A stretch of 33,955 bases of DNA from an uncultured Methanobrevibacter sp. (lineage in GTDB: Archaea > Methanobacteriota > Methanobacteria > Methanobacteriales > Methanobacteriaceae), in contig CANQZY010000003.1 in assembly GCA_947628455.1 (NCBI GenBank), forward strand, positions 1 through 33,955. Direction: 5' to 3'. The notes under the pieces are model-generated. The model saw only the letters and a program-made list of their open reading frames with translations. It was not told the origin of the DNA and searched no databases. The first letter of the stretch is position 1, and each line of letters opens with the position of its first letter. Position numbers and translations under genes: made by a program. Positions 1-33,955 of the stretch are shown in pieces.

Positions 1-105
1 CGAATCGCCAAAAGATAATATCATTATTAAAACTTTACATATTAACAATAAAATAAAGTTTTAATTTTAAATGAATTATAGTAAGATAAAGCTAGGAGAA
101 ATATT

Positions 106-1050
106 ATGAAAAGAGAAAGCAATAGCGAAAAAAAAATAAATGACGAATTCAAAAATGGATGTATTCGCGAAAGAGATGAATACGTCTTAAAAGTCTATAA
201 TGGTAAGAAAGTAACAGTTCGCGACTTACAATTAGAAGTACTCGAAATAATGGATGAAATTCATCGCGTCTGTGAAAAGAATAATATTAGATATGCATTA
301 ATGGCAGGTTCAGCTCTAGGAATTGTCAACTATAAAGGTTTTATTCCTTGGGATGACGACATGGATGTCATCGTCCCACGCAGTGACTGGAATCGTTTCG
401 TCGAAGCCATGAAAAAAGACTTGGGTGATAAATTCTACTTTCAATGTTATGAAACTGATAAAAAATACAATGTCATCATGGGACCAACGATGAAAGTTAG
501 AAAGCGTGGCACCTGGATGGAAGAAGTCAATTTTCTCTTGAAAAATCGTTGTAGAAGTGGCGATGGTATCTTCATCGACGTCATCATTTACGATAATGTG
601 GCAGAAAGCAAATTAAAATATGAATTAGCACTAACAGTTACTAAAGTTCTAATGCCTCTATACGTCTTTTTAGACAACCTACACCTACCCCATGATTGGC
701 TATCGAAATTCATCAGGTGGTTCAGCAACCACCACTCGCGCCAAAATGAAAACAGTTCGTTAGTATCCCAACCCATTTCCGTGCCTTGGGAAAAGTTTTT
801 ACGCGAACCCGTTTTCAAAAAAGAGGATGTCTATCCCTTTAAATTATATGTATTCGAAGGACGAAAGTTCTATTCGTATAACCACATCGAAAAAATTCTC
901 AAAGAGTGGTACGGTCCCAATTGCTTGAAGAAATGGGATGGAGAAAAATGGATTGAAACATTGCCACTTGAAAAGCGCAAACCTAAACACACGGCCAATC
1001 TCAATCTCGATAGTGAGGAAAAACAAAAATCTGACGATGAAAAAAAATAG
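106..1050 (+). CDS. LicD-family nucleotidyltransferase-like protein (host)
   Basis: A 314-aa protein of the LicD family, which typically adds phosphocholine or related groups to teichoic acids and other surface glycans. The family signature is clear around residues 65-90: a G-S-A-L-G motif followed by IPWDDDMDV, whose Asp cluster is the expected metal and nucleotide-binding site of this transferase fold. The C-terminal 40 residues are highly charged and lysine-rich, outside the catalytic domain. The start is preceded by aggagaaat at good spacing. It lies outside the left prophage junction and is host sequence. Its base composition is far richer in G+C than the phage and the other host gene, and it uses codons such as GTC and CGC freely, so it may have been acquired horizontally. 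The acceptor substrate cannot be told. Confidence 0.88.
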   Translation: MKRESNSEKKINDEFKNGCIRERDEYVLKVYNGKKVTVRDLQLEVLEIMDEIHRVCEKNNIRYALMAGSALGIVNYKGFIPWDDDMDVIVPRSDWNRFVEAMKKDLGDKFYFQCYETDKKYNVIMGPTMKVRKRGTWMEEVNFLLKNRCRSGDGIFIDVIIYDNVAESKLKYELALTVTKVLMPLYVFLDNLHLPHDWLSKFIRWFSNHHSRQNENSSLVSQPISVPWEKFLREPVFKKEDVYPFKLYVFEGRKFYSYNHIEKILKEWYGPNCLKKWDGEKWIETLPLEKRKPKHTANLNLDSEEKQKSDDEKK

Positions 1051-1063
1051 TTTTAAACATGAT

Positions 1064-1092
1064 AAAAGCCCTTATAAAATAAGGACTTTTTT
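1064..1092. terminator. Terminator between LicD gene and left att core
   Basis: An inverted repeat (aaagcccttat / ataaggacttt, one C-A mismatch) with a 3-base loop is followed by seven T on the plus strand, so it can terminate licD. It closely resembles the hairpin at 32980-33002 downstream of the tRNA, which suggests it is the original host terminator of the tRNA before the prophage inserted. Confidence 0.7.
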
Positions 1093-1093
1093 T

Positions 1094-1115
1094 CATAAAT
1101 GGTGTCCCATGAGAG
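1094..1115. other. attL core: displaced tRNA-Arg 3' end
   Basis: This 22-base segment matches 33007-33028 at 21 of 22 positions; the latter is the 3' end of tRNA-Arg including CCA. The single difference is A at 1109 against G at 33022. Similarity extends leftwards into the terminator hairpin. To the right it breaks off after tgagag. This is the pattern expected when a tyrosine integrase inserts into the 3' end of a tRNA gene. The core assignment is inferred. Confidence 0.8.
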
Positions 1116-1219
1116 GATTATTTTAAATATTTAAAGATATTTAAACAAGTATTTTTTTGCATATTTATTCACTATTTTGTATTATTTTGTATGACCACAT
1201 TTTTTTAAAATATAAAATT

Positions 1220-1243
1220 TTAAGAGGTAAATAAGAGGTAAAA
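1220..1243 (+). repeat. Left integrase arm-type site (two TAAGAGGTAAA)
   Basis: Two tandem copies of TAAGAGGTAAA form a 24-base element identical, and in the same orientation, to 32940-32963 next to the integrase stop codon. In the circular attP both would flank the core, 104 bases away on this side and 43 on the other. Integrases with an AP2-like N-terminal domain bind such arm repeats, as Tn916 Int does its DR2 sites. Arm function is inferred from position and duplication. Confidence 0.7.
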
Positions 1244-1244
1244 T

Positions 1245-1331
1245 TTACTCGAATTCTTGAGTAAGCAAAAAATACATAATATCTAGATCTGTTAAAATAT
1301 CAGCTTCAAAATCAATCCAATCGACTATCAT
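1245..1331 (-). CDS. Possible 28-aa acidic micro-ORF
   Basis: A short open frame (MIVDWIDFEADILTD...) has a good Shine-Dalgarno (gaaggtg) six bases before its ATG. It is too short for the ORF track and ends right beside the left arm site. The product is acidic with hydrophobic residues. I recognise no family; it could be chance. It would be transcribed toward the chromosomal side of attL. Confidence 0.3.
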   Translation of the reverse strand: MIVDWIDFEADILTDLDIMYFLLTQEFE

Positions 1332-1439
1332 TTTTTCACCTTCTTTCTAAAAATATAATTATACTTTTAAGAATAATTTCCTACTTTTTTATGATATTTT
1401 AAGAAAAATGCAAAAAAATGACTTATTTGCAAAAAAATG

Positions 1440-1468
1440 TTGACCGAGTGAGTGAGTTATGCTATAAT
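1440..1468 (+). promoter_or_regulatory. Near-consensus sigma-A promoter of left-end cassette
   Basis: TTGACC, a 17-base spacer and TATAAT, followed by a strong ribosome site at 1478-1485. Just upstream are two direct copies of TGCAAAAAAATG (1409-1420 and 1428-1439), the second abutting the -35 box, which may be a regulator site. A near-identical inverted copy lies at 1150-1161. It should be active in the lysogen and drive the plus-strand genes up to 2782. Confidence 0.8.
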
Positions 1469-1491
1469 AATATTATGAAAGGAGGAAAATG

Positions 1492-1566
1492 ATGATGAAA
1501 TTTATGATTATAATATTAAAAAGAATCGCAATCACATTTGAAATCGAGCTAAAACAATTCAAATAA
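1492..1566 (+). CDS. Small hydrophobic-basic peptide (24 aa)
   Basis: An ORF too short for the track, with a perfect ggagg six bases before the ATG at 1492 (in-frame ATGs at 1489 and 1495 are alternatives). The product is MMKFMIIILKRIAITF followed by EIELKQFK: a short hydrophobic stretch and then amphipathic charged residues. It is the first gene behind a very strong promoter. It could be a leader peptide, a membrane-active peptide or a type I toxin-like product. I recognise no family. A strong hairpin follows at once. Confidence 0.5.
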   Translation: MMKFMIIILKRIAITFEIELKQFK

Positions 1567-1575
1567 AAGCGATTC

Positions 1576-1606
1576 GTAGTAAAGAGAGAGAAATCTCTCT
1601 TGCTAC
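1576..1606 (+). promoter_or_regulatory. Stable hairpin after the small peptide gene
   Basis: GTAGTAAAGAGAGA and TCTCTCTTGCTAC pair over 13 bases with one bulge around a GAAA loop. No T-run follows, so it is unlikely to be a simple terminator. A second perfect hairpin (aaatattat / ataatattt) lies at about 1612-1640. Both lie in the leader of the next gene and may stabilise or process the transcript. Confidence 0.5.
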
Positions 1607-1681
1607 TAACTAAATATTATCATAAAAATCATAATATTTCAATCATTTTATATATATTAAAATTAAGAAAGGATGGTAGCT

Positions 1682-2107
1682 ATGGAAAAAAAAGACTTTA
1701 ATGAATACAGATTTGAAGGATTAAATTTTAGAAAATGCAGTAACAAATATTTAACAATGAATAGAATTAGCGAAAATAAACAAAAAATTGTTGTTAAAAT
1801 CGGTGAAAATCATTTAATTAAAACAAAATTTGGGTATGCTCTAATTTTAGATAGAACTCATGTTGTTTTTGTTAAAGATTGGCAGGTTTCTAAAAATTAT
1901 TATGGAAATGAAATCTTACTTGATAAAAATTATTTTGATGTTAAAGTATGGGGAAATCATGAATTATTTTTAGATAGTGAAACAGGCGAAGAATTTTGTT
2001 TTGAACATTGGCTAGAAACAGCTAAAATTCAACAAAATTCTAATAATGAAGTAAAATGGGAATATAACATAAAATCATTTATGAAAAATGCACTTTACGG
2101 TGTTTAG
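1682..2107 (+). CDS. Unknown protein, first main gene of left-end cassette
   Basis: A 141-aa protein from the ATG at 1682, chosen because aaagg ends nine bases before it, while the track's ATG at 1673 lies within the ribosome site. The protein is mixed alpha/beta by appearance, with many aromatic residues (HVVFVKDWQVSKNYYGNE) and no membrane segment or signal peptide. I do not recognise a family with certainty. It sits ten bases ahead of an HTH gene in a plus-strand operon opposite to all lytic genes, so it is probably expressed in the lysogen. A role in phage exclusion or toxin-antitoxin activity is possible, but nothing in the sequence shows a catalytic site. Confidence 0.75.
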   Translation: MEKKDFNEYRFEGLNFRKCSNKYLTMNRISENKQKIVVKIGENHLIKTKFGYALILDRTHVVFVKDWQVSKNYYGNEILLDKNYFDVKVWGNHELFLDSETGEEFCFEHWLETAKIQQNSNNEVKWEYNIKSFMKNALYGV

Positions 2108-2117
2108 GAGGTAAAAA

Positions 2118-2549
2118 ATGAAAATATTAAAAAGAACTTCTGGATGGTTAAAAGAAAAAAGAAAAGAATTTAATTTATCACAACAAGAATTAGCGAAAAA
2201 ATCTAAAGTATCAATATTTGCAATTCAAAATATTGAACAAGGTCAAAGAAAAGGTTCTTCTGAAACTTGGAAAAAATTAGAATCGATTTTCAATAATAAA
2301 GAAGATATTATTTATTCTCATGATAATGATGAGTTAATTGAAGAATTAAAAGCTGATATAGAAGAATTTGGATCAAATTATAAATGTTTATTATTTTATG
2401 AAATTATAGATGATAAAATTATATTTAATGATTATAACTTCATAAGTGATGATAAAGAAGAACAAGAAAAAGACAAAAAAGAAAAATATGTTGAAACCAA
2501 TTTAGGCGATGCACTTTTATTATTAGAAGAACAAAATAAAATTTTATAA
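2118..2549 (+). CDS. HTH (Xre-type) protein with acidic C-terminal domain
   Basis: 143 aa. Residues 8-60 form a Cro/CI-type helix-turn-helix (KRKEFNLSQQELAKKSKVSI then a recognition helix FAIQNIEQGQRKG). The remaining 80 residues are acidic (EELKADIEEF, DDKEEQEKDKKEKY) and not recognised. It follows the 141-aa gene by ten bases with aggaggt as ribosome site and precedes a 73-aa gene. It may regulate the cassette, perhaps through the repeats near 1409-1439, or act as an antitoxin-like partner. It is separate from the main CI/Cro switch at the other end of the prophage. Confidence 0.8.
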   Translation: MKILKRTSGWLKEKRKEFNLSQQELAKKSKVSIFAIQNIEQGQRKGSSETWKKLESIFNNKEDIIYSHDNDELIEELKADIEEFGSNYKCLLFYEIIDDKIIFNDYNFISDDKEEQEKDKKEKYVETNLGDALLLLEEQNKIL

Positions 2550-2560
2550 GGAGAAATAAT

Positions 2561-2782
2561 ATGAATTATGATTATATAAACGAAAAAAATAAAATTAAAT
2601 TTTTTGATGGATTTGATTGGAAAAGTATTGAAAAAAATTATCTTATCGATTCTAAACTAGATTATTATGAAAAATTAAATAGTATTTTTAATGGTATTAA
2701 TGAAGATTTTATTAATTATTTAAAAGAAGAAACATCTTTTGAGAACGATCTTAAAGATTTTGAACAAGAATATTTGAATTAG
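2561..2782 (+). CDS. Small acidic protein, third gene of left-end cassette
   Basis: 73 aa, strongly acidic and aromatic (FFDGFDWKSIEKNYLIDSKL), probably helical. It starts eleven bases after the HTH gene behind aaggaga. No family is recognised. A terminator follows directly, so it closes the operon. Small acidic proteins at such positions can be inhibitors or antitoxins, but that is only a guess. Confidence 0.65.
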   Translation: MNYDYINEKNKIKFFDGFDWKSIEKNYLIDSKLDYYEKLNSIFNGINEDFINYLKEETSFENDLKDFEQEYLN

Positions 2783-2794
2783 ACATAAAAAAAG

Positions 2795-2823
2795 AGGTTA
2801 GGACAAATGCCCTAACCTTTTTA
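2795..2823. terminator. Bidirectional terminator between cassette and endolysin
   Basis: AGGTTAGG and CCTAACCT form a perfect eight-base stem with an eight-base loop, followed by five T on the plus strand and preceded by an A-rich run that gives T on the minus strand. It separates the convergent accessory cassette and late lysis operon. Confidence 0.85.
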
Positions 2824-3675
2824 TTCGTTAAATCCATATTTCTTCAATTTAGCAAGCGTTTTTGGTCCTGTAGAGCCATCTTGTTCAAGGCCTGTTCTTT
2901 TTTGAAACTCTTTAATCGATTTTTGTAAATATGGTCCATAATAATCGCCAAGTGCTTTTTTATTCGTATACGCTGGAAATGTTTTATACATAAAATCAGC
3001 AATTTTCCCAACATTTTTATGCGTATCTCCAAGTGTGAAATACCCTTTTTTAGGGAAGAAATCTTCTGTTTTTGTAGTAGATGTTTCATTATTCTTTTCT
3101 TCTTTAGGTACTTCTTTAAAAGAGTAATTTGCAGCATTTTTTACAGTTGTGTATTTCTTATCTAAATAAAAAGCCTCATTTGGTAATAAAGATTTTTTAT
3201 ATGTGAAACACCAACTATCATTGCTATTTTGCAATAAACCATAATATTTTCCAAAGTTTGCTGTAACATGAAAATGATTACCCCATGCGTTACCGTCAGT
3301 TCCTTCAAGTAAGATTTTTGTTCCTACTTTTAGAACTTGTCCTTTTTTCACTTGTTTCAAATTACTCTCGTTCATATGGGTTAAGGTTACGTAAAGATAA
3401 TCTGTACCATAAGGTGTTGTTAATTTATTGACTGATTTTAAACGAACGGCATTGGTATAACCTTTTGTGCTTGACGTATCAATACCAATAATTTCTTCTA
3501 CCTTAAAATCGTTTTTAGGTTCAAAATACGAACGTCCACTGTCTTTACAAGCTTCATCCCATGGTTTATCACTATTATCTTTAGAATTCTTCCAATGAGG
3601 TAAATGATTGCCTTGATCATGACGTTGTGTTATGTTCATATATTTGAATGGATAAATTGCGTATTCTTTTGCCAT
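2821..3675 (-). CDS. Endolysin: M23-like peptidase plus peptidoglycan-binding domain
   Basis: 284 aa and the last gene of the late operon. The N-terminal half resembles the zinc endopeptidase domain seen in Firmicutes phage lysins: His residues near residue 20-27, an Asp in KPWDEA, LTHM near residue 100, and the GNHFHVT motif near 133 that corresponds to HxH of peptidase M23. A linker rich in Lys, Glu and Thr (about 190-210) leads to a C-terminal PG_binding_1 domain (GPYLQKSIKEFQKRTG). There is no signal peptide, which fits release through the holin encoded two bases upstream. It should cut peptide cross-bridges in the wall; the exact bond is unknown. Ribosome site aaggagg. Confidence 0.85.
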   Translation of the reverse strand: MAKEYAIYPFKYMNITQRHDQGNHLPHWKNSKDNSDKPWDEACKDSGRSYFEPKNDFKVEEIIGIDTSSTKGYTNAVRLKSVNKLTTPYGTDYLYVTLTHMNESNLKQVKKGQVLKVGTKILLEGTDGNAWGNHFHVTANFGKYYGLLQNSNDSWCFTYKKSLLPNEAFYLDKKYTTVKNAANYSFKEVPKEEKNNETSTTKTEDFFPKKGYFTLGDTHKNVGKIADFMYKTFPAYTNKKALGDYYGPYLQKSIKEFQKRTGLEQDGSTGPKTLAKLKKYGFNE

Positions 3676-3677
3676 AA

Positions 3678-3851
3678 TTATTCCTCCTTTTTTGTTTTAG
3701 TAAAATAGAATGTTAATATCATTGTTACTAATGGAATTAAATCACTAGATTCAATTTTTCCAAGAAAAAATCCCGCAACAAGCGAGATTACCATTAAAAT
3801 AGTTATGATACTTTTTAAGTCAATTAACTTTGCAATTTTTTCTTTAATCAT
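3678..3851 (-). CDS. Holin-like small membrane protein (57 aa)
   Basis: Not in the ORF track. MIKEKIAKLIDLKS is followed by a hydrophobic helix (IITILMVISLVAGFFLG), a short polar turn (KIESSD) and a second helix (LIPLVTMILTFYF), ending in a Lys/Glu-rich tail. Two short transmembrane helices with a charged C-terminus, directly before the endolysin, are typical of small phage holins. Its ATG overlaps the stop of the upstream membrane-protein gene by eight bases (ATGATTAA), so translation is probably coupled. The endolysin ribosome site lies in its last codons. Confidence 0.82.
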   Translation of the reverse strand: MIKEKIAKLIDLKSIITILMVISLVAGFFLGKIESSDLIPLVTMILTFYFTKTKKEE

Positions 3852-4233
3852 TTTTATTCTCCTTTCTCATTAATTTTTCCCATTTATCATGTATATAAGA
3901 ATTGCCCTTGTAGGTTTTAGTATATTTTTCATAAGCATCATAAGCACGTTCAATTTCAACTTCACTAAGTTTTTCACCATTTTCAACATCAGCAAAAAAT
4001 CTAACTAAATAATTTTTACACTGATCTTGACCAACTATTGTTAATTCATTTTTAATTGAACGTATTTGACTTTCTAAGTCTTTTTTATTTTTATCCAGTT
4101 TTGCTAATATAGGATTTGCTATCACTTTATTAAGCATTGATTTAGAATATGTTAATATCGCAAGAATTCCACCAATAAAAGCGACTAACCACACAATATT
4201 ACTTGATAAATCTCCTAAAGTTATATTTTCCAT
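3844..4233 (-). CDS. Phage membrane protein of the lysis module
   Basis: 129 aa. One transmembrane helix at about residues 11-30 (IVWLVAFIGGILAILTY), then a coiled-coil-like stretch (about 45-65) and a conserved-looking part, KNYLVRFFADVENGEKLSE followed by AYDAYEKYTK. Proteins of this shape commonly sit between tail-fibre and holin genes in Firmicutes siphophages and are annotated as holin-associated or hemolysin XhlA-like. It may assist lysis or modify the holin. The assignment rests on layout and position. Confidence 0.65.
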   Translation of the reverse strand: MENITLGDLSSNIVWLVAFIGGILAILTYSKSMLNKVIANPILAKLDKNKKDLESQIRSIKNELTIVGQDQCKNYLVRFFADVENGEKLSEVEIERAYDAYEKYTKTYKGNSYIHDKWEKLMRKENKND

Positions 4234-4246
4234 TTTTACTCTCCTT

Positions 4247-4762
4247 CTAATTTAAACTTTGTACAGTTAAATAAGTACTTGTTCCGTCATAAGCAAGAAC
4301 TGTTTTTGAACCTGTATTATTTATATATAGAGACATTGAAATTGTATCACCCTCTTCAACGTCAATTACGAATGGGGAAGCGCTTAAAGAACACGAACTA
4401 CCACTTGCTGGCACTATAAATGCGTTGAAAACAGCAGTATCATTTTTATATATGGTTAAACCAAACATCGTTGTTGAACCACTTGAACCTATGTTCCCAT
4501 TTACAAGCACTCGTTTGATATTTTTACCTATTTTAATAGCACCATTTTGTAAAGTTAGGTTTTCGCCAACAGTGTAATTAATCCTATCTAATTTTATTTG
4601 CACTGCCTCATAATTACGTGTGGTAGTAATACTCGCATTACTACTTAACGAACAAGTTATTGCTTCTTTGTCTAAAATGTCTTTTAATAGTTGTTTATTA
4701 TGTGAAATAGATGAACTATCTATTAAAATTTTTCGAAAGGCTATAACAATTTTTTCAATCAT
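4247..4762 (-). CDS. Probable receptor-binding / fibre tip protein
   Basis: 171 aa. The C-terminal 120 residues look like a beta-jelly-roll of the C1q/TNF or phage fibre-head kind: alternating short strands rich in Ser, Thr, Asn and Gly, with FVIDVEEGDTISMSLYINNT near the end, a motif type common in such domains. It follows the fibre gene and precedes the lysis genes, the usual place for receptor-binding proteins. Ribosome site aaggagg. The host receptor is unknown. The assignment is from pattern and position only. Confidence 0.55.
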   Translation of the reverse strand: MIEKIVIAFRKILIDSSSISHNKQLLKDILDKEAITCSLSSNASITTTRNYEAVQIKLDRINYTVGENLTLQNGAIKIGKNIKRVLVNGNIGSSGSTTMFGLTIYKNDTAVFNAFIVPASGSSCSLSASPFVIDVEEGDTISMSLYINNTGSKTVLAYDGTSTYLTVQSLN

Positions 4763-4779
4763 AAAATTACCTCCTTAAA

Positions 4780-5242
4780 TTAAGCTGTTCTTTTCCAATA
4801 AAATTTATCGCAATATTCATCTAACATGTCATTATAATCAATAGCTCTGACGCTATTGTAGTATATTCGTGCATCAGTATTCATCGAAGTTCCTCCGCCT
4901 TTTATGATTACATCATTAGAATGCAAGTTCCCATCAGCATCAAGGCTCACCATCAAAGCACCATTCCCGCCATCTGAACCAATAAATTCATTCGCAAATT
5001 CTAAACCATTAAAACTTTTTACGCCAAATTTGTTGTATTTTAACGTACACAAAGATACTAATCCATCCGAAATACTTTTTTTAGTGACCATATTTAGTTT
5101 AAATTCGATCGTATGACCTGCTCGTATAACTGTAAGTCGATCACAAGTGGCGTCTTCTTCTGTTAAGTATTGTGCTATATCAGAAGTTGAAGTTACACCT
5201 TCATGAAACGCTTTAAATTCTTTATCAATTAACTGCCATGTT
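4780..5242 (-). pseudogene. C-terminal part of the tail-fibre gene, out of frame after G8
   Basis: The frame just past the G8 tract reads GTWQLIDKEFKAFHEGV and runs without a stop for about 150 residues to 4780. GGTW-Q-L-I-D is a very common join motif in phage fibre proteins, normally following a sequence like IGSI...NPSSKVGG, which is exactly how the upstream ORF ends. The track's ORF beginning at 5091 has no ribosome site, so it is not an independent gene. This segment is therefore the real C-terminal domain of the 5229-6761 gene, cut off by a frame change. It could be restored by slippage, by a tract-length change or by correcting a sequencing error. Confidence 0.8.
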
Positions 5243-6761
5243 CCCCCCCCACTTTGGAAGATGGATTTTGATTTGAATCAGTGATTAATATTGAACCAAT
5301 TGGATACAACACATCATAATCCCATAAATAATCTCTCAAATCTATTTCATGTTCACCATTCTCATCATTCATTAAAATTGTCCCGTTAACAGTTAAATCT
5401 GATTTGCCAAGCGAAATTGTATCTATTCCTCTAGTCAAAACTTTACTAGTATAAATCAAGTCAGAATTATTGACTAGATCGTTAACGTACAATTCAAATA
5501 AATAACTATTTCTATAATCAGTTATTTCTCCTAAACTCAAATTTTCTATTTTAAAAGTATTATTCTTTTCATCTATAATAATATTTTCTGAAGATATCGA
5601 AAAAAATTCTGACATGGGAACATTTTCTTTATTTTCTTTATAACGATATTTAATATTTAAATTGTTTTTTATACCATCACTGTTAAATTGTCCAATAAAA
5701 ATACTCCCTGAAACGTTTAAAATTATTTCTCCAGAAGTTGTCGTTTTTCTCTTAAAATCAATACTTTTTATTGATGGAACTATATAATTAATACATCTAT
5801 TTGTTAAATCAATAGAAATATTTGTTGAAATATTTCTGCTATCTGTAACAACTATACTAAATTTTGCTGAACCAATTTTTTGAAAAATTCCATCAGATGT
5901 TTGTATTGTTTGACCATCATCACAAAGAATTTTTACAGACTTAATTGAAGCATAATTTTTTGGAACTGCTTCAACTACAAAATGAGGTTCAGATAAATTT
6001 AAAATTGGCACATCAAAATTATCACCTTGATATTCAATAGCTTTTTGATTAGTTTCTTTTACAGTATATTGAACGTCTGGTTTGTTTAAATTTTGATTTA
6101 CTGTTGCAACAATATTTGTATTTGATGTACCTATATTTGTATTTGAATTATAAGTTTCACATATCAATTTTATTGTTATCGACGAAGAATTAGGAATTAC
6201 TTGATAAATGTCTTTTGGTATTGTAAACCCAACGACAGAATTACTTGTTTTTTCAACAATTGTTCCGGAAAGATTACTGCATGACCATTTTATTGTGTGT
6301 TTGAAAGACGATGATTTACTTGAAATTGTGATTATTATACCTTCTTCAATATTTCCTGAAGTTGCAACTATAGAACTAGCTCTTGGAATCGTTGGCAAAG
6401 TAACTGATCCACTCGTTTTTCCGTTTATTGGAGAAAAGGTTGTTGAAATTTGTCCTGATAAAGAAACACTTTTAGATCCGTCGCTTGAATGAGTAATATT
6501 GTAGCTTATTTCATTTAAAGTCAAAGTGGCATTTGCTGAAATTGATGTAGGAATGCTTTTAGAATTACCTCCGTTAATCAAAGCTGAACCACTACTCCAA
6601 TTTGCAGAATAACCATTTAATGATCTAAATCTTAAACGAACACTTATATTAGAAGTATTTTTAGATATATTTTGTGAATTTAGTTTTGCCTCTAATATTA
6701 AAAGGTAGTTTGTACTTATAGTTTTTCTTGAAACTTCTTGATATGTGTTATTTAGCGTCAT
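5229..6761 (-). CDS. Tail fibre/structural protein, DUF859-like, truncated by frameshift
   Basis: 510 aa as read, about 660 aa if joined to the downstream segment. The N-terminal 150 residues (SVRLRFRSLNGYSANWSS, then THSSDGSKSVSLSG) and the Ig-like repeats that follow match the DUF859 family of siphophage structural proteins found after the Tal gene. Residues 470-500 (DYDVLYPIGSILITD) form the usual entry to a C-terminal fibre domain, which is lost here: after KVGG the frame turns to EHGS and stop. The start overlaps the upstream Tal stop by four bases (ATGA). If the tract length varies, only part of a phage population would carry the complete fibre, which could alter host adsorption. Confidence 0.8.
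   Translation of the reverse strand: MTLNNTYQEVSRKTISTNYLLILEAKLNSQNISKNTSNISVRLRFRSLNGYSANWSSGSALINGGNSKSIPTSISANATLTLNEISYNITHSSDGSKSVSLSGQISTTFSPINGKTSGSVTLPTIPRASSIVATSGNIEEGIIITISSKSSSFKHTIKWSCSNLSGTIVEKTSNSVVGFTIPKDIYQVIPNSSSITIKLICETYNSNTNIGTSNTNIVATVNQNLNKPDVQYTVKETNQKAIEYQGDNFDVPILNLSEPHFVVEAVPKNYASIKSVKILCDDGQTIQTSDGIFQKIGSAKFSIVVTDSRNISTNISIDLTNRCINYIVPSIKSIDFKRKTTTSGEIILNVSGSIFIGQFNSDGIKNNLNIKYRYKENKENVPMSEFFSISSENIIIDEKNNTFKIENLSLGEITDYRNSYLFELYVNDLVNNSDLIYTSKVLTRGIDTISLGKSDLTVNGTILMNDENGEHEIDLRDYLWDYDVLYPIGSILITDSNQNPSSKVGGEHGS
5243..5250 (-). repeat. G8 homopolymer at the fibre-gene frame break
   Basis: Eight consecutive G on the coding strand, in a region of about 25-30% G+C. 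With eight G the frame ends at once in EHGS and a stop; six or nine G would join both ORFs in frame. Long G tracts are classic slipped-strand phase-variation elements and also a common assembly error. Confidence 0.9.
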
Positions 6762-8527
6762 TCCATATCATCTCCCATATAAAAAAATCTGGTTCTTTTT
6801 TCACCAGATTCATTCGTTTTTTCTACTCTATGATATCCTTCCGTTAAATAATTTCTAACCACTAAATTATCTAGGATTGCACCTTCATTTGAAAATTCAG
6901 CTAATGGCATATCATATCTATTAATTACGAATTTTTCGTTTGTAATTAATACAGATAAGGCGCTTTCGTTTGTTGCTACTTTTATACCGTCAATATCGAT
7001 AATAACTAATTTATTTTTTAGTGTTTCTACTCCGCCATCAATGATTGCTTGAACCACTTCAAATCTTTGTTGTGTTGCAGTCTGAAGAGATAAAAATGAT
7101 TCTTCTATTCTTTGCATGTTGTTATTTGTATCATCAGCTAATTGATCTAAAATAGTTTGGGTTTTAGAAACCTCTTCCAAAATACTATCAGTTCTAATAT
7201 CAATATTTGAATTATTTTCTTCTTGAAAATCTTCAAAATCAGTTTTAGAAACATATTTTTCTGATACAGATAAATTAATATCATCTTCTATTTGAGAAAT
7301 AGTATTATTTATTTCTCTTTTAGTATCATTTAATTTTTCGTTTGTAACATAATTTGACTGAATTTCGATAACAGAATTAGTTAAATCCCTATATTTGTTT
7401 CTTTCTTCAATTTGCATATCCAAAATAGATTTTGTCGTATCCCCCAGTTCAACACTGAATTCTGTAGGATTTAAAATATTTGTAGTTTTTTTAATTACTC
7501 GTAAGTTTTCATCAACATTTAAATAATTATTTTTTACTGGATAATAATTATAAACATCTATTTCGTCATATTTTTTATTTATCAATGATAAATCTAAACT
7601 ATTAATTGAATATTTTCGTTTAATTCTATTATTCTCATTCAAATATTCTGTTGCCTTTGACAATAAATTTTTTGGAAGTGTAACATCGTCCCAATTATGT
7701 GTTCCTTCTATGATTCCATAAACTTCAATAGCTGTTTTATCCTCAATATAAGGTATTCCATTATTTACCGAAGTAATATCAACGCGATTATCATTATCAG
7801 TGTTTTCTAAATTTTCTTCATCTTCTATTTTTGCTCCATATGGGTATAAACGAGTAATAATACTATTCAGTTCATCTTCTTTTGACAAATTTTTCATATT
7901 TACTTTTATTTTTATCGGTGTCTCAACATAACTACCAAATTTATCTGCATAATCTAAATATCTTTTATTATTTTCTTTTCTAATTCTAATTTCTCCACCA
8001 ATTTTATCAATCAATTTTTCTTTTATTGCTTCAAATGAATTTTGTCGTTGCAAACCAATATAAATATTTTCATCTATGCCTGTAACTGTAATATCGCCTA
8101 AAAAAATTTGCTTTTGCTCCTCTACTTGCGAATTATGATTATTTAATATAAATAATAATAATTCTTTTCTCGTCCAATTTCGTGGATTTAAATATGGCTG
8201 TAAAGAATCTTGCAAAAATCCTAAACTTGACTCACAAACAACATTTTTCAAAATTGTTCCATCGTCATTCATAGAATCTTTTATATCTAAAACTCTACCG
8301 TCAAATATTTCTTCATTCTTTTTGACATTTATTACAGAAATTTCTGTTGCATATTGAACTAAAAAATCAAAACCATTATTAAATGGCAAAATATCAAAAG
8401 AAAAAGAATCAGCTGTATTGATTCCTTGAACGAGAGAGCCAGAAACTAAATGTGGCAATTGTGGTGAAGATTGTCGCGAATGAACAAGTATTTTATTTCC
8501 CTTATAATTAATATAAACATCGAACAT
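6758..8527 (-). CDS. Tail-associated baseplate protein (Tal/prophage endopeptidase-tail type)
   Basis: 589 aa. The N-terminal 370 residues look like the gp27-type hub fold of phage Tal proteins (NGFDFLVQYATEISVINVKK, LQDSLQPYLNPRNWTRKELL, then conserved VDEN-LRVIKK...VELGDT near 345). Residues 390-500 are a long coiled coil, and the last 80 residues (NKLVIIDIDGIKVATNE, then NLVVRNYLTEGYHRVEK) resemble the fibre-attachment end common in siphophages. Its place after Dit and before the fibre gene supports this. It should form the tail tip trimer. No clear peptidase motif is seen. It overlaps Dit by one base. Confidence 0.8.
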   Translation of the reverse strand: MFDVYINYKGNKILVHSRQSSPQLPHLVSGSLVQGINTADSFSFDILPFNNGFDFLVQYATEISVINVKKNEEIFDGRVLDIKDSMNDDGTILKNVVCESSLGFLQDSLQPYLNPRNWTRKELLLFILNNHNSQVEEQKQIFLGDITVTGIDENIYIGLQRQNSFEAIKEKLIDKIGGEIRIRKENNKRYLDYADKFGSYVETPIKIKVNMKNLSKEDELNSIITRLYPYGAKIEDEENLENTDNDNRVDITSVNNGIPYIEDKTAIEVYGIIEGTHNWDDVTLPKNLLSKATEYLNENNRIKRKYSINSLDLSLINKKYDEIDVYNYYPVKNNYLNVDENLRVIKKTTNILNPTEFSVELGDTTKSILDMQIEERNKYRDLTNSVIEIQSNYVTNEKLNDTKREINNTISQIEDDINLSVSEKYVSKTDFEDFQEENNSNIDIRTDSILEEVSKTQTILDQLADDTNNNMQRIEESFLSLQTATQQRFEVVQAIIDGGVETLKNKLVIIDIDGIKVATNESALSVLITNEKFVINRYDMPLAEFSNEGAILDNLVVRNYLTEGYHRVEKTNESGEKRTRFFYMGDDME

Positions 8528-9186
8528 TATAATACCTCTTCAACAAAATTAATTTTTAAATTAGTTGGTGCATTAACTATTACCTCTAAATCATTTTTTC
8601 CAGGATACAAAACAAAACCTGAGTTTTGATATGTTCCAGGCGAAAAGGAATAAATAACATTATTATTCTTAATATTTATATTTTGATCGCACGTTATATC
8701 AACTGTTATGGGATGAACACTGTTATTTTCAATTGAAATAATCTCTGTTTCAACAATTTCCTTTTCGAAATTCTTTGTATTCTTTGAAAACAAAAACGGA
8801 TAAATTGAAAAATTAATTGATAATTCTACTTGTTCTTGATCAGAGTTTTGTTCAATATTATTAAATGTACCAATAAAATAGTAGTTTGGTAGATACGTAT
8901 CTTCAATTTTGATATTTGAAGGTAATACAGCAAATTTATTAAAAATTTCTTGTTTTTTTTGTTCCACTTCTTGAAGAGTCAATTCTGCTACATCAATTGT
9001 ATATTTCAAATTTCTTTCTTCAAAAATGATTTCTCCAGAAAAATCAGAAAAATCAATTGATCCTTGAACAAATGGCAAAGTTTGTTTAATAGTTCGTTTT
9101 ACTGGAGGATCTAAAACATGATTACTTATATATAAGTCTAAATCTTTAAGACTATTTATACCATTTGCAACAAAATAATCTCTCAT
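8527..9186 (-). CDS. Distal tail protein (Dit)
   Basis: 219 aa, sitting between tape measure and Tal, the constant place of Dit in Gram-positive siphophages. The first 130 residues show the Dit N-terminal ring pattern (SDFSGEIIFEERNLKYTIDV, then PNYYFIGTFNNIEQ and SINFSIYPFLF), and the last 80 residues form a beta-rich C-terminal domain ending in GKNDLEVIVNAPTNLKINF. It should form the hexameric hub that joins the tail tube to the baseplate. Start and stop overlap the neighbouring genes by one base each, so translation is coupled. Confidence 0.82.
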   Translation of the reverse strand: MRDYFVANGINSLKDLDLYISNHVLDPPVKRTIKQTLPFVQGSIDFSDFSGEIIFEERNLKYTIDVAELTLQEVEQKKQEIFNKFAVLPSNIKIEDTYLPNYYFIGTFNNIEQNSDQEQVELSINFSIYPFLFSKNTKNFEKEIVETEIISIENNSVHPITVDITCDQNINIKNNNVIYSFSPGTYQNSGFVLYPGKNDLEVIVNAPTNLKINFVEEVL

Positions 9187-12100
9187 TATAATTCTACTCC
9201 TCTCGATTTAATTGCCATTCTTTTATTACTAACATTTTCAGATGCTTCAGCAGTAGCTTCAGCTAATTCTTCTTTGCCAACGTAAAAATATAAAGGTCTA
9301 TTAGCAATATTTTTAACATATTCAACCAATTTTGAATTATCATTGCTTATGTTCAATTTTGTTGACATTAATCCTTTTAAACCGCCTAATTTGTTATACA
9401 AAGCATTTTCTTCTTTTGTTAAGACTCTTTCCCCATAATCCAAATATGCAGGATAATAATCAGATGGAACAAAATCGATACCTGTTTTTAAACGTGGCAA
9501 TTTTAATTCGCTGATTTTTGATACACTGACACCTGGTAATTTGTTTATTAAATTAATCGCACCATTAATTAGTTTAATTGCTTTATTAATTGTATTCTCT
9601 ATTAAACTAATAACTCCATTTAAACCAGATTTTACAGAATTAGAAATCGCATCTCCAATCGTTTTTCCCAAACTTGAAAATTTCGTTTTAATTTTTGACC
9701 ATAAAGAGCCAAAGAAATCACCGATATTTGAGAAAATTGACTTAACTGCTGAATATGCTTCATTAAATTTTTCTTTAAAGAACTTTCCAACTGGTGCAAA
9801 AACATTTTTTATCTGATTATATTTTTCACTGAACCATTGACCAATATTTGCAAATACATTTTGAATAGATAAAATTGCTTCAGTAAATCGATCACTAAAC
9901 CATTGACCAATATTTGCAAATACATTTTGAATTTCAGTAAATCGATCACTGAACCACTGTCCTATTCCAATAAAAATTTGTACTATATTATTCCAAATTT
10001 CTGTTGCATATCCGACAATCAAATCTTTAAAAGCCAAGACTTCATTTAGTATTGGCTGTATAATATTTTCATTTACCCAATTTGAGAGTCCAACAAAAAC
10101 AGCTACAATTATTTCACCAATTTTAGCAATAATTTCTATAATTTTTGAAACAATCGGAATTATATAATTGTTTAATAACGTCATAAATGGTTGGACAATA
10201 TATTGATTTAAAATATTACCAATTTTTGAAAACACTGATGTAACAGGTTGAATCAAATTTTGATCAAACCATTGACCAATGCCAGAAAAAAATGACTTAA
10301 TTTTCTGAACAAAATTATCAACAAAATTTCTGAACACGTCACAATGTTTATATAGTAATTTAAATGCTCCAGCGAAAGGATTGGCAATAAAAATTAAGAT
10401 ATCTTTCCAGTTGTTTGTGAAAAAAGATATTATTTTTTGAAACAAATTAACGACAAAATCAATTGACGTTTGTACTACTTTTTTTATATTTTCCCAAGAT
10501 TTTTGCCAAAATTCTCTAAACCAGTCACATTTGTTCCATAAAAGCACAAATGCAGCGACTAAAGCTGCAATTGCAGCTATAATCCATGTTATTGGACATC
10601 CTAAAAGAGCTGTATTCAATAATCCTTGTACTACGGTAAATGCTTTTGTAATTCCATTCCAAGCTGTCGTTGCAGCTGAGACTAAAATTGTTGATTCTTT
10701 TAATTTTTTATATAAATCTATTGTTGTTAATATCGTTTTAGCTCCTTTATTAAAAATTAAAACCATTGATGTTAAACCAAGAACCATTTTAGATATTGAA
10801 AGAATTGTATTTTTAGCTTCAGGACTTAAATTATTCAACCAATTAACAAATTTATTCAATTTTTCTGTAACACTATTTAGTTTTGGAATTAAAAGATTGC
10901 CGAATGATATTCCTAAATCAACAACATTGTTTTTCAGAATCTTTATTTTTGATTCTGTTGTTCCATATCTAGTTGCTGCTTCTTTTGCCAAAGCGTTATT
11001 TTCGTCCCATGCAGCATTTGCTCTTCCAATCGCATCTTTCATGACACCAGATGCGTTTGATAATGAAAGAATTGTATTCGAAAGTCTTACTTCAGATAAT
11101 CCCATATCGTCTAATACAGCAATTGCTGATTTTCCATTTCTTTTAGTATCATTTAGTCCGCCAATAAATGCTGATAAAGCATTGACAGAATCTTGTTCAA
11201 AAGCTTTTTTAAATTGTTTACTTGTCATGCCAGCTATTTCAGCATATTTCTTAAGATCACTTCCACCAAGTTCAACAGCAACTTGAATCTTCTTTAATAA
11301 TTTAGACATTGCTGAACCACCGGCTTCAGCTTCAATACCAACAGATGACATTGCTGCTGATAAAGCAAGAATTTGAGGTTCAGATAAACCTGCTAATTCA
11401 CCAGTAGCAGCAAGTCTAGTAGCCATTTCTACAATATCGCGTTCAGTAGTGGCAAAATTGTTACCTAAATCTACTATTGTTGATCCTAATTTTGAATAAT
11501 CTTTTGATGACATTTTAGTTACGTTTGCAAATTTAGCTAATGCACTAGCGGCTTCTGTTGCTTCAAGATTTGTTGCTTCTCCTAAATCAATCATAACCCT
11601 AGTAAAGCTCAATATATCTTCTGTTTTAATTCCTAATTGACCTGCAGCTTCTGCAACATTTGAAATTTCAACAGCTGAAGCAGGTAATTCTTTAGCCATG
11701 TCTCGAATTCCAGTTTTCAACTCTTCCAATTCTTCATCTGTTGCATCAACAGTTTTTTTTACACCTGTGAACGCACTTTCAAAATTAATACTAGCCTTTG
11801 TTGCTGCTGTTCCAATACCAACAAGAGCACCTGATAAAACAGTCATTTTTTTGCTTAGTTTTTCTGTTGTTTTTTGTACATTTTCTAATGTTGTTTTTAC
11901 TTTAGAAAGTTTACTAGAATTTTCATTTAAAGATTTATTTGTTTTATCAATTTCATTTTTTAAATATGCTTGTTTGTTTTTTGCATCTTCTAATTTGTTC
12001 TGCCATTTTCTCACTTCTTCAGAATCTTCACCAAATTTCAATTTTGCTTCATCCAAAGTTTTATTAATCAATTCAATATTTTTATCTGTTTTTTCCAATT

Positions 12101-12284
12101 CTGTTTGCAACAATTCTTTTCTTTTATTTAACAGATCGACATTTTTACTATTACCCTCTAATTGAGTACTATTTGTTCGTAATTGTTTATTTAAATTGGT
12201 GATTTCTTTATTAATTTTTGTTATTCCTGAAGTAAATTTACTAGTCTCTGCTTCAAATTCTATTTGCACTTGTGTTTTTGCCAT
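9186..12284 (-). CDS. Tape measure protein
   Basis: 1032 aa, the longest gene of the window. Residues 1-140 are coiled coil; about 150-420 match the TP901-type PhageMin_Tail domain (AFTGVKKTVDATDEELEEL, LAATGELAGLSEPQILALSA). Hydrophobic helices near 500-580 (ILSISKMVLGLTSMVLIF; CPITWIIAAIAALVAAFVLL) probably take part in DNA entry through the membrane. Residues 680-860 hold repeated FxNIGQWFSDRFTE-like units. The C-terminus has LKTGIDFVPSDYYPAYLDYGERVLT, a motif common at tape measure ends. By the rule of about 0.15 nm per residue the tail would be near 150 nm. Ribosome site gaggtga; a strong terminator lies just upstream. Confidence 0.92.
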   Translation of the reverse strand: MAKTQVQIEFEAETSKFTSGITKINKEITNLNKQLRTNSTQLEGNSKNVDLLNKRKELLQTELEKTDKNIELINKTLDEAKLKFGEDSEEVRKWQNKLEDAKNKQAYLKNEIDKTNKSLNENSSKLSKVKTTLENVQKTTEKLSKKMTVLSGALVGIGTAATKASINFESAFTGVKKTVDATDEELEELKTGIRDMAKELPASAVEISNVAEAAGQLGIKTEDILSFTRVMIDLGEATNLEATEAASALAKFANVTKMSSKDYSKLGSTIVDLGNNFATTERDIVEMATRLAATGELAGLSEPQILALSAAMSSVGIEAEAGGSAMSKLLKKIQVAVELGGSDLKKYAEIAGMTSKQFKKAFEQDSVNALSAFIGGLNDTKRNGKSAIAVLDDMGLSEVRLSNTILSLSNASGVMKDAIGRANAAWDENNALAKEAATRYGTTESKIKILKNNVVDLGISFGNLLIPKLNSVTEKLNKFVNWLNNLSPEAKNTILSISKMVLGLTSMVLIFNKGAKTILTTIDLYKKLKESTILVSAATTAWNGITKAFTVVQGLLNTALLGCPITWIIAAIAALVAAFVLLWNKCDWFREFWQKSWENIKKVVQTSIDFVVNLFQKIISFFTNNWKDILIFIANPFAGAFKLLYKHCDVFRNFVDNFVQKIKSFFSGIGQWFDQNLIQPVTSVFSKIGNILNQYIVQPFMTLLNNYIIPIVSKIIEIIAKIGEIIVAVFVGLSNWVNENIIQPILNEVLAFKDLIVGYATEIWNNIVQIFIGIGQWFSDRFTEIQNVFANIGQWFSDRFTEAILSIQNVFANIGQWFSEKYNQIKNVFAPVGKFFKEKFNEAYSAVKSIFSNIGDFFGSLWSKIKTKFSSLGKTIGDAISNSVKSGLNGVISLIENTINKAIKLINGAINLINKLPGVSVSKISELKLPRLKTGIDFVPSDYYPAYLDYGERVLTKEENALYNKLGGLKGLMSTKLNISNDNSKLVEYVKNIANRPLYFYVGKEELAEATAEASENVSNKRMAIKSRGVEL
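9834..9932 (-). repeat. Intragenic tandem repeats in the tape measure gene
   Basis: A 33-base segment is repeated exactly at 9834-9866 and 9900-9932, and similar copies of the intervening part continue to about 9960. They encode IQNVFANIGQWFSDRFTE-type units. Copy-number change here would alter tail length. Confidence 0.85.
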
Positions 12285-12300
12285 TTATTATCACCTCATT

Positions 12301-12330
12301 AAAAAAAAATGGCCCACAAAAATGTGGGCC
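12301..12330 (-). terminator. Intrinsic terminator between tail chaperones and tape measure
   Basis: On the minus strand GGCCCACA-TTTT-TGTGGGCC is followed by A and then nine T, a textbook intrinsic terminator. It lies after the chaperone frameshift stop and only 17 bases before the tape measure start. Late transcription must pass it to reach the tape measure and lysis genes, so read-through or antitermination is implied. Confidence 0.85.
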
Positions 12331-12584
12331 TATTTTCCTATTTTTTCTATTTCTTGAGATTTTCGATAATTCATATATTTATCGAAAGCATGTTTATTTT
12401 CTGCTACGCTTATTAAAAACGAATAATCGGCATTCCAAAATATATTTTCATTAACACCTAATATCATTACATAAAATGTGTACATATCCTCAACATCTTC
12501 TAAAATTACATCTGGCATTCCAAAATCACTAGAAGATTCTGAACTCGGAATACGTTTTAAAAATTCATTTATAAATTTTACTTG
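12330..12584 (-). CDS. Tail assembly chaperone, -1 frameshift extension (gpT-like)
   Basis: The -1 frame after the slippery site reads QVKFINEFLKRIPSSESSSD and continues through the track ORF at 12330-12518 (MPDVILEDVEDMYTFYV...), 84 codons in all. The track ORF has no ribosome site of its own. The arrangement equals lambda gpG/gpGT: the long product is made by a few percent frameshifting and acts with the short one in loading the tape measure. The fusion would be about 203 aa. It must not be annotated as a separate gene. Confidence 0.82.
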   Translation of the reverse strand, partial: QVKFINEFLKRIPSSESSSDFGMPDVILEDVEDMYTFYVMILGVNENIFWNADYSFLISVAENKHAFDKYMNYRKSQEIEKIGK

Positions 12585-12940
12585 TTTTTTTTTGAAATCA
12601 ATTTATCAACAATATCGCCAAGAGTTTCTAAATCTTCAGGACACAACTCTAAAAACTCTTCAAAATTATAGAAATTATCAGTTTCAAATTTATTACATAC
12701 ATAAGCTGTATAAACAATCGTTACTAATGATAATAAATCAGCTTCTTTTTGTTTCAAAAGTGCATTATTATAATTTTCATATAATTTAGGTTGTTTATAC
12801 TTCAAACGATAAATTTTTAATAAATTAAGAGTTAATTCAATTGTTTCATTATTTTTTAATGTAAAAGAAACAGGACTTGAAATTATTGGTTTAAAAACAC
12901 TATCATCATTTGTTTTTAATACTTCTATATTTTCATTCAT
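12578..12940 (-). CDS. Tail assembly chaperone, short form (gpG-like)
   Basis: 120 aa in the standard position between the tail tube genes and the tape measure. Mostly helical (FTLKNNETIELTLNLLKIYRLKYKQ; LLSLVTIVYTAYVC; EEFLELCPEDLETLGDIVDK). It ends SKKNK and stop just after the slippery A-AAA-AAC. The start overlaps the stop of the upstream gene (ATGA). It should coat the tape measure protein during tail assembly and not stay in the virion. Confidence 0.85.
   Translation of the reverse strand: MNENIEVLKTNDDSVFKPIISSPVSFTLKNNETIELTLNLLKIYRLKYKQPKLYENYNNALLKQKEADLLSLVTIVYTAYVCNKFETDNFYNFEEFLELCPEDLETLGDIVDKLISKKNK
12584..12590 (-). promoter_or_regulatory. Programmed -1 frameshift slippery heptamer A AAA AAC
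   Basis: Within a run of nine A the codons read AAA AAC in frame, the known slippery pattern X XXY YYZ. The zero frame stops two codons later, and the -1 frame stays open for 84 codons and encodes the expected chaperone extension. Confidence 0.85.
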
Positions 12941-13200
12941 TATTTTCTTTTCCTTCCTCTTTTTGGTGTTTGTCCTGGATCTTGATCACCTTCTGGTGTT
13001 TGTCCTGGATCTTGATCACCTTCTGGTGTTTGTCCTGGATCTTCAAGATTATCTATTCTTTTTACATAAGGATCATTCAAAGAATAAGATTCAATATATT
13101 CTGCTCTTTCTTCATCCTCAATAGAGAAGATATCTCCTCTTTTTCTTTTAACATTTTCTACCTTATCTTTAAAACTTCTTAAGACTACATATTTTCTCAT
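12940..13200 (-). CDS. Small tail-region protein with DPGQTPEGDQ repeats
   Basis: 86 aa. The N-terminal 50 residues (MRKYVVLRSFKDKVENVKRK) form a small basic/acidic domain; in phages of this group such short proteins after the major tail protein are often of unknown function. The C-terminus is two and a half copies of the ten-residue repeat DPGQTPEGDQ, followed by a basic end KRGRKRK. The repeats are exact at the DNA level, so they are recent or maintained and could vary in number. It lies 10 bases after the major tail gene and overlaps the chaperone by one base. Confidence 0.65.
   Translation of the reverse strand: MRKYVVLRSFKDKVENVKRKRGDIFSIEDEERAEYIESYSLNDPYVKRIDNLEDPGQTPEGDQDPGQTPEGDQDPGQTPKRGRKRK
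12964..13043 (-). repeat. 30-base exact tandem repeat, 2.7 copies
   Basis: Units at 12964-12993 and 12994-13023 are identical and a third partial copy runs to 13043. The length is a multiple of three, so copy-number change keeps the frame. Confidence 0.95.
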
Positions 13201-13210
13201 AATTTTCCTC

Positions 13211-13786
13211 CTACAAAGCAGCTTTTACTAATTCTGGTGAAAATTCGTTTAGCCATTTATCAATTGTGACTGTTTCGTCTAATTGTGATACGATAGCCTC
13301 ATATTTACCTTGTCCATCATCATCAGGCATTATTCCAAGTGTTAGTTCAATTTCTGCAACTTCTTCAGCACCATTTTCAATCGTTTGTGCTTGACCAGAT
13401 GTAATAACACAATTTGGATATGCAAGTAGCATTTCATTATCATCTTCATCTGCAACTAGTGCATACAATCCAAATGGAGCATGAATAGATTTATTTCCGT
13501 AAGAAGTAATACCATCTTTATAGCCATCGCTTATTGCGCCAAACATTTTTTGATAAAGGTAATATGGTATGTGTCCTTTCCATTTATTTTCACCCTCACC
13601 AGTTTCTTTTATAACTTGTTTTGCAGTAATACCATTACATTTTTTAGTTATCACTTTTACATTCATAGCCTCTTCAAAAGATCCTGTACAATTAATAGGA
13701 TCTGATGTATTTTCTTGTGAATTATGAAATTTTATGCCAATTTTTTTAACTTCAAATTTTGAAAAAACTTTTTTGTAATCAGTCAT
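13211..13786 (-). CDS. Major tail protein (phi13/TP901 type)
   Basis: 191 aa from the ATG at 13786. This start is chosen because the IGGEK codons of the track's longer ORF are the ribosome site (ggaggag). Features fit the major tail tube family: KIGIKFHNSQ near the start, the central YGNKSIHAPFGLYALVADED segment, and EEVAEIELTLGIMPDDDGQG near residue 145. It lies after the connector genes and before the chaperones, as in lambda-like tail modules. It should form stacked hexameric rings of the tail tube. Confidence 0.85.
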   Translation of the reverse strand: MTDYKKVFSKFEVKKIGIKFHNSQENTSDPINCTGSFEEAMNVKVITKKCNGITAKQVIKETGEGENKWKGHIPYYLYQKMFGAISDGYKDGITSYGNKSIHAPFGLYALVADEDDNEMLLAYPNCVITSGQAQTIENGAEEVAEIELTLGIMPDDDGQGKYEAIVSQLDETVTIDKWLNEFSPELVKAAL

Positions 13787-13800
13787 TTTTTCTCCTCCAA

Positions 13801-14256
13801 TCATTTAAAACTTTTATCAGTTTCTTTACTTAAAATTTTTATAAGTTCATTAATTTCAGTATTTTTCATACTGTTAGCAGTCTTTTCGTGAAAAGGATTT
13901 GCTCCTTTATTTTTACTTGTACCTTTTCCTGTTGCCGGAAAATACAAATAATAATAACTTTTTTTAGCATTCTTATACTCTTTTTTGGTAGTATTCTTGC
14001 CATCTGTATTATTGGAAATTTTTACAGCTAAATTATAATTATATTGTTTGTACCATGTATTGTTTTTGGCATGACGTGTTCCTTTTTTTGAAACAGGCAA
14101 AAAAGAAGTAGCTTTATTGATTATTTTTTTTGCTGTTGTGTTATGAAGATAATCATTAATCTTTTCTTCAACATTTTCAGGATATTTATTCAGAATCTGA
14201 ACAAAATTATCAATATCACTTTGATCAACACTGATTTTAGTCTTCTCGTATGACAT
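13801..14256 (-). CDS. HK97 gp10-like head-tail/tail completion protein
   Basis: 151 aa. The pattern (DNFVQILNKYPENVEEKIND, INKATSFLPVSKKGTRHAKN, HEKTANSMKNTEINELIKI) fits the HK97 gp10 family, which sits in the neck between connector and tail tube. Gene order (connector, adaptor, gp10, tail completion, major tail) agrees although the exact order of the two last connector genes varies among phages. The start overlaps the upstream gene by 20 bases. Confidence 0.72.
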   Translation of the reverse strand: MSYEKTKISVDQSDIDNFVQILNKYPENVEEKINDYLHNTTAKKIINKATSFLPVSKKGTRHAKNNTWYKQYNYNLAVKISNNTDGKNTTKKEYKNAKKSYYYLYFPATGKGTSKNKGANPFHEKTANSMKNTEINELIKILSKETDKSFK

Positions 14257-14602
14257 TTTTGATTGTCCTTGTAAATGTGATTATTGCAACTTCACAAACC
14301 ATATCACTATTTCCTTTATGTTCATAATCAAAATCAATTGATTCATCAGCCAATCTAATGCCAGGAATGCGTAAAATTGCTTGAATTATTTTTATTAATG
14401 TTTCATCAGTAATTTCTTCTTCTCTTACTATTGCAACTTGAATATAATTTTGAAGATCTAATGATGAAGGACTTTTTTTATTTGTTCTTCCTTTTCTAAT
14501 AACGCAATAATCCCACAAAGATAGTTCTACATTTTGTGGAACTAAACCATAAAAATGTTTTTCTTTTATTTCATCTAACTTTGCTTCAATTTCTTGTTTC
14601 AA
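14237..14602 (-). CDS. Tail completion/head-tail connector protein
   Basis: 121 aa, with IEAKLDEIKEKHFYGLVPQN at the start and EVAIITFTRTIKNV at the end. In neck modules a protein of about 110-130 aa with this kind of alpha/beta pattern caps the tail tube. No motif is decisive; the call rests on position among the four small genes between capsid and major tail. Overlaps both neighbours, suggesting coupled translation. Confidence 0.6.
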   Translation of the reverse strand: MKQEIEAKLDEIKEKHFYGLVPQNVELSLWDYCVIRKGRTNKKSPSSLDLQNYIQVAIVREEEITDETLIKIIQAILRIPGIRLADESIDFDYEHKGNSDMVCEVAIITFTRTIKNVIRED

Positions 14603-14936
14603 TTTTTCTCACCCTTTCAAGGTATAAATACATTTCTTTATAATCTTTGTCTGGTGATACATCATAAATATCAAATAAATCATTTCCAATAAGAGCTTTT
14701 TTACTTGAATCAATTAGTGAATTATATCTAATAGATATTTTTAATGATAATTTTCTATCATTATTTAAAGCAAATTGTTGATCTTGATCACGAATATTTT
14801 CGTTTCTATATGAAGAATGACAAAGATATTGCAATTGAGATTTTGAAATTATATTTTTATTTATAAATTCTTCTTTTGGTATAAAAAAAGAAACGATTCC
14901 ATCTTTATATGCTTTCTGTTGTAGCATTGTTTTCAT
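14586..14936 (-). CDS. Head-tail adaptor protein (SPP1 gp16-like)
   Basis: 116 aa. The ending ALIGNDLFDIYDVSPDKDYKEMYLYLERV resembles the conserved end of head-tail joining proteins of the gp16 family (I...YDI..i.....r..yl.l...). It overlaps the gp6-like gene by 32 bases and the next by 17. Two possible starts (ATG at 14936 and 14927) have weak ribosome sites and translation may depend on coupling. Confidence 0.65.
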   Translation of the reverse strand: MKTMLQQKAYKDGIVSFFIPKEEFINKNIISKSQLQYLCHSSYRNENIRDQDQQFALNNDRKLSLKISIRYNSLIDSSKKALIGNDLFDIYDVSPDKDYKEMYLYLERVRKIETRN

Positions 14937-15231
14937 CAGAATCGTTCTTTCTTTTTAAGAAACTTATATCGTCTTTATAATTATGTAAAAATTCAGTTTT
15001 TGTATAGCCATTCCAGATATATAAAACCAAATTTTTTAAAAGGCTTTTATAATCAAAAAGATCTTTATCTGAAAAATCAATTTCTTCTTTTTTATACCAA
15101 CCCGTATATTTTTTAATATCAATATACGATTCTTCTATAATTTTCGTTAATTTGCTTAGCAATTCTTCATCATTGTTATAAATATCACAATATCGCTTTA
15201 TTTCTTCTATTAATTCTTCTTTAAATACCAT
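14905..15231 (-). CDS. Head-tail connector (gp6-like)
   Basis: 108 aa, helical, directly after the capsid gene. IEEIKRYCDIYNNDEELLSK and LLKNLVLYIWNGYTKTEFLH fit the gp6/gp15-like connector that docks on the portal ring. The start lies six bases after the capsid stop in minus orientation. The C-terminus (DENNATTESI) is polar and probably disordered. Confidence 0.7.
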   Translation of the reverse strand: MVFKEELIEEIKRYCDIYNNDEELLSKLTKIIEESYIDIKKYTGWYKKEEIDFSDKDLFDYKSLLKNLVLYIWNGYTKTEFLHNYKDDISFLKRKNDSDENNATTESI

Positions 15232-15237
15232 TATTCA

Positions 15238-16434
15238 TTAAATTGTTGCTTCTTCTGTTTGAACTTTTCCAGTTACCTCAGCTTTAACAACAGTATAGAA
15301 TTCTTCTAATTCACTAATATCTAGAAGCAATGCAACATTATTGTCTTTTGCAATTCCACCCATGAACATTTTAGTCTTATATGTTCTAGCATCTTCCAAA
15401 AATTTGAACTCATCTGAATAATCAATGTTTCCATTTTTAGAATGTCCTATACCTGCATAGTATAAATGAGGCAAGAACAAAATAGCTTTTCCTTCTGTCA
15501 TGCAATTTACTTGAATGACTTCAGTAGGAATAGGGAAAATATCATTAATATATCTACCATCTACCATCGTTGTTGTTGCTGGCATAATCTTTGTTAGATA
15601 ATCAACAGGATTACAAATCATAGTTAAATCTTTAATAACTCGACTATTTCCTTTTTCAGTTTTAGCAATTTTAGCAACAAGTTCACCATAATTTTTTGGT
15701 GTAAAACTTTTAACTTTAATTGCTTCTTTTTCTGGATAACCAGTTTCAGAATTAAAAGATACTCCTTTATGAATATCACGATTTAATCCGACTGGCATGT
15801 CTTTACCATTACCAAGAACGATTCCGTATTCACTACCTTCAGCAATAGCATCTTTTAATACCTCTCTATAATATGTATCTAAGAATTCTGGTCCAAGATC
15901 AAGCATATCTAAAGCAAGAATTGCATAGCAACTCAATTTATTTTGTGAAAAATCAATCTCACTAATATCAGCTTCTATTTGAGAAGTGATTTGAGATGTA
16001 ACTTTTCCCCACAAATAACTTTTAGCATTTTCGCCATGAACTAAAACTTTAGTCAAATATTTAACGTATTTAAACTTAATTTTTTTCAATAATGGATGTT
16101 CTTGTTTTAATTCATTAAACACATCCTCTATAATTGTTACTTCAACTGATGGCAACAAATCAGCTACAGCATCCTTTGGATGATCACTTTTTGCTGCTTC
16201 TATCCATTTATTGTAAAATGTTCTTTCTTTTTTTGTTAATTGTCTAATTCCTCTTGAAGCTAAAATACTGCGATCAGTAGAATCATCAATATCTTCAAAC
16301 TTCTTTACAACACGATCAAGGATTTCTTGTTGCCATTTGTCATATGCTTCTTTTATTTTTGCTTCATCTTTTGATTTTAGTGCATCCATAATATTAGCAA
16401 CTGCACTAACATTGCTTTTAGTTAAATCTTCCAT
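15238..16434 (-). CDS. Major capsid protein (HK97 fold)
   Basis: 398 aa. Residues 1-100 are helical and charged, as in the HK97 delta domain that acts as an inbuilt scaffold and is removed by the protease encoded just upstream. The rest shows the phage_capsid family pattern, for instance LARM-like AILALDMLDLGPEFLDTYYR, AIAEGSEYGIVLGNGKDMPVG, and the late FLPHLYYAGIGHSKNGNIDYSDE. No separate scaffold gene is present. Ribosome site taggaggat. Confidence 0.9.
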   Translation of the reverse strand: MEDLTKSNVSAVANIMDALKSKDEAKIKEAYDKWQQEILDRVVKKFEDIDDSTDRSILASRGIRQLTKKERTFYNKWIEAAKSDHPKDAVADLLPSVEVTIIEDVFNELKQEHPLLKKIKFKYVKYLTKVLVHGENAKSYLWGKVTSQITSQIEADISEIDFSQNKLSCYAILALDMLDLGPEFLDTYYREVLKDAIAEGSEYGIVLGNGKDMPVGLNRDIHKGVSFNSETGYPEKEAIKVKSFTPKNYGELVAKIAKTEKGNSRVIKDLTMICNPVDYLTKIMPATTTMVDGRYINDIFPIPTEVIQVNCMTEGKAILFLPHLYYAGIGHSKNGNIDYSDEFKFLEDARTYKTKMFMGGIAKDNNVALLLDISELEEFYTVVKAEVTGKVQTEEATI

Positions 16435-16446
16435 ATTTTTATCCTC

Positions 16447-17172
16447 CTATTTTATGGCATTTAAAAAAGTAGATAGATAATCTACTTCTTCATCATTTTT
16501 TATTGATTCTTTTTGCTCAATTTCTTGAACTTTATTTTCTACTTCTTTTACTTTTTCTATTAATCTATTATTTTTTTTAATAGAATTAAAAATAAATTTT
16601 CTAGCAGATTGATACTGTTCATCATTTGCTTCATCACCTTCAATTGCAGTGGCAAATCCTTTATCCAAAGCTTCGGAAGGCAAAATATAACTTTCATTAT
16701 CAAGTAATTCTTTTAATTCTTCTTCTGTTATACTTATACACGACATATAAGCGTTTATTAACGCTTGCGTTGTTTTATCCAAATCATCAGCTGTTTTTCT
16801 CAATTCTTTTGAATTTCCAACAGCACGAGACCAAGGATTATGAATCATTAACATACTCGAATTGTACATAATTCTTTCGTCGCCTGCCATGAAAATGATA
16901 CTTGCAATAGAACATGCAAATCCTGAACAATACGTTTTTATTTTAGCTTTGTGAGCCTTTAAAGTGTTATAAATTGCTAATCCTTCTGCAACTTCTCCAC
17001 CATAGCTGTTAATAAAAACGTTGATAGTATCGACGTCTAAATTTTTTAATTCATTAGCAATATCGTTGGAAGAAACGTCGTTGTCTAGCCATTTCCATGA
17101 AGTGATTTCACCAAAAATAAATAAATTAGCTTCATTCTCTTTCTGTTCCAAGGCGTAATACTTTTTGTTCAC
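16447..17172 (-). CDS. ClpP-like head maturation protease
   Basis: About 241 aa of the S14 ClpP family. NVFINSYGGEVAEGLAIYN and the catalytic Ser in GFACSIASIIFMAGD (about residue 88) and His in MLMIHNPW (about 111) are clear. A charged C-terminal tail (from about 190) is coiled. It cleaves the capsid delta domain in the prohead. I chose the GTG at 17172 because ggagg ends eight bases before it; the ATG at 17178 is only two bases away from the site. The gene overlaps the portal gene by 41 bases. Confidence 0.88.
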   Translation of the reverse strand: MNKKYYALEQKENEANLFIFGEITSWKWLDNDVSSNDIANELKNLDVDTINVFINSYGGEVAEGLAIYNTLKAHKAKIKTYCSGFACSIASIIFMAGDERIMYNSSMLMIHNPWSRAVGNSKELRKTADDLDKTTQALINAYMSCISITEEELKELLDNESYILPSEALDKGFATAIEGDEANDEQYQSARKFIFNSIKKNNRLIEKVKEVENKVQEIEQKESIKNDEEVDYLSTFLNAIK

Positions 17173-18331
17173 TGTCATCACCTCCTTCCGTTGATTCTGA
17201 AGAATTCAAAACTTCATCAATTGGGCCAAAATTCTTTGTCATCCAATATGTTTTACTAGATTTAGTATTTCTTGGAAGTTCTCCAAGTTTTTCGCGAATA
17301 CCATCTATATTTTCAATACCACTTGACAAAATCTTTTCTAGTTTATCTGATATTAAGAACATATCCTTGAAGATTATATCAGTGTACTCAAATTGTGTTT
17401 TCATACCTCTTTTTATTTCATCTTCCGTATAAAATTTGGAATCAATTTCAGAACAAATCATTTCTAAAATAGGTTTTACCGAAAATGTCAAAAAAGAAGT
17501 AATCAAATCATTAGTATTAGTTACATTTCCATAAAGCAAACCCACTGGAATATGAAAAGCTTCTGCTGCTGTTTCAAAAGCATCTTTTTTTAAAGACAGA
17601 ATATCAGTTGCATTTCCTCTTTGAGTAGTATCAAATCTTTGCAAATTGTAATCTTCATATTCAGGCAAAATTCCTTTCTTACTTGATAAAAAAGGTTTTA
17701 AAGAATCATTAATAAATTTATTATATTTTGCTGAATCAGTTTTTGATCCAATATCCACATTATTAATTTTTAATTTATACTTTACTCCATTTGTTTCAAT
17801 AAATGAATCTATTGCAGAACTGACAATATCGTCATAATCATTAAACATACTAAACAAAAATCTTTTTATTTCTTGTTGTTCCAATTTGAAAAAGAAAACA
17901 TCTTGAGCTTTTTTCTTATAAATATAATCTTCTCCGATATATATATCATAAAAAATATTTTCTTTTGTTGATCCTTCTTCCAAAGAATAAGAATCAGCAA
18001 TATACAAATTATTTTTTACTGGAACAACTAAAACCTCTCCTTTTGTAAAAAGTTCATCTAACAATTTATCTTTAAAATAAACAATATTTTCGTTCGGATT
18101 AGGTCTTTTATTCCATAAAAAATACAGATGATCTTTTATTTCTGTTTTTCCATCATAAATTTTTAAACTAGCATTTTTTATAGCAGCTTTAATATAAGAA
18201 ATAGCTAAATAATACGCTGTTAATTTATATTCTAGTGATTGTGATATATCTTTTTTTATAAATTCAATTTCCGTTTTATTTTGTTCATTGGTCTTGATTC
18301 GAATATTTCCTAAAAAATCAAATATTTTCAT
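17132..18331 (-). CDS. Portal protein (HK97 family)
   Basis: 399 aa. LTAYYLAISYIKAAIKNASLKIY at the start, the RPNPNENIVYFKDKLLDELFTKGEVLVVPV block, and FHIPVGLLYGNVTNTNDLITSFL (about 275-300) followed by IKPILEMI-like VKPILEMICSEIDSKF are the usual order of the HK97 portal family. It forms the dodecameric ring for DNA entry and exit. It lies between large terminase and protease as usual. The C-terminus (SSESTEGGDDSEQK) is disordered and overlaps the protease start. Confidence 0.88.
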   Translation of the reverse strand: MKIFDFLGNIRIKTNEQNKTEIEFIKKDISQSLEYKLTAYYLAISYIKAAIKNASLKIYDGKTEIKDHLYFLWNKRPNPNENIVYFKDKLLDELFTKGEVLVVPVKNNLYIADSYSLEEGSTKENIFYDIYIGEDYIYKKKAQDVFFFKLEQQEIKRFLFSMFNDYDDIVSSAIDSFIETNGVKYKLKINNVDIGSKTDSAKYNKFINDSLKPFLSSKKGILPEYEDYNLQRFDTTQRGNATDILSLKKDAFETAAEAFHIPVGLLYGNVTNTNDLITSFLTFSVKPILEMICSEIDSKFYTEDEIKRGMKTQFEYTDIIFKDMFLISDKLEKILSSGIENIDGIREKLGELPRNTKSSKTYWMTKNFGPIDEVLNSSESTEGGDDSEQKVLRLGTERE

Positions 18332-18342
18332 TTAATCACTTC

Positions 18343-20010
18343 CTATTTTAAGATTATTGGCTCTGGAAAATTTGAATGTGTACTATTAGTTTCTGTAAAT
18401 CCATCTTCAAACGTCATTGAGTGTACGAAACTCATAAATGGATCTGTTTTTCTGGATTTTGGCTCAATTTTTCCATATTTAAAATTATTATTTGGAGCAG
18501 GTTCTAATTTTGTGTTGTTTATAGCCCATCGCATTAATGGATTATCACCAAAAACTATCTTTTCCCTTAAAAAAAGACTATTTATTGTAGGAACTATTCT
18601 CATAATATCCGTATTTGGTCTAGTAAGTTTTAATTTTTTCTTATCTTTTGGATCAAAACCAATTTTTTTCAAATAACTACTCAACAAAGTAAATCTATAA
18701 TTATCAATTGCAATTCTCTTAATCTTATATTTGGTAGATTGCTCTTTAAGCCAATCGGTGATAATTTCAGGATTTATTTCAACATCATCTACAAATGTTA
18801 ATAATCCCATTTTTTCCCAATCTTTCAATGGTGCTTTAATTCTTGGTAAATCTGGTGATTGTTTACATACCCATGTATGTGACAAAACATAATATTTATC
18901 TTTGATTTTAAAAGTTAAAGATGCTGACATGAAATCGCTTGTTTTGCTATAATCGATTCCAGCTATGCAACTTCTACCAACTAAATTAGGAATCTTTTGA
19001 TTAGTTTTTTCAATCGTTTCCCAATCAACAACTTCACGATCTTTGTTCCCTTGCGGAACATTCATTCTTTTTGTCATAAATGCAGAATGAATAATTGGAT
19101 CTTCCAAGAAATCGATATATTCACTTTGAACTTCACTCATTAAATCTGGTTTAAACTCAATTGAAGGATTTGCTTTTTGCCAATTGGATTGATCATAAAC
19201 CTCATCATAAGAATCAAGTTTACAAATAAAAGGAAGGAACCCATTATCAGGTATCTCCCTTTTTAATATCTTTAATGATTTTTCCTTATCGCGATCCAAA
19301 GGACCATCACGAACATCACCATCTGAAGAAATAATTGTTTTTCGTGGATGTGGCTTTTTTCCTAATCCTGTTGTATAAACTTTAATATTTTCCCAGTTTT
19401 CATATGCATGTTCCTCATCAAAATCAACTTTTCCGCTTCTAAGGCCATCTTTTCCTTTAGCATTATTAGTTCTAGCTTTTATTTTGGATCCAGTTTTCAA
19501 ATTTTTTATTACAGTTTGAGTCCAATAAAAATATTTTTCAAAAAATTTCTTGTTAGACTCCAAAACTTCATATATTTCATTAAATGACGTATATGCTTGT
19601 TCTTCAGAAGTAGCACAAATATCAATATCATAATTTTTTATTCCATGAACTGGAGTAATTAAACAAAAGTCTTCATAAGATAAAAGACCATTTTTGCCAG
19701 ATCCTCTTCCAACTAAAGCAAATAGAACATTCCAGCGAGGAAGACCATTTTCTTTAAAAACGCAGTCATGTAAAACAATCAAAAATTTTTCCCAATCATA
19801 TAATTGAAAAAAATATTTTTGAAAAGCAAAATAATTTTCAACTTGTTCATCATCAATATAAAGTTTTTCGTGTAGAAATATATATCTTAATAAATCTTTC
19901 AATAATATTCTTTCTTCATTAAATTTTTCTGGATGTTCTTCTATTTTTTTTAAATATGAATCCACATACAAAAAATATGATTTGCTACAAGTTAGAATCG
20001 TCTTCGTCAT
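18343..20010 (-). CDS. Terminase large subunit
   Basis: About 555 aa from the ATG at 20010, preferred over the track's start, which lies inside the small terminase gene; no start has a strong ribosome site. Walker A is GRGSGKNG (about residue 101) and Walker B VDFDEEHAY (about 195), so the ATPase is intact. The nuclease part begins with CIAGIDYSKTSDF, the first metal-binding Asp, followed by RIAIDNYRF. It packages DNA through the portal and cuts at cos or pac. HNH partner and GC-rich dyads nearby favour cos-type packaging. It overlaps the small subunit by 26 bases. Confidence 0.9.
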   Translation of the reverse strand: MTKTILTCSKSYFLYVDSYLKKIEEHPEKFNEERILLKDLLRYIFLHEKLYIDDEQVENYFAFQKYFFQLYDWEKFLIVLHDCVFKENGLPRWNVLFALVGRGSGKNGLLSYEDFCLITPVHGIKNYDIDICATSEEQAYTSFNEIYEVLESNKKFFEKYFYWTQTVIKNLKTGSKIKARTNNAKGKDGLRSGKVDFDEEHAYENWENIKVYTTGLGKKPHPRKTIISSDGDVRDGPLDRDKEKSLKILKREIPDNGFLPFICKLDSYDEVYDQSNWQKANPSIEFKPDLMSEVQSEYIDFLEDPIIHSAFMTKRMNVPQGNKDREVVDWETIEKTNQKIPNLVGRSCIAGIDYSKTSDFMSASLTFKIKDKYYVLSHTWVCKQSPDLPRIKAPLKDWEKMGLLTFVDDVEINPEIITDWLKEQSTKYKIKRIAIDNYRFTLLSSYLKKIGFDPKDKKKLKLTRPNTDIMRIVPTINSLFLREKIVFGDNPLMRWAINNTKLEPAPNNNFKYGKIEPKSRKTDPFMSFVHSMTFEDGFTETNSTHSNFPEPIILK

Positions 20011-20350
20011 CAGGATCACCACAATTTTCTGGCGAAATACCAATCTTATCTAATATTTGAAGCATTTGCTGTGTGGCTTTTATTTTTTCTGAAATGGATT
20101 CATTCCTCTTATATCCACTTTGTGATTTTCCATTAGTCCATTTAATTTTTATTCCTTTTTCGTTTATATCATCTGAAAGCAATTTAGTTATAATCCATAA
20201 CTCCATATATTCATCAACTAATTCGCGATAAGCTGGAACATTACTGTTTTTTTTCCTAAGCTGACTTAGTAAATATGATTTTAAATCATTAAACCTATCT
20301 GAATTTTTTAATTGCTTTATTTTTGCTTCAATTTTGGTTGGTCTTCCCAT
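19985..20350 (-). CDS. Terminase small subunit
   Basis: 121 aa from the ATG at 20350 (MGRPTKIEAKIKQLKNSDRF). The track start at 20422 would translate the GC-rich cos-like region and is not credible. The MGRPTK start, a central helical region and an acidic end (DDEDDSNL) fit phage P27-like small terminases. It recognises the packaging site and recruits the large subunit. A run of nine G, five bases upstream of the ATG, serves as or overlaps its ribosome site. Confidence 0.8.
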   Translation of the reverse strand: MGRPTKIEAKIKQLKNSDRFNDLKSYLLSQLRKKNSNVPAYRELVDEYMELWIITKLLSDDINEKGIKIKWTNGKSQSGYKRNESISEKIKATQQMLQILDKIGISPENCGDPDDEDDSNL

Positions 20351-20355
20351 GTGTA

Positions 20356-20459
20356 CCCCCCCCCATCGCGCACGCGCGCGAGATTTTTTAATTTGTCGTG
20401 GCCCACCCCGTTGTAAAAGCAATTATAAAAAACACCCCTATGGGATGCCGGGGGTACTA
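20356..20459 (-). other. Candidate cos packaging region (GC-rich, two dyads, G9)
   Basis: The gap between HNH and small terminase is strikingly GC-rich for this phage. It holds a G9 run (20356-20364), a near-perfect 16-base palindrome TCGCGCACGCGCGCGA (20366-20381), and a dyad ACCCC-12 bases-GGGGT (20434-20455). Cos sites of HNH-terminase phages lie in this interval and are often G-rich. The exact cut positions cannot be read from the sequence. Confidence 0.6.
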
Positions 20460-20807
20460 CCAACGCTCTTTATTAGTAAATTTAGATATTTTATTAAATC
20501 TATCATGAACTATGTTATGACATTCAAAACAAAGTGGAATTAAATTTCTTTGTAATCTTCCTTGTTCATCTTTGTAATATTTGCTTAAAGCAAGCTCTGG
20601 AAACTGTTTAACTTCTTTAACATGATGAACTGGATCGTGTTCATCAACTAAAGTCAATCTTTTGTTTTCTTTGCATCTTAAACATTCAAAATGAAATTCT
20701 TTTTGAACTTGTTTTTTTATTTTCTTAAATTCCTTGCTGTGATAAAAAATATCTAATCTGTCTATTTCTATTAAATATTTTATAGTTTTTAATGTCATTC
20801 TTTTCAT
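20457..20807 (-). CDS. HNH endonuclease
   Basis: 116 aa. Two zinc-knuckle pairs, CLRC near residue 43 and CFEC followed by H-N-I-V-H near 93, bracket the ββα motif with DEHDPVHHVKEV as the catalytic His part. It is the first gene of the late operon, next to the terminase genes. In HK97 and many Firmicutes phages this protein works with terminase in cos cleavage and packaging. Confidence 0.88.
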   Translation of the reverse strand: MKRMTLKTIKYLIEIDRLDIFYHSKEFKKIKKQVQKEFHFECLRCKENKRLTLVDEHDPVHHVKEVKQFPELALSKYYKDEQGRLQRNLIPLCFECHNIVHDRFNKISKFTNKERW

Positions 20808-20813
20808 AATACA

Positions 20814-20842
20814 TAAAAAAAGAAGATATACTATATATCTTC
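20814..20842 (-). terminator. Intrinsic terminator at the head of the late operon
   Basis: On the minus strand GAAGATATA and TATATCTTC form a perfect nine-base stem with a three-base loop, followed by a run of T (A at 20815-20821). It lies between the late promoter region and the HNH start. It may end early transcripts, with late transcripts reading through by antitermination. Confidence 0.8.
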
Positions 20843-20868
20843 GCTTTCCTATTTTTTCACACTACCAT

Positions 20869-20958
20869 ATTATCATATTTGATGTGATTTGTATGTGATA
20901 TTTGTGTAACATTTATGTGATATTTGTGTAACATTTATGTGATATTTGTGTAACATTA
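20869..20958 (-). promoter_or_regulatory. Likely late promoter with three 22-base iterons
   Basis: Three tandem 22-base units (20893-20914, 20915-20936, 20937-20958; the last with one difference) end about where a -35 box would lie for a -10-like TATGATAAT at 20869-20877. No -35 consensus is present, so an activator bound at the iterons would be needed. The regulator gene whose 3' end contains two of the units is the natural candidate. Confidence 0.6.
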
Positions 20959-21449
20959 AGACTTTTTTGTTCAAGAACTTTCTTTGTCACACAATTGTAG
21001 TATTCACTTCTTAATCTTGATAAATGTTCTCTTGTTATGCCAATTTTTTCAGCTACATAATCAGTAGTTATATTACTCTTTTTAAAATCAAAGTAATAAA
21101 AGATGTAGAACATTGAACGTTCTTTATAAATACGCTTATTATTAAAATATATTTCTTTTAAAGAATCAATTGTATTTAATGAACTTTTATATATATCAAA
21201 TAATAGTTCTAAAGTATTTTTATTATCTATTAATGCTTTAGATAATTCTTCTTCTTTAGCTACAAGTGATGATAAATCGTTATTATTATTAGAATGAGTT
21301 ACAATTTCAGTGTTTTTAGTAGTTTGAATTAATGACTTTAAAGATGATAGTTCTGTTTCTAATTCTTCTACCTTATTTTTTATTTTAAAATAATTATCTC
21401 TCCTAATTATAAAGTTAATATATAAATTGTAATCATTCATTTTAAACAC
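20913..21449 (-). CDS. Late gene regulator with HTH (ArpU/RinA-like position)
   Basis: 178 aa. Residues 15-110 are mostly coiled coil (YFKIKNKVEELETELSSLKS). The C-terminal part holds a helix-turn-helix, TTDYVAEKIGITREHLSRLRSEYY (about 130-153), like sigma-type or LuxR-type HTHs. Such proteins at the end of the early operon activate the late operon in Firmicutes phages (RinA, ArpU). The last codons are the 22-base repeats themselves, giving SLNVTQISHKCYTNIT. ATG at 21449 or in-frame at 21440; ribosome site gaggtg. Confidence 0.72.
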   Translation of the reverse strand: MFKMNDYNLYINFIIRRDNYFKIKNKVEELETELSSLKSLIQTTKNTEIVTHSNNNNDLSSLVAKEEELSKALIDNKNTLELLFDIYKSSLNTIDSLKEIYFNNKRIYKERSMFYIFYYFDFKKSNITTDYVAEKIGITREHLSRLRSEYYNCVTKKVLEQKSLNVTQISHKCYTNIT

Positions 21450-21450
21450 C

Positions 21451-21660
21451 TCAATTCATTCTTTCAAAAATCGTTTCAACTATTCTTTTATAATCATTAT
21501 TATCTTTTTTCATTTCTTCTGTCAAATATTTAGTTATTTCTAAATATTTATTTAAATATTCAATTGCATCTTTAATAAAAGTATTATCTCGATTCTGTCG
21601 AATCATAATATTATTTGATATTGATAATGCTGAAATTATATCTTCTATTTGATAAGTCAT
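21451..21660 (-). CDS. Small early phage protein
   Basis: 69 aa, helical and charged (IKDAIEYLNKYLEITKYLTEEMKK). Its ATG overlaps the stop of the 37-aa membrane protein gene (ATGA), and it ends just ahead of the late regulator. No family is recognised. Confidence 0.6.
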   Translation of the reverse strand: MTYQIEDIISALSISNNIMIRQNRDNTFIKDAIEYLNKYLEITKYLTEEMKKDNNDYKRIVETIFERMN

Positions 21661-21770
21661 TTTTTGTCACCATCTTTGTGACCATATTTTTCAGATACAT
21701 ATACACATGCAACGACCATAATTGCAAATATTGCAGCTATTAATACAAAAAAAGTTTCTAATCCATTCAT
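21657..21770 (-). CDS. 37-aa single-pass membrane protein
   Basis: Too short for the ORF track. MNGLETFFVLIAAIFAIMVVACVYV is one transmembrane helix, followed by a basic tail SEKYGHKDGDKK. It lies in a chain of tightly spaced early genes: start right after the upstream stop at 21771, stop overlapping the next start by four bases, and aggag in the upstream gene as ribosome site. Small single-helix proteins of early phage operons can block superinfection or alter host membranes; the role here is unknown. Confidence 0.7.
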   Translation of the reverse strand: MNGLETFFVLIAAIFAIMVVACVYVSEKYGHKDGDKK

Positions 21771-21995
21771 TTAATTTTCTCCTTTTATTAAATTATTAAT
21801 TTTTATTATATATTTATTTGATGCTAACGGATCTGTTTCTTTTGTTTTAATGTATTTTTTATATGCCGTTTCCATTTCAGAAAAAAATGAATTTATTGCA
21901 ATTTTAGCCATTCTTTCTTCACCAGATAAACGACCACAATTAGATTTATTTTCAATTGATGTTATCAATATATTTTTCGCTTGAATAATATTCAT
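21771..21995 (-). CDS. Small early phage protein
   Basis: 74 aa, helical, with NCGRLSGEERMAKIAINSFF in the middle. It is packed between neighbours with almost no spacing. Not recognised. Confidence 0.6.
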   Translation of the reverse strand: MNIIQAKNILITSIENKSNCGRLSGEERMAKIAINSFFSEMETAYKKYIKTKETDPLASNKYIIKINNLIKGEN

Positions 21996-21998
21996 TAA

Positions 21999-22205
21999 CT
22001 AAAAATTCACCTCAACTTTTATTTTTGGAAAAATTTGATCTTCTTTTTTAAAAAGATAATATCTTTTGTCTAAGGCATCTGCTTTTTTCACATAATTAAC
22101 GAGTTCATCATCAGATATCATTAAACGCCGAAATTTTGGAGATAATGGTGCTTGATCTATCATTTCAAAAACAATATACTCTTTTTCTTTTTTTTCACTT
22201 TTCAT
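21999..22205 (-). CDS. Small early phage protein
   Basis: 68 aa from the ATG at 22205 (MKSEKKEKEYIVFEMIDQ), chosen because gaaggagtg lies nine bases before it. Mixed alpha/beta look; no recognised family. The stop is three bases before the next gene. Confidence 0.6.
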   Translation of the reverse strand: MKSEKKEKEYIVFEMIDQAPLSPKFRRLMISDDELVNYVKKADALDKRYYLFKKEDQIFPKIKVEVNF

Positions 22206-22240
22206 ATTTACCACTCCTTCTATTTTTGTTCAATAACAAG

Positions 22241-22423
22241 TCATTTTTTCTTTTTTAAAACCTTCTTCCAAAAATTTTCCATTTCTTCAATTGACTCATC
22301 AATAATAATTTTGATGGATTCAGATAAATCCTTGATGATATCAAACATCAAACTAAAAAGAACACATAAAAAATATATTGGTGTTAACATTACAACAAAC
22401 AATTTAAATAAAATTTCAAATAT
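22241..22423 (-). CDS. Membrane protein with apparent ATA start codon
   Basis: Not in the track since no ATG stands at its head. A strong Shine-Dalgarno (aaagaggtgat) ends four bases before an ATA codon at 22423 that opens a 60-codon frame: IFEILFKLFVVMLTPIYFLC..., one long or two short membrane helices, then an acidic helix and a KKKK end. A TTG at 22402 and an ATG at 22390 are internal alternatives with poorer sites. Either ATA is used as a rare start or the gene has lost its ATG by one substitution. Confidence 0.5.
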   Translation of the reverse strand: MFEILFKLFVVMLTPIYFLCVLFSLMFDIIKDLSESIKIIIDESIEEMENFWKKVLKKKK

Positions 22424-22485
22424 TTATATCACCTCTTTAATCTTGTTTCTAACATTTTAATTAAAATATAATATCTTTCATAATA

Positions 22486-22800
22486 TTACTTAATATATTG
22501 TTTCATATCGTTTTCTATAAGAGACATAAGTCCTTTTGGCTTTGGTCCAGTTACTTCAAGCATATGCTTTTCAATACTTTTATGTAAAGTGATAAAAGCT
22601 TCACCAAGTAATGTGATTCTTCTTTCTTGTAATTTTGATAAATTATTATTATCTATCTCAAAAGTCCCCTTTGTAAAAATAATGGTATCGTATGGACCTT
22701 CTATATCAGATCCTAAAGCTTCTTTTAATTCTTGATTATTTGATACTGGGTTAAGAACGCCGCCTAAATCTGTATCTTTTATAATAGTTCTTTTAATCAT
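22486..22800 (-). CDS. Unknown early phage protein
   Basis: 104 aa (MIKRTIIKDTDLGGVLNPVS..., with GPYDTIIFTKGTFEIDNNN in the middle). Overlaps the stop of the upstream gene by four bases (ATGA). Not recognised. The two genes are probably a translationally coupled pair. Confidence 0.65.
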   Translation of the reverse strand: MIKRTIIKDTDLGGVLNPVSNNQELKEALGSDIEGPYDTIIFTKGTFEIDNNNLSKLQERRITLLGEAFITLHKSIEKHMLEVTGPKPKGLMSLIENDMKQYIK

Positions 22801-23102
22801 CTTAGTAAACTCCCATTTTCTAAATATGATATGGTTGATAGACTTCCAGCCTCAGATAATACTAATTGTCTTAATATACCACTAATAATAGCAATTTCTT
22901 GTAAATTATAATATTTTTTTAATTGAAAAATAACGTTATCAATAGAAGGACGAGTTCCTGTTATTAAGTTGTATATAAATCTAGCATCTTCGTCTTGAAA
23001 AGAAAATAGTACTTTCATTACATTTTCTTCACACCTACTTATTATTAAAGATTCATGATCTTTGTTTTTTGATATGTCATAACCAATAATTAGTGAATCC
23101 AT
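22797..23102 (-). CDS. Unknown early phage protein
   Basis: 101 aa. It starts MDSLIIGYDISKNKDHESL, which recalls an actin-like/RNase H-type first strand (IGYDIS) but no further motif is present, so I give no function. It lies directly downstream of the second recombinase with a 39-base gap and overlaps the next gene. Confidence 0.65.
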   Translation of the reverse strand: MDSLIIGYDISKNKDHESLIISRCEENVMKVLFSFQDEDARFIYNLITGTRPSIDNVIFQLKKYYNLQEIAIISGILRQLVLSEAGSLSTISYLENGSLLR

Positions 23103-23141
23103 TTGCTAAATTGTTTTCTCCTTTCTCATTTAATATTTTTC

Positions 23142-24017
23142 TTATTTAAATCTAAAATTATTTAATATCTTTGATATTTCTTTTTTTGATTTTTGCTGAT
23201 ATTGTTCTGTCGTTTTTGTACTTTCATGCCCTAAAATATCAGCAACAACCAAACTATCATTATCAACATGTTCAGTTAATTCTTTTCCTAAAAGATGTCT
23301 AAATGCGTGTGGATGCCCTTTACTCAAATCAACTCTAGCTTGTCCAGTAACTTTATGAACTTTTTTCCACATAGTTTTTCGTGTCATGGGTTTTCCTTTA
23401 ATTTTTGATGATGGAAATAAATAACTAGTTTTAATTCCCATATTTTTAGCATAACTTAATAATTCTCTTCTTAACCATGCCGGAAGAGGTACTTCATTAT
23501 ACTTGCCTTTGGAATATATTTTTATGTAGTCATCATTGTGTTTAGATTCTTTTAAAGATTCGATTGTTATTTCTGTAATAGCTGTTACTCTCATACCCGT
23601 GTATGAAGCAATTAAGATAAAATAATAAACCATCATGTCTTTTTTTTTCGCTGCTCTTAATATTCTCTTGTAATCTGTAACAGTTGGAACATTTTCTATA
23701 TAATGTTTTCGTTGATATCTTAATTGTTTAATTTTTAGATCGTCATGATCCAAATAAGAAAAATATTTATTTAAAATCACAATATATTTGTTAATTGTTG
23801 TTATTTCATATTTTTTTTCATTTTTCATATAATCACGATAATCTTGATATGTACTCTTATCAAATGAATCTTTATTGTGATCTCTAAGATAATTTATAAA
23901 TTGATTTATATTGCTTCTATAAATTTGTAAACTAGATACTGATAATTCGTCATCTCTTAAATCTGTTATGAAGTTTTCAATATGATTTTCTAATTCTTCA
24001 ACACTCGTATAAATCAC
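23142..24017 (-). CDS. Second tyrosine recombinase (XerC/D-like)
   Basis: 291 aa with a SAM-like core-binding domain (about 10-95) and a complete catalytic domain: Arg143 in TGMRVT, Lys172 in YSKGKYNEVPLP, His237-x-x-Arg240 in HAFRH, His264 in LGHES and Tyr273 in TTEQYQQ. It lacks the AP2-like arm-binding domain of the integrase at 31830. It lies on the lytic strand among the early genes, far from both att sites. Possible jobs are dimer resolution of the phage genome, inversion of a phage segment, or a recombination role in replication. The target site is unknown. Confidence 0.88.
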   Translation of the reverse strand: MIYTSVEELENHIENFITDLRDDELSVSSLQIYRSNINQFINYLRDHNKDSFDKSTYQDYRDYMKNEKKYEITTINKYIVILNKYFSYLDHDDLKIKQLRYQRKHYIENVPTVTDYKRILRAAKKKDMMVYYFILIASYTGMRVTAITEITIESLKESKHNDDYIKIYSKGKYNEVPLPAWLRRELLSYAKNMGIKTSYLFPSSKIKGKPMTRKTMWKKVHKVTGQARVDLSKGHPHAFRHLLGKELTEHVDNDSLVVADILGHESTKTTEQYQQKSKKEISKILNNFRFK

Positions 24018-24194
24018 CCTCTTTCACTTCATTTATGTGGTAACATTCACAAATAATTTTGTTACTTGCATTTATAATTGTTTTTTCCTTTATATTTACT
24101 AATTTTTTAATAATTATTTTTATAAAAATAGTTTTTAAAATTTTTTATACTTTTTTTAACCATAAAAATCTTAAAATTATTATTTTAAATTTGC

Positions 24195-24383
24195 TTAATC
24201 TTTTATAATTTTTTCAATTAATTCATGATAATTTAAAATTATTCTTTTAAAATCATCACTCAAAATTAATTCATAAATAGCAGTTTCTTCATCATTATCC
24301 TTTTTTTGTACTCCTACTATCATTCCTAATTTGACTTCACTGTCTAATTTTAGCTTTAATATATCATTAATTTTATAATTCAT
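24195..24383 (-). CDS. Small early phage protein
   Basis: 62 aa: MNYKINDILKLKLDSEVKLG followed by MIVGVQKKDNDEETAIYELI, a short beta-rich domain of a kind common in phages. Its ATG overlaps the stop of the upstream gene by four bases. The 177 bases between its stop and the recombinase are extremely AT-rich and show no gene or clear promoter. Confidence 0.6.
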   Translation of the reverse strand: MNYKINDILKLKLDSEVKLGMIVGVQKKDNDEETAIYELILSDDFKRIILNYHELIEKIIKD

Positions 24384-24769
24384 AATCCAAGCTCCTTCAA
24401 TGTATATTTCTCATTTAATTTCATACCTTTATACATTGTATTTTTTGGAAATGGCGGTAAGTTAATAATTTGCCCAAAACCAACGAAACGAATATCTATT
24501 GTTATTTGTTCATAATTGCATAAAGATGATCTATGTTTCATTATCAATATTTTTTCTTGTTCAAAAGGCCTAATAATATCAATTAAATATCTTCTTTCAG
24601 CATCATCAAGTATTGACTCTTCTATTTCTAAGTTTATTTTAAGTTTTTTACCTTCTCTTCCTATTTTTTTAAGAAGTGACACTTGTTCACCATTTAAATT
24701 AGTAAATTCAATTAAATAATCTAAGTTACCACATTGATTTTTTAAATAACAATTTCCTGATAATTTCAT
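24380..24769 (-). CDS. Conserved phage protein of unknown function
   Basis: 129 aa. The second half has the order RRYLIDIIRPFEQEKILIM, then ITIDIRFVGFGQIINLPPFP, then TMYKGMKLNEKYTLKELGL. This ending is one I know as common in small early proteins of Firmicutes phages, always of unknown function. The N-terminus has two Cys (NCYLKNQCGN). Coupled to the next gene by overlap. Confidence 0.7.
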   Translation of the reverse strand: MKLSGNCYLKNQCGNLDYLIEFTNLNGEQVSLLKKIGREGKKLKINLEIEESILDDAERRYLIDIIRPFEQEKILIMKHRSSLCNYEQITIDIRFVGFGQIINLPPFPKNTMYKGMKLNEKYTLKELGL

Positions 24770-24787
24770 TTTATTACTCTCCTTTTC

Positions 24788-24958
24788 TTATTCTTTATAA
24801 TTTAATCCTTTGTCAATTATCTTTTTTATCTCTACTTCATAATCTTTATAATACTCTTTGAATTTTATAATTGCTTCTTCTTCAGAATCAGCTCTAATTA
24901 ATTTTCTTGATGAAGATCCTAAATCTAAATATTTAAAATTAATTTGATATGTTCTCAT
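24788..24958 (-). CDS. Small early phage protein (56 aa)
   Basis: Missed by the track. MRTYQINFKYLDLGSSSRKL then an acidic helix (ADSEEEAIIKFKEYYKDYEV) and a lysine-rich end. It has a good ribosome site (ggaggagat) and its ATG overlaps the upstream stop (ATGA). The SSSRKL-IRADSEEEAI order suggests a small beta strand plus helix; function unknown. Confidence 0.68.
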   Translation of the reverse strand: MRTYQINFKYLDLGSSSRKLIRADSEEEAIIKFKEYYKDYEVEIKKIIDKGLNYKE

Positions 24959-25146
24959 TTTATCTCCTCCTTATTTTTGGATAATTCTTTAAATTTATCT
25001 AAATCGATATCATCTAAATAATCAAATAATCCTTGAAATTCATTTTTAAAATGATTATATAAAAGCGAATATAAATAATTATATTGTGTCTCAGTTTTGA
25101 TAAGTTCTTCAAATCTTTCAACCGGTATAGTTATATTATTGTCCAT
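24955..25146 (-). CDS. Small early phage protein
   Basis: 63 aa: ITIPVERFEELIKTETQYNYL then a mostly helical acidic part. The VERFEELIKTE... opening is frequent in small phage proteins of unknown function. It overlaps both neighbours. Confidence 0.62.
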   Translation of the reverse strand: MDNNITIPVERFEELIKTETQYNYLYSLLYNHFKNEFQGLFDYLDDIDLDKFKELSKNKEEIK

Positions 25147-25382
25147 TTTATCTCCTCTACTTTCTCAACTAAATCAGCTTTTATTAAATCATACAATGTG
25201 TCTTCTTTTGTATGAAATAAATCTGATAATCCTGATATATCAATTATTCTAGTTGAGGGATCTATTTTAATTTCAATAACAGACCATTCACTTTTTTTAG
25301 GTTTATATATAAAGTTTTTCAATGTTCTAAAGCCAAACTTTTCTAATTCTTTTAAATCAACATTATCTTTTATTTTTAACAT
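25131..25382 (-). CDS. Small early phage protein
   Basis: 83 aa from the ATG at 25382 (MLKIKDNVDLKELEKFGFRT), chosen because ggagg lies four to five bases upstream, while the longer track frame starts inside the ASCH gene without a site. The pattern LKIKDNVDLKELEKFGF...SEWSVIEIKIDPSTRII is known to me from many phage proteins of unknown function. Confidence 0.68.
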   Translation of the reverse strand: MLKIKDNVDLKELEKFGFRTLKNFIYKPKKSEWSVIEIKIDPSTRIIDISGLSDLFHTKEDTLYDLIKADLVEKVEEIKWTII

Positions 25383-25720
25383 ATTTCCTCCACATTCAAT
25401 ATTCTTAATACATAATACAATTTTCCTGGTATTGCTCCCCATTCAGCTTTACCATAACCTTTTTCTATTTTTACTTTACATTTTATTTTTGGACTATTTT
25501 TTTGGTATCCATTTTTAAAAATTATTTCATAATCAACTAATGCGTACCCAGTCATTATTTCATTTTCAAATTTAAACTTGATTCTTTTTAAGTTGCCAAT
25601 AAATGGAATATAACCTTTAAATCTACTGTCATAATAAGGTTTTATTTCTCGATATTCTTCTTTCTTTTCGCCTGATTTAATCATGTCGAACCATTTTTTC
25701 TTAATTGGCAATGTTAGCAC
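25376..25720 (-). CDS. ASCH-domain protein
   Basis: 114 aa. The opening LPIKKKWFDMIKSGEKKEEYREIKPYY is typical of the ASCH/PUA-like fold, in which a cleft with the Lys/Glu/Tyr/Arg residues binds RNA or modified nucleotides. Several Firmicutes phages carry it among the early genes. The biological target is unknown. The stop overlaps the start of the next gene. Confidence 0.8.
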   Translation of the reverse strand: MLTLPIKKKWFDMIKSGEKKEEYREIKPYYDSRFKGYIPFIGNLKRIKFKFENEIMTGYALVDYEIIFKNGYQKNSPKIKCKVKIEKGYGKAEWGAIPGKLYYVLRILNVEEIC

Positions 25721-26045
25721 TATTTTTACCTCTTTCTAATACTTTATTTTCAAAATACTTTAACCAACACTTTTTATATTCTTCCTCACAATTATCACAA
25801 TCACATAGTTTTTGAATAAATTCATAACCAATTAATGAATATGGGCATTCATTTGTAAAAAATGGGTTGTTTAATATTTCATCAATAACTTTGTCTTTTT
25901 CTTCGAGTTTTGTTTCTAAACTTAAAATATATCTATAAACTATTTCATATTGTTGGGTTTGCGTTACATATTCCTTATCTTTAAATGCGCAATGCAAAAG
26001 CATATGTAAAGCGCCGTCGACTTCCTTTTCGATCATTTTTTCCAT
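25701..26045 (-). CDS. Small Cys-rich phage protein, possibly zinc-binding
   Basis: 114 aa from the ATG at 26045 (MEKMIEKEVDGALHML). Coiled in the first part (LETKLEEKDKVIDEIL), followed by C-P-Y...C-D-C-D-N-C...C-W-L-K-Y-F (about 70-100), a cysteine spacing that suggests a zinc site. Such CxxC...CWxxY endings are frequent in small phage proteins. Function unknown. Confidence 0.65.
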   Translation of the reverse strand: MEKMIEKEVDGALHMLLHCAFKDKEYVTQTQQYEIVYRYILSLETKLEEKDKVIDEILNNPFFTNECPYSLIGYEFIQKLCDCDNCEEEYKKCWLKYFENKVLERGKNSANIAN

Positions 26046-26060
26046 TTTTATCACCATATA

Positions 26061-26282
26061 TTATCTTTTCTTTTTCGTTTCTAAATCTGAAACTCTAGTT
26101 TTTAAATCTTTAAGTGAAACTAAAATTCTTTTAAAAGAGCTATCAATAAAATCAATTTGTTCAGATTTTTGCTCTAATAAATCTATATATTTTCTTTCAA
26201 TTTCATCGCATTTATTTTGAATTGTATTATATTTAATTTTATATTTTTGTACATCTACAAAATCTTTTAAAAAATTTTTCAT
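26061..26282 (-). CDS. Small coiled-coil phage protein
   Basis: 73 aa, almost wholly helical and charged, with heptad-like spacing from about residue 10 to 70 (YNTIQNKCDEIERKYIDLLEQ). Ribosome site gaaggag. Function unknown. A 10-base inverted repeat lies 20 bases upstream. Confidence 0.62.
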   Translation of the reverse strand: MKNFLKDFVDVQKYKIKYNTIQNKCDEIERKYIDLLEQKSEQIDFIDSSFKRILVSLKDLKTRVSDLETKKKR

Positions 26283-26301
26283 TTTTTCTCCTTCTAAAAA
26301 A

Positions 26302-26359
26302 TGATAATGCTCAAACTAATCCCTAGCCATTAATTTTTGGCTCAAACTCAGCATTATCA
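26302..26359. promoter_or_regulatory. Long dyad with internal direct repeats
   Basis: Perfect ten-base arms TGATAATGCT / AGCATTATCA close a 38-base interior with a smaller AGCC/GGCT stem. GCTCAAACT occurs twice as a direct repeat (26309-26317 and 26340-26348). It lies in the only real gap (26283-26421) of this part of the early operon. It could be a structured leader RNA, a processing site or a protein-binding site. Confidence 0.55.
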
Positions 26360-26421
26360 AATAGTGTTATAAACAAATAAATATTGAAGAATAAATAGAG
26401 GGTATGGGATTTTTATATCTT

Positions 26422-26646
26422 TTATTTTAAAAAATCAAATATTGATACTTGTCCTGGATTTATGTCATCAATTACTTCTTTTATAAATTTATCCAAATCT
26501 AAATCTATATTGTTTTTTATCATATATTCTTCTATTTTTTTTAAATCATTGTTTATTTTTTGTTGTATATTTTTTTTCGTCTGAATTAACAAATCATATT
26601 CTTTAGCTGCTTTAATTATAGAAATTGGAACATTTCTTACTATCAT
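26422..26646 (-). CDS. Small phage protein with C-terminal clamp-binding-like motif
   Basis: 74 aa from the ATG at 26646, which overlaps the upstream stop (ATGA). The body is a charged helix (KKNIQQKINNDLKKIEEYMI). The C-terminus GQVSIFDFLK contains Q-x-x-I-F, matching the bacterial beta sliding-clamp binding motif (QLxLF type) at a free, flexible end. It may bind the host DNA polymerase clamp. The motif match is short, so this is only a suggestion. Confidence 0.6.
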   Translation of the reverse strand: MIVRNVPISIIKAAKEYDLLIQTKKNIQQKINNDLKKIEEYMIKNNIDLDLDKFIKEVIDDINPGQVSIFDFLK

Positions 26647-26942
26647 AAACAACCTAGAATTGAATAAACAAAACATCTAAATTTGCTTTCATTAACTGAT
26701 AAATCACAATCTTTACAATGACCTTTAAAATATTTTAAAGGAATATGATATAAAATATTGTGACATCTCCATTCTTTTAAATATTGCCTAAACGTTCTAT
26801 CTCGATAATCTTGATATGGATCTTTTTTTAATATTTCTTCTAAAACAGCTTTCATTTCAATTTTTTTCTTTACCAAATACGAATCTTTTATTTTGATATT
26901 CTTTTTAGAATATATTATTTTTAATTCTATTTCCTGTTTCAT
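26643..26942 (-). CDS. Conserved phage protein of unknown function
   Basis: 99 aa. YQDYRDRTFRQYLKEWRCHN and the ending FKGHCKDCDLSVNESKFRCF follow a pattern I know from Firmicutes phage proteins (EW.cHN.lY......H..D.dL). No function is known. Its five Cys and His could bind metal. It overlaps the genes on both sides. Confidence 0.65.
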   Translation of the reverse strand: MKQEIELKIIYSKKNIKIKDSYLVKKKIEMKAVLEEILKKDPYQDYRDRTFRQYLKEWRCHNILYHIPLKYFKGHCKDCDLSVNESKFRCFVYSILGCL

Positions 26943-27166
26943 ATTTTTATTTTAATTGTTAAAATATAAGCTGTATTATTTTCAAACATCAAAATATTAG
27001 ATCTATTATTCAAAATATCTAAATAATCATCATAATCAAAACGAAATGCTTCAGGTAACTTTTTATAATTTTTTATATATGAATTTAAAGAATTAAGAAC
27101 GTAATATAAAAATTGATCTAAATTCATATCTGTCTTCCTGTGAATATACAATCTGTTTTGCTCCAT
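26939..27166 (-). CDS. Small early phage protein
   Basis: 75 aa (MEQNRLYIHRKTDMNLDQFL...). Mixed helix and strand, with no recognised family. Start and stop overlap the neighbours by one to four bases. Confidence 0.6.
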   Translation of the reverse strand: MEQNRLYIHRKTDMNLDQFLYYVLNSLNSYIKNYKKLPEAFRFDYDDYLDILNNRSNILMFENNTAYILTIKIKI

Positions 27167-27708
27167 TATTTATTTCTCCTTCTAGTTGAACGCAAATCTT
27201 TATGATTTTTTTCATATTTCTCTACAGCATGAGGATCTTTTAACTTCTTATATTTTTCTACTTCTAGTTGTAATTTTTTTACCACTACTTGTCCTTCAGA
27301 CTGCTCTTGCTTATATTTTGTTAATTCTTTTTTTAATTCATTTATATACTTTTCTTTTTCTAACAAACAATTTTTTAAATCGTTTCTTTCTTTTGATATT
27401 CTTTCAATATTAGATTTATAGCCACCCATGGAATAAGCATATTTATTTTTTTCTTTTGTAAGATTTTGAATTATTTCATCTTTTTTATTAGATTCATTAA
27501 CAAAATGGTCGCGTTCATTTTTTACTAATTTTTGTTCAGATTTCTGTTTATCAATGAAATTTGTAAGTTCTTCTCGATTTTGTTCCAAAGATTCTTTTTC
27601 TTTTTGTAGCTTCCTATTTTCGTTTGTTAAGGCAATTTTGTCACAAATTAAATCTCTAATTTCTTGGTTAAGTTCTTTAATTTTTTTATTACTAATTATT
27701 TTTAACAT
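27166..27708 (-). CDS. Coiled-coil phage protein
   Basis: 180 aa, nearly all heptad coiled coil from about residue 10 to 160 (LQKEKESLEQNREELTNFID; KELTKYKQEQSEGQVVVKKL), with a basic end DLRSTRRRNK. It lies just after a 53-aa gene and the helicase. A structural or DNA-organising role is possible; no catalytic domain is seen. Confidence 0.68.
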   Translation of the reverse strand: MLKIISNKKIKELNQEIRDLICDKIALTNENRKLQKEKESLEQNREELTNFIDKQKSEQKLVKNERDHFVNESNKKDEIIQNLTKEKNKYAYSMGGYKSNIERISKERNDLKNCLLEKEKYINELKKELTKYKQEQSEGQVVVKKLQLEVEKYKKLKDPHAVEKYEKNHKDLRSTRRRNK

Positions 27709-27870
27709 TTAAATCCCTTCCTTTTTTAAAATTATTAATAAATAGTTATATTGTCTCACTGAAATTTTTGATAAATTTTCTATATTCAAAGCTTTTTTTA
27801 ACCAATCAATTTTAATTGATTTTTCCTGCAAAATTTTATAAAGATTCTCTAATTGATCATCATTTATCAT
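27709..27870 (-). CDS. Small phage protein after DnaB-like helicase (53 aa)
   Basis: Too short for the track. MINDDQLENLYKILQEKSIK then IDWLKKALNIENLSKISVRQYNYLL, a helical domain that looks like small phage DNA-metabolism accessory proteins of about 50-80 aa with WL..v....v..ls..Q...L. Start with tactcc-free but usable ggag site; it starts two bases after the helicase stop and ends just before the coiled-coil gene. Confidence 0.68.
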   Translation of the reverse strand: MINDDQLENLYKILQEKSIKIDWLKKALNIENLSKISVRQYNYLLIILKKEGI

Positions 27871-27872
27871 TT

Positions 27873-29153
27873 TTACTCCTTTTCTTCTTTTTCATCATTT
27901 TTACGCCAATCATTATTGTTCACAATTTTATTCTTAGTTATCTCATCAAATCTCTGATTTAATTTATTGTAATTCATGTTTATAAATCCTGTAGGACCAT
28001 TTCTATTTTTGCCAATTATTAATTTTATTGGTGTCGGTCCTTCTTCGATTTTAAACGGTGATGCGTTATGTAGCATGATTACAGTTGTTCCTGATTGTTC
28101 TAATTCACCAGATTCTTTTAAATCGCTTATTTGTGGTTGTTGATTTTTTGTTTTTGCTCCACCCCTATTAATTTGAGCTGCTATAAATATAGTGCAATTA
28201 TAATCTAGTGAGATTTGTCTTAATTCTTTAACAAAATCCGTTATTTTTTCATAAAGGCTTTTATTTTTATCTAAATTTTTAATTAAACCAATATAATCAA
28301 TAAAAACTACTAAGTGCTCATATCTAGATTCTCTTATAATCTGATTTTTTATGCTTTTTATTGTTTGTGATCCTGTCACAATTTTAATTTTTCGTAATGA
28401 TATTTGTTTTACACTTGTTTTTATCGATTCTTTTTGATAATCTGTTTGTGGTTCTGAAATGTCTTTTATGTTTATACCTGTGAAAACACTTATCAATCTT
28501 GTAAAAAATTGTTTTTCTGTCATTTCTAGATTGAAATAGAGACATTTATAGTTAAGAGAATAATCTTCTAAAAGATTTATCATGAATGCTGTTTTTCCTA
28601 TGCCAGGTCGTGCAGCAATTATTGGCAAATCGTGTTCTTGAATATTTGCATTGCTTTGAAATCTCTCAAATCTAGTTTTTAATATTTTATTTTTAGATGT
28701 AATCAATTGAAATATTTCTTCAGCGTTTAAATTTTCATTGTTACTTTCCAATTGGATTTTTTGTAATTCGTTAATTTCTTCAATCAATTCTTCTTGCGTA
28801 ATCTGATTGTTTTTAAATTTATTAATTAATAACTTTAATTGTTCCTCTTTATATGAATGAATCACAGCATCTTGATAATACATAAAATTTTCTTTTGAAA
28901 TCAAATTTGTGTCCAGCAAACTCAGCATATAATTTATGAAAGTATCAAATTTAATTTTAGTAAAATCAGATTTATAAAATTCATTAAGTAGAGTAAAATC
29001 AATTTTTGCGTATTCGTTATACTGTTTCTTTAAAATTTTAATAGCAAAATTATTCATTGGATCTATGAAATAATTATCTGGAATAACAAGGTTTTTTATC
29101 AAATCAGGGTAATTTAGAATAGAAGTTATAACATTTTTTTCGGCATCAAACAC
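27873..29153 (-). CDS. Replicative DNA helicase, DnaB type
   Basis: 426 aa. An N-terminal DnaB-like helical domain (about 1-105), a linker, and a RecA-type motor: Walker A AARPGIGKTAF (about 180-190), LYFNLEMTEKQF, Walker B VFIDYIGLI, the AAQINR motif and the C-terminal KNRNGPTGFINMNYN. All residues for ATP hydrolysis are present. It unwinds DNA at the phage fork after loading by the DnaD-like protein encoded just upstream, with a one-base overlap. The C-terminal KNDEKEEKE tail is acidic/basic and disordered. Confidence 0.93.
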   Translation of the reverse strand: MFDAEKNVITSILNYPDLIKNLVIPDNYFIDPMNNFAIKILKKQYNEYAKIDFTLLNEFYKSDFTKIKFDTFINYMLSLLDTNLISKENFMYYQDAVIHSYKEEQLKLLINKFKNNQITQEELIEEINELQKIQLESNNENLNAEEIFQLITSKNKILKTRFERFQSNANIQEHDLPIIAARPGIGKTAFMINLLEDYSLNYKCLYFNLEMTEKQFFTRLISVFTGINIKDISEPQTDYQKESIKTSVKQISLRKIKIVTGSQTIKSIKNQIIRESRYEHLVVFIDYIGLIKNLDKNKSLYEKITDFVKELRQISLDYNCTIFIAAQINRGGAKTKNQQPQISDLKESGELEQSGTTVIMLHNASPFKIEEGPTPIKLIIGKNRNGPTGFINMNYNKLNQRFDEITKNKIVNNNDWRKNDEKEEKE

Positions 29154-29905
29154 TATAGTTCCTCATAATCTGCACTTGAAGTCTCAAGCTGATTAGCTCT
29201 ATTTTCTTTTCTATCTCTAAATCTTTTTAAATAAACTTCTACATCTTGAATGGATTTGATATTAGCTTTTTTCCAATTGAAAATTATTTTATCGATATAT
29301 TTGATTGAATAATTATTAGATAGACTAGCCTCTTTTACAGCTCTTTTCAAAATATCAATTTGATAATTCCATGATTTTATAGTTTCATACTCCATCGGGC
29401 TTAGAGTTCGACCAAATTCCTCTTCTATGATTTGAAAAATTGTTTTATTTTGTTCATCGACCTCTATATTATTACTACTACTATTATTATTTATCTTATC
29501 TAATTTAATTTGGGTATCCATTTTGTCAACCAGTGGTATGTCATTTGTCATACCAAGTGAATTGTCAACTTTTTTATATACTTTATTTTCAAGAATCAAA
29601 CTACTTTTTTCGTCTTGATAAATAGTAGGATTAAACCGATCAGAACGAATATAATTATGAAGATACCATTGACTAACAACACAAACTCCGCTTTCAAATG
29701 GAATTATAAAATGTCGTGTTACTAAAATATTTAAATCGTCTGGTGATGCTCCAATTGCTTTCATAATTTTTTTAGGCGATGCAATGAATCCTTCATCATC
29801 GGCACGAACTAAAAAGTCATAGTACAAAAGTCTAGCACTCATTGGCATTCCTAAAAACAAATCTGTGTCAACTAATTTTAAATTAATCATTCTTTTATTT
29901 GCCAT
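29153..29905 (-). CDS. DnaD-like replisome organizer
   Basis: 250 aa from the ATG at 29905 (gaaagg seven bases upstream). N-terminal winged-helix part (MPMSARLLYYDFLVRADDEG, FIASPKKIMKAIGAS) like phage replication initiators; residues 160-240 form a DnaD-type domain (IFQIIEEEFGRTLSPMEYET, YIDKIIFNWKKANIKS). The linker codes for a run of Asn/Ser and contains a repeat cluster that may be the phage origin. It should bind the origin and load the helicase encoded next. Confidence 0.87.
   Translation of the reverse strand: MANKRMINLKLVDTDLFLGMPMSARLLYYDFLVRADDEGFIASPKKIMKAIGASPDDLNILVTRHFIIPFESGVCVVSQWYLHNYIRSDRFNPTIYQDEKSSLILENKVYKKVDNSLGMTNDIPLVDKMDTQIKLDKINNNSSSNNIEVDEQNKTIFQIIEEEFGRTLSPMEYETIKSWNYQIDILKRAVKEASLSNNYSIKYIDKIIFNWKKANIKSIQDVEVYLKRFRDRKENRANQLETSSADYEEL
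29523..29569. other. Candidate phage replication origin within the organizer gene
   Basis: Two direct copies of TTGTCAAC (29523-29530 and 29562-29569) enclose a perfect dyad TGGTATG-8 bases-CATACCA (29534-29555). They lie in the linker-coding part, next to a very AT-rich trinucleotide stretch. Phage origins of lambda O and related replication modules sit in just such places. No functional proof in the sequence. Confidence 0.5.
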
Positions 29906-29907
29906 TT

Positions 29908-30177
29908 TCAATCCTTTCTATTTTTTTCAACCAAAACCCTACTAGATGACTTTTTTAAATAATTTACATTAATTTTTAAATATTCAACGACTTTGTCTGT
30001 TGGAACTAATCCATACGGCAGCAAATAATTTTCGCTTTCTAATTGTTTTACAATATTTCTTTTTATAGTTTGAGCCCTGTTTAAACCACAACAGGCAATT
30101 TTTTTTATATCTTCAGTAGAAACATATTGATGACTTAAAATCTCTAAAATTTCGCTGCTTTTTAATGATTTAATCAT
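29908..30177 (-). CDS. Small HTH-like phage DNA-binding protein
   Basis: 89 aa from the ATG at 30177, since gtgagga lies eight bases before it; the track's start is a GTG within that site. VSTEDIKKIACCGLNRAQTIKRNIV and GLVPTDKVVEYLKIN follow a pattern common in small HTH proteins of Firmicutes phages and conjugative elements. It may be a regulator or recombination accessory. The ATG overlaps the stop of the upstream gene by eight bases. Confidence 0.65.
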   Translation of the reverse strand: MIKSLKSSEILEILSHQYVSTEDIKKIACCGLNRAQTIKRNIVKQLESENYLLPYGLVPTDKVVEYLKINVNYLKKSSSRVLVEKNRKD

Positions 30178-30508
30178 AAAGTATTTCCTCACAATATTCT
30201 TGATTATTAGTTCTAGTGCAATTTTTTAAAAATTCTTCTTCCCTTTTCTCACAAAGTTTATTAAATTGGTATATAAACACAGCTAATACAAACGTCATTA
30301 ATAAAATAAATACAATAATTGCTACAAAGTCTTTTCTTCTTTGTAATCTTCCTTGTTCTTTTTTTATGATTTCGTCTCCATCATTTAAAAGATTCTCAAT
30401 TTTATCTCTTGCTTGAGCTACCCTATGATTTTTATGTAAGATCTCTAGCATTTTATTTGTATCTTCTTCATATTTTCTGTGTCTTTTCAAATCAATCTCT
30501 TGATTCAT
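30170..30508 (-). CDS. Membrane-anchored early phage protein
   Basis: 112 aa. A charged helical N-terminal part (about 1-58) precedes one transmembrane helix, FVAIIVFILLMTFVLAVFIY (about 60-80), followed by a short tail with two or three Cys (KLCEKREEEFLKNC...EYCEEI) that would be outside the cell if the basic side stays in. Exclusion of other phages is one possible role. The start overlaps the upstream gene by 17 bases. Confidence 0.65.
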   Translation of the reverse strand: MNQEIDLKRHRKYEEDTNKMLEILHKNHRVAQARDKIENLLNDGDEIIKKEQGRLQRRKDFVAIIVFILLMTFVLAVFIYQFNKLCEKREEEFLKNCTRTNNQEYCEEILYD

Positions 30509-30971
30509 AATTACATTCCTCCTTATAAAATGTTATTAATTTATGTTCATATAAATATGATTCAATTTTTTCTAAGTCTTTTTCCTCAATTGGTTTAATA
30601 TAAAATTTCCCTGCAGGTTTAGAAGTGCAATCCCATGTATCAATTTGAAAACCATTTATAGCTGCTGTTAGATGATGAGCACAATGTATAACAATAATCA
30701 CATTTTGATATCTATTTATAAGATCTTTAACTTTTAGCCAAGATCCAAAATCATTTTTTAATTGTTTATGTTCAATAAAACCATGTTTTTTCAAAAATAT
30801 TTTATATACGCATGGATCGTTTGGCATTCTGCACTTTTTTTTACCTAAATAACACAACTCATCATAAACTTTTTCCCATGAAGTTTGAGTTGCATAACAT
30901 AAAGCTCTAACAACACAATCTCCTCCTGAATGCCATTTTTTTGGGTTAATATTATATTTAGCAAAATACAT
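30492..30971 (-). CDS. Putative cysteine-peptidase-like phage protein
   Basis: 159 aa. The order Cys (GGDCVVRALCYAT, about residue 19), His (HCAHHLTAAING, about 100) and Asp (IDTWDCTSKPAG, about 110) is that of a papain-like or C39-like fold, with the first Cys at the start of a helix. Phage proteins with this pattern (DCVVRA...MPND...HL.A...DTWD) are common and usually annotated hypothetical. It is the first large gene of the early operon, so it acts soon after induction and could attack a host factor. No signal peptide. Confidence 0.65.
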   Translation of the reverse strand: MYFAKYNINPKKWHSGGDCVVRALCYATQTSWEKVYDELCYLGKKKCRMPNDPCVYKIFLKKHGFIEHKQLKNDFGSWLKVKDLINRYQNVIIVIHCAHHLTAAINGFQIDTWDCTSKPAGKFYIKPIEEKDLEKIESYLYEHKLITFYKEECNYESRD

Positions 30972-31062
30972 TATAAAAAATCCTTTCCATTATATTTTTT
31001 TTGATATTTGTTCTTAGTCCTGTCACTATCTGAATAATATTATTTTTGACTTTATTATTCAT
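30958..31062 (-). CDS. Possible 34-aa basic micro-ORF
   Basis: ATG at 31062 opens 34 codons (MNNKVKNNIIQIVTGLRTNI...) ending just inside the next gene, which would allow coupling. An aggag lies 13 bases upstream, too far for a good site, and is part of the repeated CTGTCAG motif. It may well be chance. Confidence 0.25.
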   Translation of the reverse strand: MNNKVKNNIIQIVTGLRTNIKKNIMERIFYNVFC

Positions 31063-31091
31063 TCTTTTATTTTTACTCCTGTCAGACTTTT
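31014..31091 (-). repeat. Two direct copies of a TTAgTCCTGTCA motif downstream of cro
   Basis: TTAGTCCTGTCA at 31014-31025 and a 21-base version at 31071-31091 (TTTTACTCCTGTCAGACTTT+T). The second matches an inverted copy at 31731-31751 at 20 of 21 positions. The centre CTGTCAG is a small dyad, compatible with a protein site. Confidence 0.75.
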
Positions 31092-31327
31092 TAATGGCAT
31101 TTTGCCATAATTTCGTTTAAAAAAATTAACAAATTAATCTGATATAAATCTAAAAGTTTACATAACAGATCAATACTCATATTTTTTGGATTTTTCTCAT
31201 ATTTTCTATATGTTTCTCTATGAATTTCTAAATAATTTGCTACATATTCATTTGAAAAATCATTTTCTAAACGAATCAATCTTAATCTTTCGGATAAAAT
31301 TTTCCAAAAATCGTTTGAATTATTCAT
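31091..31327 (-). CDS. Cro-like HTH regulator
   Basis: 78 aa, a single Cro/CI-type HTH: LRLIRLENDFSNEYVANYLE then IHRETYRKYEKNPKNMSIDLLCKLLDLYQ (about 15-65). First gene of the early minus operon, divergent from the repressor, behind an ideal promoter and gataggaggt ribosome site. It should shut down repressor synthesis in the lytic choice. Its 3' end encodes operator 3. Confidence 0.82.
   Translation of the reverse strand: MNNSNDFWKILSERLRLIRLENDFSNEYVANYLEIHRETYRKYEKNPKNMSIDLLCKLLDLYQINLLIFLNEIMAKCH
31094..31108. promoter_or_regulatory. Operator 3, inside the end of the Cro-like gene
   Basis: ATGGCA-TTT-TGCCAT, the same 15-base palindrome as in the divergent promoter region. It forms the last codons of the Cro-like gene (MAKCH and stop). 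Repressor bound here could add looping or a roadblock to early transcription. Confidence 0.75.
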
Positions 31328-31349
31328 TTTCTACCTCCTATCTAAATCG

Positions 31350-31378
31350 ATTATATTATGGCATTTTGCCATTGTCAA
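31350..31378 (-). promoter_or_regulatory. Early lytic promoter, consensus, with operator in the spacer
   Basis: On the minus strand TTGACA, a 17-base spacer and TATAAT, all perfect. The spacer is filled by operator 1 (31358-31372, ATGGCATTTTGCCAT), so repressor binding would directly exclude polymerase. Confidence 0.9.
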
Positions 31379-31400
31379 CAAAAAAATGACATTTTGCCAT
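31358..31400. promoter_or_regulatory. Operators 1 and 2 of the CI/Cro switch
   Basis: Operator 1 at 31358-31372 is a perfect 15-base palindrome (ATGGCA-TTT-TGCCAT). Operator 2 at 31386-31400 differs in one base (ATGACA arm) and lies close to the -35 box of the repressor promoter. Centre-to-centre spacing is 28 bases, nearly three helical turns, which favours cooperative binding. Confidence 0.85.
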
Positions 31401-31407
31401 ATTTTTA

Positions 31408-31435
31408 TTGTATATGTACAAAAATGTTGTATAAT
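31408..31435 (+). promoter_or_regulatory. Repressor (CI-like) promoter
   Basis: TTGTAT, 16-base spacer, TATAAT, followed by aaaggag at 31441-31447. Weaker than the early promoter and eight bases downstream of operator 2, so it can be autoregulated. Confidence 0.75.
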
Positions 31436-31456
31436 AATTAAAAGGAGTGATTGATT

Positions 31457-31684
31457 TTGTTAGAAAATAAGAATTTTACAAATACAAACATTAAATTTTT
31501 AAGAGAGATTCGAAAAATTTCACAACAAAAATTAGCGCAAGATCTTAATTTAAATCAATCTACTCTTGCAAAATGGGAAACAAACGATAGAAAAATCACC
31601 CTTGATCAAGCAATAAAACTTGCTAACTATTTTCAAATACCTGTTGGGGATTTTATTGCTAAAGATTTAAGGATTAAAGATTAA
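31457..31684 (+). CDS. CI-like repressor (short, HTH only)
   Basis: 75 aa. Xre-type HTH (IKFLREIRKISQQKLAQDLN, LNQSTLAKWETNDRKITLDQ), followed by NYFQIPVGDFIAKDL. It lacks a peptidase S24 cleavage domain, so induction cannot be by RecA-stimulated self-cleavage. I use the TTG at 31457, nine bases after aaaggag; the track's TTG at 31451 is too close. It should hold the lytic promoter off through the 15-base operators. Confidence 0.8.
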   Translation: MLENKNFTNTNIKFLREIRKISQQKLAQDLNLNQSTLAKWETNDRKITLDQAIKLANYFQIPVGDFIAKDLRIKD

Positions 31685-31690
31685 AAATAT

Positions 31691-31718
31691 AAAAAAGACT
31701 CGTGCTGTAACACGAGCC
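31691..31718 (-). terminator. Hairpin terminator between repressor and integrase
   Basis: CTCGTG-ctgtaa-CACGAG with six A on its left, so the U-run would be on the minus strand. It would stop transcripts entering from the host tRNA side, and may also weakly separate repressor and integrase transcripts. Confidence 0.6.
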
Positions 31719-31730
31719 ATGAAAAATCAC

Positions 31731-31751
31731 AAAAGTCTGACAGGACTAAAA
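31731..31751 (+). repeat. Inverted 21-base copy of the CTGTCAG motif
   Basis: AAAAGTCTGACAGGACTAAA+A is the reverse complement of 31071-31091 with one mismatch. The two copies bracket the whole repressor/Cro switch. Confidence 0.8.
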
Positions 31752-31762
31752 ACAAAATATCA

Positions 31763-31802
31763 TTGATATAATGTTTAGGATTTTTCTATATCATTATATC
31801 AA
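31763..31802. promoter_or_regulatory. Eleven-base inverted repeat ahead of the integrase gene
   Basis: TTGATATAATG and CATTATATCAA pair perfectly across 18 bases, just before the integrase ribosome site (aaaaaggaag). A TATAAT-like box is part of the left arm. It may regulate integrase expression as an operator or leader hairpin. The space 31685-31829 otherwise holds only this, the CTGTCAG copy and the hairpin. Confidence 0.65.
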
Positions 31803-31829
31803 AAAAAATAAAAAAAAGGAAGAGATATT

Positions 31830-32936
31830 ATGATATATCAAGAAAAAAATAGAAAAAAAATAACAAAAGATGGTCGTTCGTGGTATTTTAGAACATATTA
31901 CGTTGATATTTATGGAAACAAAAAACAAAAACAAAGTAAATTATTTAAAACATCAAGAGAAGCTAAAGATAAAGAGAGAGAATTTTTAAATAATGTTGAT
32001 ACTAATTTAGTCAATACGACTAATTTAACTATAAAAGAGTTAAAGAAGGATTATTTAAACTATCAAAAAGATCGTTTAAGAATTTCTTCTTATGAATCAA
32101 CACGAATAGAATTAAGTTATACAGATATTTTAGATAATATTAAAGTTAAAGACTTAAATATTAAACATATAAATAACTGGAAAAATTATATAAATGAGAA
32201 AAATTTTTCTATAGGTTATAAAAACACTATTTATAGAAAATTGAGAGCATTGTTGAATTATGGAAATAAATTTTATGATCTAAACATCAATGTTTTAAAT
32301 AAAATGGAAAATTTTAGTGACAAAAGTGAATTAAAAAAAGAGATGCTTTTTTATACAAAAGAAGAATTTAAGGATTTTATTAAAAATGAAACTGATTTAA
32401 AATGGATCTGTTTTTTCAATACATTATTTTTTTGTGGATTGAGACAAGGTGAAGCTTTAGCGCTTAATTGGAAAGATATTGACTTTAAAAATGGAACTAT
32501 GAATATAAATAAAAGTCTTTGCAATAGAATTAAAGGTGAAAAATATTTAATTTTGCCTACAAAAACCAAAGGAAGTAATAGAAAAATTCCTATTCCCAAA
32601 AATTTATTAATAAAATTAAATAATTTATACAATAATATGAAGAAATACGAAAATTTTAATGAAGATTGGTTTGTTTTTGGAAATATATTTCCATTAGCTA
32701 CAACGACAATACAAAAAAGAAGAGATAAATTAGTTATGATTTCAGGAGTTAAAAGAATCAGAATACATGATTTTAGGCATTCGTGTGCTTCATTACTAAT
32801 AAGTTCAGGAGCAAATATAACATTAATAGCAAGATTTTTAGGTCATCAAAATATATCAACTACTTTAAATGTATATAGTCATTTTTATAAAAGTGATTTG
32901 AGTGAATTAATTAACAATATTGATAATGATTTTTAA
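31830..32936 (+). CDS. int: Site-specific tyrosine integrase
   Basis: 368 aa in the standard three-domain order: AP2-like arm-binding domain (about 1-52: DGRSWYFRTYYVDIYGNKKQ), SAM-like core-binding domain (about 65-160) and catalytic domain with Arg205 (CGLRQGEAL), Lys247 (TKTKGSNRKIPI), His313-x-x-Arg316 (HDFRH), His339 (LGHQN) and Tyr349 (LNVYSHF). It lies next to the right att site, with arm repeats four bases after its stop. It inserts the phage into the 3' end of tRNA-Arg. No separate excisionase gene is evident nearby. Confidence 0.95.
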   Translation: MIYQEKNRKKITKDGRSWYFRTYYVDIYGNKKQKQSKLFKTSREAKDKEREFLNNVDTNLVNTTNLTIKELKKDYLNYQKDRLRISSYESTRIELSYTDILDNIKVKDLNIKHINNWKNYINEKNFSIGYKNTIYRKLRALLNYGNKFYDLNINVLNKMENFSDKSELKKEMLFYTKEEFKDFIKNETDLKWICFFNTLFFCGLRQGEALALNWKDIDFKNGTMNINKSLCNRIKGEKYLILPTKTKGSNRKIPIPKNLLIKLNNLYNNMKKYENFNEDWFVFGNIFPLATTTIQKRRDKLVMISGVKRIRIHDFRHSCASLLISSGANITLIARFLGHQNISTTLNVYSHFYKSDLSELINNIDNDF

Positions 32937-32939
32937 AAA

Positions 32940-32963
32940 TTAAGAGGTAAATAAGAGGTAAAA
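32940..32963 (+). repeat. Right integrase arm-type site (two TAAGAGGTAAA)
   Basis: Identical in sequence and orientation to 1220-1243. It begins four bases after the integrase stop and ends 43 bases before the att core. See the left site for the reasoning. Confidence 0.7.
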
Positions 32964-32979
32964 ATAAAATTGCATAATA

Positions 32980-33002
32980 AAACCCTTATAAAATAAGGGT
33001 TT
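32980..33002 (-). terminator. Phage-borne terminator downstream of tRNA-Arg
   Basis: A perfect ten-base stem aaacccttat / ataagggttt with a three-base loop lies just beyond the CCA end in tRNA reading direction. It mirrors the host hairpin at 1064-1092, so the phage appears to supply a replacement terminator for the tRNA it interrupts. Confidence 0.7.
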
Positions 33003-33006
33003 ATTA

Positions 33007-33028
33007 CATAAATGGTGTCCCGTGAGAG
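33007..33028. other. attR core in the 3' end of tRNA-Arg
   Basis: Matches 1094-1115 at 21 of 22 positions and includes the tRNA CCA end and acceptor strand. Since the left flank of this copy is phage DNA, the last bases of the tRNA are phage-derived if crossover fell within the shared tgagag. Confidence 0.8.
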
Positions 33029-33089
33029 ATTCGAACCCCCGACACACGCCTTAGAAGGCCATTGCTCTATCCTGCTGAGCTAATGGGAC
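33013..33089 (-). tRNA. tRNA-Arg (anticodon TCT)
   Basis: 77 bases including encoded CCA. Acceptor GTCCCAT pairs with ACGGGAC except A6-C67. D arm GCTC/GAGC, anticodon loop CTTCTAA, T arm GGGGG-TTCGAAT-CTCTC. The anticodon stem ATGGC/GGCGT has a G-G mismatch and a T-G pair, which is unusual. It serves as the prophage attachment gene. The A6-C67 mismatch is explained by the att exchange; the displaced copy at 1109 would restore T67. Confidence 0.92.
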
Positions 33090-33134
33090 ATGTATAACCC
33101 AAGCACAAATAAGATTATACATCAAACCAACCTT

Positions 33135-33955
33135 TTATTCAATATTTTTCAAAGTTTTTTTCAAAATTTCTTTCCCATTAACCTGAATTATTACTTTGTT
33201 AACATCATAATTATTAAAAAATGTATTTATGACAGGATATGCTACCTCTTCTTTCACAACATCATCATTTAAAAAAATGCTATTATTAAAATTAAGTGTC
33301 ATTTCATCAGTAGATATATCATAATTTATTAATTCAAGTTTTTCATTAGCAATACTAATTAAATTTGGTTGATATATGTAGCTACTGGACAAATCTTCAA
33401 TTATTATATTAATTTTTTCCTCATTAGAATTAATATATTTTGTTATAGGAACATAATAAGTACTATTATCTATATTTTCAGAATAATAAACGACGTATTT
33501 AACAATATTATCTGTTTTATTAATATTGTACTTTTTATTAATTCCAAAATCTTTAGTAATTGTATAAGGAATTTTTGCCTCAACAAGTTCACTTATATTA
33601 GTTCCATCAATATATATTGAAACACCATTAATTTCATTTGTATTAAATAAAGTAAAACTAATTGCTTCAATCAATCGCATTAAAGATTTATCATCCAATT
33701 TTAACATTTCTTTTGAAAAATTTAAATTAGCAATATTTTCATCAAAAGTAACCTCTAAAAGTTCAATATCATCTGGCATTACAGAGTTTAATCCATTAGG
33801 AATAATTTCATTACTAGCATCACTTAAATACTTTATTAATGACCTTATTTTATTTATCATATTATCATCATCAATAATAGAAATAGTTGATTCAACTAAA
33901 AGTCCATTATCATCTAATAGATAGATAACATTATTAGTTAAATCAACATAATTAA
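33135..33955 (-). CDS. GerMN-domain protein (host; start lies outside the window)
   Basis: The reading frame stays open beyond the track's Met at 33860 to the window edge, adding NVIYLLDDNGLLVESTISII, which is the first strand pattern of a GerMN domain, so the gene is cut off at its 5' side. Two GerMN units are visible: ...DIELLEVTFDENIANLNFSKEM and ...KLELINYDISTDEMTLNFNN. Each ends with VSIYIDG- or VIIQVNG-like strands. The family is named after GerM of spore formation and occurs in many extracytoplasmic lipoproteins; any signal peptide is outside the window. Very AT-rich, host-type gene just downstream of which (in its direction) lies the tRNA. Confidence 0.75.
   Translation of the reverse strand, partial: NYVDLTNNVIYLLDDNGLLVESTISIIDDDNMINKIRSLIKYLSDASNEIIPNGLNSVMPDDIELLEVTFDENIANLNFSKEMLKLDDKSLMRLIEAISFTLFNTNEINGVSIYIDGTNISELVEAKIPYTITKDFGINKKYNINKTDNIVKYVVYYSENIDNSTYYVPITKYINSNEEKINIIIEDLSSSYIYQPNLISIANEKLELINYDISTDEMTLNFNNSIFLNDDVVKEEVAYPVINTFFNNYDVNKVIIQVNGKEILKKTLKNIE

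Follow-up and report, generated by a model that had tools for sequence, protein, structure and literature searches.

The tail-fibre gene of a prophage in the window (here, the whole stretch of DNA that was analysed, 33,955 nucleotides long) stops within a few codons of a run of G residues, and a long open frame continues past that run in another reading frame. This raises the question of whether the gene is broken, wrongly assembled, or able to alternate between two products. As the first-pass annotation had described, the fibre ORF (5229-6761, reverse strand; 510 aa) closes with PSSKVGGEHGS and a stop four codons past the run, which lies at 5243-5250 on the reverse strand and is exactly eight G long. 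The -1 frame, for which about 150 open codons had been claimed, is open from 4780 to 5277 (reverse strand) over 165 codons stop to stop, 156 of them counted from the run, and reads GGGTWQLIDKEF...FYWKRTA; the lengths of the two frames likewise bear out the proposed continuous protein of about 660 aa. The features discussed below are as follows.

1091 to 33028: prophage, approximate extent, with an imperfect 58-bp att-like repeat (1058-1115 and 32972-33027) adjoining a tRNA gene
4247 to 4762, reverse strand: small separate tip-like protein, 171 aa, a possible second tip (by eye)
4780 to 5250, reverse strand: putative receptor-binding head domain in the -1 frame, 156 codons plus stop (conservation, model and fold matches)
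5243 to 5250, reverse strand: G8 run, the proposed slippage tract, also a G GGG GGG heptamer in the fibre frame
5251 to 5312, reverse strand: linker ahead of the run, around YPIGSILITDSNQNPSSKV, with the common PVGSIY...NPS..GGTW join
5229 to 6761, reverse strand: fibre body as written, 510 aa (phrog_372 tail protein, E 5e-55; DUF859, E 3e-30)
6758 to 8527, reverse strand: tail endopeptidase/Tal-like protein (phrog_3558, E 1e-119; PF06605)
8527 to 9186, reverse strand: distal tail protein Dit (phrog_33, E 5e-17)

Two G/C runs of at least 8 were observed in the window against 0.013 expected under an order-1 Markov model, GGGGGGG has five overlapping matches against a shuffle mean of 0.13, and GGG supplies 14 of 314 glycine codons (phage ORFs counted). 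Off-frame openings within nine other large ORFs reach 60 codons at most. The head is unlikely to be translated on its own from a start codon inside that frame, as the longest ATG/GTG/TTG ORF listed in the -1 frame (4780-5091) lacks the first third of the domain. Elsewhere in the window, the interval separating terS from the HNH gene holds a G9 (20356-20364, reverse strand) that comes after alternating G and C (cgcgcgcgtgcgcgat) and is possibly part of a cos region.

The window carries a complete siphophage prophage that encodes an integrase, a repressor-like HTH protein, a DnaB-type helicase, HNH, terminase, portal, protease and capsid proteins, neck and tail proteins, a tape measure, Dit, Tal, the fibre and an endolysin. 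The host genes that flank it are LicD and GerM-like, and a tRNA gene lies next to it. Other contigs of the same assembly encode TiaS, a methanogen-type PorC and, by our own reading, adhesin-like proteins. The loci L006 and L007, whose genomes led to the host order, come from genomes named as uncultured Bacilli; of 385 genomes from the order to which the L006 genome belongs, 340 hold a relative of the GerM-like flank, the closest at 76% identity, and both flanks of the window match one contig of the best genome (L201) at 82% and 77% DNA identity. Since the flanks are bacterial, of this host order, while the assembly looks like that of a methanogen, presumably a Methanobrevibacter, the contig is mis-binned, and the window holds a prophage of an uncultured member of the Bacilli that was placed in the MAG of a methanogen. 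For that reason G runs on the archaeal contigs say nothing about switching; they were discarded as support, and runs in the true host order were used instead. These archaeal runs of G9-G12 (L060 at 3123-3131 and 5464-5474, L059, L061-L069, all in G000) fall early in two glycosyltransferase genes, where they are in frame, and in the gaps close to others; the form is often aaaatatcc-G10-taaata. They may represent an archaeal poly-G phase variation. A search of the methanogen's genus gave one other match, L078, which is unrelated. In G316, the corresponding site (L201 2056-2132, reverse strand) has a tRNA to which ARAGORN assigns the anticodon CTA, compared with Arg(tct) for the tRNA of the window.

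Profile searches returned no family match for the out-of-frame domain. Ten other sequences nonetheless conserve it from end to end (L006, two copies in L007, L012 and six further IMG/VR loci), and all eleven residues that are invariant among them are kept in the window (G3, W5, L7, D9, K10, E11, H46, G76, C147, K149 and W152). The AlphaFold2 model has a mean pLDDT of 91.8, and its best matches among solved structures (Foldseek) include the receptor-binding heads of phages TP901-1, p2 and PSA and viral fibre heads. For the receptor-binding heads the Foldseek probabilities are 0.93-1.00 with E-values of 0.008-0.2, query TM-scores of about 0.45 and sequence identities of about 10-14%; the top structure match has a probability of 1.00, but an E-value of 0.0076 and a TM-score of 0.46. 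The predicted fold thus resembles the receptor-binding heads of siphophages weakly but consistently, and a receptor-binding function is likely rather than proven because the E-values are only 0.008 and above. The first-pass annotation had named degeneration of this downstream part in relatives as a result that would speak against it; the head proved intact in the sequences compared, and decay is ruled out by its full-length conservation, its in-frame fusion in another phage (L074, below) and the confident model.

The body ahead of the run is a strong profile match to the siphovirus tail proteins of PHROG 372 and DUF859 (105.7 bits for DUF859, with a cut-off of 28.8). The profile matches end short of the head, and C-terminal domains are swapped freely among relatives. 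Fibre-body matches in the host order are open in 22 of 22 cases, and several of the homologues there end at 466-492 aa without such a head, so that a headless body is a natural form. Searches of INPHARED phages gave one 26.5% match to the fibre body and none to the head; Rfam returned only tRNAs in the tip regions. The 171-aa protein encoded just downstream has, by eye, the type of N-terminal anchor found on the tip genes of L006 and L007, and was without a family match in PHROG and Pfam-type profile searches. A second DUF859-like fibre, intact and with a GGTW join, is encoded on contig C35 of the same MAG (L004 1141-3066, reverse strand).

The first-pass annotation had also proposed comparing the gene with its counterparts in related prophages, and comparison with other phage sequences yielded joined forms. 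The fibre of L074 is 634 aa in one frame; it matches the window fibre colinearly as far as residue 505, which is where the run lies, and then continues into the same head. L012 has GTA-G9-ACA TGG at the same join, in frame and ahead of the same head family, and this distant phage with its G9 is the extent of the same-join comparison. An in-frame G9 also occurs at a similar join in L028, with a different head behind it. Other fibre joins are mostly coded with runs of 2-5 G. Scans of IMG/VR, which covered T-W joins followed by the codon starts set in the patterns, gave 36 stretches, of which L012 and L028 are the only fibre joins, the rest being chance matches or other genes; since both are in frame, no second OFF case was found. 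Among 385 genomes of the host family no second join run was found, the sole pattern match (L200) not being a fibre, and the switch, if real, is therefore not a conserved locus. A search by protein found no copy or close relative of the prophage in IMG/VR. Three IMG/VR proviruses (L124, L126 and L128) share the flanks actggcgta-Gn-cacatggca around runs of 9, 11 and 8 G, which judging by those flanks are apparently length variants of one phage gene.

G8-G12 runs are common in most of the host-order genomes checked (G224 had none): G107 has 14 separate runs and G108 has 87 overlapping 8-mers, against an expectation of below one run per 1.5 Mb. These runs lie between promoter-like boxes and in early codons. 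At L155, L159, L190, L192 and L193, G8-G12 stands between a -35-like and a -10-like box (at L159, TTGACAAGCAAGT-G8-TATAAT), which makes these loci candidate promoter-spacing switches. In G223, three paralogues that begin MKKINNCSN-GGG (L181, L183, L185) carry the run at codon 10; with G9 the products are 132 and 140 aa long, and with G10 the frame is shut after 14 aa. A comparable contrast of G9 with G10 is seen in G293, and in G294 (L200) an acyltransferase-like frame is, by our own reading, severed from its G9-containing start. Related prophages, found by protein only, carry G8-G11 in short ORFs directly before tail-tip genes, at these positions:

L006, 3726 and 4297: short-ORF G runs
L007, 4254 and 4787: short-ORF G runs
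L142, 2913, reverse strand: short-ORF G run

These ORFs begin with ATG or GTG and run for about 7-11 codons before the G8-G11, which in some is followed by an inverted repeat. Separately, L164-L174 of G275 hold many copies of a short ORF (LQ.VTWGGYFRSLSTFF..) with G9-G10 and then a palindrome, and from their sequence look like a repeat family. Because the runs of the host order and its prophages come from single assemblies, they are signs of instability rather than proof of it.

Slipped-strand phase variation of the receptor-binding head, as the first-pass annotation had suggested, is in our judgment the probable explanation of the G8 run. Under this explanation the run would be a slippage-prone tract forming the hinge between fibre body and head; the assembled state would be OFF for the head, yielding the 510-aa fibre that lacks it; replication that added or removed G would give the continuous fibre with its head; and a population of lysogens, or a burst, would mix both kinds of virion. 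The sequences show the layout of the gene, the conserved and undamaged head, its fusion in a relative and the in-frame G9 of another phage; we infer that the run changes length often enough to be useful, that virions are built with either form and that these differ in binding. The explanation is favoured because the head keeps its invariant residues, models confidently and resembles receptor-binding heads; because L074 is fused, L012 has an in-frame G9 and the run is far above chance; because the prophage is otherwise complete, in a setting where the host order carries G8-G12 runs and related prophages G8-G11 runs; and because headless-length homologues are natural and Campylobacter phages offer a precedent. 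Set against it are the single known copy of the G8 form, the 2-5 G at joins elsewhere, the lack of another join run in the host-family genomes and the in-frame state of both join runs found in IMG/VR. A wider reading, offered tentatively, is that hosts and prophages in this order of uncultured gut Bacilli both use poly-G slippage, the hosts for surface genes and promoters and the prophages for heads and tip genes, with the GG of the GGTW hinge a readily convertible switch site that arose independently in several phages.

Fixed mutation, assembly error and ribosomal shifting are each less likely than slipped-strand switching. A single past slip that has since become fixed, an ordinary recent loss of the head without meaningful reversion, would fit the one known copy, the rarity of long-G joins in the family and the headless fibres of relatives, but the head frame bears no further damage, its invariant residues are all kept, and reversion should be more frequent for a G8 run than for an ordinary frameshift; we regard this as unlikely. 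Still less likely is a homopolymer error in sequencing or assembly, with a true run in frame and a fibre that is constitutively full length. G/C homopolymers are error-prone on some platforms and the contig comes from a mis-binned MAG, but 38 A/T runs of 7-9 in the phage ORFs leave their frames open, indicating no general homopolymer-error signature, and no other gene looks broken, the window offering no in-gene G/C control run. A ribosomal -1 shift on G GGG GGG, producing headless and headed fibres at a fixed ratio from one gene, is possible because the heptamer is present and G runs permit low-level shifting, as on the G7 run of herpesvirus thymidine kinase mRNA (PMC5009743). The register of the heptamer fits such a shift (GTG GGG GGG GAA in the zero frame), the zero-frame stop follows four codons on, and the product would have the same GGGTW join as L012. 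Such a shift is nevertheless improbable: no notable stimulatory RNA structure or stem was found just past the run (z -0.56), and the homologues found with this head are all in frame, so the shifted arrangement is not conserved. RNA polymerase slippage, with mixed transcripts giving both proteins, is highly improbable, for homopolymers can provoke it but the known bacterial cases are mostly A or T runs.

If the run does vary, slipped-strand switching would let a single genotype of this temperate phage, whose hosts are uncultured gut bacteria, produce two kinds of particle, one with a receptor-binding head and one lacking it. This would point to a contest between host and phage, each relying on the same hypermutable sequence. 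The case also serves as a caution, since a fibre gene that looks truncated in a MAG may be a switch and not a pseudogene. Receptor-binding diversity within one phage is likewise the purpose of the diversity-generating retroelements (DGR) and invertible segments that switch tail fibres in Bordetella phage and in Mu/P1 (PMC10579305), although the mechanism differs; among those window genes that were checked, neither a reverse transcriptase nor an invertase was recognised. The receptor-binding proteins of TP901-1 (ORF49), p2 and Listeria phage PSA (gp15) are among the best solved-structure matches to the head, which in contrast to them terminates a DUF859 fibre and is encoded out of frame. The closest parallel lies in the Campylobacter Fletchervirus phages, whose receptor-binding proteins are phase-variable through poly-G (Sorensen et al., 2021, Cell Rep 35:109214, as cited in PMC8713573, PMC10877375 and PMC11868660); the title of that report names hypermutable polyG tracts. 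The mechanism proposed here is therefore not new. Both kinds of phage have a G tract in a receptor-binding gene and several tips per phage (the second tip of the window phage being a possible one), and Campylobacter, as the host order of the window apparently does too, varies surface genes through poly-G; length variation and phenotype have been shown for the Campylobacter phages, whereas the window phage is known from one assembled sequence. The window fibre has a long G tract inside a receptor-binding gene, and its length decides between two coherent proteins that are both conserved (the 510-aa body, and body plus head). As the defining trait is length variation, these sequence features make it a candidate poly-G phase-variable receptor-binding protein in a new phage and host group. 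The window phage differs from the Campylobacter phages in being a temperate siphophage of uncultured Bacilli with its tract at the hinge between body and head; if the run varies, poly-G receptor switching would reach beyond Campylobacter phages into a very different group of phages and hosts.
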